NCBI RefSeq assembly: GCF_027923765.1
Contig: NZ_AP026709.1
Location: forward strand, 2,785,501-2,849,500
Reading direction: 5' to 3'
DNA: 64,000 nucleotides
DNA from: Pseudodesulfovibrio nedwellii
Lineage (GTDB): Bacteria > Desulfobacterota > Desulfovibrionia > Desulfovibrionales > Desulfovibrionaceae
Both the position numbers and the translations under genes were made by a program. Shown here piece after piece: positions 1-64,000 of this stretch (within the stretch, counting starts at the first letter, position 1; the number at the start of each line of letters is the position of its first letter). The notes under the pieces are model-generated. The model ran no database searches. It was not told the DNA's origin and was given only the letters and a program-made list of their open reading frames with translations.

Positions 1-748
1 TGTTGGTGATCGGGTCCGAAAAATGGTTGTCCTGTCCAGCGGAATTGATGATCAGGTCCGGCTTAAAATCGTCGAGAATGGGCATGACGATCCGTTCCAT
101 TGCCATAAGGAATCCCTCATCCGAAGTATTGGGCGGCAGTGGAATGTTGAGCGTTTTGCCCATGGCGTTGGGGCCGCCAAGCTCCTGCGGAAAGCCGGAA
201 CCGGGGTACAGGGTTCGGCCGTCCTGATGAATGGATATGAATAACGTATCCGGGTCGTGCCAGTAGACGTCCTGTGTGCCGTCACCATGATGGCAGTCCG
301 TGTCGATAATAGCGACTTTTTTCCGGCCATATTTTTCGCGGATGTGCTCGATCATCACCGCTTCGATGTTGATGGTGCAGAACCCGCGAGAACCATGCAC
401 GACTTTCATGGCGTGGTGCCCCGGAGGTCGGACCATGGCGAATGCGCAGTCTCGCTCGCCTTCCATGACCAAATCAGCGGCTTTCATGGCTCCACCTGCC
501 GAAATAAGGTGCGACCGGGTTGCCACGCTTGAGACTTCTGGGAAGCAGAAATGGACGCGTTCAACGTCCTCAATGGCCGCCACATCGGGTTTATATTCAC
601 GCACACCTTCGATGTCGAAGATGCCTTCTTCACGCAGTTGATCTTGTGTGTAGAGCAACCGTTCCTGTCGTTCAGGGTGGGTCGGAGAAATTGCCCAGTC
701 AAATGCCGGGAAAAAGATGATGCCGAGGCGGTTATTTGATTTGAGCAT
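1..748 (-). CDS. Histone deacetylase / acetoin-utilization (AcuC) family protein, C-terminus cut off
   Basis: Only the first 249 codons lie in the window; the C-terminus continues past base 1. Arginase/deacetylase-fold hydrolase that removes acyl groups from lysine or polyamine-like substrates using zinc. Visible motifs are RPPGHH (residues 107-112), DTDCHHGDG (149-157) with the expected Zn ligands D151 and H153, and SAGQDNH (236-242) where D240 would be the third ligand. The ATG at 748 lies two bases after the hydantoinase stop, with a GGGGAGGAAA ribosome site inside that gene, so the two are an operon. The physiological substrate cannot be told from sequence; bacterial relatives act on acetylated proteins or small amides. 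Confidence 0.9.
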   Translation of the reverse strand, partial: MLKSNNRLGIIFFPAFDWAISPTHPERQERLLYTQDQLREEGIFDIEGVREYKPDVAAIEDVERVHFCFPEVSSVATRSHLISAGGAMKAADLVMEGERDCAFAMVRPPGHHAMKVVHGSRGFCTINIEAVMIEHIREKYGRKKVAIIDTDCHHGDGTQDVYWHDPDTLFISIHQDGRTLYPGSGFPQELGGPNAMGKTLNIPLPPNTSDEGFLMAMERIVMPILDDFKPDLIINSAGQDNHFSDPITN

Positions 749-750
749 GA

Positions 751-2454
751 TTATTTCCTCCCCGCGAAGGTTTTGACCACGCCGGGTCTGACTTGACACT
801 TCACGCGTATATTTTTGCCAACCTGCTCGTAGCCTTCAACCATGTTGAAGCTGGAGGTGTGGGTGATCTGTGCATCTTCCGGCTGGAGAAAAACGCCCAT
901 GGAATCGAGTTGCATACTTAGTTGATTGACCGCGTCTTTTTCTGCATCCGACTGGTCGTAACTGGTGGGGACGTTCTCGCGGTATGACAGAGTCGGTATG
1001 AACATCACATGCCGTTGGGTGTCGGCGAAAAGCTCTAATTCCCATGTCGTACGGGTGAGAGCTGCGCCGATGGCATTGGCGACATCATAATTTTCCGGCA
1101 CTTCAGTGGAAAGCTGGAACCGTTGAAACATTTCCATTTTCATGGCTTTTGCCGGGCCACCCATGAGATAGATTTTTTTTGGCACGACTTTCTTGGCGTC
1201 GAGCAGTTCGTGAATGGTGTAGACCGGTTTGGAGTTGATTTCGTCGATCAGTCCGCGTGTGGCCGAGTGAATAGCATCTGCTGCATACGCCACGGCTTTT
1301 TTAGCCAGAGTGTCAGCTGGGATGGAATGACGATCTGCGTATGTTGCCATGGCCTTTTTTGAAGCTGCAACATCACCGACTTCGGCAATACCCGTGCAGT
1401 TGAGGGCGTCGGTCAACGTGACCTGTTCACCTCCCATGCAGACGGACGGGCCGAGTCTGGTCGGTCCAACACGGACATTGTCCCCGACGATGGAGATGGC
1501 TGAGTCTCCACCGATACCGATGGAGTGGACCTTGAGGGCGGTGACAAGGGTGGGGTGAGAGCCGATGGAAATGCCTTCGCGCTCGATGAGAGGTGCTCCG
1601 TCGGCAAAGACCGCGATGTCCGTAGTGGTCCCACCGATATCGAGAATTACTGAATCATGGAAGATGTCTGTGAGAGCAATGATGCCCATAACTGAAGCCG
1701 CAGGCCCGGAAAAAATAGACTGTACAGGCATGGTGCGTGACTGGCTCAACGGCATGGTGCCGCCATCCGCTTTGAGGATGTTGACCTTGACGTGACTTAG
1801 CCCCATGTCGGCCAGCGCTTTTTCCACGGCGGTGGCGAAATCGTTGTACAGACGCCAGACCGCACAGTTGAAATAGGCCGTGGCAACCCGGCGCGGGAAG
1901 TTGAGTGCGCCGCCGAGCTGGTGTCCGAGGGTGACAAAGTCGGCATGGTCGCACACATCTATATCTTTGCAATTGCAGACCATGCGGCGGATGAAATTTT
2001 CATGACGCGGGTTGCGGGTGGAAAATTTCCCCACTGATGCAAAGACCCTAACTCCGTTGTCACGGCATGAATCAATGGCCTTTGACAACTGACGGTTGGA
2101 CAGGGCTCGAACTTCGTTGCCGCGATGATCAATGGAGCCGTCAATGACATGGAAATCTTTGCACGGCATGAAATTGTGCGGGTCGATGCCTGGTCCGGAC
2201 GTGACAATAACGCCAACGTCTTCTGTCTTGCCTTGAACTATGGCATTGGTGGACAGGGTGGTGGACAGGTTGAGTTGCGATACCGATGCCTTGCCGATAC
2301 TCGCGAGTATTGTTTCCAAAGCCTCTGTAACCGAGGACAGTAGGTCCTCGTGACGGGTGGGAACCTTGCAGGATGCAACGACCTGCATTCCCTGACTCAG
2401 GTCCATGGCCACTGCATCGGTATGGGTACCGCCGACGTCGATTCCTAACAGCAT
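751..2454 (-). CDS. Hydantoinase/oxoprolinase family protein (HyuA-like)
   Basis: 567-residue protein with the ASKHA-type ATP-binding signature GIDVGGTHTD near the N-terminus and DIGGTTTDIAVF in the middle, typical of the ATP-dependent N-methylhydantoinase A / 5-oxoprolinase family that opens cyclic amide rings. It is shorter than canonical HyuA subunits (about 650-700 residues), and no HyuB partner lies next to it, so the substrate is open. The ATG at 2454 has an AGGAG site six bases upstream. It is followed directly by the HDAC-like amidohydrolase, suggesting a joint role in amide or acyl turnover (inference). Confidence 0.85.
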   Translation of the reverse strand: MLLGIDVGGTHTDAVAMDLSQGMQVVASCKVPTRHEDLLSSVTEALETILASIGKASVSQLNLSTTLSTNAIVQGKTEDVGVIVTSGPGIDPHNFMPCKDFHVIDGSIDHRGNEVRALSNRQLSKAIDSCRDNGVRVFASVGKFSTRNPRHENFIRRMVCNCKDIDVCDHADFVTLGHQLGGALNFPRRVATAYFNCAVWRLYNDFATAVEKALADMGLSHVKVNILKADGGTMPLSQSRTMPVQSIFSGPAASVMGIIALTDIFHDSVILDIGGTTTDIAVFADGAPLIEREGISIGSHPTLVTALKVHSIGIGGDSAISIVGDNVRVGPTRLGPSVCMGGEQVTLTDALNCTGIAEVGDVAASKKAMATYADRHSIPADTLAKKAVAYAADAIHSATRGLIDEINSKPVYTIHELLDAKKVVPKKIYLMGGPAKAMKMEMFQRFQLSTEVPENYDVANAIGAALTRTTWELELFADTQRHVMFIPTLSYRENVPTSYDQSDAEKDAVNQLSMQLDSMGVFLQPEDAQITHTSSFNMVEGYEQVGKNIRVKCQVRPGVVKTFAGRK

Positions 2455-2649
2455 CTTGTCTCCTGAAATTTTTCAAGCATGGGCTGGATTTAGCACTCCA
2501 TGCGCCAAAGGCGCAACCGTGGAATCGGTCAGTGGTCGAAATCGGCAGAGGAGTGGTCTTCATGTTTGCCTTATGCCGTCATGTTCGTGTAGCGTGCGGA
2601 AGTTCACAACAACGAGACCCCCGCCAGAAGCGAGGGGAGGAGACTATAC

Positions 2650-3510
2650 ATGAGCAAGATTTTCATAGCAGGTGGCGCCGGACTCCTTGGAACAGCTTTG
2701 ATTGAATCCCTTAATGGGAAGGCCGAAGTGGTCGCAGGCGTGCATTCCGTGGAAAAGGGTGAGGCCGTGACAAAAGAGGGTGTCGAAGCCCGTGTTTTTG
2801 ACTTTAAGGATGTCGATTCCATCATTCAGGCCATGGCCGGTTGTGACCGCATGTTCTTGTCAATTCCCTTGCAGGAAAAACTGACTCGTTATGGTCATCT
2901 GTCTGTAGAAGCAGCCAAGAAAGCGGGGATTGAATATATTGTCCGTTCGTCCGGGTATGCCGCTTCTTCTGATGCTCACTGGCGACTTGGCCGTGAGCAT
3001 GGCATGGTCGACCAGTTTGTTGAAGATTCAAAAATTACCTACACCGTGCTTCGTCCCAACTCCTTTATGCAGTGTTTCGTTGGTCCCTACGCCGAGATGA
3101 TTAAGGCAGGTGTTATTGCTCTGCCAGAAGAAGATGCAGCCGTCAGTTATATCGATGTGAAAGACATTGCGGACTGTGCTGCCCGACTGTTGCTGGACAA
3201 CGCTGGTTTTGAGAATAGTTTTTATGCGCTGACCGGCCCTGAGGGGCTGACGTTGTCTCAGGTGGCCGAGAAGATTGCAGCAGCCAGCGGACGCGAGGTG
3301 ACCTATACTCCGGCAGCCGAAGAGGCCTTTATTGCCGCCCTGCAAGGTAAAGGCGTGCCTCAGTGGAATATCGATATGCTTGTCAGCCTGACCCGTGTGA
3401 TTAAACTTGGTATGGCTGGCAATGTGACCAAGGCTGTGGAGTACCTGACCGGGACACCTGCACGGACTTTTGATGATTTCGTCGTAGAGAACGCTTCAGC
3501 CTGGAAGTAA
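2650..3510 (+). CDS. NmrA-like NAD(P)-binding oxidoreductase
   Basis: 286-residue atypical short-chain dehydrogenase. The N-terminus carries a Rossmann glycine motif (GGAGLLG, residues 8-14), and the body matches the NmrA/QorB-type family of NAD(P)H-binding quinone reductases or redox-sensing proteins. A catalytic YxxxK is not obvious, which is common in this group. A strong GGGAGGAG ribosome site precedes ATG 2650. It is transcribed divergently from the hydantoinase and is followed five bases later by the HD-GYP gene, so the two are probably co-transcribed. Substrate unknown. Confidence 0.8.
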   Translation: MSKIFIAGGAGLLGTALIESLNGKAEVVAGVHSVEKGEAVTKEGVEARVFDFKDVDSIIQAMAGCDRMFLSIPLQEKLTRYGHLSVEAAKKAGIEYIVRSSGYAASSDAHWRLGREHGMVDQFVEDSKITYTVLRPNSFMQCFVGPYAEMIKAGVIALPEEDAAVSYIDVKDIADCAARLLLDNAGFENSFYALTGPEGLTLSQVAEKIAAASGREVTYTPAAEEAFIAALQGKGVPQWNIDMLVSLTRVIKLGMAGNVTKAVEYLTGTPARTFDDFVVENASAWK

Positions 3511-3515
3511 TATTT

Positions 3516-4289
3516 ATGGCGTCGCTCAAGGGGCAGGAAGAACTGTTGCGGATTATCCGCAAAATATCCGCCGGAAACTACAGTGACGAGATACTGAATT
3601 TGACCGGCCCTGAGTGTGCGCCGGAAATTCAGGAATTGGCCGAGGCCGTGGGGCTGATGATGGTCAAGATTGAGGCCAGGGAAGACCGGTTGGAGCAGCT
3701 TCTCGCCAAGATTCGACGCGATATGGTGAACACTGTGACTGCGGTTGTTCATGCCCTTGGTGCGCGGGATTCCTATTCCGAAGGACACGGTGAACGGGTG
3801 GGCGTTTATGCCAGACGCCTTGCTCAACGAGTCGGTTTGTCCAATGGCGAAGTGGAACGTATTCGTATTGCCGGAACTCTTCATGATATCGGCAAAATTG
3901 GTTTCAGCGATCAAATTTTTGCGAGCGGTGATACTCCTTTGTCTCAAGATATGATTGAGGAGATTCACAAGCACCCGGAGTGGGGACGGGATATCCTCAA
4001 AAATCTCGATTTTCTCGGTCCTGCGCTGGAGTACATCTATGCTCACCATGAACATATGGACGGCAAGGGATACCCGCGAGGACTCAAGGGTGAAGCTATC
4101 CCGTTTGGGGCACGTATTATCAGTGTCGTGGATTATTTTGATGCCATGACCACGGACCGATCCTATCAAAAGGGCAAACCCACGAAAGAAGCTGTTGAAA
4201 TCTTACGCAGTCTGGCCGGTTCAACACTTGATGCTGACCTAGTGGAAGCGTTCATTATTGAAATCGAAGCCAATGGGCTGGCCGGTTAG
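3516..4289 (+). CDS. HD-GYP domain protein, predicted cyclic-di-GMP phosphodiesterase
   Basis: 257 residues. A short N-terminal helical stretch resembling a HAMP/linker segment (about 1-70) leads into a complete HD-GYP domain. Visible metal and catalytic signatures are HDIGKIG (HD motif), HHEHMDGKGYPRGL (GYP motif intact) and the downstream DYFDAMTTDRSY block. Proteins of this type hydrolyse cyclic di-GMP to pGpG or GMP. There is no receiver domain and no membrane segment, so it is a cytosolic stand-alone enzyme or is controlled through partner contacts. It lies five bases after the NmrA-like gene. Confidence 0.9.
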   Translation: MASLKGQEELLRIIRKISAGNYSDEILNLTGPECAPEIQELAEAVGLMMVKIEAREDRLEQLLAKIRRDMVNTVTAVVHALGARDSYSEGHGERVGVYARRLAQRVGLSNGEVERIRIAGTLHDIGKIGFSDQIFASGDTPLSQDMIEEIHKHPEWGRDILKNLDFLGPALEYIYAHHEHMDGKGYPRGLKGEAIPFGARIISVVDYFDAMTTDRSYQKGKPTKEAVEILRSLAGSTLDADLVEAFIIEIEANGLAG

Positions 4290-4355
4290 CGGCAAGATCG
4301 TACAAGATCAACAGATTTTCATTCTATATTCTCTTTCGAAATCGAAGGAGAAATC

Positions 4356-4745
4356 ATGAATAATATTTTCACAGCATTGGATTCTGGCCGAATGATCTGT
4401 CTTAACACCGAGGTTGATGCCGGCTCACTCAAGTGGAATCCACATCCGACTTTTGCCGGGGTGGCAATGAAGCACTTGATGACTGGCAAAGAGACGGGTG
4501 GGAAGTTCAGTATGCATTTGGTGCGCCTTGAGCCTTGTGCCGAAATAGGCGATCATGTTCACGAAAAGAACTGGGAACTGCACGAAGTCGCTGATGGGAG
4601 CGGGGTGTGCCTGCTTGATGGTCAGCGTGTGAAATATGAGCCAGGTGTGGCTGCGGTTATGCCGGAAAACGTATCCCACAGTGTACAGGCCGGTGAAGCG
4701 GGGCTGTGTCTTTTGGCCAAGTTTATACCAGCTTTGATGGAATAA
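4356..4745 (+). CDS. Small cupin-domain protein
   Basis: 129-residue single-domain cupin. The HVHEKNWELHEV segment supplies the first cupin motif, with histidines and a glutamate suited to metal binding, and PENVSHSV supplies the second. A good AAGGAG site precedes ATG 4356. Its TAA overlaps the next gene's ATG by one base (TAATG), so it is translationally coupled to the AraC-type regulator. A role in sensing or binding a small ligand with that regulator is plausible, but no reaction can be assigned. Confidence 0.8.
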   Translation: MNNIFTALDSGRMICLNTEVDAGSLKWNPHPTFAGVAMKHLMTGKETGGKFSMHLVRLEPCAEIGDHVHEKNWELHEVADGSGVCLLDGQRVKYEPGVAAVMPENVSHSVQAGEAGLCLLAKFIPALME

Positions 4746-5557
4746 TGAATTCAATGACAGGGAACACCACAAAATTTATCGAAATACCGGGATTGGACGG
4801 GGTCAGCGTGGTTCGCCACGCTGGGCCTTCTCCGACAGACGCACGGCATATGCACCAGTCCTTGTGTATTGGTGTGGTGTTGTCCGGTAAACGGCGGCTC
4901 AAGATTAAAAACGCTTGGTATACGGTTTTGGCGGGGCAGAGTCTGATAATCCCGCCGGAGGTTTCCCATGCGTGTCCAGATGCCGGAGAGTGTGAATATT
5001 GTATGGTCAGCATCTCCCTTTGCAGTCTTGAAGCTGTTGGTTTCGATTCGGCGGCTTTGCGTGGGATAAAACCGGTCAGCGATGATCCGGCTTGTTTCGG
5101 GGCAATTATCGGATTGGCAGACATGGCTGAGACCCCGGCCTCACAATTGGAACGACAGGGCGCTTTTCTGCGCTTGTTGGAGCTTCTTTGTACAAATGTC
5201 TGTCTTGAACAAGTTTGTTTGTCTGAGTCGGATCGAATCGTCCGAGTCAGGCGTGAATTGGAAGAGCGATGCGTTGAGGATGTTCCACTCAAGAGACTTG
5301 CTTGGTTGGCCGGATGCAGTCCTTGTCGATTGAACCGGGATTTTGCTTTGGTTGTAGGGATGCCGCCGCATGAATATCAGGCCATGCAGCGTGTGCGTCG
5401 GGTGAAAACGAGTATCCGTTCAGGCAAAAGTTTGGCAGACAGTGCCGTTGAAGCCGGGTTTTCCGATCAGAGTCACATGACCCGCTGTTTTAAAAAAATA
5501 ATGGGCATGACACCGGGGAAATTTTCGCAAGGATTGCCATCCTCCCGTTTGGATTGA
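4745..5557 (+). CDS. AraC-family transcriptional regulator with cupin sensor domain
   Basis: 270 residues from ATG 4745, which overlaps the preceding stop codon; an upstream start at 4706 would run back into the cupin gene and is less likely. The N-terminal half is an AraC_binding-type cupin (HMHQS, then PPEVSHACP). The C-terminal ~100 residues hold two helix-turn-helix units, including the conserved AraC block around SLADSAVEAGFSDQSHMTRC and the closing MGMTPGKF motif. Expected to activate or repress a nearby promoter when a ligand binds the cupin. The target and ligand are unknown. Confidence 0.88.
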   Translation: MNSMTGNTTKFIEIPGLDGVSVVRHAGPSPTDARHMHQSLCIGVVLSGKRRLKIKNAWYTVLAGQSLIIPPEVSHACPDAGECEYCMVSISLCSLEAVGFDSAALRGIKPVSDDPACFGAIIGLADMAETPASQLERQGAFLRLLELLCTNVCLEQVCLSESDRIVRVRRELEERCVEDVPLKRLAWLAGCSPCRLNRDFALVVGMPPHEYQAMQRVRRVKTSIRSGKSLADSAVEAGFSDQSHMTRCFKKIMGMTPGKFSQGLPSSRLD

Positions 5558-5700
5558 GTTTCTTTTCAGTCCTTTTTGTTCCTTTAAAATATGGTGCTTT
5601 CCAGAGACTCACACCGGGCGGACCATCCGGGGAATCGTCACACGATTTTCATTGACTTTTCCCCGCAGGGCCTTACTTTTTGGCCGTGAGCGTACCAATA

Positions 5701-6597
5701 ATGAAATGTATTTTTGCTATAATCGCGTTTGTCGTAACCGCCCTGATTCCTGACCTGGCACATGCATGGGGTCCCGGCGTCCATCTTGCGCTGGGCAATT
5801 CTGTGCTGGCCGATATAGGGTGTTTGCCACCTTTGGTGGCCGCTTTGTTGGACCGGCATCGGAACGCTTTTTTGTATGGCTGTTTGTCAGCAGATATTTT
5901 CATTGGCAAAGGGACTAATTTTCGCCCAGGACACAGCCATAATTGGGTTACAGGATTCAAGCTGCTTAATTCGGCCAAAGAAGCCCGAGTGCTTGCCTAT
6001 GGGTACGGCTATCTGACACATCTGGCCGCTGATGTTGTCGCCCATAACTACTTTGTCCCCAATGCGCTTATGGATATGAATTCCGGTTCCAAGTTGTCCC
6101 ACGTCTATGTGGAGGCACAGGCTGACCGGAATTTCAGGCGTGAGCAGGAAACCGCTTTGTCCCTGTTCCGTCGGCCGAATCGAGATTCAGACGATACGCT
6201 GCTTTCTGCTATGGATAAACGGCGTTTCCCGTTTGTGGTCAAAAAACAGATCCTTAAGGGCAGTCTTACCGTGACCGGACGCAAGACATGGGGCACCTCC
6301 TTGAGATTGGCTGATCGACTTTTGCCCGGACCTCGTGTTAATCGTCACTTGGACGAGATGTTCACCCTGTCTCAAAATATTATTTTTGATTTCCTGGCTG
6401 ACCCCAAGGCCTCTCCTGCTGTGTCATTTGATCCTATCGGCAGTGGGAATTTACGCCGGGTTCGTGATATTCGTATAAAGCGACAGGCCGGTGCTTTGAT
6501 TCCTTCTATCAAATTCCAACCGCATGAAAGTCTGACGGATATCGCCAGTCCTGTCATACACACAGCTCCTTCTTTCGGGGCCACTGTCGGTGGCTGA
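5701..6597 (+). CDS. Exported zinc-dependent phospholipase C-like protein
   Basis: 298 residues from ATG 5701. A classical signal peptide (MKCIFAIIAFVV...LAHA) is followed by WGPGVH, which in the zinc-dependent phospholipase C/S1-P1 nuclease fold supplies the N-terminal Trp and an early His ligand. Further His/Asp-rich segments (GHSHNW, YGYLTHLAADVVAHNYFVPN) fit the remaining zinc ligands. An upstream TTG at 5680 has a slightly better-placed purine-rich site, so the true start may be seven codons earlier; the signal peptide is kept in both models. Location is periplasmic or outer-membrane. Lipase activity is inferred from family membership. Confidence 0.75.
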   Translation: MKCIFAIIAFVVTALIPDLAHAWGPGVHLALGNSVLADIGCLPPLVAALLDRHRNAFLYGCLSADIFIGKGTNFRPGHSHNWVTGFKLLNSAKEARVLAYGYGYLTHLAADVVAHNYFVPNALMDMNSGSKLSHVYVEAQADRNFRREQETALSLFRRPNRDSDDTLLSAMDKRRFPFVVKKQILKGSLTVTGRKTWGTSLRLADRLLPGPRVNRHLDEMFTLSQNIIFDFLADPKASPAVSFDPIGSGNLRRVRDIRIKRQAGALIPSIKFQPHESLTDIASPVIHTAPSFGATVGG

Positions 6598-6712
6598 TTT
6601 TTCTGACCAATTCCGATAGACATTTTGGAATAGATTCCACTTTGACAGCACTTTTGCTATGGTGCCGCGAAGTTGTTGTGTAATCTTATGCCCATTACGG
6701 ATTTTTATCACC

Positions 6713-9010
6713 ATGCTCAAACGATTTATCTATCTAATTCCTCTGCTTGCCGGATTGGCCGTGGCTGCCGTCGTGGCTTTTGGGTATGTGGCAGATCGGG
6801 ATAATCATACTGAAAAGATTCGAGCAGACGTACTTCATATTCTTAATGATGTTGCCGCAAGGCTTGAGGGGGCACTTGACGCCAAACAACATCTGATTAC
6901 GGCGTTGCGTTCATCGATTCAGGCGAATCCGGATATACAGCAGGAGTTGTTTCAGACTCTGTCCAAGGGATTGCTCGTTCACGTCGGGAGCGTTCGTTCG
7001 GTGTGGCTCGCCAAAGATAATGTGGTGAGTCATGTATATCCGGCCACTGATACCGGACACGCCATGGGGCGTTCGTTGCTTAAGAGTGGGCCGGTGCTGG
7101 CGCGAGGTTTGGCTTTGCGGGCTCAGGAGACTGGAGCAGTTCAGATGATTGTTCCGGGTCAGGACAGCAAGGAAGTCACCGAGATCATGTTTTTTGCTCC
7201 GGTGTCGGTCACGTTGCCGGACGGAAGTTGTTATTATTGGGGCCAGGTCGTCATATGCCTCGATATTCAAGCTTTTTATAGCAAGGTCGGATTTTCTGAT
7301 GCCTATCCAGGCATTTCACTCGCATTGCGGAAACCCGAGAATTTATCTTCCAAAGAAGTCGTGTTGGCCGGTGTGCCTATGGTTTTTGACATGGCTCCTC
7401 TGGTTCACAATATTTCGGTTCCCATGGGGACATGGGATTTGGCAGCTGTGCCGCAGGGGGGATGGACCACGTCTCCGTACAAGGTATACATTCTCGTTGG
7501 CGGAATTATTTGTATCCTGTTGGTTCCAGTTTCTTTTTGGGCTGTTTTGGTCATGATTATGGGGCGGCTTGCCGACCGCGAGAAGTACCGAAATTTGGTT
7601 CAGAATGCCAAATCCATTATTTTACGTATCGATATGGCCGGGGAGATTGTTTTCTGTAATGAGTATGCGGAGCAATTTTATGGCTATAAACGTGGGGAGC
7701 TTATCGGTAAGCCCTTGATTGGAACCCTGATTCCGAAAAAGGATATGGAAGGGCAGTCCATGAAACGATATCTTGGGCGTTTGCTCAAGAATCCATCCGC
7801 CCATCCATTCAACGAGATAATGAATGTTCGCAAGAATGGCGAAATCGTATGGGTTGCCTGGGCCAATGATTCGGTGCTGACTCGTGACAAAACCATGGTC
7901 GGCCTATTGTGTGTCGGCACGGATATCACGGACCGCAAACTTATGGAAGAGGCTCTCAGACAGCGGGAAAAACAATACCGTCTTTTGGCTGAAAATGTGA
8001 CAGATGTTATTTGGGGGTTGGATGCAGACTTGCGTTTTACCTATATCAGCCCCTCTGATGAAGTCGTGCGTGGGTACAAACGATATGACGTTTTGGGACG
8101 TTTTCTTGATGATTTTTTGACTCCGTCGTCCCGTGTTCGATTTAAGGGTGCACTCGTTCTTTTGGAAGAACAGGGCGAGAATCCGGCTCAACCTCCATCC
8201 ACTACCGAGGCTTTGGAGTTCTTGTGCGCTGATGGTTCCACGGTTTGGCTGGAGTGTCATTTGGGTATTTTGCTTAATGAGGAAGGGGATAAGCTTGGTG
8301 TTCAGGGTGTTGGCCGTGACATTACTGATCGTAAGCTGGCCGAGGCCCTGCGCGAGGACGTGGAGCGTATGGCGCGGCATGATCTCAAGACTCCCCTGGG
8401 CGCAGTCATCAGTCTTCCCGGTGAGGTTCGTCGGTTGGGTGGGTTGAATGCGGATCAGGATGCCATGCTGGAGACTATCGAAGACGCCGGTGAGACCATG
8501 CTTCAGCTTATCAACCGGTCTCTCGATTTGTATAAGATGGAGCGCGGTACATATGTTCTGGCCAAGTCAGAAGTGGATTTGTTGCGGATGGTGGAACGTA
8601 TTAAGGCCGAGGCTATGCCGCAGATTCGAAGCAAGGGAATCAGTGTGGGCATTGAAGTGCGATCCGGCCAACAGGCGGATGCGTTTCTTGCTACAGTGGA
8701 CGAGGAATTGTTTCGTTCCATGCTTTCTAATCTTATCATCAATGCGCTTCAGGCCTCCCCGGAGTCTGGTTCAATTTCCATAGTTTTGGAGAAGAATGGC
8801 ATTTTGACGCTTGCCATCTGTAACCAGGGAGAAGTGGCTCATCACCTTCGTGATACTTTTTTCGATAAATATTCAACAGCCAATACCCCTGGGGGGTCTG
8901 GGCTTGGAACGTATTCCGCTCGCCTTATTGCTCGTACACATGGTGGCGATATTATTGTGGAAACGGATATCCCCGGTCAAACCAGCGTGGTCGTGACGCT
9001 GCCTGTCTGA
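6713..9010 (+). CDS. Membrane sensor histidine kinase with Cache-like and two PAS domains
   Basis: 765 residues from ATG 6713; an in-frame start at 6659 would add a poorly hydrophobic leader. An N-terminal membrane helix (about 5-25) is followed by a ~240-residue periplasmic region of Cache-like type and a second membrane helix (IYILVGGIICILLVPVSFWA...). Two PAS domains follow, each ending in the PAC-like (G)TDITDRK / GRDITDRK motif. The HisKA phosphoacceptor is H556 (ARHDLKTPL), then an HATPase_c domain with SNLIINAL (N box) and GGSGLGTYSA (G box). No response regulator is adjacent. The signal is unknown. Confidence 0.9.
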   Translation: MLKRFIYLIPLLAGLAVAAVVAFGYVADRDNHTEKIRADVLHILNDVAARLEGALDAKQHLITALRSSIQANPDIQQELFQTLSKGLLVHVGSVRSVWLAKDNVVSHVYPATDTGHAMGRSLLKSGPVLARGLALRAQETGAVQMIVPGQDSKEVTEIMFFAPVSVTLPDGSCYYWGQVVICLDIQAFYSKVGFSDAYPGISLALRKPENLSSKEVVLAGVPMVFDMAPLVHNISVPMGTWDLAAVPQGGWTTSPYKVYILVGGIICILLVPVSFWAVLVMIMGRLADREKYRNLVQNAKSIILRIDMAGEIVFCNEYAEQFYGYKRGELIGKPLIGTLIPKKDMEGQSMKRYLGRLLKNPSAHPFNEIMNVRKNGEIVWVAWANDSVLTRDKTMVGLLCVGTDITDRKLMEEALRQREKQYRLLAENVTDVIWGLDADLRFTYISPSDEVVRGYKRYDVLGRFLDDFLTPSSRVRFKGALVLLEEQGENPAQPPSTTEALEFLCADGSTVWLECHLGILLNEEGDKLGVQGVGRDITDRKLAEALREDVERMARHDLKTPLGAVISLPGEVRRLGGLNADQDAMLETIEDAGETMLQLINRSLDLYKMERGTYVLAKSEVDLLRMVERIKAEAMPQIRSKGISVGIEVRSGQQADAFLATVDEELFRSMLSNLIINALQASPESGSISIVLEKNGILTLAICNQGEVAHHLRDTFFDKYSTANTPGGSGLGTYSARLIARTHGGDIIVETDIPGQTSVVVTLPV

Positions 9011-9033
9011 TTGTTTATGAATGTTTGTTATGC

Positions 9034-9071
9034 GAACGGCGCACCCTGTATGCTAGGATGCGCCGTTCTTT
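9034..9071. terminator. Bidirectional rho-independent terminator
   Basis: Arms GAACGGCGCA (9034-9043) and TGCGCCGTTC (9059-9068) pair perfectly, followed by TTT. It sits between the convergent kinase and flavodoxin-like genes. Confidence 0.7.
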
Positions 9072-9090
9072 ATGGAGGTGTGTCTAAAAA

Positions 9091-9663
9091 TTATGCGAGT
9101 TTTTTCATAAGCCAAGCCATGTTCTTACCGAGAATGTCCATGGTCTCCATGCCTTCCACATCTTGTGTTATTTCACCCTTGTTCATGCCAAAGCCCATGT
9201 TCCAGTAGTGGGAACCAGGGACAACCATTTGCCCGATGAAAAAGAAGGCGTTTAAGGTGTTGAAGGTCTGGATGGCACCACCGCGACGGGCGACCGCGAC
9301 ACTTGCGCCGACTTTGCGGGCGAACATGTCGTCATTAGCTCTGGCGACCATTCCGGCTCGGTCAATGAGTGCGCTCATTTCCGTGGAAATGGTGGCAAAA
9401 TAGGTCGGGGAGCCGAGAATAATGCCGTCAGCGTCGTCCATGGCCGCAATACAGTCGTTGACGAAGTCATTTTTAACGGCACATTTGCGATTCTTGTTTT
9501 TGAAACATTTCATGCAGGCGATACAACCGTGCATTTTTTTGCCGCCGAGTTCGATGAGTTCTGTCTCAATACCTTCGGCTTCAAGTTTCGTGAAAACGCG
9601 ATTGATCATTTCTTTGGTGTTGCCACCCTTTCGGGCGGATCCATTAAAAGCGACTACTTTCAT
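9091..9663 (-). CDS. Flavodoxin-fold NADPH-dependent FMN reductase / iron-sulfur flavoprotein-like
   Basis: 190 residues. The N-terminal NGSARKGGNT phosphate-binding loop binds FMN. A cysteine cluster follows (CIACMKC...C, about residues 47-61), as in iron-sulfur flavoproteins and many NAD(P)H oxidoreductases of anaerobes. The SPTYFATIS segment is the usual FMN-contact loop. AGGAGA lies six bases before the ATG. It is downstream of, and nearly abutting, the nitroreductase gene, with which it forms a two-gene operon under the divergent HxlR regulator. Probable role in electron transfer or detoxification of electrophiles and oxygen. Confidence 0.85.
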   Translation of the reverse strand: MKVVAFNGSARKGGNTKEMINRVFTKLEAEGIETELIELGGKKMHGCIACMKCFKNKNRKCAVKNDFVNDCIAAMDDADGIILGSPTYFATISTEMSALIDRAGMVARANDDMFARKVGASVAVARRGGAIQTFNTLNAFFFIGQMVVPGSHYWNMGFGMNKGEITQDVEGMETMDILGKNMAWLMKKLA

Positions 9664-9672
9664 AATATTCTC

Positions 9673-10182
9673 CTAATATGTGTTGTAATGAATCCGATCA
9701 TCTTGAAAGCGGCTTTCGGATTTAAGTTGTTGCGCAGGCCAGCCGATGGGGGCGAATCCGAGAGGAATGACATGCTCTGGCAAATTGAACATTTCCTTGA
9801 AGGCTTTGAGTCTTTCCTCGACGGGATGGATGCCGGTCCAGACAGCACCTAGGCCAAGTCCGTGCACTGCCAACAGGAGGTTTTGCATGGCTGCCGAGCA
9901 ATCTTGTACCCAGTATCCCGGAAATTTTTCCTTGCTCAGGTCTGCGCAGACAATAATGCCGAGCGCGGTCTGAGTGACCATTTTCATATGGACATGAATA
10001 CCGGCCATGCCATCGAGTTTCTTGCGATCATTGACAACAATGAATCTCCATGGTTGGGCGTTGCCCGCGCTTGGAGCCATCATGGCAGCTTCAAGGATCT
10101 GTTTGACCATTGCTTCCGGGACCGGCTTGTTTTCAAATTTCCGTATGCTGCGTCGAGTGAGAAGGCCTTCCATTATATCCAT
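9673..10182 (-). CDS. Nitroreductase-family flavoprotein
   Basis: 169 residues. RRSIRKFENKPV at the N-terminus and APSAGNAQPWRF are the FMN-contact motifs of the nitroreductase fold. The C-terminus includes LGLGAVWTGI and IPLGFAPIGWPAQ. Predicted FMN-dependent NAD(P)H reductase of nitro or quinone compounds. AGGAGGA lies seven bases upstream of ATG 10182. Its operon partner is the flavodoxin-like gene nine bases downstream, and regulation by the divergent HxlR-type protein is likely. Confidence 0.88.
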   Translation of the reverse strand: MDIMEGLLTRRSIRKFENKPVPEAMVKQILEAAMMAPSAGNAQPWRFIVVNDRKKLDGMAGIHVHMKMVTQTALGIIVCADLSKEKFPGYWVQDCSAAMQNLLLAVHGLGLGAVWTGIHPVEERLKAFKEMFNLPEHVIPLGFAPIGWPAQQLKSESRFQDDRIHYNTY

Positions 10183-10262
10183 TATCTATTCCTCCTGTTG
10201 TGGGCTGGGCTGTTGTTTACTGTCATATTCTTTTCTGCTATTGGTAACAAAAGATCAAGTAC

Positions 10263-10305
10263 GCACTTAAAAGTGCTATAGGTACCAAAAGGAAACTATT
10301 GACTT
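10263..10305. promoter_or_regulatory. Candidate operator region for the HxlR regulator
   Basis: The divergent intergenic region contains GCACTTAAAAGTGC (10263-10276), a 6-2-6 inverted repeat, and downstream ACTAT/ATAGT half-sites around a TTGACT element at about 10300. The location between the nitroreductase operon and hxlR suits autoregulation, but binding is not shown. Confidence 0.35.
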
Positions 10306-10361
10306 CTTTATTTTATAGTACATAGTCGGGGCGATGAGGAAAAGAATAAACGGAGTTCTTT

Positions 10362-10739
10362 ATGGGGACTGAATGTTCCATGAAATTTTGTGGTGAAAAA
10401 AAGTATTTCTGTACCGTCGAACTGACCTTGCAGGTTATCGGCGGCAAATGGAAACCAATCATTATTCATCGATTAGGAAATGACGGAATCTTGCGGTTTA
10501 GCGAGGTGAAAAGATCTATTCCCAATATTACGCAGAAGATGCTGACACAGCAGTTACGTGAATTGGAAGCGGACGGTGTCGTCACACGCAAAGTTTATGC
10601 GCAGGTGCCGCCAAAAGTGGAGTATTCCCTGACTGAGTTGGGCCTGAGCGTCATGCCGGTTATAGAGAGTCTGTGCAAGTGGGGTGAGGGCTACGCCCGA
10701 TGGTTTGAAGACCAGACGGTGAGGGAAACGGCCATTTAG
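10362..10739 (+). CDS. HxlR-family transcriptional regulator
   Basis: 125 residues forming one winged helix-turn-helix of the HxlR/MarR-like type: LQVIGGKWKPIIIHRL is the signature N-terminal helix, LRFSEVKRSIPNITQKMLTQQL the recognition helix region, and YSLTELG the wing. Three cysteines lie in the first 20 residues (Cys5, Cys10, Cys17); in relatives such as YodB and HypR an N-terminal Cys senses quinones or disulfide stress. It is divergent from the nitroreductase/flavodoxin operon, the typical arrangement for an electrophile-responsive repressor. Confidence 0.88.
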   Translation: MGTECSMKFCGEKKYFCTVELTLQVIGGKWKPIIIHRLGNDGILRFSEVKRSIPNITQKMLTQQLRELEADGVVTRKVYAQVPPKVEYSLTELGLSVMPVIESLCKWGEGYARWFEDQTVRETAI

Positions 10740-10812
10740 TCTTAAATTCATCTCTTTTCCTTCCCTCGGTTTGCCATATGCTGTATGTAGGCCTCATTCA
10801 TGGAGGTCTCAA

Positions 10813-11175
10813 ATGTTGGATTCACATACTACCGCTGCACGAATATATCCTGTCCTTGAACTTGATGAAATTTGCGAGTTTCTGGAATTGACGCGTAACG
10901 AGATTATGATGCTCGTACCCAAGGCCGTAGAGGAAGTTGAATATCGGTTTGATTTGATTCGGAAGAGCGTGCGATCCAATGATTTTAATGAGATCGTGCT
11001 TCATAGCCATACATTGAAGAGTGTAGCTGCTTCCATTGGGGCCAGGGCTACGCGTGAGGTCGTTTCTAAGTTGGAGTCGGTAGCGAAGAGAGGGGACACA
11101 GATATGTGTGTTCGGCTGATTGGTGAACTTGAGGAAGAAGTTTCTCGTCTCGCGGCTGAAGTTGCCGCTCTTTAA
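10813..11175 (+). CDS. Histidine phosphotransfer (Hpt) domain protein
   Basis: 120 residues from ATG 10813, chosen because GGAGG lies seven bases upstream; an in-frame ATG at 10771 has no ribosome site. The all-helical protein contains LHSHTLKSVAASIGA, matching the Hpt consensus HxxKxxxxxxG with the first His of HTLK as phosphoacceptor. It would relay phosphate between hybrid kinases and response regulators. No kinase partner is adjacent; a strong terminator follows. Confidence 0.82.
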   Translation: MLDSHTTAARIYPVLELDEICEFLELTRNEIMMLVPKAVEEVEYRFDLIRKSVRSNDFNEIVLHSHTLKSVAASIGARATREVVSKLESVAKRGDTDMCVRLIGELEEEVSRLAAEVAAL

Positions 11176-11184
11176 ATTTTGTTT

Positions 11185-11225
11185 AAAAAAAAATCCCGGT
11201 ACGAAGAGCGTACCGGGATTTTTTT
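11185..11225. terminator. Bidirectional rho-independent terminator
   Basis: AAATCCCGGTACG pairs with CGTACCGGGATTT around a five-base loop (AAGAG), flanked by A and T runs. It separates the convergent hpt-like and phoU genes. Confidence 0.9.
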
Positions 11226-11236
11226 GGCTGTCAGAG

Positions 11237-11902
11237 TTATCCCCTGCAATTATGTTTCATGCTGGTGCCTTCAACGACAAAGACAACAGACTCGGAGACA
11301 TTGGTGGCGAGGTCGCCGATACGTTCAAGGTGACGTGCGCCGATAATGGCGTGTATGCCTCGCTCCACGATTCGTGACTCGGTCACCATCTCGGAAGCGA
11401 GTTGCCGCAGAATGGCAATGTTCAAATCGTCGGCTCTATCATCCATACGGCATACCTGTCCGGCCAAGGCGACATCGTCGTCTATGTAGGCCTTGAGGGC
11501 GTCAGAAAGCATGTGTTTGACGATGTTTGCCAATTCTTCCATCTTTGGATTGTGCGGCATGGGTGGCCGGGTGGACAGGAACATTGCCCTGTGCGCCAGG
11601 TTGGAGGCTTCATCGCCGAGGCGTTCCAAATTCACCGTGATTCTTTGAGCACCGACAATGGTTCGCAGATCCACGGCCATGGGCTGATCAAGTGCGAGCA
11701 GTTCAAGGCTGAAATTGTCGATTTCGTCTTCCATTTCATTGATGACGTCGTCGCCGACTATAACCGCTTCGGCTAAGTCTGCGTCATTTTCGAGGTAGGC
11801 CTTGATCGCCTTGTGCACGGCGGATTCCGACAGGGCTGCCATGCGCAGGACCATGACCTTGAGGTCTTCGAGTTTTTTTGAAAAATGTGCGCGTTGTTCC
11901 AT
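11237..11902 (-). CDS. phoU: Phosphate signalling protein PhoU
   Basis: 221 residues, the usual PhoU length. Two repeated three-helix bundles are visible, with the metal-binding type motifs E(M)EDEID near residue 55 and DDRADDLN near 145, and NLERLGDEASNL/HLERIGDLATNV in the two halves. PhoU damps the PhoR-PhoB phosphate response and Pst uptake. It lies downstream of pstB in the same direction, the classical end of a pst operon. Confidence 0.93.
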   Translation of the reverse strand: MEQRAHFSKKLEDLKVMVLRMAALSESAVHKAIKAYLENDADLAEAVIVGDDVINEMEDEIDNFSLELLALDQPMAVDLRTIVGAQRITVNLERLGDEASNLAHRAMFLSTRPPMPHNPKMEELANIVKHMLSDALKAYIDDDVALAGQVCRMDDRADDLNIAILRQLASEMVTESRIVERGIHAIIGARHLERIGDLATNVSESVVFVVEGTSMKHNCRG

Positions 11903-11928
11903 AAAAAAATCCCGTCCTTGGAGCCGAT

Positions 11929-12690
<762 letters not shown>

Positions 12691-12720
12691 GTCTGTTTGT
12701 TCTCCATTCAAAAGAGATAT

Positions 12721-12739
12721 GTCGTATCAGCGATACGAC
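12721..12739. repeat. 8-bp perfect inverted repeat upstream of pstB
   Basis: GTCGTATC-AGC-GATACGAC lies between the Pho-box-like array and the pstB start. It could be a leader hairpin or an operator; it has no T run, so it is not a typical terminator. Confidence 0.5.
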
Positions 12740-12757
12740 CAAACACGACTACCTTTC

Positions 12758-12801
12758 ACTGGTTACGTGAGAATGACTCGGGTGTTACAATTGCGTGACA
12801 G
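12758..12801 (-). promoter_or_regulatory. Tandem Pho-box-like array upstream of pstB
   Basis: Read on the minus strand, four 7-mers recur every 11 bases: CTGTCAC, TTGTAAC, GAGTCAT, ACGTAAC. The first pair matches the PhoB half-site layout (7-mer, 4-base spacer, 7-mer; consensus CTGTCAT / CTGTAAC). The position about 70-110 bases before the pstB start and the phosphate function of the downstream genes support PhoB control. Confidence 0.65.
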
Positions 12802-12808
12802 CGTAGTT

Positions 12809-13468
12809 TTATTGAAGTGCGACCGTCGCAGTCAGTGTCGTATCAGTGGTGTTTACCGTGGGCTTGATGGCATTTGCTGGTGGAGTGCGGAAGTGAATTA
12901 CAAGCCTGAGGCGGTCTGGGTGCTCTCCAACCACGACATGTTTGACGGAGCCGTCCAGTCTGATCACATTCGCATTGTGGTATTTCCATGATCCGATCAG
13001 GTCGAAAACCAATCGTCGGGGGGTGGTCAGGTTTATATAACTGGTATCGGCAACAGGGCGGTCTGTTTGAATGGTGATGGTGAAACCGGTGTCCGTTTCT
13101 TTCACGGCGACACTTTTTACTTTGCCAGGTGTTTGTGGAGTCTGTTCTTTTACGACAGGAGGTGTAGGCTCTGTGACTTCGGGCTGTGGTTTTATAGGTT
13201 TCTGATCTGGAGTGGCAACAGCTTGGGGCTCTTCAGGAAGAGTGATGACTTCCGGTTCACCAAGACCTTGATTTTCAGCGGATTGTGCCGGAGTTTCTGT
13301 TCCATCAGGTAAAACCATGGGAAGAATCGTGAAATCAACACTCATGCGTAATTCATTGCGTACAGGGGTTTCAGCGTCACCGGAAGGGACGAACGTCGTG
13401 CTCGCTATGAAGGCTATGGCAACGCATAGTCCTAGGAGAATGGCCCATTTACCAGATTTTTTCGACAT
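12809..13468 (-). CDS. Exported AMIN-domain protein
   Basis: 219 residues from ATG 13468 (GAGGG seven bases upstream). A signal-anchor (about 8-28) precedes a proline/glutamate-rich linker and a C-terminal AMIN domain of about 100 residues (VKSVAVKETDTGFTITI... to the end). AMIN domains bind peptidoglycan or secretin-associated surfaces and position periplasmic machines such as amidases and type IV pilus secretins. There is no catalytic domain here, so it is a targeting or scaffold protein. It lies upstream of pstB on the same strand, separated by the Pho-like sites. Confidence 0.78.
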   Translation of the reverse strand: MSKKSGKWAILLGLCVAIAFIASTTFVPSGDAETPVRNELRMSVDFTILPMVLPDGTETPAQSAENQGLGEPEVITLPEEPQAVATPDQKPIKPQPEVTEPTPPVVKEQTPQTPGKVKSVAVKETDTGFTITIQTDRPVADTSYINLTTPRRLVFDLIGSWKYHNANVIRLDGSVKHVVVGEHPDRLRLVIHFRTPPANAIKPTVNTTDTTLTATVALQ

Positions 13469-13545
13469 GCAAGTCCCTCTTTGAAATTGAATCACTGCAA
13501 TATACGCAAATCGGTTATAAATGGCAAAGGCGTGGCTCCAGTTCC

Positions 13546-14508
13546 CTAGTCGAGGGAATCGTAGAATTGTGCAAGATGCTCGATTACTCGTTTGTCAGAC
13601 CACTGTTGTTCCATGAATGCTCGCCCTTTCTTTCCTGCGGCTTCACAGGCTGGACGATCTTGGATGAATTCCATGAGTCTATCTGTCAAATCTTTTTTCG
13701 TGTGTGCCAATATCCACGGCAGATCTTCAGTCTTGGCGAATTCCGATACACGGGCGCGATTCCACTCGTCGAGTCCGGCAATTACAGCTACGCCCTGTGA
13801 AAGGCCTTCCAGACTGGAAACGCCATAGTATCCCTGCATGTGATCAAAGAGGACGTGGTGCCGGCGTTTTCGAGCCAGACATTCCGTGTTGGGAACGTCG
13901 TCGATAAGGTCGACTGACACGTGGACCTTACGTTTGTTGATGGTACTGACAACATCCAGAAATTCGTCGGTGTTTTTGAGGTCCTTGCGGGTAGGGGAGT
14001 GACAGACTTTGAGAGGGCCATCGTCATCGAAGCGTCCCCACATGGGTTTGAACAGCGGTTCATCAATAGGGACGAGGTTGGGCTGCCATTGGGCTTTGGG
14101 GAGCAGTTTCATCAGGTCCGGCGTGGAAACGAGCAGGTTGCGTCGCCCTAATGCCTTGTATTTTTTGCGAAATGATTCGGGATTGGACCGGAAGTCATGG
14201 TGCCCATGGTGATGATGGACAATAGCTTTACCTTTGATGAAATCAGCAGGTAACAGATGCCCGAAAGGTTGATTCTCGTCGCAGGTCATATGGAAATGAA
14301 AGACGTCAGCTTCGTGCATGAGGATGGCGACTTCTTCCATTCCGTCTGGGCCGAGGTCTGGGACGTGCATGTCTTTTTCCCAGGAGTGGGTATATCGACT
14401 TTCCAGCGTGACCAAGCGGGCTGAATGAGTGGTATGCCTATTGATGGCCTTGGAAAATTGGATAGCCGTCCCGGCGGGGTCGTTAATGGCGAGCATAAGA
14501 ATGCGCAT
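13546..14508 (-). CDS. Glycosyltransferase, GT-B type
   Basis: 320 residues, cytosolic. Rossmann-like start (RILMLAINDPAGTAIQF), a histidine-rich acceptor-side segment (IVHHHHGHHDF) and a C-terminal nucleotide-sugar half with YGVSSLEGLSQGVAVIAG, which resembles the GT4-type EPxGxxxxEAxxxG donor-binding stretch. Probably transfers a sugar onto a surface glycan. No other polysaccharide genes flank it. Donor and acceptor unknown. Confidence 0.75.
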   Translation of the reverse strand: MRILMLAINDPAGTAIQFSKAINRHTTHSARLVTLESRYTHSWEKDMHVPDLGPDGMEEVAILMHEADVFHFHMTCDENQPFGHLLPADFIKGKAIVHHHHGHHDFRSNPESFRKKYKALGRRNLLVSTPDLMKLLPKAQWQPNLVPIDEPLFKPMWGRFDDDGPLKVCHSPTRKDLKNTDEFLDVVSTINKRKVHVSVDLIDDVPNTECLARKRRHHVLFDHMQGYYGVSSLEGLSQGVAVIAGLDEWNRARVSEFAKTEDLPWILAHTKKDLTDRLMEFIQDRPACEAAGKKGRAFMEQQWSDKRVIEHLAQFYDSLD

Positions 14509-14588
14509 TTTATGAGACGGCTCCCTGTATTGGTTTTGATGTCGTCAACGAACCCGCTGGTTCAGTCCTTGCTGATTCAATAGAAGGC

Positions 14589-15386
14589 TTATTCTTTTTT
14601 GGTTGGGGCTTTTTCCACTTTCTCCAATTCGCTGCTTTTGTCTCCAGAAAGGTCTAGTTCACTGAATTCATGGGATTCGGGCAGTTTGACGGAGAAAGCA
14701 TACACGGAGTCCAGGCGAGCGGTGGTCGGGGCAAATGAACAGTCCAGAACATGGCCGCCGCCTGTCCGGTCCTTGGTGATGAAATGCCAGTGATAGCCTG
14801 GGACATTAACGCCTTTGACAAAAGATGGCGAATAGTAGCCAACCAAAGTGCCTTCACCCGAGAATTGGACCACCACCTGATGTTTGACCACTTCGTGTAG
14901 CGGTTCATAAGGAGGATTCTGTTTGGGAATGGCCCGGGCCTTTACAAAAGCAAACCGGCCATCAATGCGGATGGCATAAAAGGCGTTTTTTGAGGGCAAT
15001 CCGAGGGTTATGGCTTTGTTGAGATCCTGTAATGACTGTATTCGGTCCAGCTTGAGGATCATGTCCTCTTCGAAAAATGAAACCGTGGCAAAAGGTACCT
15101 TGGCACTGTCGGCGGGGACAGTCGCTTTGCCTCCTGCGCTGATATGGTAGGGGGTGCCGTCCAGTACCACCAATTCTCCGTCAATACCGTTGAGTGTCCC
15201 GAGGCCGAAGTCTCCTTGAAACATGAGGTTCTTGATGGTCAATTCCCCGTCATAGAGACCGGCCAGCAGGGCGTCGATTGTGGAATATTGATAAAGGGAA
15301 TCCCCTGCAACGGCCAGACCGCTGGAAAAGGTTGTTAAGGTAAGGAGGAGTAGGAGGCAGTAGAGGTGTTTCAGCGTGGTTTTCAT
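14589..15386 (-). CDS. budA: Alpha-acetolactate decarboxylase, exported form
   Basis: 265 residues matching acetolactate decarboxylase (acetolactate to acetoin). Visible family motifs are GTLNGIDGELVVLDG near residues 65-80 and GYHWHFITKDRTGGGHVLDC near 195-215, whose three histidines are the usual zinc ligands. Unusually, an N-terminal signal peptide is present (LYCLLLLLTLTTFSSGLAVAG), so the enzyme should be periplasmic, as in some Gram-positive exported forms. A charged lysine/glutamate tail ends the protein. AGGAGA precedes the ATG. cheD lies upstream on the same strand. Confidence 0.88.
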   Translation of the reverse strand: MKTTLKHLYCLLLLLTLTTFSSGLAVAGDSLYQYSTIDALLAGLYDGELTIKNLMFQGDFGLGTLNGIDGELVVLDGTPYHISAGGKATVPADSAKVPFATVSFFEEDMILKLDRIQSLQDLNKAITLGLPSKNAFYAIRIDGRFAFVKARAIPKQNPPYEPLHEVVKHQVVVQFSGEGTLVGYYSPSFVKGVNVPGYHWHFITKDRTGGGHVLDCSFAPTTARLDSVYAFSVKLPESHEFSELDLSGDKSSELEKVEKAPTKKE

Positions 15387-15394
15387 GAGTTCTC

Positions 15395-15940
15395 CTAAAA
15401 TTTGGATCCGGCGTTGCCTGACGCGTCTCCGCTACATTCTGATTTTCGTAGTTTTTTGACCCAGATTTCTCCAGTCTGGGTATGGAACATGAGTTTGCGT
15501 CCCTGAGAACCGCCCACGTCTTCCACTTGGATGGGGAGTCGGGCAAATTTGAGAAGTCGTCGGGCCATTTCAATGTTGCGTTTGCCTATGTTGAAGCCGC
15601 CTGAGGGGGTTTTGCAGGCAACCATGCCGCTTCCGCCCCCGAACATTTTGATGACCAGATCACGTCGGGGGATACCGACTTTGTCCATGGTTTCCAACAT
15701 GTTTTGCAGTGCTGTGTCGACAAAACGGCAGACCTGTGGCTCAGGAGTACTTTGTCGTCTGTCTTGTAGGCTGTCTGGCAGGAAAGCGTGACAGATGGTA
15801 CCAATTCCCAACTTGGGAGAGTGCAGCGTTACAGCCAGACATGATCCTAACACCGTGGAGACCAGAGTTGGTTGCACGCCGAAGAAACAGTCACCTGTTT
15901 GGAGAAATACTTTGGGAAGTCCCTGCCTCAGTCCTTTCAT
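15395..15940 (-). CDS. cheD: Chemoreceptor glutamine deamidase CheD
   Basis: 181 residues. The CheD signature is complete: TVLGSCLAV with the catalytic Cys, ICHAFLP with the His, and the MFGGGSGM segment. CheD deamidates glutamines of methyl-accepting chemotaxis proteins and interacts with CheC in other bacteria. No other che genes are nearby, so it is an orphan. It ends eight bases before the acetolactate decarboxylase start and is probably co-transcribed with it, without obvious functional logic. Confidence 0.92.
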   Translation of the reverse strand: MKGLRQGLPKVFLQTGDCFFGVQPTLVSTVLGSCLAVTLHSPKLGIGTICHAFLPDSLQDRRQSTPEPQVCRFVDTALQNMLETMDKVGIPRRDLVIKMFGGGSGMVACKTPSGGFNIGKRNIEMARRLLKFARLPIQVEDVGGSQGRKLMFHTQTGEIWVKKLRKSECSGDASGNAGSKF

Positions 15941-16015
15941 TCGTCTACCCGTTCAATATGAGAGTCCGCTTTGCGGACCGTTTATACATCAAAGCTATCA
16001 TCCTGACGCGCCAAG

Positions 16016-17173
16016 TCAACCGGTTGCTCGAATCTTGCGTAACTGGTCGGGGATAAGTTGTGTCAAAATCAGTGAAACCAGTGACATGACGACCGCGCCA
16101 AGAAATACGGCTCTGTAGTTCGTGATCCAGGCGATACCGCCCATCACTGGAATAAAGACAGCGGCGATGTGATTAATGGTGAATCCTACGGCCATGCCCG
16201 AGGCAATGTCTTTGGAATCGGCGATCTTTTGGTAAAAGGTTTTAATGCCCATGGAGAAATTGAAAACGACATTGTCCACGACATAGAAGGCTCCTGCCAG
16301 AAGAGGGCTGTCAGTATAGGCGTACCCGAGGAAGACCAGAATCAGCGTCGAATATTCCACACTGAGAACGGCCCGTTCTCCGAAGCGGTTGACCGCCTTG
16401 CCGATAAGCGGATTGGCGAAATAGTTGATCACGTTGTTGCAGACGAAAAGGATCGTGATTTGTTGGATGGAGTAATCGAATTTTTCCACCAGAAGGAATA
16501 CGGCAAAGGCCACGAATATTTGTCGTCTGGCACCGCTCATGAGTGTCAGGGCATAAAAGAGCCAGTACTTTTTTTTCAGGACCATTTTTTTGTGCTGGAG
16601 GGGAAGGTCTTCCCTGGACGGATCTCGCGTCATTCCCCAGAGGCCTGCGCAGACCGCCACGGCTCCGAAGAGTGCAAACATTTCGGTGTATCCAAGTGTT
16701 TTTGCCAAAAAATAGATGAATCCACCCACTGTGATGTTTGTCAGTGCTCCGATACTTCTGAGCCGTCCCATGACCAACGGCGCTTCGGTATGATTGAAAT
16801 ATTGTAATGTGAGCGATTGGTTCATGGTTTCGAAGTAGTGAAAGCCGAAACTCATGAGCAGGGTGGTGCAGATAATACCGGTCAGGGAGGGGAAAAGTCC
16901 GGTCAGTCCGACCCCCACTCCGGTTATAATGACTGACAGCGCTGCCAGTCGGTGTTCCCTGATGATCAGGATGACATAAATTGCGAGCATTGCCAGAAAG
17001 CCGGGGACTTCGCGAATTGAGTTCGCGATACCCATACCCAGCCCGTCAAGGCCTGCGACATCCACGGCAAAGTTGTTGAGTAGGGTGCGCCATCCCTGAA
17101 AGGCCACGCCCGTACCCACCATGAGTACGAGGAGAAAAATATACATTCGGCGCTTTTTAAGCTGATCAGTCAT
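16016..17173 (-). CDS. Major facilitator superfamily transporter
   Basis: 385 residues from ATG 17173 (AAGGA nearby); an open frame extends 69 codons upstream but has no membrane or ribosome signal. The protein has about 10-12 hydrophobic helices, and the loop between the two halves carries a short charged segment (RDPSREDLPLQHKKMVLKKK). The substrate cannot be assigned. Confidence 0.82.
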   Translation of the reverse strand: MTDQLKKRRMYIFLLVLMVGTGVAFQGWRTLLNNFAVDVAGLDGLGMGIANSIREVPGFLAMLAIYVILIIREHRLAALSVIITGVGVGLTGLFPSLTGIICTTLLMSFGFHYFETMNQSLTLQYFNHTEAPLVMGRLRSIGALTNITVGGFIYFLAKTLGYTEMFALFGAVAVCAGLWGMTRDPSREDLPLQHKKMVLKKKYWLFYALTLMSGARRQIFVAFAVFLLVEKFDYSIQQITILFVCNNVINYFANPLIGKAVNRFGERAVLSVEYSTLILVFLGYAYTDSPLLAGAFYVVDNVVFNFSMGIKTFYQKIADSKDIASGMAVGFTINHIAAVFIPVMGGIAWITNYRAVFLGAVVMSLVSLILTQLIPDQLRKIRATG

Positions 17174-17242
17174 TGAAGTCCTTTTTGATGAGGGGCGACA
17201 ATAGGTCTTTGACATGTGAAAAATCAAGTATAGAATCGTGTC

Positions 17243-17674
17243 ATGAAAGAAGCACCTATAATTGTCTCCGCCTGTCTGGCGGGTATGTACTGTCGTTACA
17301 ATGGCGATACACAGCCGCACGAAACCATTATCGAACTTGTCAGCCAAGGGCAGGCCATTCCATTTTGCCCTGAAGTTCACGGCGGTTTATCAACGCCGCG
17401 TGCCCCTTGTGAGATTCAGGAAAATAAAGTCGTCGACAGCGATGGCATTGATCGTACTGAGGCCTTCCAGCGAGGGGCTGAAGAAGGGTTGCGTCTAGCG
17501 CGACTTGTCGGGAGTCATGAGGCTATTCTTAAAGCCCGTTCTCCTTCTTGTGGAAGTAGTGAAATTTATGACGGTACGTTTTCGTCAACCCGTATTGCGG
17601 GTGACGGACTGTTTGCCAGATTGCTTAAGGATAACGGGTTTTCTATCCGTACCGAAGAGGATTTGCCTGAATGA
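17243..17674 (+). CDS. DUF523 domain protein
   Basis: 143 residues, the complete DUF523 length. Conserved cysteines appear in SACLAGMYCRYNG, CPEV and the closing LKARSPSCGSSEIYDG block, suggesting metal or iron-sulfur binding, though no activity is established for the family. The stop overlaps the next start as ATGA, so it is co-translated with the YgjP-like peptidase. Confidence 0.85.
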   Translation: MKEAPIIVSACLAGMYCRYNGDTQPHETIIELVSQGQAIPFCPEVHGGLSTPRAPCEIQENKVVDSDGIDRTEAFQRGAEEGLRLARLVGSHEAILKARSPSCGSSEIYDGTFSSTRIAGDGLFARLLKDNGFSIRTEEDLPE

Positions 17675-18381
17675 CCGAGTTTGTCGGATTGCCATTGACC
17701 ATCAAAATAAATCCGCGTGCCAAGCGGGTGTTGGTTAAACTGGTACCGGGCGTCGGGTTGGAAGTGGTCGTCCCTCGTGGGTTTGACCATGCGTTAGTCC
17801 CGGATATTTTGCTTGAAAAGCAACGGTGGATTGAGCGCACCCGTGACATTTTACTGGCTGAAGGACGTGATCTCTCAGGCGAGTTGCCTGATTTGCCCAA
17901 TGTGATTGATTTCAAGGCATGGGATCGGGTGTATCAGGTGGATTATCTGGAGAGATCCGGTCCAGTAAAGGTAATTGAGAATGTGGCCCGACTTCAAGTC
18001 AGTGGTCCTGTTGAAGATCGGCGATCAATATTTGAGGCTTTGCAGATATTTACGGCGAAAAAAGCACGTGAAGTCCTGTTGCCGCGATTGGAATTTATGT
18101 GTCGGCACACTGGATTGACCTATACGGCTTTACGCATTCGGCGACAGAAGACGCGCTGGGGCAGTTGTTCTGCTCGGGGAACGATATCTCTCAACGCCAA
18201 GCTGCTGTTTTTACCGCTGGAACTGGTCGATCACCTGCTCCTTCACGAACTTTGTCATACCAGACAGCTAAACCACTCAAAGCGCTATTGGGCTTTGGTG
18301 GCATCGTATGAGCCTGATTACCTGCGTCTTGAAGACGAGGTAAAGCATGGCGGGAAGTATGTTCCGAGGTGGTTTACTTAG
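17671..18381 (+). CDS. YgjP-like (M48/DUF45-type) metallopeptidase domain protein
   Basis: 236 residues. LLLHELCHTRQLNHSKRYW is the HExxH zinc motif with the downstream His and Trp typical of YgjP/WLM-related peptidases; RRQKTRWGSCSARGTISLN is the other hallmark. Cytosolic. It overlaps DUF523 by four bases upstream, and its end overlaps the convergent small gene by three bases. The substrate is unknown. Confidence 0.88.
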   Translation: MTEFVGLPLTIKINPRAKRVLVKLVPGVGLEVVVPRGFDHALVPDILLEKQRWIERTRDILLAEGRDLSGELPDLPNVIDFKAWDRVYQVDYLERSGPVKVIENVARLQVSGPVEDRRSIFEALQIFTAKKAREVLLPRLEFMCRHTGLTYTALRIRRQKTRWGSCSARGTISLNAKLLFLPLELVDHLLLHELCHTRQLNHSKRYWALVASYEPDYLRLEDEVKHGGKYVPRWFT

Positions 18382-18617
18382 CTTTCTGCGTCTTCAAATC
18401 TGGCAGTGATGATTGCGCCGTCATCTTCGCGAGCAGTGACATCCAGGGCCTTGGATTTGCCGTGGCAGGCGAAACCTTCGGGGCCGTGTGAAACATAGCC
18501 GGCGGAAATGACCTTGGTGTACGGCATCTGTTCGCGCATCTCGTCAAAATTGATGCGGTTGGGAAAGATGACGGGAACAGCGGTACCGGAAAAATCTTCA
18601 AACATAATGTATTTCAT
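18378..18617 (-). CDS. Conserved-looking small protein of unknown function
   Basis: 79 residues, soluble, no recognised domain. A methionine start with a GGAG site upstream and convergent overlap with the peptidase gene support it as real. The composition is ordinary for the region (MKYIMFEDFSG... ARFEDAES). I do not recognise a family; some anaerobe genomes carry short proteins of this type near cell-surface genes. Confidence 0.55.
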   Translation of the reverse strand: MKYIMFEDFSGTAVPVIFPNRINFDEMREQMPYTKVISAGYVSHGPEGFACHGKSKALDVTAREDDGAIITARFEDAES

Positions 18618-18711
18618 GGGGCGTCTCCTTGAGTGAGCGTCACACTAATGGGAACACGGCGCGAGATCAACCTGTTGCCTGAGAGTCCAAGACAGGATAC
18701 ACCTGATTCCG

Positions 18712-19749
18712 ATGAGTGAATACAAGAAAATTGGCGTCTGGCAGACTGCTTTTCTGGGCGACGCCGTACTGACCTTGCCTATGCTTCGGGCGATCAAGGA
18801 CCGTTTTCCTGATGCGGAACTGCATTTTTTCGTGCGCACTGGCTTTGAATCGATTTTTGCCGGACAGCCGGAAATCACTGCTGTCCATGGCTTTGCCAAG
18901 CGCGGAGCACAGAAATCTTTAAATGCTGCGGTTCGTCATGGGTGGGAAATTGGACAACAGGGATTTGATCTGTGGATCTCAACACACACCAGTTTTCGTA
19001 CCGCTTTGGTGAGTGGCGCGACCGGTATTGGTCGGCGCATTGGGTATGATAAGCCGTGGTTTAATCGGTTTGCATACACCGAGACCGTGGACCGAAAATT
19101 TAATGAGTTGGATGAAATTGAACGACTCATGGAATTGGTCAAACCTTTGGGTATTGATGTCCCGGCTCCAAAAGCGGAATTGGTCCTTTCTGAAGAAGCT
19201 CAAGGAGCGGCTTCGGTCTACTGGGAGAAAGCCTGTTTTGATAGGCCAGTACTTGGTATTCATCCTGGCTCTACTTGGCCTACGAAATGTTGGCCTGTAG
19301 AATATTTTAGTGAAATTACGGCCCGTGCGGTTGAAAGCGGAGCACACGTTCTTATTTTTGCTGGGCCTGGCGAAGAAGAAGTAGCCAGACAGGTAGAACA
19401 GGGGGCGAAGAGTGATCCTGTCCATGTGACGAATCTGGCTGGGAAGCTTTCCCTGCCAGAGCTGGCGGCTTATCTTGGCAGACTTGATGCGTATCTGAGC
19501 AATGATTCAGGCCCGATGCATCTGGCCTGGACACAGGATGTCCCTTTGGTGGCCTTGTTTGGTCCAACCGTCAGATCCCTTGGTTTTTTTCCGCGAGGAG
19601 ACAATTCCACAGTCATGGAAACAGAATTAGTCTGCAGGCCTTGTGGTCTGCATGGACCGAAAAAATGCCCGGAAGGACATTTCAAGTGCATGAAGTTGAT
19701 GACGCCTGATAAAGTTTGGGAGGCTCTTCGAAAAAAGCTCGGCGTCTGA
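18712..19749 (+). CDS. Glycosyltransferase family 9, ADP-heptose:LPS heptosyltransferase
   Basis: 345 residues. GT9 hallmarks are the N-terminal TAFLGDAVLTLPMLRA phosphate loop, GIHPGSTWPTKCWP in the donor half and NDSGPMHLAW, plus the closing CxxC...C cysteine cluster (CRPCG...CPEGHFKCM) seen in WaaF/OpsX-like enzymes. Adds heptose to the lipid A-Kdo core on the cytoplasmic face. It stands alone and ends at a shared terminator with atpC. It could be WaaF or WaaC; WaaF is the closer fit. Confidence 0.85.
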   Translation: MSEYKKIGVWQTAFLGDAVLTLPMLRAIKDRFPDAELHFFVRTGFESIFAGQPEITAVHGFAKRGAQKSLNAAVRHGWEIGQQGFDLWISTHTSFRTALVSGATGIGRRIGYDKPWFNRFAYTETVDRKFNELDEIERLMELVKPLGIDVPAPKAELVLSEEAQGAASVYWEKACFDRPVLGIHPGSTWPTKCWPVEYFSEITARAVESGAHVLIFAGPGEEEVARQVEQGAKSDPVHVTNLAGKLSLPELAAYLGRLDAYLSNDSGPMHLAWTQDVPLVALFGPTVRSLGFFPRGDNSTVMETELVCRPCGLHGPKKCPEGHFKCMKLMTPDKVWEALRKKLGV

Positions 19750-19780
19750 TTCGAGAAGAGTTTTTTAATAAAGACCATAT

Positions 19781-19816
19781 AAAAAAGGGCAGGCTCATGA
19801 GAGCCTGCCCTTTTAT
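19781..19816. terminator. Bidirectional rho-independent terminator
   Basis: GGGCAGGCTC pairs with GAGCCTGCCC around ATGA, with A and T tracts on the two sides. It separates the convergent heptosyltransferase and atpC genes. Confidence 0.92.
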
Positions 19817-19839
19817 TTGTAGGGTGAGGATCAGATTGA

Positions 19840-20259
19840 CTAGCAGGTGCCTGCGTCCAAACCGCTGGACTTGCAGCTGATGCGCATAATTGCGCGCTTC
19901 AGGGCAGTCTGGTTGCGGATGGCGTCCATCTTTTCCTTGGCCGCGGAAGCGCGCTTTTCAGCACGTTCTTTAGCTAACTTGGCGCGGTCAGAATCAATCT
20001 CGGTGGCCTTTTCAGCAACTTCGGCCAGAATAGTGACCTTGTTGTGGCTGACTTCAGCGAATCCACCGGAGACGAAGACGTAATGCGCCTTGCCGTCTTG
20101 GTTATAATGGAGATTGCCGATTCCCAGAGCGGACAGGAAGGGAACGTGGTTCGGCAAGATGCCGAATTCACCCATGATACCGGGTGCGCCCACGTAATCC
20201 ACGTCCTCGGAAAGTACTTTCCGGTCGGGAGTGACGATCTCAAGTTTCAATGTGGCCAT
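19840..20259 (-). CDS. atpC: ATP synthase F1 subunit epsilon
   Basis: 139 residues. An N-terminal beta-sandwich ([36 protein letters not shown]) is followed by a two-helix C-terminal hairpin rich in Ala/Glu/Lys. It is the rotor subunit that restrains ATP hydrolysis. The C-terminal tail contains two cysteines ([11 protein letters not shown]) not usual for the family. Last gene of the atpF'-F-H-A-G-D-C operon, ending before the terminator at 19781. Confidence 0.95.
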
Positions 20260-20271
20260 GAATTACCTCGC

Positions 20272-21672
<1,401 letters not shown>

Positions 21673-21685
21673 TCATAGCCCCCTT

Positions 21686-22558
21686 TTATCCTTTCAGCGC
21701 TTCCACGCCGCCGACAATGTCCATAAGATCGCCAGTAATGGCGGCCTGCCTTGTCTTGTTATAGAGCAAGGTCAGGGAATCCGTCAGTTCGTCGCACGCC
21801 TTGGTGGCGTTATCCATGGCAGCCATACGGGCAGCATGCTCGGAGCATGATGTGTCCAGCAAACCACGATAGACCTGGACTTTGATAAACCGAGGCAAAA
21901 GCTCGGCCAACAGGCCTTCAACAGACGGTTCATATAAGTAGTCTCCAGCGCCACTCTCGGTGGCTTCGCCTTCTTCCGCTGCCATAGGCAGAACGGTGAG
22001 ATCGACGGGAGGCTGCTTGCCCATGCTTTGGAATTCACCGAATACAACGTGAACTTCATCGAGTTCGCCGTTGATGTAGCCAGCAATCAGTTCGTTACCG
22101 ACGCTTGCGGCCAGGGTGAAGTCGAATGAACTCATGGCGTCGCCTTCGGCGCGCACGATTTCGTATTCGGTCTTATTGAAGGTGTCACGGGCTTTCTTGC
22201 CGATGCAGTACATCTTGACAGCCTTGCCTTCAGAAGCCCTTTTCTTGGCCAGTTTCATGGCCTTATTGATAATATTAATATTGAATGCGCCGCACAGTCC
22301 TCGATCGGAAGTGGTGACCATGATACCCACGGTCTTTACTTCTTCCCGGACTTCCAGCAGCGGATGTACCGATTCGTCAGCGCCGGCTGCCAAGTCTCCG
22401 AGCATCTCATAAAACTTGTCCGCATACGGACGGAAGCGTTCAATACGCTCCTGTGCGTTGCGCAGTTTTGCCGAGGCCACCATGTTCATGGCCTTGGTGA
22501 TCTGCTTGGTTTTCTTGACGCCAACAATCTGATTTTGGACGTCTCTTAACGATGCCAT
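21686..22558 (-). CDS. atpG: ATP synthase F1 subunit gamma
   Basis: 290 residues. The N-terminal helix (MASLRDVQNQIVGVKKTKQITKAM) and the C-terminal helix (MDNATKACDELTDSLTLLYN) form the coiled-coil rotor shaft; ITSDRGLCGAFN is represented by TTSDRGLCGAFN. Position in the operon and length are normal. Confidence 0.97.
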   Translation of the reverse strand: MASLRDVQNQIVGVKKTKQITKAMNMVASAKLRNAQERIERFRPYADKFYEMLGDLAAGADESVHPLLEVREEVKTVGIMVTTSDRGLCGAFNINIINKAMKLAKKRASEGKAVKMYCIGKKARDTFNKTEYEIVRAEGDAMSSFDFTLAASVGNELIAGYINGELDEVHVVFGEFQSMGKQPPVDLTVLPMAAEEGEATESGAGDYLYEPSVEGLLAELLPRFIKVQVYRGLLDTSCSEHAARMAAMDNATKACDELTDSLTLLYNKTRQAAITGDLMDIVGGVEALKG

Positions 22559-22572
22559 TCGCTACCCCTTAG

Positions 22573-24633
<2,061 letters not shown>

Positions 24634-24637
<4 letters not shown>

Positions 24638-25212
24638 TTGAGCACCACCTTTGTTAAATAGTCATCCACGAGCTTGTCGTGATCTTCGGCGCTCAGCTTT
24701 TCGGCAACGATCTTTTCGGCAGCCTCAATCACCATGTCGGCCATTTCGCCGCGAATGGTTTCGATGGCAGCCTGTGCTTCGTTGGAAGCGGTGCGCTTTG
24801 CCTGTTCGGTCAGAGCTTCGGCGTCCTTCTTGGCTTTTTCGATGATGCCGGCCTTGATGGCTTCGCCCTGAGCCTTGGCATCTTCGAGGATCTGCTGCTT
24901 TTCCTGCGCCATGTTGGCTATGCTGGACTCAACATCCTTAAGCTTCTTTTCAGCTTCGCTTTGACGGGACTGCAGATCGTCGAGATCCTGCTTGATACCG
25001 TCGCGGCGTCCCACGAAGAAGTCTTTGATTTTTGCTCCGCCAAACTTGTAAAGCAGTGCAGCAAAAATCGCGAAGTTGAGCATCCGAAGGCCATAGTTCA
25101 TCACGTTTTCAGACGTGAAAACAGCGTGACCTTCCGCAGCGCTGGCAAAAGCGACAGAGGAGATAGCCAAAGCGGTCAGCAAGACCGCAAAAAACACATA
25201 CATCCGTTTCAA
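24634..25212 (-). CDS. atpF: ATP synthase F0 subunit b
   Basis: 192 residues starting at TTG 25212, which has GAGAGGAGG at good spacing; the ATG three codons later does not. The N-terminus looks like a cleavable signal (VFFAVLLTALAISSVAFA), followed by a second hydrophobic segment (LRMLNFAIFAALLYKFGG), then a long coiled coil. A b subunit with a signal-like leader is a recurrent feature of Desulfovibrio-type operons. Dimerises with b' in the peripheral stalk. Confidence 0.93.
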
Positions 25213-25231
25213 GATGAAATCCTCCTCTCGT

Positions 25232-25654
25232 CTAAGCCTGGCCCAGGATCTTGCCTGTAGCCTGCTCAGCGTATTTGTCCACGTCCTTGGTCAGCTGTTC
25301 CATGGCGCCTTTAACCTGAGACTTAATCTCAGTGCGAGCTGCCTGGATGGTGCTGGATGCTTCGGTGCCGGCAGTGGACAACAGGGCCTGTTCTTCGACC
25401 ACGCCTGCGTCCTTTGCAGCATTACGAATGTCTCCGGCTTCCTTGCGTGCTGTGATGAGTTGGGCTTCATAATCGGCCACTTTCGTCTCAGCATCTTCAT
25501 TGAAACCTTCGATTTTCTCCAGCTGATCAGCCATCAACCCCTTGCGTTTCTTGATGATCTCGCGAATCGGCTTGATGAGCACGATGTTCAGCAAGAAGAT
25601 CATAACCAAGAAGTTCAGGCCTTGGATAAAAATTGTTTTGTCAGGTAATACCAT
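25232..25654 (-). CDS. ATP synthase F0 subunit b' (second b-type subunit)
   Basis: 140 residues. One N-terminal membrane helix (IFIQGLNFLVMIFLLNIVLI) is followed by a charged coiled coil ending in GQA. Having both b and b' predicts a heterodimeric peripheral stalk. First gene of the operon; the a and c subunits (atpB, atpE) are not here and must lie elsewhere, as is common in this group. Confidence 0.92.
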   Translation of the reverse strand: MVLPDKTIFIQGLNFLVMIFLLNIVLIKPIREIIKKRKGLMADQLEKIEGFNEDAETKVADYEAQLITARKEAGDIRNAAKDAGVVEEQALLSTAGTEASSTIQAARTEIKSQVKGAMEQLTKDVDKYAEQATGKILGQA

Positions 25655-25697
25655 ACCATATGCCCCCGATGAGGTTGTGAATTTTGGCGCAAAGTCA

Positions 25698-25730
25698 TTG
25701 GGAATTACCCAATTTCAAGGGTTGTGTCAA
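25698..25730 (-). promoter_or_regulatory. Candidate atp operon promoter with embedded dyad
   Basis: On the minus strand TTGACA (25725-25730) is followed after 17 bases by TAATTC (25702-25707), a weak -10. The -10 lies within ATTGGG-AATTA-CCCAAT (25697-25713), a 6-5-6 inverted repeat that could be an operator. Confidence 0.4.
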
Positions 25731-25787
25731 AGGCTTTTTGCCTTTGAACACACTTGAAAAGTGCGCCTTCAAAACCGACTGTAACTG

Positions 25788-26153
25788 TTAGGAATCTTTT
25801 TTCGGTTTTACGTCCGAATTTACGTCGCGACTGCCCATGGCAAGCTCGCCTTCAAGTACCGCGCCTTCTTCGACAACAAGGCTCGGTGTCTCGATGTTCC
25901 CCTGCAAGTTGGCCGTTTTGTGCAAAACGACCTTGTTTTTTGCCTCAACTTCACCCTTAAGTCTGCCGGAAAGTACGAGCTGGCCTACCTTAATTTGCCC
26001 TTCCACAACGGCTTCCTGGCCGACAACCAGCGTTCCTTCGGACACCACTTCACCTTGAAAATTTCCATCAATGCGCACTGCGCCTTGAAAATGCAATTTC
26101 CCTTGGTAGTTGGTTCCGGCCCCCAAAAACGCATTTATCTCATCTCTCGCCAT
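25788..26153 (-). CDS. Bactofilin (polymer-forming cytoskeletal protein)
   Basis: 121 residues from ATG 26153, which has AGGAG nine bases upstream; the longer frame from 26270 runs into the rodA spacer. The core is a right-handed beta-helix of short repeats (GKLHFQGAVRIDGNFQGEV, VGQEAVVEGQIKVGQLVLSGRL, NKVVLHKTANLQGNIETPSL) flanked by a disordered Lys/Asp tail, as in bactofilins that polymerise without nucleotide. Downstream of rodA in the cell-shape cluster, so probably co-transcribed with the mre genes. Confidence 0.9.
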   Translation of the reverse strand: MARDEINAFLGAGTNYQGKLHFQGAVRIDGNFQGEVVSEGTLVVGQEAVVEGQIKVGQLVLSGRLKGEVEAKNKVVLHKTANLQGNIETPSLVVEEGAVLEGELAMGSRDVNSDVKPKKDS

Positions 26154-26209
26154 GAAAAACCGCTCCTGCAAAACCTGTTGAAGAAAATTGGGCTGGCCTA
26201 ATATCAGAT

Positions 26210-27322
26210 TTAGTTCTGTTTGAATAGGAACCGACGCATTGATACATTTAGCACAAGCCCGACAAGACAAAAATTAACCAGCGTCGCACTTCCTCCATAA
26301 CTAATGAACGGAAGAGGTATTCCGACTACTGGCATAAGCCCGAGGACCATACCCGTATTAATAAGGATTTGCCAGAAAAAATAGAAGAACACACCGGCTG
26401 CGAGATAGGAACCGAATAATCCTCGTGCATCCCGCGCAATGACCACCATTTGATATAAAAATACGCAAAATAAGGCTAAAAGAAGGAGCGTCCCGAAAAA
26501 TCCCCATTCCTCGCCGAGAACAGCCACGGCAAAATCCGTGTGACGTTCCGGTAAAAAACGTAATTGCGACTGGGTTCCTTGGAGAAAACCTTTCCCCCAG
26601 AATCCGCCAGATCCTATGGCTATTTCCGACTGGATAATATGATACCCTGCACCGAGTGGATCGGTTGTGGGATCAAGAAAGGTCATGATCCGTTGTTTCT
26701 GATAATCATGCAAGAAAAACCATGATAAAGGGAGGAGCGCCGGGATGGCTACCAAGGCTGTTTTGAAGACTTGTGGTGTCACGCCTCGGAACAGGATCAT
26801 GCCGCCGAGTATCAGGAGGATGGACAGACCTGAACCGAGGTCAGGTTGTTTGATGATCAGTCCCGCCAGGATCATGCCCACGCCGAGTACATAGCCGAGC
26901 CGTATGAAACCGAGGGGTTCGCGTTCCTTTGAAAGGATGCGTGCACCAATGATTAGTATGGCGATTTTTGCTAATTCAGACGGTTGGAAATTCATAAATC
27001 CAAGATCAAGCCATCGACGGGCGCCGTAAATGGTCTTTCCCATGAAAAAGACGGCAATAAGAAGAATGACTGTGGTCCAGAATAATGGCCATGCCATGGT
27101 CTTTAGATGGCGGTAATCAAAGAACATGAACACGATCATGCCAAGGAGGCCCACCGTTCCCCACAAGAGTTGCTTGTGGTAGTAGGGGGCTAGGTTCATG
27201 CCTTCTTCAAGTCGGAATCCACTGGCGGAATAAAGGTTGAGAACCCCCACCAGAAAAAGGATGACGGCGATACCGAGCAGCGGCCAGTTGATGTAGAGCA
27301 GCAACCTGCGATCAATTGGCAA
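26210..27322 (-). CDS. rodA: Rod shape-determining protein RodA
   Basis: 370 residues with about ten membrane helices, SEDS-family peptidoglycan glycosyltransferase. SEDS signatures include LDPTTDPLGAGYHIIQSEIAIGSGG and the conserved Asp segment RHTDFAVAVLGEEWGF. TTG start at 27322 with AGGAGA six bases upstream; it overlaps the mrdA end by 11 bases. Works with PBP2 in lateral wall elongation. Confidence 0.96.
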   Translation of the reverse strand: MPIDRRLLLYINWPLLGIAVILFLVGVLNLYSASGFRLEEGMNLAPYYHKQLLWGTVGLLGMIVFMFFDYRHLKTMAWPLFWTTVILLIAVFFMGKTIYGARRWLDLGFMNFQPSELAKIAILIIGARILSKEREPLGFIRLGYVLGVGMILAGLIIKQPDLGSGLSILLILGGMILFRGVTPQVFKTALVAIPALLPLSWFFLHDYQKQRIMTFLDPTTDPLGAGYHIIQSEIAIGSGGFWGKGFLQGTQSQLRFLPERHTDFAVAVLGEEWGFFGTLLLLALFCVFLYQMVVIARDARGLFGSYLAAGVFFYFFWQILINTGMVLGLMPVVGIPLPFISYGGSATLVNFCLVGLVLNVSMRRFLFKQN

Positions 27323-29186
27323 CGGGCTTCTCCTTGGGTTTGAGGGACAGGGCGCGGACAGCTCTGGCCTTGGCTTTTCTGGCTTCTGGTTTCATGTGAA
27401 TTTTCCCGTTGAATAAATATTCGATGCATGCCTTGATTATGGGGCCAGCTCCACTGCCGCCGTGCAAGCCATGTTCGATGAGTACGGCAATGGCGTAGCG
27501 GCGACCGTCCTTTTCCGCAGTGGCGGCCATCCATGCATGGTCACGAAATCTGTATGGAATTTCATCGTCTTTCAATTCTTTCAGTTCGTCTGTCAGTCGA
27601 ACTACCTGAGCCGTGCCGGTCTTGCCACCCACAATAACGCCTTTGGTGCGTAATCGCCGACATGTGCCGCGATTATTATCGACAGTTTGGACGAGGGCTT
27701 TTTTAAGCAGTTCTATTTGTTCGGGAGAGAGTGGAATTTTGCCCTGAACCACGGTCTTTTCATCTTTGAGCAGCAATGGCTTGAGCAATTTGCCGTCATT
27801 AAGGATGCTGGCAAAGAACCTGACGACCTGAAGCGGAGTGACTAGTGTAAAGCCCTGGCCAATAGCCATATTCAGGTTATCACCACCTTGCCAACCTTCG
27901 CCGAATCGTTTGCGTTTCCATGCGCGGGTGGGGATGTTGCCTGATTTTTCATGGGGCAGACGGATGCCGGTCTTTTGTCCAAAGCCGACGGCCTTGGCGA
28001 ACTCGCTCATGCGATCAACAGTCAGCTTCTTACCCATCTTATAGAAATATACGTCACAGGATTCTACAAGGGCGCGTTCCATATCAACGATGCCATGCCC
28101 TCCCTTTCTCCAGCAGCGAAAAATTCGTCGTCCGAGGCGGGTTTCGCCGGTACATCGAACAGTCTCTTTGGGATCAAGCATGCCATAGCTCAAACCGGCA
28201 CCGGCAATGACGTGTTTAAAAATAGACCCGGGGGGGTAAACCGATTGGATAACGCGGTTTTGCATGGGGTGAAGAGGGTTATCCCGAAGTTTGGCCCATT
28301 GTTTGGAGGTCAGGCCTGATGAAAAGTCGTTGGAGTCATAGGACGGAGCGGTCGCCAAAGCCAGGAGTTGTCCGGTGTCGGCATCCATGACAGCTACGGC
28401 TCCTGCTTCCTCTTCCAGCCAGTCCATGGCCAGCCTTTGTAGGCCCAGATCCAAAGAAAGTGATATTTCATGCCCGGCCCGGGGGTGCTTGAGAACACGT
28501 TCCTGCAACCGACGGCCTGTCACATCCACTTCGTATTGTGTCAGCCCCTTGATGCCGCGCATGCGGTCTTCAAGCATGAATTCAATGCCCTGTTTGCCTA
28601 CGGTATCACCAAGGGCGAGCTCTGGGTTTTTCGACAACTCCTCTTCGTTCGCTTCGGACACATATCCGAGGACATGCGCCAGAAGTGTGCCGTACAGATA
28701 CAAGCGGCGTGGACGGAACTGAATTTCAAGGCCGGGCCAGCGCAGTTTGTTTGTCTCGATGACGGCCAACTGGTCAAAGGTGAGGTCCGGGACCAGAATG
28801 AGTGGCTCAAACGGTTTTACCCTTTTACGGTTTTTTTTGTAGAGGGCCTGGAGTTCCGTGAAATCCCGTCCGCTCCATTGGGCAACCTGATGCAGAGCTT
28901 TTTCTATGTCCGGGCAATCTTCACGAATCAGTCCGAGGGCATATGCAGGTTCGTTAATAGCCAACAGGTCTCCGTTGCGGTCCCGGATCAGTCCTCGCGG
29001 AGAAAAGATGGATTCCTGCCGCAACTGGTTGTCTTTTGCCTTGAGAGCAAATTCTTCGCCATGGTGGATCTGGAGGAACCAGAGTCTTACGGCGAACAGG
29101 CAGAAGAGCCCCAGAATGAGCATCTGGAGGAGCAACAGGCCTGCGCGGGGTGGCTGTTGGTCTGATTCGTTATAGAGATTTGACAT
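27312..29186 (-). CDS. mrdA: Penicillin-binding protein 2 (MrdA)
   Basis: 624 residues. An N-terminal membrane anchor (LLLLQMLILGLFCLFAVRLWFL) precedes a dimerisation domain and a transpeptidase domain with SVYPPGSIFK (SxxK Ser), SCD (SxN-like) and GKTGTAQV (KTG). Cross-links new peptidoglycan in the elongasome with RodA. The start overlaps mreD by 17 bases. The full catalytic triad is visible. Confidence 0.97.
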   Translation of the reverse strand: MSNLYNESDQQPPRAGLLLLQMLILGLFCLFAVRLWFLQIHHGEEFALKAKDNQLRQESIFSPRGLIRDRNGDLLAINEPAYALGLIREDCPDIEKALHQVAQWSGRDFTELQALYKKNRKRVKPFEPLILVPDLTFDQLAVIETNKLRWPGLEIQFRPRRLYLYGTLLAHVLGYVSEANEEELSKNPELALGDTVGKQGIEFMLEDRMRGIKGLTQYEVDVTGRRLQERVLKHPRAGHEISLSLDLGLQRLAMDWLEEEAGAVAVMDADTGQLLALATAPSYDSNDFSSGLTSKQWAKLRDNPLHPMQNRVIQSVYPPGSIFKHVIAGAGLSYGMLDPKETVRCTGETRLGRRIFRCWRKGGHGIVDMERALVESCDVYFYKMGKKLTVDRMSEFAKAVGFGQKTGIRLPHEKSGNIPTRAWKRKRFGEGWQGGDNLNMAIGQGFTLVTPLQVVRFFASILNDGKLLKPLLLKDEKTVVQGKIPLSPEQIELLKKALVQTVDNNRGTCRRLRTKGVIVGGKTGTAQVVRLTDELKELKDDEIPYRFRDHAWMAATAEKDGRRYAIAVLIEHGLHGGSGAGPIIKACIEYLFNGKIHMKPEARKAKARAVRALSLKPKEKPVAN

Positions 29187-29658
29187 TATGGCGCAGCCTT
29201 TGTGGATAGAAATAGTCTATGACCAGCCAGATTAAGAAAAATCCACCAGCCTGCATAGCTCCTTCTATGAGGAGTGGCTGGAAGGGTACGTCTAGGTTTG
29301 CCAGAGAGGATACGGCGTTGATCAGGATCGGGTGGAGTATGCCCAGGCCCAGTCCGAGGAGTGCCATGAATAGGAATGAGCGGGCTTCGAATAACCATTG
29401 CCCCATGAAATAGAGCGTGGTGATAAGGCCATACCAAGCCAGACCATAACCGAAGGGCAGATTGCCTGTGCCTTCGAGCAGCAGAATCCAGGTGATGATC
29501 AGGGAAATGGTGACAGTTGGTCTTTCTTCTTTTTGTAGAGAAAGAATGAGCCCGGCGGCAAAAAAGTCGATACCGGGTAGGGTCCTTTGACCCCATATTC
29601 CGAGAATTGTGTAGCCGCCCCACCAGAGGACGGTCAGGACGTTATTGGTCGGCGGCAC
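29170..29658 (-). CDS. mreD: Rod shape-determining protein MreD
   Basis: 162 residues from GTG 29658, which is nine bases after GGAGG; a GTG three codons upstream is too close to that site. Five or six hydrophobic helices are visible, with the conserved WLLF-type C-terminal segment (FLIWLVIDYFY). Integral membrane link between MreC and the elongation machinery. It overlaps both neighbours. Confidence 0.88.
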   Translation of the reverse strand: MPPTNNVLTVLWWGGYTILGIWGQRTLPGIDFFAAGLILSLQKEERPTVTISLIITWILLLEGTGNLPFGYGLAWYGLITTLYFMGQWLFEARSFLFMALLGLGLGILHPILINAVSSLANLDVPFQPLLIEGAMQAGGFFLIWLVIDYFYPQRLRHNVKSL

Positions 29659-30520
29659 CGTCTGCACCCTCCTCGCTGACAGGCGTCTGGTCCGGGAGTT
29701 TGCCGGGTGTGCGTTTGAGCAGCAGAATTTCTTCCAGGCTAGCCATGTCCACCAGCGGTTCCGCCATGACAGTGAGGAAGAGGGAAATATCGGAGCGCTG
29801 GATACGCGTTACGCGGGCGACGGGCAATCCTTTGGGGAATATGCCCGATAGGCCGGATGATAGCAGAAGTTCATTTGGCTCGATGGGCGCATTCTGGTTG
29901 ATATATCGGAGAATAAGCTGTTTACCATACCCTTGCCCCGCAAGCATGGCCGGTGAGCGGTGCTGTGCGCCGATGACAGCGATTCGGCTGTTGGCATCTG
30001 TGAGCAGAAGGATTGTGGAGGTGGCGGCTCCTGTTCGTAAAACTCGGCCTACCACACCTTTTAGGGACACAACGGGCATGTCGTCTTCCACATCTGCACT
30101 GCTGCCTTTGTCCACGGCAATTGTGTCGAGTGCACCGGCAGGTCCCATGCGGTGAGCTATGACCCGTGCGCCGGAATATTCCCATCGATCGGGTGGTGTG
30201 AATTCGAGCAGTTTTTCCAAGCGTTCAGCGGAACGGGCCAGTGAGTGCAGGAGCATGTTCTCGCGTCTGAGCTCGGCAGCCTGTGCTGTGATATCGTCAT
30301 TTTCCTGCTTGAGTCCAACCAGATAAATATAGCGGTACCATGAGTTGCTGACCTGATCGGCAACCCATATGCCGGGACGTAAGATAGCGCCGGAAACATC
30401 AAGTCCCGTATAGCTGGACAAGGCGTCAAGGTGCCCTGTGCGGAGATTCCACGTATACAATGAGAGGTATACGAATAATCCTGCAAGGATGATGACTGCT
30501 ATTTTTTTAGGGCCTTTCAC
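29642..30520 (-). CDS. mreC: Rod shape-determining protein MreC
   Basis: 292 residues, GTG start at 30520 (AGGA eight bases upstream). A membrane anchor (IAVIILAGLFVYLSLYTWNL) and coiled coil (LKQENDDITAQAAELRRENML) are followed by a beta-barrel domain with the GVVGRVLRTGAATSTILLLTD block. Periplasmic scaffold of the elongasome. A hairpin with a T run lies between mreB and mreC. Confidence 0.95.
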   Translation of the reverse strand: MKGPKKIAVIILAGLFVYLSLYTWNLRTGHLDALSSYTGLDVSGAILRPGIWVADQVSNSWYRYIYLVGLKQENDDITAQAAELRRENMLLHSLARSAERLEKLLEFTPPDRWEYSGARVIAHRMGPAGALDTIAVDKGSSADVEDDMPVVSLKGVVGRVLRTGAATSTILLLTDANSRIAVIGAQHRSPAMLAGQGYGKQLILRYINQNAPIEPNELLLSSGLSGIFPKGLPVARVTRIQRSDISLFLTVMAEPLVDMASLEEILLLKRTPGKLPDQTPVSEEGADGAADQ

Positions 30521-30542
30521 GCATGTGTCCTATCGAACAGTT

Positions 30543-30581
30543 AAAAAGCGCACGGTTGCCGTATTGAAGCAACCGTGCGCT
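30543..30581 (-). terminator. Hairpin with T run between mreB and mreC
   Basis: On the minus strand AGCGCACGGTTGC and GCAACCGTGCGCT flank a nine-base loop, followed by TTTTT. It probably gives partial termination after mreB, letting mreB be made in excess over mreCD. Confidence 0.75.
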
Positions 30582-30619
30582 GGTGAACAACTTGTGAGCT
30601 TGGTCACGCCGGATGCCGG

Positions 30620-31738
<1,119 letters not shown>

Positions 31739-31841
31739 CTAGCGTACATTTTCAACAGAAGATTCGTACCAAATGAAACCCAGTCAGGCAATACGCTAGG
31801 CACGGTTTGACGGATTTTTCTCAACTTTTTCTAAAAAAAAG

Positions 31842-32828
31842 ATGCATCGTACCTTTTCTCTTTCCACATATATGCGTCAAAGGTTTGGACAACGTGTTCA
31901 GAAAATCCCTCTGGACGCGGGATTCTCGTGTCCTAATCGCGACGGAACTATTTCTCGGCAGGGGTGTGTTTTTTGCAACCCTCTCGGTTCCGGTTCCGGC
32001 ATGCGCGAACGAGGGTTGTCTCTGACTGAACAATGGGCCTTCTGGCGTGATATCCATCTGGGAACACACGGTATCGAACTTTATACAGCCTACCTGCAAT
32101 CCTATTCCAACACCTACGGCCCGGTGGAGAAGCTGGCACAGACATTAACCGCGCTCGATGGTCTGCCCGGTTTGAAATCTCTTGCCCTTGGGACACGTCC
32201 CGACTGTCTGGATGCGGAAAAGCTTGATCTTCTTGCCGAGCAAAAGGATGCGTTGGGGCTGGCGGAGGTCGTTTTGGAGCTTGGTCTGCAATCTTCAAAC
32301 AACGCAACGCTGACTCATATCAATCGAGGGCATGACGCTGCGGTCTTTGCCGAGGCTACGGAAGCCGCTGTTGCGCGTGGATTGAACGTTGTGGCTCATG
32401 TCATGGCTGGATTGCCGACTTCGGAAGGTCGTGAGGGGCAGGAAGAGCTTTTGGCAACCATCGAGTACCTCGACGCGCTTCCGATTCATGGCATCAAGTT
32501 TCACAACGTGTATGTGTGCCGGGGAACGCAGTTGGCGCGATGGTTTGAAGGCGGACAGTATGTGCCCATGACGCAGGCCGAGTTTTTGGAGAATCTGTCT
32601 GAGGCAATCATGCATCTAGATCCTAAAATCGTCATTCATCGCCTCAATGGGAATCCTCAAAAGGGAGAACTGCTCGCCCCGGACTGGGCCGCCAACATGC
32701 GCGGCATGCACAACGCTATTCGTGCGTATTTTAAAAAAAATGATGTCTGGCAGGGTAAGAAAAATGGCGCCGAAGACGGGCCTCCGGAGTGGTTTTCTCC
32801 AGACTTTGAGAGAGGACGGCTTTCATGA
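31842..32828 (+). CDS. TIGR01212-type (YhcC-like) radical SAM protein
   Basis: 328 residues. FSCPNRDGTISRQGCVFCN gives the three cysteines C30, C42 and C45 with the unusually long first spacing characteristic of TIGR01212 proteins; GALYKSRG-type glycines are replaced by GLGTRPDCLD and AHVMAGLP segments of the SAM barrel. The reaction of the family is not established to my knowledge. It is divergent from mreB and overlaps the next small gene by four bases. Confidence 0.85.
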   Translation: MHRTFSLSTYMRQRFGQRVQKIPLDAGFSCPNRDGTISRQGCVFCNPLGSGSGMRERGLSLTEQWAFWRDIHLGTHGIELYTAYLQSYSNTYGPVEKLAQTLTALDGLPGLKSLALGTRPDCLDAEKLDLLAEQKDALGLAEVVLELGLQSSNNATLTHINRGHDAAVFAEATEAAVARGLNVVAHVMAGLPTSEGREGQEELLATIEYLDALPIHGIKFHNVYVCRGTQLARWFEGGQYVPMTQAEFLENLSEAIMHLDPKIVIHRLNGNPQKGELLAPDWAANMRGMHNAIRAYFKKNDVWQGKKNGAEDGPPEWFSPDFERGRLS

Positions 32829-33109
32829 AACATGAACACGTCAGTCTGTCATGTGACACGATCTGTCCCTTTTGCGGGACGACGGTTCCGGGCGGTGCCA
32901 GTGTGTGCACAGGGTGCAAGGCTATCTATTGTATCCGAAGGCGGCTAGGAAAACTTGGTCTTTCTTTTTTTGTGGCAGGCCTTTTTCTTGGCTACACACT
33001 GTCGCCGGACCATGTGTTTTCTATCGCATTGTTTGTGTCGGCCATAGGGGCATTCTGCATGAATGTGCTCGACGCTCGTAAGCCTTTTTGGCTTCGATAC
33101 GAAGTCTAA
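32825..33109 (+). CDS. Small zinc-ribbon membrane protein
   Basis: 94 residues. CPFCGTTVPGGASVCTGCKA (about 14-33) is a four-cysteine zinc ribbon. Two hydrophobic helices follow (LGLSFFVAGLFLGYTL and VFSIALFVSAIGAFCM). Its start overlaps the radical SAM stop as ATGA, so it is translationally coupled. Unrecognised family; probably a cytosol-facing metal-binding membrane adapter. Confidence 0.7.
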   Translation: MKHEHVSLSCDTICPFCGTTVPGGASVCTGCKAIYCIRRRLGKLGLSFFVAGLFLGYTLSPDHVFSIALFVSAIGAFCMNVLDARKPFWLRYEV

Positions 33110-33129
33110 TCAAAGTCCGGTTCTCACGG

Positions 33130-33774
33130 TTATTTTAATTGAGCGGCTATTTCTTTTGCCGTCAGCACTGAACATCCTACTTTTTCAAGATCAGCACAGT
33201 CCTTGTCCGTGATTCCGGCGATGCAGTCGTGCACGGCTACCACGCGCAGGTGGCAACTCATTGCGTCGTATATGGTCTGGCGAACGCAGTTGGCGAACCA
33301 TGTCCCCGTCACAATCACTGTTTTGGCAGGAGCCTCCAGCAGGTACCATTCGAGTTGCGTCTTGTAGAAGGCACTCCAGCTTTGTTTGTAGAGAACACAC
33401 TCTTTTGCGGAAATGCTTATCGGTGTTCCCCATTGTAGAACTTCATGGTCGATGACAGTTCCTTTCGGGAGGAGTCCGTCTGCTATTTGTGCCCCCCATG
33501 TGTCGGGAATGACGAATTCTGTTCCGTTTTCAAGCTGTGCTCGACGGCATGGTTCTGCTTTCTGTCCGTTTTGATTGTAAAGCCGCATGACATGGGCAAT
33601 ATGTTTGTGGGCTTTTCGAAAGGTTTCGATCAACGTTATGGTCTGGGGTAGGATTTCGAGGGCTTCGGGTCTTGAAGCCGTTCCTTCGGGCTGAACAAAG
33701 TCATTTTGCATATCAATGACGATAAGGGCGCAGGAATCGAAGGTCGGACAGGTGTGTGGGTCTTGCTGGAGCAT
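33130..33774 (-). CDS. Isochorismatase-family cysteine hydrolase
   Basis: 214 residues. The catalytic triad of the family is visible: Asp in VIDMQNDF, Lys in YKQSWSAF and Cys in TGTWFANCVRQT. Such enzymes are nicotinamidases, ureidoacrylate or other amide hydrolases, or isochorismatases. The absence of neighbouring NAD or siderophore genes leaves the substrate open. Soluble; precedes the DMT transporter gene on the minus strand only in position, since it is transcribed after it. Confidence 0.85.
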   Translation of the reverse strand: MLQQDPHTCPTFDSCALIVIDMQNDFVQPEGTASRPEALEILPQTITLIETFRKAHKHIAHVMRLYNQNGQKAEPCRRAQLENGTEFVIPDTWGAQIADGLLPKGTVIDHEVLQWGTPISISAKECVLYKQSWSAFYKTQLEWYLLEAPAKTVIVTGTWFANCVRQTIYDAMSCHLRVVAVHDCIAGITDKDCADLEKVGCSVLTAKEIAAQLK

Positions 33775-33789
33775 GGTGGTTAAGGAGGG

Positions 33790-34695
33790 TTATGAAGTTT
33801 GTCGATTGAATCGAGGATGTGTGGCAAGGACAATGCCGCTGACGATGAGCAGGAAGCCTGCACCGTGAGCCCAGGTGGCTGATTCATTCAGGATGAAATA
33901 GGCTTCCACCGCGCAAAATACAGGCAGAGTATAATAGATAAATGAGGCCACGGTTGGGCCGATGATGGAAACGGCCTTGGTCCAGAGGGCATAGGACACG
34001 AGTGATGCGCCGATGCCGATGTACAGGACAGAGCCGACGACCGTGGATGTCAGGTTGAATTGCGGCGCGATGGATTGTTCGATTAATGCGCCCGCAATGA
34101 GAGGGAGCACTCCGATGAAAAAGGTCGTGCCGAGGTAAGCGTACGGATTGATTTCCTGTGGTTTTTTCTTGAGCAGGATGGAATAGACTGCCCAAAGGAA
34201 TCCCGCACCCAACATCCAAATATCCCCGACATGGAAGGAAAGATCGCGTAAGATTTGGAGCTGGCCTCGTGTGACCAGTATCACGATGCCGGTGATGGAA
34301 ATTACCAGTCCCATAGCCCGAAAACGGGTTATTGCTTCACCAAGGAATATCCGTGACAGGATGACCACGAATACCGGTGTGGTTGTGGCGATGAGCGACA
34401 GATTCAAGGCCTCGGTGGTGTGGCCGGCCTGATAAATGAGCGTGTTGAAGACTGTGACCCCGAACATGGCGGAGATCAACATGTGGCGCCAATGCTTGCG
34501 GATACGATCTCGTTCACGCCAGATGATGGGCGCAGCAAAAGGCAGCAGTACTATTGTGGCCGTGGACCAGCGCAAGGCGGCCAAGGTAACGGGTGGGAGT
34601 ACGTCGCCGAGCCCCCGTGCAATGATGAAGTTGCCTGACCAAATGAGCGTAGCCAACAGAGCGCAAAGTGAGCCGAAGCTTTTGCTTGGAGTCAC
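33790..34695 (-). CDS. DMT-superfamily (EamA) transporter
   Basis: 301 residues, ten hydrophobic helices in two EamA repeats (LCALLATLIWSGNFIIARGL opens the first, IWMLGAGFLWAVYSILL the second). GTG start one base after the HMA stop, so probably co-transcribed with the small copper-chaperone-like gene. EamA proteins export amino acids or metabolites; the substrate is unknown. Confidence 0.82.
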   Translation of the reverse strand: MTPSKSFGSLCALLATLIWSGNFIIARGLGDVLPPVTLAALRWSTATIVLLPFAAPIIWRERDRIRKHWRHMLISAMFGVTVFNTLIYQAGHTTEALNLSLIATTTPVFVVILSRIFLGEAITRFRAMGLVISITGIVILVTRGQLQILRDLSFHVGDIWMLGAGFLWAVYSILLKKKPQEINPYAYLGTTFFIGVLPLIAGALIEQSIAPQFNLTSTVVGSVLYIGIGASLVSYALWTKAVSIIGPTVASFIYYTLPVFCAVEAYFILNESATWAHGAGFLLIVSGIVLATHPRFNRQTS

Positions 34696-34696
34696 C

Positions 34697-34894
34697 CTAA
34701 CTGACCACTTCGAAGCCGATCTTGGTGATGGCCTCCTTAATGGCTTCGGGTGAGATGGAAGCGTCTTCGGAGTAAGTGACTTCGCCTGAAAGCAAGTCGA
34801 TGTTTATGTTTTTCGCGCCCAAAGCTTCCATGGCTTCAGTGACGGATTTGACGCAATGTTGGCAGCTCATGCCTTTGACTTTAACGATGGGCAT
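34697..34894 (-). CDS. Heavy-metal-associated domain protein, CopZ-like copper chaperone
   Basis: 65 residues consisting of one ferredoxin-like HMA domain with the metal motif GMSCQHCVKSV (Cys10, Cys13) and a C-terminal GFEVVS. Carries Cu(I) to the CopA ATPase encoded just upstream. GAGGGAG lies seven bases before the ATG. Of the three small metal-linked genes, this one has the clearest assignment. Confidence 0.9.
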   Translation of the reverse strand: MPIVKVKGMSCQHCVKSVTEAMEALGAKNINIDLLSGEVTYSEDASISPEAIKEAITKIGFEVVS

Positions 34895-34938
34895 AAAATG
34901 ACTCCCTCTTTTATAGTGATGATTATCCGGCGTCGCCT

Positions 34939-35370
34939 TTAGAGCGCACCGAGATTCATTTTATCGGCGATGGCGGTCATGTTTTCGGACGTGATTTCCT
35001 TGTCCGAATCAAAACCGGCCATGCACAGGATAGTGAGACTTTTTTTGGAGTCAAGCAAGATCATTAGACCGCCGGAGCCGGGCATGCCGGGTTCGAAGAA
35101 GAAAGCCTTGTGCCCTTTGTATTCCAATACCTGTGCATCGGGCATTTGGCTTTCCTGATCCGAAGCCAGCGTAAACTGATAGTTCAGTCCATTGGCCTGC
35201 ATGCCGACAAACGCGCTGTCTTTATCGGCAGCCGCACCGATTTCCTGACCATTGGGAATAGCCTTGGCAGCCTGTGTCTTGAGTTCCGCCAGATTCCAGT
35301 CACCGGCAAAAACAGAGGAACAGAGGCAGAGGACGGCCAAAAGAGTAAGAACAAGTGCGGACTTTTTCAT
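34939..35370 (-). CDS. Small exported protein of unknown function in the copper cluster
   Basis: 143 residues. Signal peptide MKKSALVLTLLAVLCLCSSVFAG then a soluble domain (DWNLAELKTQAAKAIPNG...). No domain recognised. It lies between copA and copZ-like genes and contains a single mature cysteine and methionines but no Met-rich copper motif. Probably periplasmic; a role in copper handling is suggested only by position. Confidence 0.65.
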   Translation of the reverse strand: MKKSALVLTLLAVLCLCSSVFAGDWNLAELKTQAAKAIPNGQEIGAAADKDSAFVGMQANGLNYQFTLASDQESQMPDAQVLEYKGHKAFFFEPGMPGSGGLMILLDSKKSLTILCMAGFDSDKEITSENMTAIADKMNLGAL

Positions 35371-35384
35371 GAAAGCTCCAAGAA

Positions 35385-35431
35385 GGTTGCGTTATGTACG
35401 AAAGAAGGACTTGTTCATACATAACGCAACC
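35385..35431. repeat. 14-bp perfect inverted repeat between copA and the exported protein gene
   Basis: GGTTGCGTTATGTA (35385-35398) and TACATAACGCAACC (35418-35431), with a 19-base loop. There is no T run, so it is not a standard terminator. It may stabilise or process the mRNA, or be an operator. Confidence 0.7.
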
Positions 35432-35459
35432 GAATATGCAAATAAAAAAAGTGATGTCT

Positions 35460-37946
35460 TTATTCGCTCTTGAAGAATCTCAGCCGTAAGGAGTTGGATA
35501 CTACGGTCACGGAACTCAGTGCCATGGCCGTTCCTGCGATCATGGGATTCAGGGTTGGTCCGCCAAAGATATGCAATACACCTGCGGCCACCGGGATGCC
35601 GATGACATTGAAGGCGAACGCCCAGAAAAGGTTTTCCTTGATGTTGGTCATAGTTGCCCGTGAAAGTTTGAGCGCGGTCAATATGCCGTGCAGGTCGGAT
35701 TTCATGAGCACCACATCGCCGGATTCCACGGCCACATCAATGCCTGATCCCATGGCGATGCCGATGTCGGCTTGTGCTAGTGCCGGGGCGTCATTGATGC
35801 CGTCGCCCACCATGGCGACCTTACGTCCATCTGCCTGAAGTCGGGTGATTTCTTCGGCCTTGCGGTCAGGCATGACACCAGCGATGACGGTGTCGATTCC
35901 GGCCCGTTCCGCAATGACCTTGGCATTTACTTCGCTGTCGCCTGTCAACATGACCGGGGTCAAGCCATTGGTTTTGAGCTTGGCGATAACTTCAGGGGTT
36001 TCACCGCGCATCTCGTCGGCAATGGCGAACAGGGCGTTGAGTTTGTTTTCGGACGCGAAGTAGACAACAGTCGCACCTTGTTTTTCATAGTGGCCTACGG
36101 CTTCTTCTGCGAATCCATCTTCACCGAAATTGCAGCCGTGTTCCTGCATGAAGGCCCAGTTACCAATGAGAATTTCTCGATAATCAATGGTCGCCTTAAT
36201 GCCTTTGCCCGGAATTGTTTCAAAGGCTTTTGGTGTCGGATATTCGAGGTCTTTGTCCTTGGCATATCGGATAATAGCCTGTGCCAGCGGGTGTTCGGAT
36301 TGGGATTCTGCGGCTGCAGCCAGATAGATGGCTTCAGTCTGGGCCATGGTGCCACGGACCATGGTGATGGCAGCCAGTTCAGGTCGACCGTGGGTCAGGG
36401 TCCCGGTCTTGTCGAAGACCACGGTGTCGAGGTCGCCCGCACCTTGCAAGGCTTGGCCGGATTTGATGAGTACACCGAGTTGTGCGCCGCGTCCGGTGCC
36501 GACCATAATAGCGACCGGGGTCGCCAATCCCATGGCGCATGGGCACGCAATGACCATGACGGCCACGAAAATACGCAGGCTGAACGGGAAGTCAGCTCCG
36601 CCGATGAAGTACCAAGCCAAGCCAGCCAGCAGAGCTATGAGCATAACTGTTGGTACAAAATAGAAACTGATGGTGTCCGCGAGATTGGCAATGGGTGCTT
36701 TGGACCCCTGTGCTTCCTGTACGAGTTTGATGATACGCGCCAACACGGTGTCTGCCCCCACGCGTTGGACTTCCATGGTCAATGCGCCGTGGGTGTTGAG
36801 CGTGCCTCCGGCCACAGTGTCGCCGATGTTTTTGCCTACGGGCATGGGTTCACCAGTAAGCATGGATTCATCCACTGAAGATTTCCCGTCAGCGACTATT
36901 CCGTCTACCGGAATACGTTCTCCCGGTTTGATCAGGAGCAGGTCTCCGGCTTCCACTTCTTCGACTGCGATGGATGATTGTTCGCCATCAACCAGCAGGG
37001 TGGCTGTGTCCGGGGTCAACTGCATGAGCGCACGAATGGCATCGGATGTCTTGAGTTTTGAGTGGGCTTCAAAATATTTGCCCATGGAAATCATGGCGAT
37101 CAACACTGCGGCTGATTCATAATAGAGGTCCATGGCGTGCATGTGGACGTCACCGATGGAGCTGGCAATAGCGATAGTGTTCCATAAGGAATACAGGAAG
37201 GCCGCACCTGTGCCCATGGCTACGAGCGAATCCATGTTTGGGCCGCCACGCAACAGGGCCGGGATGCCTTGGAGATAGAAGTTTCGACCAGACCAGACCA
37301 CGGGGAGGGTCAGTAGCAGTTGTGCCAGCGCAAAATTGAGCGGCGACTGCATGGGGTCAAGAAATTGTGGGAGCGGCATTCCCCACATGTGGCCCATGGA
37401 CAGGATTAGCAACGGCAGAGCGAACAGAAAGGCCGGGATGAGTGCGCGTTTTTGGGTGGCGAGCCTTTCTTCGGCCTTTTTACGACGGGATTCGAAAAGA
37501 GTCGTGGTGTCGGACTGGACTTCCGAAGAGAATCCGGCGTCTGTAATGGCCTGCCTGATGTCTCGGCGGGAAATTTGTGTGGAGTCAAATGAGAAAGAAC
37601 CAGTCTCGGCAGCCAGATTTACGGCCGCGATGTCTACACCGGGAAGATTGCCTATAACGCGTTCTATACGCCCGGAGCATGCTGCGCAATGCATGCCGCC
37701 CAGTGCGAGGTTGAGATTGGTCAATCCGCCTTCCACAGGGAAAACGGCCTCAAAGCCGAGGTCCTTGACGCGTTCGCCGATGGTTTTGGCAGTCACAACC
37801 TCGGGGTCGAATGTCAGGTCCATGGTCTCAGTAGCCAAGTTGACGTTTGCTGATTCCACGCCGTCCATATCACCAACAACGCGTTCAACGCGTCCGGAGC
37901 AGGCCGCGCAATGCATTCCATTAATCTGTACCAGAGTCTTTTTCAT
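35460..37946 (-). CDS. copA: Copper-exporting P1B-type ATPase CopA
   Basis: 828 residues. Two N-terminal HMA domains, each with [10 protein letters not shown](V/I)ER, precede eight membrane helices with the ion-path motif [11 protein letters not shown]. Phosphorylation site [12 protein letters not shown], the TGD motif [10 protein letters not shown] and the hinge [12 protein letters not shown] are intact. Exports Cu(I) to the periplasm using ATP. AAGGA lies nine bases before the ATG. It precedes the exported small protein and the CopZ-like gene on the same strand, forming a copper-resistance set. Confidence 0.97.
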
Positions 37947-38026
37947 CGTTGATAATCCTTCTCAATGAGTTGGTGCACATAGTGCGCATTGAAAGAGAAT
38001 TTGGCAAGAGGGAATATTAATTCCGT

Positions 38027-40240
38027 TTACTTGGCCGTTCTGACAAGTCTGAGAAGATCATAAGGATATTGTTTATCCAGTGATTCAAAGACTGGAGTCA
38101 GAGACGTGATTCCCTGTTTTTCAAAGGCCTTGATGGAAAGTCGAATGTTTTCGATTTCTTCGTCGGGCAAATCGATAACCGTACGGTAATCAATCTTGCC
38201 AAAATCCACGGCTTGTATGAGATGTCGCCATATGGAAGTGGGTTTAAGGCTGCGTTCTTTGGCCACCTGATCGATATCGCGGTGTTTCAAGAACAGGTCG
38301 AGAGATGTCTGCGCCGTATTGGAAAATTCGTTTTTTTTCGCTTTTTTCTTTTCTCGCTGTTCAAATCGCTCTTCCGGGATTTCTGCGACGTTGGCTGGGC
38401 GGCCATGCTCTTTCTCATGCCTTTTGAGGCCGGACAGGAACCGTTCGCCGAATCGGTCGAGTTTAACCTGACCAACGCCTGACATGAGGCCAATTTCGTC
38501 GAGGTCCTGTGGGCGATATTGCACGAATTCCAGAAGCGTCTTGTCCGGGAAAATAGCATAGGGCGGCGCACCTTGTTCTTCGGCCACTTTGAGGCGCAGG
38601 TCGCGCAATGCATCGAACAGGGCTTCGGCTTCCCATGTGTTGAGAATGTCCTCGGCCATGACCACACGCTTTTTCTTCTTGGACTTGCGAGGCAGGACCG
38701 GGTCGGTGCGGAGCCGGACTTCCTTTTCTCCCTTGAGCACGGGCCATGAATGTTCGTTCAGGGCCAATGCATTGAACCGTTCAAGGTCCACGGACACAAG
38801 CCCACTCGCCAGCAATTGGCGGTACACGGATTTCCATTGTTCCTGATTCATCTCTGTGCCGATGCCGAAGGTGGACACGCGGTTATGCCCGAATCGTGTG
38901 ATGCGGTCGTTTCCCTTACCAACAAGCACTTGCGACAGGTAGTTGACGCCGAAGCGTTGTTCGGTGCGAAATATGTTGGAGAGCGCCTTTTGTGCGGCCT
39001 CGGTGCCGTCCCAAGTCTCTACAGGATTCAGGCAGTTGTCGCAGTTGCCGCAGGGCTCGATATGTTCACCGAAGTAGGCGAGCAGGGCCTGACGGCGGCA
39101 GGTTGCGGTTTCCAGAAAGGCGAACAGAGAGCCGAGTTTGGCGTGTTCGACCATTTTCCGTGTCCCGGCGGCTTCACCTGAATCGATCATGGAACGCAAT
39201 ACGGCGATATCCTGCATGCCGAAACACATCCACGCCGAGGCGGGTAATCCGTCGCGTCCCCCACGCCCTGTTTCCTGGTGGTATGCTTCCAGGGATTTGG
39301 GTGGTTCAAGGTGGCAGACAAACCGTACGTTGGGTTTGTCCACGCCCATGCCAAAGGCGACTGTCGCTACCATGATGACGCCTTCCTCGCGCATGAATCG
39401 GTTCTGATTGTGGGCACGATCTTGGGCAGACATCCCGGCGTGGTACGGCAGGGCGGTGAAACCGTTCTTTTGAAGAAATTCTGCGGTTTTATCCACTTTC
39501 TTACGGCTTAAACGATAGACAATGCCTGCGTCATTGGGGTGGTTTTCCTCAATGAATCGCTTGAGCATGGACGTGGCGTTTTTTTTGGGCACCACTGTAT
39601 ATGTGATATTGGGTCGGTCGAATCCGGTGGCAAATACTTGCGCTTGTTCCAGTTGCAAATTGCGGATGATATCCGCCTGCGTCGGTTCGTCTGCGGTAGC
39701 GGTCAAGGCCAGACGCGGCACGTTTGGGAACCGTTCCTTGATGACGGACAACTGCATATATTCTGGCCGGAAATCGTGCCCCCACTGGGATACGCAATGC
39801 GCTTCATCAATGGCGAACAGGCACGGGTTGCACCGGGACAACATGTCAAGGAAGCCTGGTTTGCAGAGCCGTTCCGGGGCTACATAAAGCAGGTCGAGCT
39901 GGCCGTTTACGAGCATTTGTTCGATGTCGTAGGCCGTGTTCGGATCAAGGGATGAGTTGAGACAGGCCGCACGCACTCCCATCTGCGTCAGTCCTTGTAC
40001 CTGATCTTGCATGAGTGCGATGAGCGGGGAGACACAGATTCCTACCCCGTCACGTAGCATGGCCGGAATCTGGTAACACAGCGATTTGCCGCCGCCTGTG
40101 GGCATGAGTACCAATGAATCGCCGCCGCGCATGGCGTTGTCGATGATTGGCTCCTGCAACCCGATAAAGTCGGTGAATCCGAAGACGGAAGAAAGTATTT
40201 CGCGAGGCGACGATATGGGGGAAGATGTAGGGGAGGACAT
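38027..40240 (-). CDS. recQ: ATP-dependent DNA helicase RecQ
   Basis: 737 residues. Walker [13 protein letters not shown] box [18 protein letters not shown], the helicase C lobe [10 protein letters not shown], four zinc cysteines in CRRQ...CGNCDNC, then the RQC winged helix and an HRDC-like domain ([21 protein letters not shown]). A further helical C-terminal extension of about 100 residues is present. Unwinds recombination intermediates. No typical ribosome site is visible before ATG 40240, so the start is less sure. Confidence 0.96.
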
Positions 40241-40285
40241 GGGGAGCGAGACTATGGCAAAGGGTCGCTCAAGGCAATGAAAAGC

Positions 40286-40702
40286 CTAAACCACACTCGC
40301 CAGCATGGCGCCAGGTGGCGGTAGAATTTGTGCTGTGCTTTTGGCGTAGGCTGAAAGTGCGGCCTTGATACGGCTCTTGGGCGGTGTCTCGGTGGAAACT
40401 GTCTCGGGGTGCCGTTCGCGGTAGTATGCGCCATCCGCGCCGACTTTGGCACGCAGGTTTTCTACTTCGGCTTCAGTCTCAAAGGCTCGGGCTTTTTGAT
40501 TTTGTTGACGAACGTCACGTGACAGGGACGGATCGAAGACTGTTTCTTCCTGCTGATAGTCCAGGCCGAACTTACCCAGGCGAAAACCGAAAGACGTGGT
40601 TTTCGTCGTTGCCTGTGGTTGTACCTGCTTTTTTACGGGCCGCTTGTCAGCAAGGTCCGATGTTTTGCGGTACTGTTCTGATGCGTGGCCTGTGATGCGC
40701 AC
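40286..40702 (-). CDS. Hypothetical protein
   Basis: 138 residues, GTG start at 40702 with AGGAG six bases upstream. Low complexity, rich in Lys, Gln, Ala and Pro; no membrane helix, signal or recognised domain. The structured RNA-like leader and T-run hairpin at 40744-40860 lie directly upstream in the same orientation. Confidence 0.6.
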   Translation of the reverse strand: MRITGHASEQYRKTSDLADKRPVKKQVQPQATTKTTSFGFRLGKFGLDYQQEETVFDPSLSRDVRQQNQKARAFETEAEVENLRAKVGADGAYYRERHPETVSTETPPKSRIKAALSAYAKSTAQILPPPGAMLASVV

Positions 40703-40728
40703 GATCGTCTCCTACGACTTGGTTGCCA

Positions 40729-40754
40729 GCCTTTTTTTGTGTACAAAAAAAGGC
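40729..40754. repeat. 12-bp perfect palindrome GCCTTTTTTTGT / ACAAAAAAAGGC
   Basis: Arms are 40729-40740 and 40743-40754, separated by GT. The A/T tract also serves as the T run of the minus-strand hairpin described next. Confidence 0.7.
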
Positions 40755-40860
40755 CGTGGCGATTCCCATCGCAGCCCGGCCATCCCTGTGACTTTCGTCA
40801 CGCTCAATCCAGAGGGACCCGTGGTTTTCCGCTTCCCATCCGTGGGAGTTGGCAAACTTC
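40744..40860 (-). ncRNA. Candidate structured RNA with terminator (possibly C4/CI-type antisense RNA relic)
   Basis: Read on the minus strand, a hairpin CCCA/TGGG (40835-40846) is followed by a helix AGGGA/TCCCT wrapping GTGAC-GAAA-GTCAC, a GNRA-capped stem (40788-40801). Then comes a GGCC...GCGAT-TCCC-ATCGC...GGCC hairpin (40752-40781) followed by seven T. Three helices and a terminator in a gene-free stretch argue for a functional RNA. From memory it resembles the C4/CI immunity RNAs of P1- and P4-type phages, and the opposite-strand frame reads like Ash-type mini-proteins. This is a recollection, not a search result. Confidence 0.4.
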
Positions 40861-40902
40861 ACTCAGTCATTCGAACTATTACTATAATCATTTGGTTGAT
40901 TT

Positions 40903-40932
40903 TTGACAACCCCGTCCATAAGGGGCTACTAG
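40903..40932 (+). promoter_or_regulatory. Weak candidate promoter for nfnAB
   Basis: TTGACA (40903-40908) is followed after 17-18 bases by CTACTA/TACTAG. The -10 match is poor. The stretch 40861-41011 otherwise shows nothing recognisable. Confidence 0.3.
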
Positions 40933-41011
40933 CAAAGACCCTGTCACCGAATACCATTCGGGCTTTGGCGAGGGATACAGAGAGTCACTTCAACACGCGA
41001 GAAAATTTGAG

Positions 41012-41863
41012 ATGGGTTACGAGATTTTAGTCAAAGAAGAGCTGATCCCGGGACAGACCACCCTGATGGTTATTGATGCGCCCCAGGTCGCCAAAAAAGC
41101 CAAGCCCGGAAATTTCGTTATGCTTCGGACCACCGAACACGGCGAGCGTATTCCGTTGACCATTGCGGATTGCGATAAGGGAAATGGCACAATTACCATT
41201 GTTTATCTTGTAGTGGGCAAAACCACTGCCGAGATGAATACGCTTAATCAGGGTGATGTGCTTATGGATGTGTGCGGCCCACTCGGCAAGCCTACACATA
41301 TCGAAAAGTCCGGGACTGTTGTTTGTGTTGGTGGCGGCACTGGTATTGCGGCCATGCACCATATTGCTAAGGGACACGCTGCAGCCGGAAACCGCGTTAT
41401 CGCCATTATTGGCGCACGTTCCAAGAACCTACTTCTCTTTTGCTCCGAACTTTCTTCGTTCTGCCCCGAGGTTCGCATTGCCACGGATGATGGCAGTGAA
41501 GGCCACAAGGGATTTGTCACCGAGGTTCTGAAGGATATCCTTGAAACCGAAGATGACGTAGCCGAAGTGGTCGCTATTGGTCCGGTTCCCATGATGGAAG
41601 CGGTTTGCAACGTAACCAAACCCTTTGGCACCAAAACTACCGTATCCCTCAACTCCATCATGGTGGATGGCATTGGTATGTGTGGAGCCTGTCGTTGTTC
41701 CGTGGGTGGCAAAACACAGTTCGCCTGTGTGGATGGCCCGGAGTTTGATGGTCATGAGGTTGATTTTGCTGAATTGAAAACACGTTTGTGGCAGTTCAAG
41801 GAACAGGAAGGGGAATCCATGGAACTGTTTAGCAGGGAGTGCCAGTGCAATGGCGGAAAATAA
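41012..41863 (+). CDS. nfnA: NfnA: FAD/NAD(H)-binding subunit of NADH-dependent ferredoxin:NADP+ oxidoreductase
   Basis: 283 residues of the sulfide dehydrogenase/dihydroorotate-dehydrogenase electron-transfer family. FAD-binding RIPLTIADCD block near residue 50, NAD-binding GGGTGIAAMHHI near 108 and a C-terminal [2Fe-2S] motif MCGACRC...C near 227-240. With NfnB it couples NADH and reduced ferredoxin oxidation to NADP+ reduction by flavin bifurcation, feeding biosynthesis in sulfate reducers. It overlaps nfnB by 14 bases. Confidence 0.92.
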   Translation: MGYEILVKEELIPGQTTLMVIDAPQVAKKAKPGNFVMLRTTEHGERIPLTIADCDKGNGTITIVYLVVGKTTAEMNTLNQGDVLMDVCGPLGKPTHIEKSGTVVCVGGGTGIAAMHHIAKGHAAAGNRVIAIIGARSKNLLLFCSELSSFCPEVRIATDDGSEGHKGFVTEVLKDILETEDDVAEVVAIGPVPMMEAVCNVTKPFGTKTTVSLNSIMVDGIGMCGACRCSVGGKTQFACVDGPEFDGHEVDFAELKTRLWQFKEQEGESMELFSRECQCNGGK

Positions 41864-43265
41864 GAAGAAGACAGTCTGCGCTCGGACACCCATGCCGCAT
41901 CAGGACCCGATTCAGCGCGGGAAGAATTTTGACGAAGTAGCCCTTGGTTATTCTCGTGAACAGGCCCTCATTGAAGCCGGGCGGTGTCTGCAATGCAAAA
42001 AACCGCTCTGTCAGGAAGGTTGTCCGGTCAATATCGATATCAAGGGTTTTATTGCCCATCTGGTGGATGATGACCTTAGTGGTGCCTATGGCATTATTCG
42101 CAAGACCAACTCCTTGCCTGCGGTCTGCGGTCGAGTCTGTCCGCAAGAGACCCAGTGTGAAGGTAAGTGCATTCTCGGCAAGAAATATGAGCCAGTGGCT
42201 ATTGGGCGGTTGGAGCGGTACGTGGCCGACACGTATGCCGCAGAATCTGCCTGTGAGGAAGTGACTGATTTGTCCACCTGCGCCTTGGAGCGCGAGGACC
42301 TTAAGGTTGCCTGCATCGGTGCGGGACCGTCTTCTCTGACCGTGGCTGGGTATCTGGCTGGACGTGGTATCAAGGTGGATGTCTTTGAGGCACTGCATGA
42401 GCCGGGTGGTGTGCTTATTTACGGCATCCCAGAATTTCGTCTGCCCAAGTCAGTAGTAGGTCGTGAATTGGACGGCTTGCGTGAACTCGGTGTTACCTTC
42501 CGTACCAACTGGGTGGGTGGCAAGACCATCACCATTCAGGATTTGTTTGAAGAAGGCTACAACTCCATTTTCATCGGTGTGGGGGCCGGTCTGCCACGCT
42601 TTCTGAACGTCCCGGGCGAAAATCTTGTCGGCGTATTTTCGGCCAACGAGTACCTGACTCGCGTCAACCTCGGTCGGGCTTATGATTTCCCCAACTATGA
42701 CACCCCGGCCTACAATGCGCGGCGTGTGGCTGTGCTTGGCGCAGGTAACGTGGCCATGGACGCGGCCCGGACCGCTTTGCGCATGGGAGCTGAAGAAGTA
42801 TCCATTGTCTACCGACGGTCCGAGGACGAAATGCCTGCCCGTCGTGAAGAAATTGAACATGCTATCGAGGAAGGCATCCAGCTTCGCTGTTTGTGTGGCC
42901 CAGTCTCTTTCCATGGCGACAATCAGGGACGGCTCAAGGCCATGACCGTGCAGAAGATGGAGCTCGGTGAACCTGATGATTCCGGTCGTTGTTCCCCGGT
43001 CTGCATTGAGGGAGCGACTGAACAGTTGCCCTGCGATATGGCTATTATCGCCGTGGGCACTCGTCCGAACCCGATCTTGCTGGAAGCGACTCCCGACCTT
43101 GCCCTAAACAAGTGGGGTTACATTGAGGCTGATGCCGAAACCGGTGAAACTTCCATCCCCAATGTCTTTGCTGGTGGTGATATCGTTACTGGCGCGGCCA
43201 CGGTCATTTCGGCCATGGGCGCAGGGCGACGTGCAGCCAAGATTATTGCGAGCAGATTGTTGTAA
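41850..43265 (+). CDS. nfnB: NfnB: NADP(H)-binding large subunit (glutamate-synthase small-chain-like)
   Basis: 471 residues. N-terminal [4Fe-4S] cysteines (CLQCKKPLCQEGCPVN and CGRVCPQETQCEGKC) precede FAD-binding IGAGPSSLTVAGYLAG and NADPH-binding LGAGNVAMDAARTALRMG, with the closing GGDIVTGAATVISAMGAGR. It resembles GltD, but without a GltB partner and directly behind nfnA it is NfnB. Houses the bifurcating FAD in characterised homologues. Confidence 0.93.
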   Translation: MAENKKKTVCARTPMPHQDPIQRGKNFDEVALGYSREQALIEAGRCLQCKKPLCQEGCPVNIDIKGFIAHLVDDDLSGAYGIIRKTNSLPAVCGRVCPQETQCEGKCILGKKYEPVAIGRLERYVADTYAAESACEEVTDLSTCALEREDLKVACIGAGPSSLTVAGYLAGRGIKVDVFEALHEPGGVLIYGIPEFRLPKSVVGRELDGLRELGVTFRTNWVGGKTITIQDLFEEGYNSIFIGVGAGLPRFLNVPGENLVGVFSANEYLTRVNLGRAYDFPNYDTPAYNARRVAVLGAGNVAMDAARTALRMGAEEVSIVYRRSEDEMPARREEIEHAIEEGIQLRCLCGPVSFHGDNQGRLKAMTVQKMELGEPDDSGRCSPVCIEGATEQLPCDMAIIAVGTRPNPILLEATPDLALNKWGYIEADAETGETSIPNVFAGGDIVTGAATVISAMGAGRRAAKIIASRLL

Positions 43266-43288
43266 GCGATTAGCTAATTTCGCGTATG

Positions 43289-43327
43289 AGCCGCCAGACC
43301 GAAGTATCGGTCTGGCGGCTTTTTTTG
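43289..43327 (+). terminator. Rho-independent terminator after nfnB
   Basis: CCGCCAGACCGA-AGTA-TCGGTCTGGCGG followed by seven T. Nearly the same sequence recurs at 44631. Confidence 0.95.
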
Positions 43328-43400
43328 TTGGAGTGAAAGTGGGCCGTGGAATGTATTCGTAAGTATAAAATAGAGCAGATAGGTATACTTTTATTCCATC

Positions 43401-43460
43401 TTGACAAGAAGATACCTCCAAACTATTAGCGATAACGACTTTCATTTTCATTTATGAAAG
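43401..43460 (+). promoter_or_regulatory. Candidate promoter and dyad upstream of the octaheme cytochrome
   Basis: TTGACA (43401-43406), 17-base spacer, TATTAG (43424-43429). About ten bases beyond lies CTTTCAT-N8-ATGAAAG (43439-43460), a 7-8-7 inverted repeat in a typical repressor position. Confidence 0.5.
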
Positions 43461-43507
43461 CTCAAGTTTGCAACGGTATCATTTTCAACGGTTGATGGAG
43501 GATGTGT

Positions 43508-44596
43508 ATGAAATTTAGAATGTTGTTGGCAGTGGGAGTACTGTGCGTTTGTGTCGTACAGGCCCATGCAGCAAAGGAAAGCTGCATTGATTGTCATGGT
43601 AAAGACAATCCGAAATTGGTTGTGGATTGGGAATCCTCGGCTATGGCCAAAAAAGGTATGGGGTGTGAGGATTGCCACGGCACGGAACACGATGGACCGA
43701 CGAATGTGGAAAAATCCGTACTGCCGACAATCAAACAATGTTCCAAATGCCATGAAAAGCAAGCCAGTCAATTCATGCTTGGCAAACACGCAAGAGCTGA
43801 GGAAGCTCTCAGTATTCCACCCATGGGCAAGAAGGTGAACAAACAGGCTCCGGTCGTTTTCAGACGCGCCTGTGCAACGTGTCATCAAGAAATATGCAAG
43901 GGTGGTGGACAATGTGATGCGTGTCATTCCCGGCATCGTTTTTCGGCAGAAGAAGCCCGTAAGCCGGAGGCATGTCTCCCGTGCCATATGGGTAACCATC
44001 CTCAATATGAAGCCTACGGATTCTCAAAACATGGTGCGCTATATAAGTCGCGCGGGCTTGATGATGCCGTTCCCACATGTGCGACATGTCATATGTCGAA
44101 AGGCGATCACATGGTGAAAACCAGCTGGGGTTTCTTTGGTATTCGAGGTGAGGAGCCTGATAAGAAACAGGCCGCCATTCAAAAGAAAGTCAAGAAATCA
44201 TTATCCATGCTTGGCCCTGTGCTTGCGCCGGATAGCTTTCGTCCGGATATGGCCCAATGGAACGAACGTCGTGAAGCCATGCTTGATATTTGCGCCGATT
44301 GTCACAGTCGCTCCCATGCCAAAGGTCATTTGGAAGAAGGTGACAAAGTCGTTACTCAGGCCAACAAGATGGCGTCAGGATTAATTTTTGCAGCCGATGA
44401 ATTGAAAGCCATGGGGGAGTTGAACCAGAAGGAATACTTCTGGCTGATACGGGATAAAATGCATGCACAGCGCATGGGAATGTATATCAACGCCTTTCAT
44501 CAGAACCCGGAAGGCGTGCTCCTTGATTTTATTCATTTCAAGCGCGAAACCATGGCCTTGAAAAAAAACATACAGCAAAAGAAAGAGAAGAAGTAA
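43508..44596 (+). CDS. Periplasmic octaheme cytochrome c, hydroxylamine-oxidoreductase-like
   Basis: 362 residues from ATG 43508, seven bases after GGAGG. A signal peptide (MKFRMLLAVGVLCVCVVQAHA) is followed by exactly eight CxxCH motifs: CIDCH, CEDCH, CSKCH, CATCH, CDACH, CLPCH, CATCH, CADCH. Heme count, spacing and size resemble the HAO/octaheme reductase superfamily that oxidises hydroxylamine or hydrazine, or reduces nitrite and related N-oxides. A C-terminal Lys-rich tail (KKNIQQKKEKK) is present. The residue that would form the HAO tyrosine crosslink cannot be fixed by eye. Function in this sulfate reducer is uncertain: N-oxide detoxification or electron transfer. Confidence 0.85.
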   Translation: MKFRMLLAVGVLCVCVVQAHAAKESCIDCHGKDNPKLVVDWESSAMAKKGMGCEDCHGTEHDGPTNVEKSVLPTIKQCSKCHEKQASQFMLGKHARAEEALSIPPMGKKVNKQAPVVFRRACATCHQEICKGGGQCDACHSRHRFSAEEARKPEACLPCHMGNHPQYEAYGFSKHGALYKSRGLDDAVPTCATCHMSKGDHMVKTSWGFFGIRGEEPDKKQAAIQKKVKKSLSMLGPVLAPDSFRPDMAQWNERREAMLDICADCHSRSHAKGHLEEGDKVVTQANKMASGLIFAADELKAMGELNQKEYFWLIRDKMHAQRMGMYINAFHQNPEGVLLDFIHFKRETMALKKNIQQKKEKK

Positions 44597-44630
44597 AGAC
44601 AACGCGTGTTGTTCGCGGTTTTAACCTTCC

Positions 44631-44667
44631 ACCGCCAGATTGAATTATCGGTCTGGCGGTTTTTTTG
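44631..44667 (+). terminator. Rho-independent terminator after the octaheme cytochrome
   Basis: ACCGCCAGATTGA-ATTA-TCGGTCTGGCGGT plus eight T, with one T-G wobble. Near copy of the terminator at 43289. Confidence 0.93.
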
Positions 44668-44725
44668 TTGGCCTGACGTAACTTCTACTGCGCTTCGAAC
44701 GATAATAGTAAGACAGGAGACCTTT

Positions 44726-46150
44726 ATGATTCGTATCGGAGTTTTGAGTGCGTTGTTGTGCCTGTTTGCTTTGAATGGACCGGCTTTTGGCGGCTCCTAT
44801 CCCATTGTGGACACGGGGCAGAACGGCTGTTTTGACAATCAGAGTCAGGCCAAATGTCCGCAACAGGGTGATTCCTTCAACGGGCAGGACTCTCAGTATA
44901 AAGGGAACGTGGCCCGCTACCGTGACAATGGTGATGGAACCGTGTCCGACCTTGTGACCGGACTGATGTGGGTCAAGGCTCGAGGATACAAATTGAGTTG
45001 GCGGACTGCCGTGAATGGTGCGCAGGTTTGTCGAGTTGGTGGGCATGACGATTGGCGTGCTCCTACCATCAAAGAACTCTATTCTCTTATGGATTTCAAT
45101 GGATGGGTTCAAGGGAAGACGCAGGATTCCGTCGCTTTTATTGATACTCGATATTTTGATTTTTCATGGGGTAACACCCGAGCCGGTGCTCGTATCATCG
45201 ACTGTCAGGATTGGTCGGCAACTCTTTATAAGGGGACGACTATGGGTGGTAGCCGGACCGCCTTTGGTGTCAACTTTGCGGATGGGCGTATCAAGGGATA
45301 TCCGACCATGGATCGTGGCACTCGCCATGACAAATATATTCGTTATGTGCGTGGCAATTCCGATTATGGCAGGAATGATTTTGTGGACAATGGAAATGAA
45401 ACTATTTCGGATAAGGCCACAGGATTGGTCTGGCAGAAAATTGACGACGGCAAGACTCGTAATTGGGAACAGGCTTTGTCTTATTGCGAGGATTTAACCT
45501 TCGCAGGACGTAATGACTGGCGACTGCCCAACATCAAGGAGTTGCAGTCTATCGTTGATTATTCGCGCAGTCCTACCGCAACAGGTTCAGCAGCAATTGA
45601 TCCGATATTTGGTGTGACAGAGGTGGAATCCTATTTTTGGTCTTCCACCACACATTTGGACGGGCCAAAGCCCAGTCATGCGGCGTATGTCGCATTCGGA
45701 CGCGCCATGGGGTACTTTGCACCGCCGAGGTCCAGTGCAACCAAGGAACTGATGGATGTGCACGGGGCCGGAGCACAGCGTAGCGATCCCAAGGCCGGTG
45801 ATCCGTCACGCTATTCGCAGGGTCACGGTCCGCAGGGGGATGACATCCGTATCAATAATTATGTTCTTTGTGTGTCCGGTGGAGACGTGGAATATTACGA
45901 GCCGTCAAACGACCGTATCCCTGAGTGGAAGGGAGGGGCAGGCGGCGACCCAAATCAACCCAAGGGCAAGGGCCAAAGCCGACGAGGCGGTGTACCGCAA
46001 GAGGCTTTCGACGCATGTAACAGCAAATCATCTGGGAGCAGATGTTCGGTTCAGACTCCAAGAGGTACTGTTTCTGGCATCTGTGTGGATACAGATGAAG
46101 GAATAGTGTGTGTGCCCAGGAAAGGTGGTGGCAGGCGGTCTCGGCAGTAA
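44726..46150 (+). CDS. Exported DUF1566 (Lcl-like) domain protein
   Basis: 474 residues from ATG 44726 (CAGGAGA upstream). Signal peptide (IRIGVLSALLCLFALNGPAFGG), then two DUF1566 units, each with a T(V/I)SD...ATGL(V/M)W and HDDWRAPTIKEL / RNDWRLPNIKELQSI signature and the GxYVLCVSGG-like closing (NNYVLCVSGG). A Gly/Pro/Lys-rich linker and a C-terminal cysteine-containing segment end the protein. The family is found in surface and adhesin-like lectin-fold proteins; no activity is assigned. Stands alone between two terminators. Confidence 0.82.
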   Translation: MIRIGVLSALLCLFALNGPAFGGSYPIVDTGQNGCFDNQSQAKCPQQGDSFNGQDSQYKGNVARYRDNGDGTVSDLVTGLMWVKARGYKLSWRTAVNGAQVCRVGGHDDWRAPTIKELYSLMDFNGWVQGKTQDSVAFIDTRYFDFSWGNTRAGARIIDCQDWSATLYKGTTMGGSRTAFGVNFADGRIKGYPTMDRGTRHDKYIRYVRGNSDYGRNDFVDNGNETISDKATGLVWQKIDDGKTRNWEQALSYCEDLTFAGRNDWRLPNIKELQSIVDYSRSPTATGSAAIDPIFGVTEVESYFWSSTTHLDGPKPSHAAYVAFGRAMGYFAPPRSSATKELMDVHGAGAQRSDPKAGDPSRYSQGHGPQGDDIRINNYVLCVSGGDVEYYEPSNDRIPEWKGGAGGDPNQPKGKGQSRRGGVPQEAFDACNSKSSGSRCSVQTPRGTVSGICVDTDEGIVCVPRKGGGRRSRQ

Positions 46151-46195
46151 ATTGAATTCCCCTGACTCAACACCCTCCCAGTTTTGAGGCAGAAA

Positions 46196-46232
46196 ACGGC
46201 GCACCATGATTTCATGGTGCGCCGTACTTTTT
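46196..46232. terminator. Bidirectional rho-independent terminator
   Basis: ACGGCGCACCATGA-TT-TCATGGTGCGCCGT flanked by A and T runs, between the convergent DUF1566 and TAXI genes. Confidence 0.92.
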
Positions 46233-46247
46233 GTTTGGAATGCGATG

Positions 46248-47597
46248 TTAGGCTGAAGCGTCTGTATCTTCTTCGATGACCTTTTTCAGACGATCTTCAA
46301 TCATCCGAATGTGGAGACGTAGGGAATAGATGTAATCCGTGTACGAGAGTGGAACCGAGGTTTCCAGAACCTTGCGGTCCATGCGTTCCAATTGGGCAAG
46401 CATTTTTTGGGCATCCTCAGTGTTTTTCATTTCATACGCTTCCATATCCAGCTTCTTAAGATGCTTGTACCACTTGAAAATACGGCGTCTGATCTGCCAA
46501 CGGTACGCTGGTGGCGTGATCTTGAATAGCGGGAAGAGCAGTGTCAGCAAAGGGATAAGCAGGATTTTCAGTCTTTCCACAGTTATGGCGAGCTGGAACG
46601 GGAGATATCGCATGAGGAACGGAGGGCCGGATTTATAGAAATTCACGGCTTCGCTGCTGAGCGGGAAAAGTACGGATTCATCGTTCGGGAACGTGTCAGG
46701 CCGAGCAAACATGTCTCCTTTGGAATGGACTGAGTCAGCGGCCAGCAGGAACAGATATTTGATGGCTGGATGCAGGTCTTCCCGCACTACCAAGTTCGCC
46801 GAGGGGGCGAGTAGCGAGATGTCCTTGCTTGGCAGATTCTCTACCAGATCAATGCCGCCTTGAGGCAGTGTCAGTTTTTTTAAATAGTGATGGGTACGAG
46901 CATAAGTTTCGGCTCGTTGGAAGGAATACAGCGCAATCTTTTTTCTGGCATGAATGAGTTCATTCACAGCTTTTGAATCAATTCCGGCAATGGTCACCAG
47001 CGCATCTATTTTGCCTTTCATCAACAAGGGGATAGCTGCCGAAGCTCCGGCTTCCACCAATTTTGCGTCTTCGATTGTGACTTCATTTTCATCCAAAAGG
47101 GTGGTCACCAGATGATTGGTCCCGCTGCCTTTGGTGCCGACTGCGATGGTGTGGCCCTTGAGGTCAGCCAACGTTTTTATTTTGAAGTGTTTTTTATGGA
47201 ACAGCCAGACGGGTTCGTAATAGAGGCTGCCCAGACTTTGTAGGGTCGGATGTTCCTCTGGGGTGGTGATGCCGCCCTGCATGAGCGCGGCCTGTACATC
47301 GATTTCCGGGTCGCTGATGCGTGCCAGATTGTCCATGGAGCCGTTGGTTTGGATGATTTCCAGTTCATACCCGTGTTTGGCGAAGAACGCTGCATATTGC
47401 TTGGCATATCCATGGTAGGCGCCGCCAGGGCCACCTGAAACAATGGTCACTTTGCTTGGCGGTAGTGGGTCTACGAATTGGAAGGCGAACCAGAGGGCGC
47501 CGGCCAGAACTCCTGCGGCCAGACCATAAATAATGACTGACATGAGCAGGTGGGACTTGAGCATCTTTATGAATTTGGCGAGGTATGGATTTTTCAT
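46248..47597 (-). CDS. TAXI-family TRAP transporter solute-binding protein with membrane segments
   Basis: 449 residues. A membrane anchor (LLMSVIIYGLAAGVLAGALWFAF) precedes the TAXI binding domain (TIVSGGPGGAYHGYAKQYAAFF, then VGTKGSGTNHLV). A second helix (LKILLIPLLTLLFPLF) and a charged coiled-coil C-terminal domain of about 100 residues follow. Standard TAXI proteins are ~320 residues and secreted, so this one is tethered and extended. No DctQM permease gene is adjacent, suggesting a sensory or orphan role. No ribosome site is evident at the ATG. Confidence 0.82.
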   Translation of the reverse strand: MKNPYLAKFIKMLKSHLLMSVIIYGLAAGVLAGALWFAFQFVDPLPPSKVTIVSGGPGGAYHGYAKQYAAFFAKHGYELEIIQTNGSMDNLARISDPEIDVQAALMQGGITTPEEHPTLQSLGSLYYEPVWLFHKKHFKIKTLADLKGHTIAVGTKGSGTNHLVTTLLDENEVTIEDAKLVEAGASAAIPLLMKGKIDALVTIAGIDSKAVNELIHARKKIALYSFQRAETYARTHHYLKKLTLPQGGIDLVENLPSKDISLLAPSANLVVREDLHPAIKYLFLLAADSVHSKGDMFARPDTFPNDESVLFPLSSEAVNFYKSGPPFLMRYLPFQLAITVERLKILLIPLLTLLFPLFKITPPAYRWQIRRRIFKWYKHLKKLDMEAYEMKNTEDAQKMLAQLERMDRKVLETSVPLSYTDYIYSLRLHIRMIEDRLKKVIEEDTDASA

Positions 47598-47910
47598 GAT
47601 TGAATGAATGTAAAGAAATCATGAAGAGGAGACAAGTCTCTTTATGTTTCGGGGTGGATGTCTTTATGGAGAGGCGTTGCGTGCTTCGCAGTAGGGATTC
47701 ATTCGTCATTATTACAAAGGTATCGTCTTTATGGCGTCCTGTTTTTTTTGCCTCAACAATGGTTCTCCCCATCGGGGATTGAAACCTCGGCTTCTTCATG
47801 TCCATTATACAAAATAAACCACCTCAACCTTGCGAAACAACACATTTATGGGTAGTGCTATTGGTGAATCACCAAACTTAATTCATTGCAACAAAGGCCA
47901 ACACCATCTC
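47598..47910. other. 313-base gene-free stretch
   Basis: No credible coding region or terminator. It holds one CRISPR-repeat-like word (47761-47786) and AT-rich sequence that could carry the promoter of the LytTR regulator and that of the divergent TAXI gene. No -35/-10 pair stands out. Confidence 0.6.
47761..47786 (+). repeat. Solitary CRISPR-repeat-like sequence
   Basis: A CCCC-ATC-GGGG hairpin core followed by ATTGAAAC, the usual 3' end of many type I/III repeats. Only one copy exists in the window and there is no cas gene, so this is not an array. Confidence 0.3.
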
Positions 47911-48783
47911 ATGCCCAAGCTGAAAACTCTCCTCATTCACCCTGACCCGGAAGTCCGCACAGCACTGCGTGATGTTTTGGATGAGGTCCCGTTCATTCAG
48001 GTGCTCGGCGAGGCTGTGACAGCTTTCGAAGCCATGGAAATGCTCGAATCCATTCCATATGGCGTGTTTTTTCTCGGCATTGATCTGCCGGGCGGAGCCA
48101 GTGGTATTGAGATGGCCCAGATGCTTGGTGGGCGCAAGAATAAGCCCGCATTGGTGTTTATTTCGGATTCCGAAGGGCAGGCTTATTCCGCCTTTGAGTT
48201 GGGGGCCACGGATTATCTACTTTGGCCTCCTGCTCCTGGCCGCATGGCCCGGACAATGGATCGTCTCCAGACGTTCAAGACTCGGTTTCGTGAAGTGCCG
48301 CCACCAGAGCCGCGCATGGATGAGGCGGATGACGTCCCGGATGAAGGTAACGAGCAGACTGTCAAGTTGCCTCTGCCCGAAGATGAGCAGGATTCCTTTC
48401 TGGCCGCACTCAAGGCCGCATGGGATCAGACCGCCAATCGCAGGCCGGAAATTGATAAGCTTGCCGTGAGTCAAGATGGGCGGACCATTCTTATCCCGTA
48501 TGATCAGATTATTTTTGTGGAGGCGTTTGAGGATTATTCTTACGTCCACACGGCCAATCAAAAATTTCTTTCGTCCCACCGTCTCAAGAATCTTGAAGAC
48601 CGGCTGGGACCGCACAGGTTTTTCCGCGTGCACCGCAAGTATTTGGTGAATCTCGACATGGTCACGGAAATTGCCAGCATGCCTGGTTCCAACTTCATGT
48701 TGCGCACGGCAGGTCGGACTCGCATTGAGTTGCCGATCAGTCGGCGGCGCATTGCTGAATTGAAGAAGATCATCGGGCTGTAA
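47911..48783 (+). CDS. Response regulator with LytTR DNA-binding domain
   Basis: 290 residues from ATG 47911. The receiver domain (about 1-125) has the phosphoacceptor Asp in FLGIDLPGGASG and a closing LLWPPAPGRM in place of the usual K-P loop, so the conserved lysine is uncertain. An acidic linker follows, then a LytTR domain (about 190-290) with LIPYDQIIFVEAFEDYSYVH and FFRVHRKYLVNL. Binds DNA as a dimer. It stands upstream of acs, which it may regulate (inference). No kinase nearby. Confidence 0.88.
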   Translation: MPKLKTLLIHPDPEVRTALRDVLDEVPFIQVLGEAVTAFEAMEMLESIPYGVFFLGIDLPGGASGIEMAQMLGGRKNKPALVFISDSEGQAYSAFELGATDYLLWPPAPGRMARTMDRLQTFKTRFREVPPPEPRMDEADDVPDEGNEQTVKLPLPEDEQDSFLAALKAAWDQTANRRPEIDKLAVSQDGRTILIPYDQIIFVEAFEDYSYVHTANQKFLSSHRLKNLEDRLGPHRFFRVHRKYLVNLDMVTEIASMPGSNFMLRTAGRTRIELPISRRRIAELKKIIGL

Positions 48784-48887
48784 CCGTTTAACGTGCTCGG
48801 GCAACCGCTGACCGAATAAGGCGGGAGTTGCCGGGATAAATTGATATGAAAGAGACTCGCCGAACCGTTTTGCGGCGAGGAGGAAAT

Positions 48888-50804
48888 ATGGACCAGTCAG
48901 GAACAGTAGACAGCTTGTTGCAGGAAGAGCGCGTTTTTCGTCCCCTTCCGCAATTGGTTATCGAGGCCAACGTCAATCCCCAGGAATTGGAGGCTGCGCA
49001 CAAATTCGCACGCATGGACTCCCTTGGTTACTGGGAGGAGGCTGCTGACGAACTCGATTGGTTCAAGAAGTGGGATCAGGTGCTCGATGACAAAGACGCA
49101 CCATTCTATCGCTGGTTTCCCGGCGCACGATGCAACATTGTCTACAATGCGCTCGACCGGCATATCGAAACAGCCAACAAAAACAAGCTTGCCCTGATCT
49201 GGGAAGGTGAACCCGGTGATCAGCGGAAATATACCTATTTCGAACTCTATCGTGAGGTGAATAGGTTCGCTAATGCTTTGCGTTCACTCGGTATCCGCAA
49301 AGGCGATCGGGTGGTTATCTATATGCCGCCGCTCCCGGAAACCATCGTTGCCATGCTGGCCGCTGCCAAGATCGGGGCCATTCATTCTGTTGTGTTTGCT
49401 GGATTTTCGGCCAAGGCATTACGTCAGCGTATCAATGATGCACAGGCAAAGCTGCTTATTACTGCTGATGGATTTTATCGCAACGGCCAGATCGTCAATC
49501 TCAAGGAAACCGCTGATGAAGCACTGGTCGGGGCTTGTGCCGACTGTGTTGATTCCATGGTTGTGGTCCGTCGCTGTAATCTCAGTGTGGACATGATGGA
49601 TGGTCGTGATTTTCAATACGAAGATCTTGTTCGGCAGGAGCGCAACGAGGCCCCCACCGAGGTCATGGACGCGGATGATCCACTTTTTCTGATGTACACT
49701 TCCGGCACCACTGGCAAACCCAAGGGGATTGTCCATTCCCATGCGGGATATATGGTGGGCGTGAATCGGACACTGACCACGGTGTTCGACATCAAGCCGA
49801 CAGATATTTTTTGGTGTACCGCTGATCCGGGCTGGGTCACTGGACACAGTGCCGGGGTCTATGGGCCGCTTATGGCTGGCACGACCTCCGTCATGTACGA
49901 AGGTCATCCCAACTATCCGCAGGCAGATAGGCTTTGGTCCATTGTGGCGAAATATGGGGTGACAACTTTCTACACTGCGCCGACCATGATTCGTATGCTT
50001 ATGCGGTTTGGTGCTCAGTATCCCAAGCAGCACGATCTTTCCAGCTTGCGTCTTCTCGGTTCCGTGGGTGAGCCAATATCCCCGGAAGCATGGACGTGGC
50101 TCTACAAGAATATTGGACGCTCCGAATGCCCGGTGCTCGACACATGGTGGCAGACCGAGACTGGTATGTTCATGATCGCGCCTATGCCGATATCCCTGCT
50201 CAAACCCGGCTCCGTGACCAAACCTCTTCCCGGCGTGGAGTGTGATGTCGTGGATCGTGACGGTAACCCTGTGCCTCCCGGTAAAGGTGGGTTGTTGGTT
50301 GTGACCAAGCCGTGGCCTGCCATGATGACGGGCTATTGGAATGATGACGAAGCTTTCAAGGAATGTTGGGAAAAGATTCCCGGTGTTTATTATGCCGGTG
50401 ATGTGGCCAAGAAGGACGAGGACGGGTATTTTTGGATTCAGGGTCGGGCCGATGATGTCATCAACATTGCCGGGCATCGCATAGGTTCAGCCGAGCTTGA
50501 AGCCGCTTTTGGTATGCATCGTGCCGTGTCTGAATGTGCTGTTATAGGTGTGCCTGACAAAATCAAGGGCGAGGCTGCCAAGGCATTCATCCAGATTAAT
50601 GACGACTTTGATCCTGACGACGATCTTATCAAGGATCTTAAGCGGACCATTCGTAACGAACTTGGTCCCGTTGCCGTGATCAAGTCTATCGAGTTCCGTG
50701 ATAAGTTACCCAAGACCCGATCCGGCAAAATTATGCGCCGAGTGCTCAAGGCCGAAGAATCCGGTCACGAAATAGGCGACCTCACCGGGCTTGAGGAAGA
50801 TTAA
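48888..50804 (+). CDS. acs: Acetyl-CoA synthetase
   Basis: 638 residues from ATG 48888, six bases after GAGGA. Adenylate-forming motifs are intact: YTSGTTGKPKGIVHS, DTWWQTETGMFM, YYAGDVAKKDEDGYFWIQGRADDVINIAG and KTRSGKIMRR, whose Lys is the acetylation-controlled catalytic residue. Converts acetate, CoA and ATP to acetyl-CoA, AMP and PPi in the cytosol, scavenging acetate. Follows the LytTR regulator gene by about 100 bases. Confidence 0.96.
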   Translation: MDQSGTVDSLLQEERVFRPLPQLVIEANVNPQELEAAHKFARMDSLGYWEEAADELDWFKKWDQVLDDKDAPFYRWFPGARCNIVYNALDRHIETANKNKLALIWEGEPGDQRKYTYFELYREVNRFANALRSLGIRKGDRVVIYMPPLPETIVAMLAAAKIGAIHSVVFAGFSAKALRQRINDAQAKLLITADGFYRNGQIVNLKETADEALVGACADCVDSMVVVRRCNLSVDMMDGRDFQYEDLVRQERNEAPTEVMDADDPLFLMYTSGTTGKPKGIVHSHAGYMVGVNRTLTTVFDIKPTDIFWCTADPGWVTGHSAGVYGPLMAGTTSVMYEGHPNYPQADRLWSIVAKYGVTTFYTAPTMIRMLMRFGAQYPKQHDLSSLRLLGSVGEPISPEAWTWLYKNIGRSECPVLDTWWQTETGMFMIAPMPISLLKPGSVTKPLPGVECDVVDRDGNPVPPGKGGLLVVTKPWPAMMTGYWNDDEAFKECWEKIPGVYYAGDVAKKDEDGYFWIQGRADDVINIAGHRIGSAELEAAFGMHRAVSECAVIGVPDKIKGEAAKAFIQINDDFDPDDDLIKDLKRTIRNELGPVAVIKSIEFRDKLPKTRSGKIMRRVLKAEESGHEIGDLTGLEED

Positions 50805-50820
50805 TATTTGTCTCCGACGG

Positions 50821-51120
50821 CTGGGGGAAGGGAAGGAAAAAACCTTTTCAAAGGTTTTTTCCTTCCCTTCCCCCAGACCCCCATCCCATCCTTTTTCTAA
50901 ACTTTTTGGTGCCGCTTCGCGGGGACTCTTCGTTAAGGTATGACTCGAAGGGGACTTTGGGAGTGTTGCATGAATAAAACTGGAATTTTAAGAATGGTCT
51001 TTTACCCTCCCACCTCGCCGAAGGCGACATACAAAGTTTAAGAAGGGAGAGGGGATGGGGGTTCGGGGGAAGGGGAGAGGGAAAGCCCTTTTCAAAGGGT
51101 TTCCCTCTCCCCTTCCCCCG
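50821..51120. repeat. Pair of inverted long-hairpin repeat units
   Basis: A 26-bp perfect stem (50821-50846 with 50851-50876) and a second, near-perfect stem (51064-51120, one bulge) have related purine-rich sequence and CCTTTTCAAAGG-type tips. Next to each lies a similar ~45-base tail (ACCCCCATCCC...AAACTTT) in opposite orientation, ending in small GC hairpins around CCGCTTCGCGG and CGCCGAAGGCG. The whole 300 bases are therefore an inverted pair of one element. The gap between acs and the phosphoesterase (50805-51178) contains nothing else. Confidence 0.8.
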
Positions 51121-51178
51121 ACCGCCGGAGGCAATCTCACATCTTGCTGTAAAGGACTGTAGAGTATAGGGTTGCTTC

Positions 51179-51904
51179 ATGAGTCGAATTGCCGTCATGT
51201 CGGATATTCATGCCAATTTTGAGGCATTGAAAGCAGTGCTAGCGGACCTTGATGGGTTTGCAGTGGACGCGGTGTATTGTCTGGGCGACCAGATTGGATA
51301 TGGGCCGCAGCCGCAGGAATGTGTAGATTTGCTTCGCGAACGAGGGGTCAAGTGCCTCATGGGCAACCATGAACAGGGACTGATTAATATTTATTATCTG
51401 CGAGGGTTCAACCAGCCTGCTGCGGATGCCTTGCGCAAGACTCGTGAGATGATTTCCGAAGAGACTTACCAATGGCTCGTGTCTCGCCCCAAGAGCATGG
51501 TGGAATATGGGTGTCGGTTTGTCCACGGCACGCCGCCGGATGTCGTGGCCGAGTACCTGTGGAAACATGAAAAGAACATGGGCGAAGTCTTTGCCCATTA
51601 TTCAGAAGATATCTGTTTTGCGGGTCATACCCACGATTTGACTCGATATGTTCACCAAGGGGGGGTATCTGAAAAGCTTCTTCTCTGCCAAGGGGACACC
51701 CCGCTTGAACCCGACATGCGGCATCTGGTGAATATCGGAGCCGTTGGTCAGCCGCGAGACGGTGACAATCGGGCCAAATACGGGCTTTTTGATGTTGAAT
51801 CCCGCCTTTTGACCATGCGTTTTGTCGAATACGACATCCAGAAAACCGTGGATCGCATACGCGAACACGGCTTTCATTGCTCTTTTGGTGACCGCCTCTG
51901 GTAA
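51179..51904 (+). CDS. Metallophosphoesterase
   Basis: 241 residues, calcineurin-like fold. MSDIHANFEAL (D-x-H), GDQIGYGPQP (GDxxGYG), MGNHE (GNHE) and CFAGHTHDLTRY (GHTH) supply the dinuclear metal ligands. The YfcE/ApaH-like small type suggests a phosphodiesterase or protein phosphatase; the substrate is unknown. Immediately follows the hairpin repeat pair. Confidence 0.9.
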   Translation: MSRIAVMSDIHANFEALKAVLADLDGFAVDAVYCLGDQIGYGPQPQECVDLLRERGVKCLMGNHEQGLINIYYLRGFNQPAADALRKTREMISEETYQWLVSRPKSMVEYGCRFVHGTPPDVVAEYLWKHEKNMGEVFAHYSEDICFAGHTHDLTRYVHQGGVSEKLLLCQGDTPLEPDMRHLVNIGAVGQPRDGDNRAKYGLFDVESRLLTMRFVEYDIQKTVDRIREHGFHCSFGDRLW

Positions 51905-51910
51905 TACGAC

Positions 51911-52483
51911 CTACCTGACAAGTACCTCTACACGTCTGTTCTTGGGTTCCCTCTTGCCATCCGGCGTCGGGATCAGAGGATTGGTTTCCCCGTGGGATGT
52001 GGTCTGGATTACATCCGCAGGCATTCCGTCTTTCATAAGTTTCTTTTTAATACTGAGCGCCCGCCTGAGCGAAAGATCATAATTGTATTGCTTTTCACCG
52101 ACCGTATCGGTGTGGCCGATTATTGAGACGTCGGTGGATGAGCGCGTCCGATAACTTTCCATGATTTCAGAAAGCATCGTTTCGGATTCAGCTTTGAGCT
52201 TGGTTGAATCACTGAAGAAGTACAGCAGGAACCGCGTAGTCGGCTCCGGCTGGGCAGCCAATGCCTCTGAAAAGGCAGACTGAACTTCGCTTTCTGACAT
52301 TGTATATACGTCATCTTTCCCGCTGACAGTCTGATTGGCTTGGTTCAGAGTCACTGTTTCGCCTGAATGGGCAGTCACGGTAACCTGTCCGACATGTCCA
52401 TCCAGATCAGGCAGAAGAACAACTTTTTGACCGCATCCGACCAACAGCAATAAACTGAAAATGAGCAAGGTGATTTTTTTCAT
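51911..52483 (-). CDS. OmpA-family lipoprotein
   Basis: 190 residues. Signal peptide with lipobox LLVGC (Cys17) so lipid-anchored. The C-terminal OmpA/MotB domain has the peptidoglycan-binding block IIGHTDTVGEKQYNYDLSLRRA and KNRRVEVLV. Tethers the outer membrane to the wall. It lies nine bases after the FecR-domain gene on the same strand; the two form an operon. Confidence 0.9.
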   Translation of the reverse strand: MKKITLLIFSLLLLVGCGQKVVLLPDLDGHVGQVTVTAHSGETVTLNQANQTVSGKDDVYTMSESEVQSAFSEALAAQPEPTTRFLLYFFSDSTKLKAESETMLSEIMESYRTRSSTDVSIIGHTDTVGEKQYNYDLSLRRALSIKKKLMKDGMPADVIQTTSHGETNPLIPTPDGKREPKNRRVEVLVR

Positions 52484-52492
52484 GGTGTGCTC

Positions 52493-53002
52493 CTAGTCGA
52501 CCTTGACGAGAAATCGGGTGCCCCGGATTCCGATAGTTGAAAGGGGAGTCTCTACAGTCATTTTGTCCGGGGCAACTTTGGCGATCTGCCCGGAAATGAA
52601 TTGGGCGGTGCCTTTGGAGACGCTGGTCACAAAGGACACGTCGTCGTGCGCGGGATCGAAAATGAATTCATCAATACATACTTCCGACCGGGAACCGAGG
52701 GACAAGATTGTGTCATCGCGAAAAATGACGCCGAGGGAGGAGTTGTCGGCCGTAACAAGTATGTCATTTTTATACAGATGATCACCGACATGAGCGATGA
52801 GCAATTGGCCGTTGCGGTTGAGATTGGCCGTGCCGGTCACAGTCTTTACCGAGCCGACAGTGGGTTCTTCTTCGGCAGCCTGTGCGGTGGAAATAGTGCT
52901 CGCGACAATGAAAAAAACTACGGTGAGAAGAAGTGGCAAAAAAAATCGAATACCGTCTTTGATCAGCATTCGGTAGTGCGGGAAAAAAGTGGAGCCGATC
53001 AT
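52493..53002 (-). CDS. Exported FecR-domain protein
   Basis: 169 residues, GGAGG six bases before ATG 53002. Signal or anchor segment (FFLPLLLTVVFFIVASTISTAQA), then a FecR domain (VGDHLYKNDILVTADNSSLGVIFRDDTILSLGS...) ending in the STIGIRGTRFLVKV motif. Unlike true anti-sigma FecR proteins there is no cytosolic part or sigma gene. Such stand-alone domains occur in surface-assembly operons; with the OmpA lipoprotein it is probably an envelope component. Confidence 0.82.
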   Translation of the reverse strand: MIGSTFFPHYRMLIKDGIRFFLPLLLTVVFFIVASTISTAQAAEEEPTVGSVKTVTGTANLNRNGQLLIAHVGDHLYKNDILVTADNSSLGVIFRDDTILSLGSRSEVCIDEFIFDPAHDDVSFVTSVSKGTAQFISGQIAKVAPDKMTVETPLSTIGIRGTRFLVKVD

Positions 53003-53111
53003 GTGAACCTCCGCGTCAGACGTGAAATGTTGTTAGGCGTATAGGGCCTTATACTCTAAAATTTGAGTAGTGCCATGATAATTTTATTGGGTTTTCATCA
53101 TTCTAGGCGGC

Positions 53112-53140
53112 TTGACACCTATACCCCGTATGGGTATACG
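53112..53140 (+). promoter_or_regulatory. Promoter with embedded CsoR/CstR-type dyad for the sulfur operon
   Basis: TTGACA (53112-53117), 17-base spacer and TATACG (53135-53140) form a near-consensus sigma-70 promoter. TATACCC-CGTAT-GGGTATA (53120-53138) is a 7-5-7 inverted repeat filling the spacer and -10. G/C tracts flanked by A/T are typical of CsoR/RcnR/CstR operators, and a gene of that family lies at 60335. Confidence 0.7.
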
Positions 53141-53254
53141 AGAATCAGAGAGCCCATATTGGGTCAGGTTATAATGTTCGTAAAAACACCCGCACGGTAA
53201 AGCGGGAGAGTGTCACAACTGTAACCATGAACTCACTTTTATTCTGGAGGAAAC

Positions 53255-53578
53255 ATGAACCGCACAATCGTTCTGGCTGTTGCAACGGCCCTGATTACTA
53301 TTTTTGCAGTTTCCATGGCCTTTGCCATGGGTGGCGGCAATGCTCGCAAGGGTAAGTTCCTTTACCGTAAAAACTGTCGCACCTGTCATAATGGTGCTCA
53401 AGCTCCTGATTTGAGTCCGGCAGACCGCACCCAGGCTGAATGGACTGCCACGTTCAAGGACACAAGCAAGATCAAGTGTTCCGGCGACTGGTCGGCTTCT
53501 GAAAAAGATCTGAACGACATTTTCACGTATCTGCATGATTTTGCCAAGGACTCTCCGTCCCCGGCCAAGTGTAGCTAG
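53255..53578 (+). CDS. Monoheme periplasmic cytochrome c
   Basis: 107 residues. Signal peptide (MNRTIVLAVATALITIFAVSMAFA), one CxxCH (CRTCH, residues 41-45) and two further cysteines (C75 and the penultimate C106) that could form a disulfide. Small class-I-like cytochrome c that would shuttle electrons to or from the molybdoenzyme encoded next. GGAGG precedes the ATG. First gene behind the dyad-containing promoter, so likely the head of the operon. Confidence 0.88.
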   Translation: MNRTIVLAVATALITIFAVSMAFAMGGGNARKGKFLYRKNCRTCHNGAQAPDLSPADRTQAEWTATFKDTSKIKCSGDWSASEKDLNDIFTYLHDFAKDSPSPAKCS

Positions 53579-53723
53579 TTGGATGTTCTCGGTGCCCATG
53601 GTGGCATCTGAAGTTTCAGCGTGTATTGAATAGACTTTTTTCGACACCTCGTCCGAGGGTGGCGAGGTGTCGGGGAAAGGTTGTGACACCAACGGTAGAA
53701 TGGTGGATATCCGGAGGTATTTA

Positions 53724-55919
53724 GTGTCGAATTCCAAGCAGACAATGTCCCGTCGTGATTTCTTCAAGGCTACTGGCCTTGTGGCGGCAGGGGCGGTAGG
53801 CGGTCCGGCTTTGCTGGGTGGTCTGAAAAAGGCGCAGGCGGCTCCCATGGCGGCCCCGGCCTGGGACTCAATGTTCTCGGCCTGCGATATGTGCTTCAAC
53901 AAGTGCGGCCTTATCGCCCGTGTTGAAAATGGGGTCATCAAGAAGCTCGATCCCAATCCCAAATTTCTCAAGTCGCGGGGCATGTTATGTGCCCGCGGTA
54001 ACGCCGGTCTTGATCAAGTCTATGATCCAGATCGTCTCAAGCATCCCTTGCTCAGAAAGGGAGCACGCGGCGAAGGCAAGTGGCAGCGCATCCCGTGGGA
54101 TGAAGCCATTGATATGGCCGCGCAGAAAATGGAAGAAGTTCGCAAGAAGTATACCCCCTGCGGTCATCTTTTCTCTGCCGGAACTGATCTGCATTCTCAG
54201 TTCGTGGGCCGATTTGCCGAAGTCTATGGTTCGTTTAATGTCACGTCCCATGAATCACTGTGTCTGGTTTCGGGCAACAGGGCGTTTCTTGATACTTACG
54301 GAGAAGTGCCGTTCCCGGACGTGCTCAACTCCAAGTATATTGTTATGGCAGGTGCCAACCGCTTCGAAGCTTTGGTCACCCCGGATTCCATTGATCTGAT
54401 GACCGCCATCCGTGAGAACGGGTGCAAGTTGGTGACGCTTGATCCGCGTTATACCAAGACTGCGGCTCTTTCAGATGAATGGTATCCCATCAGGCCCGGT
54501 TCGGATATGGCGTTCATGCTCGCTCTGGCACATGTCATCATCGGTGAAAAACTTTACGACCCGCAGTGGATCGAAGAGAAGACATACGGTCTCGAACAAC
54601 TGGCCGAACATGTCAAACAGTATACCCCCGGTTTTGCTGCAGAAGAGTGTGGCATTCCGGCAGAAGATATCACCCGCATGGCCCGTGAGCTGGCAGCGGC
54701 CGCTCCGGCAGCCATGATTTATCCCGGTCGTCGGACCTCGGATTATGAAGATTCCACCCAGATTCGTCGCAGTTTCGCCATTGTGAATGGTTTGCTCGGC
54801 AACTGGGACCGTCCTGGTGGTCTGTTGGCCGCTCGGCAGGTTGGCCTTAAGGGCGTTTCCTATGACGCCCCGTGGTATGATGAGAATCAGGACGATCGTA
54901 TCGACGCCCACAAGGTGCCGATGATGTTTGAGCACGAAGGTTCATTCCTGGTCACGCGTGATTCCGTACTGGCCGAGGACCCATATCCCATCAAGGGGTG
55001 GTTCGTGTACAAGACCAACCCTATGGGCACGGCTCCCAATCGGAAGAAGACCATCGAGATGATGAACAAGATGGATTTTGTCACCGTGGTGGATATCGCC
55101 ATGTCCGATACAGCGTGGTACGCCGATCTGGTCTTGCCGTCACAAAGTTATCTGGAGCGGACTGATCCGTGCGCCGGTTTGCAGGGTTCAGTGGCTTGCG
55201 CCTGTGTGGTCAAACGCGACCCACTCATTAAGTCCTTGTACGAATCCCGTTCACTCTTCGACATTATGAAGGGTATTGCCGGCAAGATGGACCTCGGTGA
55301 ATATTTTGATTTCACTATTGAGGAATTTCGCAAGAAGCAGACTCGTGAGATCCCGGAGGCCCTTGAGGTCATGGACCGCGACGGCGTCTACTACAATCCG
55401 TCCAAGGTGTACGGCATTTATGAAGGTCGGATTTACAAGACCTTGTCCAAGAAGGTGGAGCTGTATAACCAGCGGTACGAGCAGATGGGGCTTGATCCCA
55501 TGCCCATCTATACCCCGCCAACCAAGGTTCCCAAGAATCAATTCCGTCTGGTGCTCGGCCGAGATGCGGCAGTCACCCAGACCTCGACGATCAACAATAA
55601 ATTGCTCAATGAATTTAATCCTACCAATACGTTGTGGCTCAACACTGAAGCGGCAGGAAAGCTTGGTATTGCGGATGGTGATCTGGTCGAAGTGACCAGT
55701 CCTGTTGGCAGGCAGGAGCTCAAGGCCGAAGTGACGGACAGAATTAGAAAAGACACGGTGTACATGCTTTCGGGCTACAATACCTTGTCCACCATGCAGA
55801 CTTTGTCCCATGCCAACGGCGCATCTATCAATGAATTGTTGGATGATGATTATGACACGATTACAGGGAATGCTTCCATGCATACGACCTTTGTCACCGT
55901 AACAAGGAAGGTGGCGTAA
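53724..55919 (+). CDS. Tat-exported molybdopterin oxidoreductase, thiosulfate/polysulfide reductase-like catalytic subunit
   Basis: 731 residues from GTG 53724, chosen because GGAGG lies six bases upstream; an in-frame GTG at 53667 has none. The twin-arginine signal SRRDFFK is at 9-15. The [4Fe-4S] cysteines are C54, C57, C61, C89, and SHESLC (C180) probably supplies the Mo ligand. Bis-MGD binding segments (NRFEALVTPDSIDLM, YPGRRTSDYED, NTLWLNTEAAGKLGI) match the PhsA/PsrA group, length close to PhsA. Predicted to act on thiosulfate, polysulfide or a related sulfur oxyanion. Overlaps the B subunit start by one base. Confidence 0.85.
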   Translation: MSNSKQTMSRRDFFKATGLVAAGAVGGPALLGGLKKAQAAPMAAPAWDSMFSACDMCFNKCGLIARVENGVIKKLDPNPKFLKSRGMLCARGNAGLDQVYDPDRLKHPLLRKGARGEGKWQRIPWDEAIDMAAQKMEEVRKKYTPCGHLFSAGTDLHSQFVGRFAEVYGSFNVTSHESLCLVSGNRAFLDTYGEVPFPDVLNSKYIVMAGANRFEALVTPDSIDLMTAIRENGCKLVTLDPRYTKTAALSDEWYPIRPGSDMAFMLALAHVIIGEKLYDPQWIEEKTYGLEQLAEHVKQYTPGFAAEECGIPAEDITRMARELAAAAPAAMIYPGRRTSDYEDSTQIRRSFAIVNGLLGNWDRPGGLLAARQVGLKGVSYDAPWYDENQDDRIDAHKVPMMFEHEGSFLVTRDSVLAEDPYPIKGWFVYKTNPMGTAPNRKKTIEMMNKMDFVTVVDIAMSDTAWYADLVLPSQSYLERTDPCAGLQGSVACACVVKRDPLIKSLYESRSLFDIMKGIAGKMDLGEYFDFTIEEFRKKQTREIPEALEVMDRDGVYYNPSKVYGIYEGRIYKTLSKKVELYNQRYEQMGLDPMPIYTPPTKVPKNQFRLVLGRDAAVTQTSTINNKLLNEFNPTNTLWLNTEAAGKLGIADGDLVEVTSPVGRQELKAEVTDRIRKDTVYMLSGYNTLSTMQTLSHANGASINELLDDDYDTITGNASMHTTFVTVTRKVA

Positions 55920-56659
55920 TGGCACAGCAACTTGCGATGGTCATTGATGCGGCCAAGTGCATCGACTGCAAAGCGTGTGTGGCTGCTTGTAAGGTCGCCA
56001 ACGAAGTCCCGGAAGGGCAGTGGCGCAACTGGATCAAGCCGACCAGCGATACGCCGATCCCCGGCAAAAAGAGTGATACCGCCAGGTTCCAGCCCGGCGC
56101 ATGCATGCATTGTGAAAATCCCACCTGTGTGGACGCCTGTCCTACTGGTGCGACGTACAAGGATAAGGAAACTGGTGAAGTCGTTATCAACGAAGGGCTG
56201 TGTATTGGATGCGGTAACTGTATTCCTGCTTGCCCCTACGACGCCCGTTTCCGTAACGAGGTCAAGCGCAAGGCGGATAAGTGTAATTACTGTCCCGAGC
56301 GCAGGGCCGCAGGCATCCCTCCGGCATGTGTGGACACTTGTCCCACCAAGGCTCGGGTCTTTGGTGATATCAACGATCCCGACAGCGAAGCCGGTCGTCT
56401 GTACCTTAAAAATAAGGACCGTCTGACTCGTGTGGCCGCCAAGACCGACACCAAACCGAATATGTTTTATCTTGGTAACCCCGGTCCGGGCGAGTGGGGC
56501 CGTGAGGCTGTCATTCCTGCATCCATGATCGCCATGAAGCAGTCCGCACCATTGGTGAAGGGTATCGTGGCTCTGTCCGGTCTGGGCGTGCTTGCCATGC
56601 TTGGCCGTCAACTGTTTGTCGGCTCTGATTCCGACCACAAGGAGGATTCCGATGCCTAA
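55919..56659 (+). CDS. Four-cluster ferredoxin subunit of the molybdoenzyme (PhsB/PsrB-like)
   Basis: 246 residues. Sixteen cysteines in four [4Fe-4S] motifs (CIDCKACVAAC, CMHCENPTCVDAC, CIGCGNCIPAC, CNYC...C with CVDTC) carry electrons between the catalytic subunit and the membrane subunit. A C-terminal hydrophobic helix (VKGIVALSGLGVLAMLGRQLFVG) anchors it, as in FdnH-type subunits and unlike soluble PsrB. No Tat signal, so it is co-exported with the catalytic subunit. TAATG coupling to the gene before. Confidence 0.93.
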   Translation: MAQQLAMVIDAAKCIDCKACVAACKVANEVPEGQWRNWIKPTSDTPIPGKKSDTARFQPGACMHCENPTCVDACPTGATYKDKETGEVVINEGLCIGCGNCIPACPYDARFRNEVKRKADKCNYCPERRAAGIPPACVDTCPTKARVFGDINDPDSEAGRLYLKNKDRLTRVAAKTDTKPNMFYLGNPGPGEWGREAVIPASMIAMKQSAPLVKGIVALSGLGVLAMLGRQLFVGSDSDHKEDSDA

Positions 56660-57371
56660 CACCATGTTCAAACGACACGATAAAACCGATATATTCATTC
56701 ATTGGTTCAACGCGGCCTGCTGGCTGCTGCTTCTGCTGACAGGAGTGGGGCTGATCCAGCACCCGGCCATTGATCCGTTTGGTTCCGGCTATCCCGAGGC
56801 TATGCGTGCCATGGTGGGCGGCGGGGCAAATCTGCTGGTCATCCATGAAATTATCGGTCTGCTTTGGCTGGCCGGGTTCGTTTTCTATCTTTTCGTCAAC
56901 TTCAAGGGTGCCCGGTTTTTTCTGGCAGAAGTGTTCGCCGTCAGTCCGGCGCGTGACATGGCGTGGATGATCAAGAAAATGGTGCTCATGACGCTGGGAC
57001 CCAAGGCTCTCAAAGTAATGGGTATGGACCCGGAATTGCCGGATCAGGGATATTACAACATGGGCCAGAAGGCGTTTGCTCAGGCATCGGTTGTGGGCGG
57101 TATCGTTATCGCTGTGACCGGTGTGATCATGTTCATGTCCGACCGGACTTTCGGGGCCGAGTCCACAGGCATGATTGGCTGGGCTGTGACCCTGCACTTC
57201 ATTGCCGTGGGGTTGGTTTTCGCGGGATTGCTGGTTCATATCTATATGGCTGCCATTTCGCCGGAAGAACGTCCTGGCTTTAAGTCCATGTTCACCGGCG
57301 TGGTTCCCGGCAACTATGCCAAACATCATCACCGCCTGTGGTGGGAAAAGGTCAAAACCGAGGGTGAATAG
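56652..57371 (+). CDS. Cytochrome b subunit, FdnI/PhsC type
   Basis: 239 residues from ATG 56652, which overlaps the preceding stop and has AAGGAGGA six bases upstream. Four or five membrane helices with heme-ligand histidines in DIFIHWFNAACWLLLLLTG, LVIHEIIGLLWLAGF and WAVTLHFIAVGLVFAGLLVHIY. A diheme b-type quinone-reactive subunit like FdnI of formate dehydrogenase N and PhsC of thiosulfate reductase. Links the menaquinone pool to the periplasmic enzyme, probably electrogenically. Confidence 0.92.
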   Translation: MPNTMFKRHDKTDIFIHWFNAACWLLLLLTGVGLIQHPAIDPFGSGYPEAMRAMVGGGANLLVIHEIIGLLWLAGFVFYLFVNFKGARFFLAEVFAVSPARDMAWMIKKMVLMTLGPKALKVMGMDPELPDQGYYNMGQKAFAQASVVGGIVIAVTGVIMFMSDRTFGAESTGMIGWAVTLHFIAVGLVFAGLLVHIYMAAISPEERPGFKSMFTGVVPGNYAKHHHRLWWEKVKTEGE

Positions 57372-57452
57372 GCCTCGGAAACGATAGTGTCAGAGAGGAC
57401 TCTGCCTCGTGCGGGGCGGAGCACAAACAAATCTTTAGGAAGGGAGTTTGTT

Positions 57453-58550
57453 ATGTATAGGAAATTGTTTGCCGCAGTCATGATGCTGGTGTTCGCTCTG
57501 GTGGCGACAACCGGTGTTGCAATGGCTGATGAAGCCAAGAAGTCGAAGTTCAAGGAATTCCACTCCATCGTGGATTACAAATTCGTGGCTAAGTACGCCA
57601 AGATGCCCAAGCCCAAGGGTGCGATGATCGTTGATTCTAGGCCGTATAAGCCGAAATATGTCGCTGGGTACATCCCGACTGCCGTGTCAATTCCGACCAG
57701 TCAGTTCGACAAGATGGTGGATAAGTTGCCCGCCAACAAGGACGATCTCCTTGTTTTCTATTGTGGCGGCTTTCATTGCGGACTCTCCCATAAAGCGGCC
57801 TGGAAGGCAGAAAAGCTTGGCTATACCAACGTCCATGTCTACGCCGCGGGTTTCCCGGATTATAAGAAGCACGCGTTGTACTACTCCATCGGTCTGGAAA
57901 ATCTCCACGGCAAGATGGCCAACGGCGAAAAATACGCATTGATCGACGCCCGTCCATACCAGAAGTATTTGGCTGGCGCGATCCCGTCCGCTATCGGCAT
58001 TCCTGAAAAGGATTTTGCCGACAAGCGCGGTATGTTGCCAATTGATAAAGCTGAAGTCACACTGGTTTACTATTGCGGCGGCTACAAATGTGCCCTGTCG
58101 CACAAGTCCGCAATCAAGGCCCGTTACCTTGGCTACAAGAAAGTTGTGGTTGCTGAAGCCGGTTATCCCGGTTGGAAGGAAATGTTTGGTGGTGCCGATG
58201 TGGCCGTCAAGGCCGGTGAAGCTGAAGGCGCAGTCGATGCCGAGTGGTTTCTGAAGACCATCAAGGAAAATCCAGATTCCATTCTGCTGATTGATGTGCG
58301 TGATCCTGAGGAATACGCAGCCGGTCACTTCCCCTCCGCCATCAACATGCCTGTTGATATGGTTGAGAAAAAGGCCAAAGAAATTCCGACAGACAAGCCT
58401 ATCGTATTCTCCTGTGCCACGGGCGCACGAGCTGGCGAAGCCTATTACCTGTTTATGGACATGGTGCCTGATGCCAAGAATGTCTTTTATCTGGAAGCCA
58501 CTAATGATTTCGGTGAAGACAATTCTTACGAGGTTCATCCCAATAAATAG
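57453..58550 (+). CDS. Periplasmic triple-rhodanese protein
   Basis: 365 residues. Signal peptide (MYRKLFAAVMMLVFALVATTGVAMA) followed by three rhodanese domains. Active loops are CGGFHC (C104, C109), CGGYKC (C208, C213) and CATGAR (C321); the first two have the two-cysteine CxxxxC type. Rhodaneses bind sulfane sulfur as a persulfide and pass it on. Behind a thiosulfate-reductase-like complex it could receive or supply sulfane sulfur. AGGAAGGGAG precedes the ATG. Three domains in one polypeptide is unusual for a secreted protein. Confidence 0.93.
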   Translation: MYRKLFAAVMMLVFALVATTGVAMADEAKKSKFKEFHSIVDYKFVAKYAKMPKPKGAMIVDSRPYKPKYVAGYIPTAVSIPTSQFDKMVDKLPANKDDLLVFYCGGFHCGLSHKAAWKAEKLGYTNVHVYAAGFPDYKKHALYYSIGLENLHGKMANGEKYALIDARPYQKYLAGAIPSAIGIPEKDFADKRGMLPIDKAEVTLVYYCGGYKCALSHKSAIKARYLGYKKVVVAEAGYPGWKEMFGGADVAVKAGEAEGAVDAEWFLKTIKENPDSILLIDVRDPEEYAAGHFPSAINMPVDMVEKKAKEIPTDKPIVFSCATGARAGEAYYLFMDMVPDAKNVFYLEATNDFGEDNSYEVHPNK

Positions 58551-58614
58551 ATTCCAGTTGCAGAAGGTCGGATAGTCCGACCAGACGTCACACACAGACA
58601 GGCGGGGAGCAGAT

Positions 58615-59625
58615 ATGATGATACGGACATCTTCCATTGTATATTTGCTCCTCGCCTTATGTTTTTTTGGGAGTGCACCCGCCAATGCCGACGAAAATGA
58701 AGTTTGGTGGGCCGCTGCACAAGGTGAAGCCGAGCGCGAAGGGTATAAGCTTATTGACTCCAAGGGGTTGAAAGAGCTGATTGATTCAGGCGCGACGCCA
58801 CTCATTATTGATGCGCGAGCTGATTATGAGTTCTCTGCAGGGCATATCCACGGCTCAAGCAATATGGAATTTGATCTTGGCGACCGTATGGATCTGCCCG
58901 AGGCCAAGCGGGCTGTGCTCAAGGAATTGGCCGGACAGGATCAGAAAAGATTGCTGGTGGTGTATTGTCGTAGTTTCAGGTGACTGCGCAGCGGCATTGC
59001 GGCGCGCTGGGCAGCGCGTCTCGGATACACTGATGTTTATCGGTATGCAGCGGGTTTTCATGCTTGGAAAGAGACATACCCCGAACTCGTGGATGGCGTG
59101 CAGGAAGAAAAGCATATCCTGGCCGTGGGCGATACGTTTCCAGCCTGTCGGGTGGCGGTGCTGAATGGTGATGCGGATCGCGAATATCTGGAGTTACCGG
59201 AAGGGACCAAGTGGTTGCAGCTTTCTGAACTATCTGCCCGTTTTGTGCTGATCCAACTTTACAATACCATGTGTAACGACTGTGTCAGGGAAACCAAGTT
59301 GCTTTCTCGGTTTTTCAAGGATGTGGAGAACGATCCTGTCTTGGCCGGACAGCTCAAGATCATTGGGCTGGGTGTGTATGACTCGAATCATGCCGTTGTC
59401 CGTTTTAAGAAACATTACGAGGTGGCCTATCCACTGTTCTCAGATAAAAGTGGACAGATTTTCGAGTGTCTTGGGCAGGCCGAATTGCCGTTGGCCTATC
59501 TGGTTCGGGCCGAGGGCGATGGCAACTGGACCATTGAGTTGATTCGGCGCGGATATTTTGAACCGGATAGCAAGTTCTTGGATGTACTTCGGTCAGCTGT
59601 GATTCGAACTGAGGAACTGGATTAG
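58615..59625 (+). CDS. Predicted selenoprotein: exported rhodanese-thioredoxin fusion with in-frame TGA (Sec123)
   Basis: 336 residues if TGA 58981-58983 is read as selenocysteine. The frame then runs without interruption to TAG 59625. Signal peptide (1-25), rhodanese domain (about 45-155), TlpA/redoxin domain (about 165-330) with MCNDC (C220, C223). The active loop is C118-R-S-F-R-Sec123. The neighbouring triple rhodanese has Cys at exactly that place (CGGFHC, CGGYKC), and the sequence after the TGA continues the domain (GIAARWAARLGYTDVYRYAAGFHAW, given here in parts at most). An 8-bp hairpin follows at SECIS distance. GGGGAG five bases before ATG 58615. Overlaps the convergent torD-like gene. 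A nonsense mutation is the alternative, less likely because both halves stay intact. Confidence 0.82.
58984..59020 (+). promoter_or_regulatory. SECIS-like hairpin after the in-frame TGA
   Basis: GGCGCGCT (59001-59008) pairs with AGCGCGTC (59013-59020), eight pairs including one G-U, with apical loop GGGC. The loop starts 25 bases after the TGA, and G is among its first two bases, as in bacterial SECIS models bound by SelB. Confidence 0.65.
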
Positions 59626-60236
59626 ATTTTTGATACTGCTTCCAGAGTTGCCACTGTGAGGTCTGCTATACAGGTGAATATTGGATGCGGGTTCGCCTTG
59701 TTTAGCGCGTCCCGGAAATGGCGTACCCACGGAAGCATGATTGACTCGGCGAATTCGCCGCCTTGAACCGCTTGTTCACTTTGGCCGAACCAGCCTTCGG
59801 AGAGCAGGTAGAAGAGGAATTCGAGTTCAATGGTCAGATGGTCGGCGGGTTCGTTGGAGTCCAACGATATTTCAAGCCCGGCTTCCTGAAGACGAGTTTG
59901 CATGTCTAACGCACTTTGTCCCATGGTTCGGGGTGTGGTGGCGAGATGACAGGATTCATACAACGGTGCGGGAATTCCCCCGGAACCGGCAATGAACAGT
60001 CGGACATATTCGGTTTCAAGAACCGCGACGTCTTCATCCGAAAGGCTGGCTGATAATTGGTTTAAACGTTGGACCGGAGCAAGGAAGGCATCGGGGTTTT
60101 TCTGGACACTGGCAAGGAGTTCAGGCACTCCAACCTTGGCGAGATTGGCCCATTCTTCTGCATTAGGGCCACGAAATACGGTGACACACAGTTCCAATAC
60201 ATTGAGTAAATGAAGTTTTGATTGAGATATGGACAT
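59622..60236 (-). CDS. TorD/DmsD-family molybdoenzyme chaperone
   Basis: 204 residues from ATG 60236 (AAAGGAT upstream); a longer frame to 60302 has no ribosome site. All-helical TorD fold with the family segment around EYVRLFIAGSGGIPAPLYESCH and the C-terminal EFAESIMLPWVRHFRDAL. Such chaperones bind the Tat signal of the catalytic subunit and hold it until molybdenum cofactor is inserted. Close to the molybdoenzyme operon but convergent with it, so it has its own promoter in the region shared with the CsoR-type gene. Confidence 0.88.
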   Translation of the reverse strand: MSISQSKLHLLNVLELCVTVFRGPNAEEWANLAKVGVPELLASVQKNPDAFLAPVQRLNQLSASLSDEDVAVLETEYVRLFIAGSGGIPAPLYESCHLATTPRTMGQSALDMQTRLQEAGLEISLDSNEPADHLTIELEFLFYLLSEGWFGQSEQAVQGGEFAESIMLPWVRHFRDALNKANPHPIFTCIADLTVATLEAVSKI

Positions 60237-60260
60237 TTTGAATCCTTTTGTCGGCAGTGA

Positions 60261-60284
60261 TTTATACCGTACTACAGTACGGTA
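60261..60284. promoter_or_regulatory. 9-bp dyad between torD-like and CsoR/CstR-like genes
   Basis: TACCGTACT-AC-AGTACGGTA (60265-60284) overlaps a minus-strand TATAAA element (60261-60266) that could be the torD -10. It is a candidate operator for the adjacent repressor. Its TACC-GGTA spacing (12 bases) differs from that of the 53120 site (7 bases). Confidence 0.5.
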
Positions 60285-60334
60285 AAGTTTGAGACCCGGC
60301 AACGGGAACTTGCCCTGAAGTCAAGGAGAATGAC

Positions 60335-60628
60335 ATGGAATCAGCAGCAACAGTTGAAGAACAGAAAATTAAGAAAAACGTTTTGTCTCGTATGAAGCGG
60401 ATCGAAGGGCAGGTGCGTGGTATTCAGGGTATGATTGAGGCAGGCAAGGAATGCCAGGATATTCTGGTTCAGGTTCGGGCTGTCCGCTCTGCTTTGCAAT
60501 CCGCCAATAAGTTGATCTTGAAACGGTACATGTTGAGATGCTACGCCGATGCCATGGAGGGTGAAACTGATGAAAAAGAGGCTTTGGATAAATTGATCAA
60601 GGTTTTGACCGGTTTTATTGAAGGTTAA
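60335..60628 (+). CDS. CsoR/CstR-family transcriptional repressor, probably persulfide-responsive
   Basis: 97 residues, DUF156 fold: MKRIEGQVRGIQGMIEAGKECQDIL then RAVRSALQSANKLI. Cysteines C40 and C69 occupy the two thiol positions, but the residue four before the second, histidine in copper-sensing CsoR, is Tyr65. A Cys/Cys pair without that His fits the persulfide sensor CstR, and the rhodanese-rich neighbourhood agrees. Copper sensing is unlikely; formaldehyde or nickel types would need other residues. AAGGAG precedes the ATG. Followed by the EF-hand gene. Confidence 0.88.
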   Translation: MESAATVEEQKIKKNVLSRMKRIEGQVRGIQGMIEAGKECQDILVQVRAVRSALQSANKLILKRYMLRCYADAMEGETDEKEALDKLIKVLTGFIEG

Positions 60629-60650
60629 TATAACGAGACTCGGAGAGTAT

Positions 60651-60908
60651 ATGAAAAAAATGTTTCTAGCCTTTGTATTGGTTCTCATTGCGAGTCAGCC
60701 TGTTTTAGCCAATACAAATTATAATGTCTGCTTCAATTCTTTGGATGCGGATGTGAATGGGACCATAACCAAAGGTGAGTTCTTGGTGGCGTTTCCCAGT
60801 GGAGAGTTGGCAATTTTTGAAAAGGTCGACACCAACGCGGATAGTGCGGTGGACCACGAAGAATGGGAAGCCTACAAGACGGAACAGGGGTTTGAAGAAA
60901 ACCATTGA
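60651..60908 (+). CDS. Small exported EF-hand protein
   Basis: 85 residues from ATG 60651 (CGGAGA upstream). Signal peptide (MKKMFLAFVLVLIASQPVLA), then two EF-hand loops: DADVNGTITKGE and DTNADSAVDHEE, both with Asp/Asn/Glu at the calcium positions. A calcium-binding periplasmic protein. Co-directional with the CsoR-type gene at 22 bases and probably part of the same transcript, but a functional link is unproven. Confidence 0.8.
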   Translation: MKKMFLAFVLVLIASQPVLANTNYNVCFNSLDADVNGTITKGEFLVAFPSGELAIFEKVDTNADSAVDHEEWEAYKTEQGFEENH

Positions 60909-60932
60909 TCTGTGTTGTGGATACCAGATCAT

Positions 60933-60965
60933 AAACCGCTGCTTCCTTTGGGAGCAGCGGTTTTT
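60933..60965. terminator. Bidirectional rho-independent terminator
   Basis: AAACCGCTGCTTCC pairs with GGAGCAGCGGTTT, one bulge, around TTTG, with T run. It separates the EF-hand gene from the convergent hybrid kinase. Confidence 0.88.
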
Positions 60966-63444
60966 ACGTGCCGAGTACTTTGTTGAGGATGGCTCTGAGT
61001 CCGTTAAGGCTGACTGGCTTGGCAAGATAGTCGTCCATACCGACTTCAAGGAATTTCTCGCGGTCTCCGCTCATTGCGTGTGCAGTCAGGGCGATGATCG
61101 GGATGGTCTGCTTCTTTTGGTCTTTCATCGAACGAATTTCGTTGGTAGCTTCGATACCGTTCATGATGGGCATCTGGATATCCATGAGGATAAGATCGAA
61201 ATCGTCTTCAGCCAGTTTTTCTAGTGCCATCCTGCCATTGTTTGCTTTAGTTGTAGTATGCCCCAGTCGTTCCACCAATTTAGTGATGGCGATCTGATTG
61301 ACCCGCTCGTCTTCCACAATCAGGATCTTTTGCGGAGGGATATCTTCCACCAGCATATCCATGGGGGCATGGCATTGGGCTTCGGATCGATCATCCCATT
61401 TGAATGTGGCCGAGAAATGGACTGTGGTTCCGTTGTCTTCGGTGCTTTTAATGGAAACTTCGCCGTTCATGAGTGCGGCCAACTGTTTTACAATATGAAG
61501 GCCGAGTCCTGTTCCCTGAAATTTTCGTGATGTACCCGGTACCTGAGTGAATGCGCCGAAAACTTTTTCCTGCATGGCTTTGGGGATACCTATACCGGTG
61601 TCGATGACCGAGAAGAGAAGTATGGACGCTTCCGATGATTTTGCAGGTTGCTGTGAGACTTCAATCGAAACCGACCCTTGTTCGGTGAATTTGATGGCAT
61701 TACCGACCAGATTGAAAAGTACCTGCCGCAGGCGGGCAGAATCTCCCACTACACATTCTGGAATATCTTCGTCTATCGAGAGGGAAAGCGTCAGGCCTTT
61801 CTCCTTGGCCGGTTGAATAAATGCATCTCGTACGGTCAGGAGAAGTTGTCCGGGGTTGAATGGAACCGGTGTAAGATCCATTTTGCCTGCTTCGGCTTTG
61901 GAAAGGTCGAGGATATCGCCGATGAGTCGGGCCAGGCTTGTGCAAGAGGAAAGGGCCGTGTCAACATACTCTGCATGCGGAAATTTGATGTCTTCCAATG
62001 CCATGAGTTGGAGCATACCCATGATGCCGTTGAGTGGTGTGCGCAGTTCATGACTCATATTAGCAAGGAATTCACTTTTGCTTGTATTGGCGGCTTCCGC
62101 ATTCTCTTTAGCCTCGATGAGCAGAGCCTCGGTCCTTTTTTGGCGCGTGATGTCTTGGATGGCTCCTATGCGTTTGATGGGCATACCATCAGCGGAAAAC
62201 TCGTAGGAAAAAACACCGGCTCCAGTTCTATAGGTTCCCTTACCTGGCTGTCTGAAGCGGAATTCCAGAAAAAAAGATGGAGATTTAGGGGAAACCGCGT
62301 TGGTCTTTCGTTCATATTCCTTCATATCTATCGGGTGCAGGCATTCGCGGAATTTTTTTGTGCTGGGGGCTTTGTCTGATCGCGGGAAGCCGAGGACCTT
62401 GTATAGACCTACGGACCATTGGCCTTCGTCCGTGATGAGATTTCGTTCAAGGCTGCCGAGGGACGTTAATTCCTGAGCTCGACTGAGCTGTGACTCTCTG
62501 GCCTTTAATTTTGCTTGTGTCTTAACCAGTCTCTCCATGGACTGTTTGAGTTTTTCGTTGATTTTGGACACGGACAGCCAACGCCAGAGCGAGAATCCTA
62601 TTACCGTTAAAATTAAAAGGATTGTTCCAATGGAGACGACTTTTTGCGTTGTCCAATAGGGGATGGGTTTACCTCGCCATTTCAAATAAACGGTATTAAA
62701 GGCTGGAGAAGCGACATAGGTATGCAAGGCCTTGTCCAGTCGGTCGCGTAATTCGGTGTGGTCCTTGCGCAGGAGGTATCCGCGTTTGACCTCCATAAGA
62801 GGTGGGCCAACGACTTTGATTTTGTTTTCAACTCCGATTTTTTGCGCTGTCCGCCACAGGAAAGGTTCAGGGAAGATAATAGCGTCCGATTTGCCTGACA
62901 AAAGACTGAACAAGGCTTCATCGACAGAGTGGAGCGGTAACAGGGTGACACCAGAAATTGTCTTGAGCAGGGTCTGGGGTGCTGTTTTGTCGATGAAAGC
63001 TATACGGCGCCCAGGGAAGTCGGCTATTCCTTTAATGTCAGTGGATTCAGAGCGAACAAAACAGGAGATTGACACTGTTTCGAAAACATCTGTGAAGATG
63101 AATTTTTGTTTGTTCGGCTTGGTGAGTCCTATGCCGGGAATGAAGTCGGCTTTTCCGGTGGAGATGGCTTCTAACGCTTCGGACCAGCTTTCGACAACAA
63201 GCAGATCATATACTATCTCTGCTTCGGCCCCTACCGCCTTGAGCACATCCAGAGCAAAACCATCCGGTTTGCCGCTGCCGGTGGTTGTGTACAGGGGAGG
63301 AAATTCCGCGAGAACAACTGCTGTGACGTGATCGTTCGTATGTTCTGCCTGAGCCGGGTATGTGAAAAAAAGTCCGCAACAAAGCGTTGCCAAAAGGATG
63401 GCTTCGGTTAGGAGCCGAACGCGATGAATTAGAATTGCAAACAT
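60964..63444 (-). CDS. Hybrid sensor histidine kinase with periplasmic solute-binding domain
   Basis: 826 residues from ATG 63444, with GAGGTGG just upstream; a TTG at 63462 is a weaker start. A signal-anchor precedes an SBP_bac_3-type sensor domain (about 45-270), then a membrane helix (VVSIGTILLILTVIGFSLW). PAS with PAC, HisKA with SHELRTPLNG, and HATPase with FNLVGNAIKF and GTGLGLHIVKQ follow, ending in a C-terminal receiver (phosphoacceptor Asp in ILMDIQMPIMNG). BvgS/EvgS-like layout without an Hpt domain; the Hpt protein at 10813 could be a partner. Ligand unknown. Confidence 0.93.
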   Translation of the reverse strand: MFAILIHRVRLLTEAILLATLCCGLFFTYPAQAEHTNDHVTAVVLAEFPPLYTTTGSGKPDGFALDVLKAVGAEAEIVYDLLVVESWSEALEAISTGKADFIPGIGLTKPNKQKFIFTDVFETVSISCFVRSESTDIKGIADFPGRRIAFIDKTAPQTLLKTISGVTLLPLHSVDEALFSLLSGKSDAIIFPEPFLWRTAQKIGVENKIKVVGPPLMEVKRGYLLRKDHTELRDRLDKALHTYVASPAFNTVYLKWRGKPIPYWTTQKVVSIGTILLILTVIGFSLWRWLSVSKINEKLKQSMERLVKTQAKLKARESQLSRAQELTSLGSLERNLITDEGQWSVGLYKVLGFPRSDKAPSTKKFRECLHPIDMKEYERKTNAVSPKSPSFFLEFRFRQPGKGTYRTGAGVFSYEFSADGMPIKRIGAIQDITRQKRTEALLIEAKENAEAANTSKSEFLANMSHELRTPLNGIMGMLQLMALEDIKFPHAEYVDTALSSCTSLARLIGDILDLSKAEAGKMDLTPVPFNPGQLLLTVRDAFIQPAKEKGLTLSLSIDEDIPECVVGDSARLRQVLFNLVGNAIKFTEQGSVSIEVSQQPAKSSEASILLFSVIDTGIGIPKAMQEKVFGAFTQVPGTSRKFQGTGLGLHIVKQLAALMNGEVSIKSTEDNGTTVHFSATFKWDDRSEAQCHAPMDMLVEDIPPQKILIVEDERVNQIAITKLVERLGHTTTKANNGRMALEKLAEDDFDLILMDIQMPIMNGIEATNEIRSMKDQKKQTIPIIALTAHAMSGDREKFLEVGMDDYLAKPVSLNGLRAILNKVLGT

Positions 63445-63517
63445 GACCACCTCATCTTTCAAGGACCATGGTGCATTATTTCACTGTTTTCGCAAGAGGG
63501 TTATATTCGGGGCAGAG

Positions 63518-64000
63518 CTATTCTCCCAGTCCCATGGCCCTGAGAAATCCGGGATCTTCTGTCCAGCCTTCACGGACCTTTACCCACATTTCCAAGTGAA
63601 CTTTTGATCCTGTCAATTCGCTGATGTCTTTTCGGGCATCCGTGCCAATTCGTTTAAGGTTTGATCCCTGTTTGCCAATGATCATGCCTTTGTGGCTTTT
63701 ACGAGAGGTGTAGATGACTGCATTAACGATGATCATGTCGTCTCGAGATTCTTCATCCCATTGTTCGATCTCAACCGCTGTGGAGTACGGAAGTTCCTGT
63801 CTGAGAGAGTAAAACAGTTTTTCGCGGATGATTTCGGATGCCATGAAGCGCATGGGAGCCGTGGAAATTTGATCTTCCGGGAACATGGGCGGGCCTTCGG
63901 GCAGAAGCGAGAGGATACGGTCCATGAGCTGATCCGTCCCCTTGCCGCGTAGGGCAGACACCGGGATATACTCGGCTTCGGGCCACATCTCAGCCACGCG
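63518..64000 (-). CDS. era: GTPase Era, C-terminal part
   Basis: The last ~161 residues are in the window; the GTPase N-terminus lies beyond base 64000. Visible are the end of the G domain ([15 protein letters not shown]) and the KH domain with the RNA-binding loop [32 protein letters not shown]. Era binds 16S rRNA during 30S maturation. Highly conserved housekeeping gene. Confidence 0.95.

Follow-up and report, generated by a model that had tools for sequence, protein, structure and literature searches.

Rhodaneses that contain selenocysteine (Sec) have been described before. In the part of PMC13188914 that concerns them, five Sec-rhodanese forms are listed, of which forms 1-4 have the motifs UxxS, UxxG, CxU and UxxG, and form 5 is TsoB (NCBIfam NF045694), a rhodanese/DsbD fusion-like selenoprotein that is ascribed there to Haft and Tolstoy 2025. 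Here we analyse a further candidate, a gene at 58615..59625 of the window, by which we mean the whole 64-kb stretch of DNA under study. We conclude, with a probability of about 0.93, that it encodes a UGA-decoded (Sec) protein within a sulfur-reductase operon; Sec insertion in vivo is what we infer from evidence at the level of sequence, namely the frame, the position of the codon, its exchange with Cys, the Sec genes, selection and the operon. Such a protein would add a mis-annotated selenoprotein to respiratory sulfur metabolism and would link selenium to a strongly conserved sulfur-reductase operon.

The interrupted gene and its two domains

A single frame runs from the ATG at 58615 to the stop at 59625, and its sole interruption is the TGA at 58981-58983, codon 123. 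On readthrough, the predicted product would consist of a signal peptide (recognized by eye), a rhodanese domain and a TlpA/ResA-like domain, in that order. The features of the gene are as follows.

58615..59625, plus strand: putative Sec-rhodanese/TlpA-like fusion gene, 336 residues if the TGA is Sec; signal peptide by eye; orthologues found
58966..58968, plus strand: codon for Cys118, which opens the active-site loop of the rhodanese and is by convention its catalytic Cys; Cys in all 35 sequences aligned
58981..58983, plus strand: TGA codon 123, read as selenocysteine; Cys in the Cys-form homologues
59002..59019, plus strand: core of a candidate bacterial SECIS hairpin with moderate support, a 7-pair stem whose loop GGGC starts at the 26th nucleotide after the TGA
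59125..59625, plus strand: TlpA/ResA-like domain, residues about 171-336, with CNDC at residues 220-223 (59272-59283)

The active-loop region reads Y-C-R-S-F-R-TGA-L-R-S, the loop itself being C118-R-S-F-R-U123. The first-pass annotation had reported this loop, had set it beside the CGGFHC and CGGYKC loops of a neighbouring triple rhodanese, and had equated the TGA at 58981 with the second Cys of a CxxxxC loop; both motif readings are correct, and the equation is borne out by a Cys codon at that position in 12 of 50 loci. Its count of 214 codons after the TGA is one too many, as 213 sense codons lie between the TGA and the stop. It had further described those codons as the rest of the rhodanese fold followed by a TlpA-like domain with a CxxC motif. 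The domains are upheld by Pfam, which places rhodanese PF00581 at residues 52-153 (62.5 bits against a cut-off of 22.2) in a match that spans the TGA, and the thioredoxin-fold family AhpC-TSA, PF00578, at residues 197-289. The CxxC is present here, as CNDC, but is a feature of 31 of the 35 aligned relatives only, being absent in L030-L033.

An AlphaFold2 model made from the 35-row alignment has a mean pLDDT of 86 and a pTM of 0.55, a value at which its domain arrangement is unreliable. Structure searches with Foldseek and VIA-align liken the C-terminal domain of the model to ResA and related thiol-disulfide oxidoreductases. This thioredoxin domain dominates the lists, with VIA-align rows covering the protein from residue ~154 onward and a rhodanese-like chain appearing, poorly superposed, in 2 of 50 Foldseek rows, and the assignment of the rhodanese fold therefore rests on Pfam.

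Six relatives in the same operon place (L034-L039) were matched over the rhodanese part only, and in four of these (L034, L036, L038 and L039) an in-frame TGA stands at the position of codon 123. C118 and U/C123 are kept in these six as well as in the four relatives without CxxC, and the C-x4-U/C pair is found in every one of the 35 aligned rows. Since some relatives lack the CxxC and others the entire domain, reduction in cis cannot be obligatory. An identical protein is encoded by Pseudodesulfovibrio sp. OB3, a MAG, which places the window in or near that genus; the host genome itself is one contig of 3,762,062 bases.

Sec or stop at codon 123

Within the genus, the gene was found in 29 of 36 genomes (E <= 1e-40), and codon 123 is TGA in 24 of the 29 orthologues and TGC in 5. 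That all 24 interrupted orthologues have the same stop codon at the same place, with TGC in the others, excludes chance. A family-wide sample of 199 genomes, from which 30 loci were fetched, contributed 23 TGA, 6 Cys codons and 1 unmappable locus (L040, which is in no codon count). In a sample of the phylum, 7 of 395 genomes gave matches at E <= 1e-40: the window's own, a member of the same family with a rhodanese-only form, and five from another family, in which 2 loci have TGA and 3 have TGC. With each locus counted once, and with the exclusion of L010-L012 (judged to be repeats of genomes counted elsewhere) and of many weaker, mostly partial matches that are probably paralogues and some of which list internal TAA or TAG, the pooled set of 50 comprises 38 TGA, 12 Cys codons and 0 other codons; L041 and L042, both Cys, are distant and may be paralogues. 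Alignment of homologues at the TGA, suggested in the first-pass annotation, has thus returned only TGA or Cys codons. As far as codons can tell, Cys is an interchangeable substitute for Sec at position 123. In a tree of 54 rows, with residue 123 masked in the 47 locus rows and unmasked in the 7 database rows, 9 Sec/Cys changes are required, of which starred branches force at least 6; L041, L042, L086, P0005 and P0018 stand outside this tree, and L027, L028 and P0049 have long branches in it. Decoding of the TGA as Trp was also considered and is rejected, because the 12 uninterrupted loci, like 9 of 9 full-length database homologues, carry Cys there and not Trp.

The genome has the means to read UGA as Sec. 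It carries selA, selB, a tRNA-Sec gene (anticodon tca) and selD, so that the search for sel genes that had likewise been suggested came out positive. In the same genome, selD and three formate dehydrogenase genes (FdhA) have in-frame TGA codons of their own (L044, L048-L050). Among relatives, selB is found in 35 of 36 genomes of the genus and in 16 of 16 others, including the genomes with a Cys form (5 of 5 in the genus, 4 of 4 elsewhere), and the machinery therefore does not discriminate Sec from Cys forms.

Nonsynonymous differences are few in the codons that follow the TGA. For codons +1 to +15, comparison of 23 orthologues gave a pN of 0.087 and a pN/pS of 0.24, on the assumption of gap-free frames near the TGA; the scan of pS along the gene used the alignment. 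The lowest synonymous diversity of the gene is at residues 123-134, a 12-codon window that begins exactly at the TGA, where pS falls to 0.268; the median of 331 such 12-codon windows is 0.62, and the next-lowest region, at 0.311, is the gene start. A SECIS element must lie just 3' of the Sec UGA, and one is likely to be present here, with moderate support for the particular hairpin that we propose. Ten pairs of the hairpin as drawn are formed in 84.8% of cells across 33 distinct TGA rows. The region 15-42 nt after the TGA, which was chosen after the folds had been inspected, is more stable than its synonymous recodings are on average; this holds for each of the 33 TGA rows (mean z -0.98), which are related to each other and 4 of which are individually significant at p < 0.05. 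The same region is more stable than recodings in 11 of 11 TsoB loci (mean z -1.08), and in the Cys rows (n=9) the mean z is 0.00, with 3 negative. Over the whole 48 nt, mean z is -0.29 in TGA rows versus -0.18 in Cys rows. One pair of the hairpin is preserved in every one of the 33 rows, be it as GC, GU or AU. Its AU version accompanies R131H and A134V in the sister rows L021 and L022 and perhaps represents one event. Double changes occur in 3 pairs and 5 cells of the hairpin, versus 4 pairs and 13 cells in a control slid by +2. RNAalifold did not recover the full hairpin, the 70-nt minimum-energy fold of the window prefers another structure to the candidate, and Rfam gave nothing within the 64-kb window at gathering scores.

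These observations also bear on whether the UGA might be what it appears to be. If it were a true stop, the gene would yield half a rhodanese, of 122 residues, and the TlpA part would be made from its own downstream start, for which there is an in-frame GTG at 59089. The database homologues have the lengths that such a division predicts: 39 of 48 span 184-203 residues, close to what the post-UGA part alone would give, and cover 39-60% of the query, and the 4 of these 39 that were read all start after the UGA. Where the source names them, the short entries are called redoxin, peroxiredoxin and such. The first product would, however, be half of a rhodanese fold, the Cys-form homologues are one chain, and conservation just past the UGA is among the highest in the gene, yet 16 of 23 orthologues have no in-frame ATG, GTG or TTG within 15 codons after the TGA. 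We consider two separate proteins highly improbable. A downstream restart is rejected because well-conserved codons lie before the possible starts. An in-frame stop might equally mark a pseudogene, a nonsense mutation or a sequencing error, an idea to which we attach next to no weight and which the orthologues already refute, since among 50 loci, taken from separate assemblies, codon 123 is TGA in 38 and a Cys codon in 12, and purifying selection acts on both sides of the TGA. The selenoprotein reading of the first-pass annotation is, in sum, strongly supported by Sec/Cys exchange, the Sec genes, purifying selection and the minimum of pS at the SECIS position.

The sulfur-reductase operon and a proposed function

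The neighbours of the gene are these.

53255..53578, plus strand: small cytochrome of the c type, with which the conserved operon opens
53667..55919, plus strand: molybdopterin oxidoreductase, PsrA/PhsA-like; closest solved match 2vpw
55919..56659, plus strand: 4Fe-4S electron-transfer subunit
56652..57371, plus strand: membrane subunit like cytochrome b561 and the formate dehydrogenase gamma subunit
57453..58550, plus strand: triple rhodanese with loops CGGFHC, CGGYKC and, third, SCATGARA (one Cys); co-conserved with the Sec protein
59622..60302, minus strand (opposite to the others): TorD/DmsD-like chaperone, conserved next gene
60335..60628, plus strand: CsoR-family regulator with Cys40/Tyr65/Cys69, persulfide-sensor (CstR)-like

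The order cytochrome c, Mo oxidoreductase, Fe-S protein, cytochrome b, triple rhodanese, Sec-rhodanese, TorD-like protein (other strand) and CsoR-family regulator is conserved, with all eight genes together in 20 of 20 neighbourhoods. Of 14 further neighbourhoods, 13 keep the run of five genes that starts with the Mo subunit and ends with the Sec-rhodanese, and the remaining one is cut by a contig end; the regulator was not found in 4 of the 14, all of the other family, nor the TorD gene in 2 more. Pooled, the reductase and the triple rhodanese are linked to the gene in 33 of 34 loci, the 20 + 14 neighbourhoods having been chosen for holding the Sec-rhodanese gene. Among solved structures, the nearest to the catalytic subunit at 53667-55919 is 2vpw, which the PDB names a thiosulfate reductase; against the profile for the thiosulfate reductase PhsA, NF012032, it scores 524.4 bits, under the NCBIfam cut-off of 694. 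Near matches to 58000-60700 were absent from plasmid records, and promoter and terminator scans gave scores near chance.

CstR-type persulfide sensors have the CsoR fold and two Cys, without the copper-ligand His. At the three positions that are Cys, His and Cys in the aligned copper sensor, the regulator at 60335-60628 carries Cys, Tyr and Cys (20 of 20 loci), and to judge by these residues it fits a persulfide sensor of the CstR kind. A palindrome, TACCGTACTACAGTACGGTA, lies at 60265-60284 between the torD-like gene and the regulator and is a possible operator. Its strict form occurs in 6 of 35 sequences scanned, and a second copy is absent from the 64-kb window, and the palindrome accordingly lends no support to the idea that the regulator controls the main operon. 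A small EF-hand protein is encoded after the regulator, at 60654-60908, in part of the loci.

In rhodaneses the persulfide is carried, by a convention that we take to hold here, on the first Cys of the loop, which is C118, position 123 being the sixth loop residue. Sec123 would then be the partner of the persulfide Cys and not, as the first-pass annotation had it, the carrier itself; the loop layout gives that role to C118. We envisage that UGA 123 is decoded by SelA, SelB and tRNA-Sec under the direction of a SECIS just 3' of it, and that the protein is probably exported to the periplasm. There, C118 would be loaded with sulfane sulfur, with polysulfide, thiosulfate or the triple rhodanese next door as the donor, and U123 would attack the persulfide to release sulfide and leave a C118-U123 selenenylsulfide. 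The thioredoxin-fold domain would re-reduce this pair, or another periplasmic thiol might do so where the domain is degenerate or missing, and the protein would in this way serve the PsrA/PhsA-like molybdenum reductase encoded alongside it. Judged from its sequence and context, periplasmic persulfide/polysulfide handling for the Mo reductase is the likely role. That the protein performs just this sulfur-transfer chemistry with C118 and U123 for the Mo sulfur reductase is a proposal to which we give somewhat less than even odds, both the chemistry and the substrate being read from sequence. A more tentative generalization is that loop position 6 is a recurrent Sec site, used here, in TsoB and in the relatives with a rhodanese part only, and that Sec at this site makes a sulfurtransferase into a persulfide reductase able to resolve itself, in which the Cys takes the sulfur, the Sec releases sulfide, and a fused or external thioredoxin fold resets the pair. 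On this view the protein would give a periplasmic Mo sulfur-reductase system a sulfur-feeding arm that depends on selenium, an arrangement of which we found no description. Because natural Sec and Cys forms exist in close relatives, the advantage of Sec in sulfane-sulfur chemistry is directly testable.

Two other functions for a Sec protein at this locus deserve consideration; they share with sulfur transfer the claim that Sec is present, and our confidences in the three consequently overlap. The protein may move no sulfur itself and instead maintain the triple rhodanese, or other partners, in the reduced state, as a thiol-disulfide (selenenylsulfide) oxidoreductase. The invariant C-x4-U/C pair and the fused thioredoxin fold would suit such an activity, and TsoB, too, joins a Sec rhodanese to a part that is DsbD-like by its NCBIfam name. 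Retention of a rhodanese fold with its catalytic Cys argues against it, however, as do an operon that points to sulfane sulfur and a thioredoxin part that is dispensable in some lineages, and we think it rather unlikely. Unlikely to a greater degree, in our estimation, is an oxidative or detoxifying protein that clears periplasmic persulfides or polysulfide and is unneeded for respiration through the Mo enzyme. The persulfide-sensor-like regulator conserved alongside would be in keeping with detoxification, and CstR homologues, according to the relevant part of PMC10318464, often repress rhodaneses. Yet the gene is linked to the PsrA/PhsA-like reductase almost throughout, and the four loci of the other family keep the operon without the regulator. 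We therefore continue to favour persulfide handling for the Mo reductase.

Comparison with described systems

The first-pass annotation had presented the domain fusion as one not known to be described. We likewise found no description of the TlpA fusion, which is unseen in the examined part of the selenoprotein table of PMC13188914; Haft and Tolstoy 2025 or Haft and Gwadz 2023 may contain one. Novelty does not extend to the Sec site, as Sec at exactly loop position 6 is already known from TsoB.

TsoB is among the nearest described systems. It shares with our protein a homologous rhodanese domain (97.9 bits over residues 8-154 of the query) and the joining of that domain to a thiol-redox partner. 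In all 11 TsoB loci the second Sec falls at U123 in the alignment, and the TsoB profile is matched at E <= 1e-5 by 35 of 35 aligned relatives. TsoB differs in having Sec at both ends of the loop (UxxxxU in 11 of 11 loci, against CxxxxU here) and a C-terminal part that is DsbD-like by its NCBIfam name, where our protein has a TlpA/ResA-like domain. The score of 97.9 bits is accordingly far under the NF045694 cut-off of 805 and involves only positions 7-152 of the 572 in the profile, and the protein reaches no other NCBIfam cut-off either. Loci above the TsoB cut-off were found in 11 of 297 genomes of a class sample (L056-L066); two genomes, G032 and G043, each hold TsoB plus an operon-linked Sec-rhodanese.

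Sec-rhodanese forms 1-4, as given in that part of PMC13188914, likewise have Sec in a rhodanese domain, but their motifs would place it at the first loop position or two residues after a Cys, not five after. The thiol-disulfide oxidoreductases ResA, TlpA and CcmG have the fold and the CxxC of the C-terminal domain, which here stands behind a rhodanese and has kept the CxxC in most relatives but not in all. PsrABC and PhsABC resemble the operon in their catalytic subunit, to judge by the 2vpw match, and in their Fe-S subunit. With the subunit make-up of PsrABC as the basis of comparison, the operon differs in its b561/FdnI-type membrane subunit, its extra small cytochrome c and its two operon-fixed rhodanese genes. 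Sec-rhodaneses as such, and Sec at loop position 6 as the second Sec of TsoB, are thus already known; what is apparently new is the CxxxxU form, its fusion to a TlpA-like domain, and its place in an operon with a PsrA/PhsA-like Mo reductase and a triple rhodanese.
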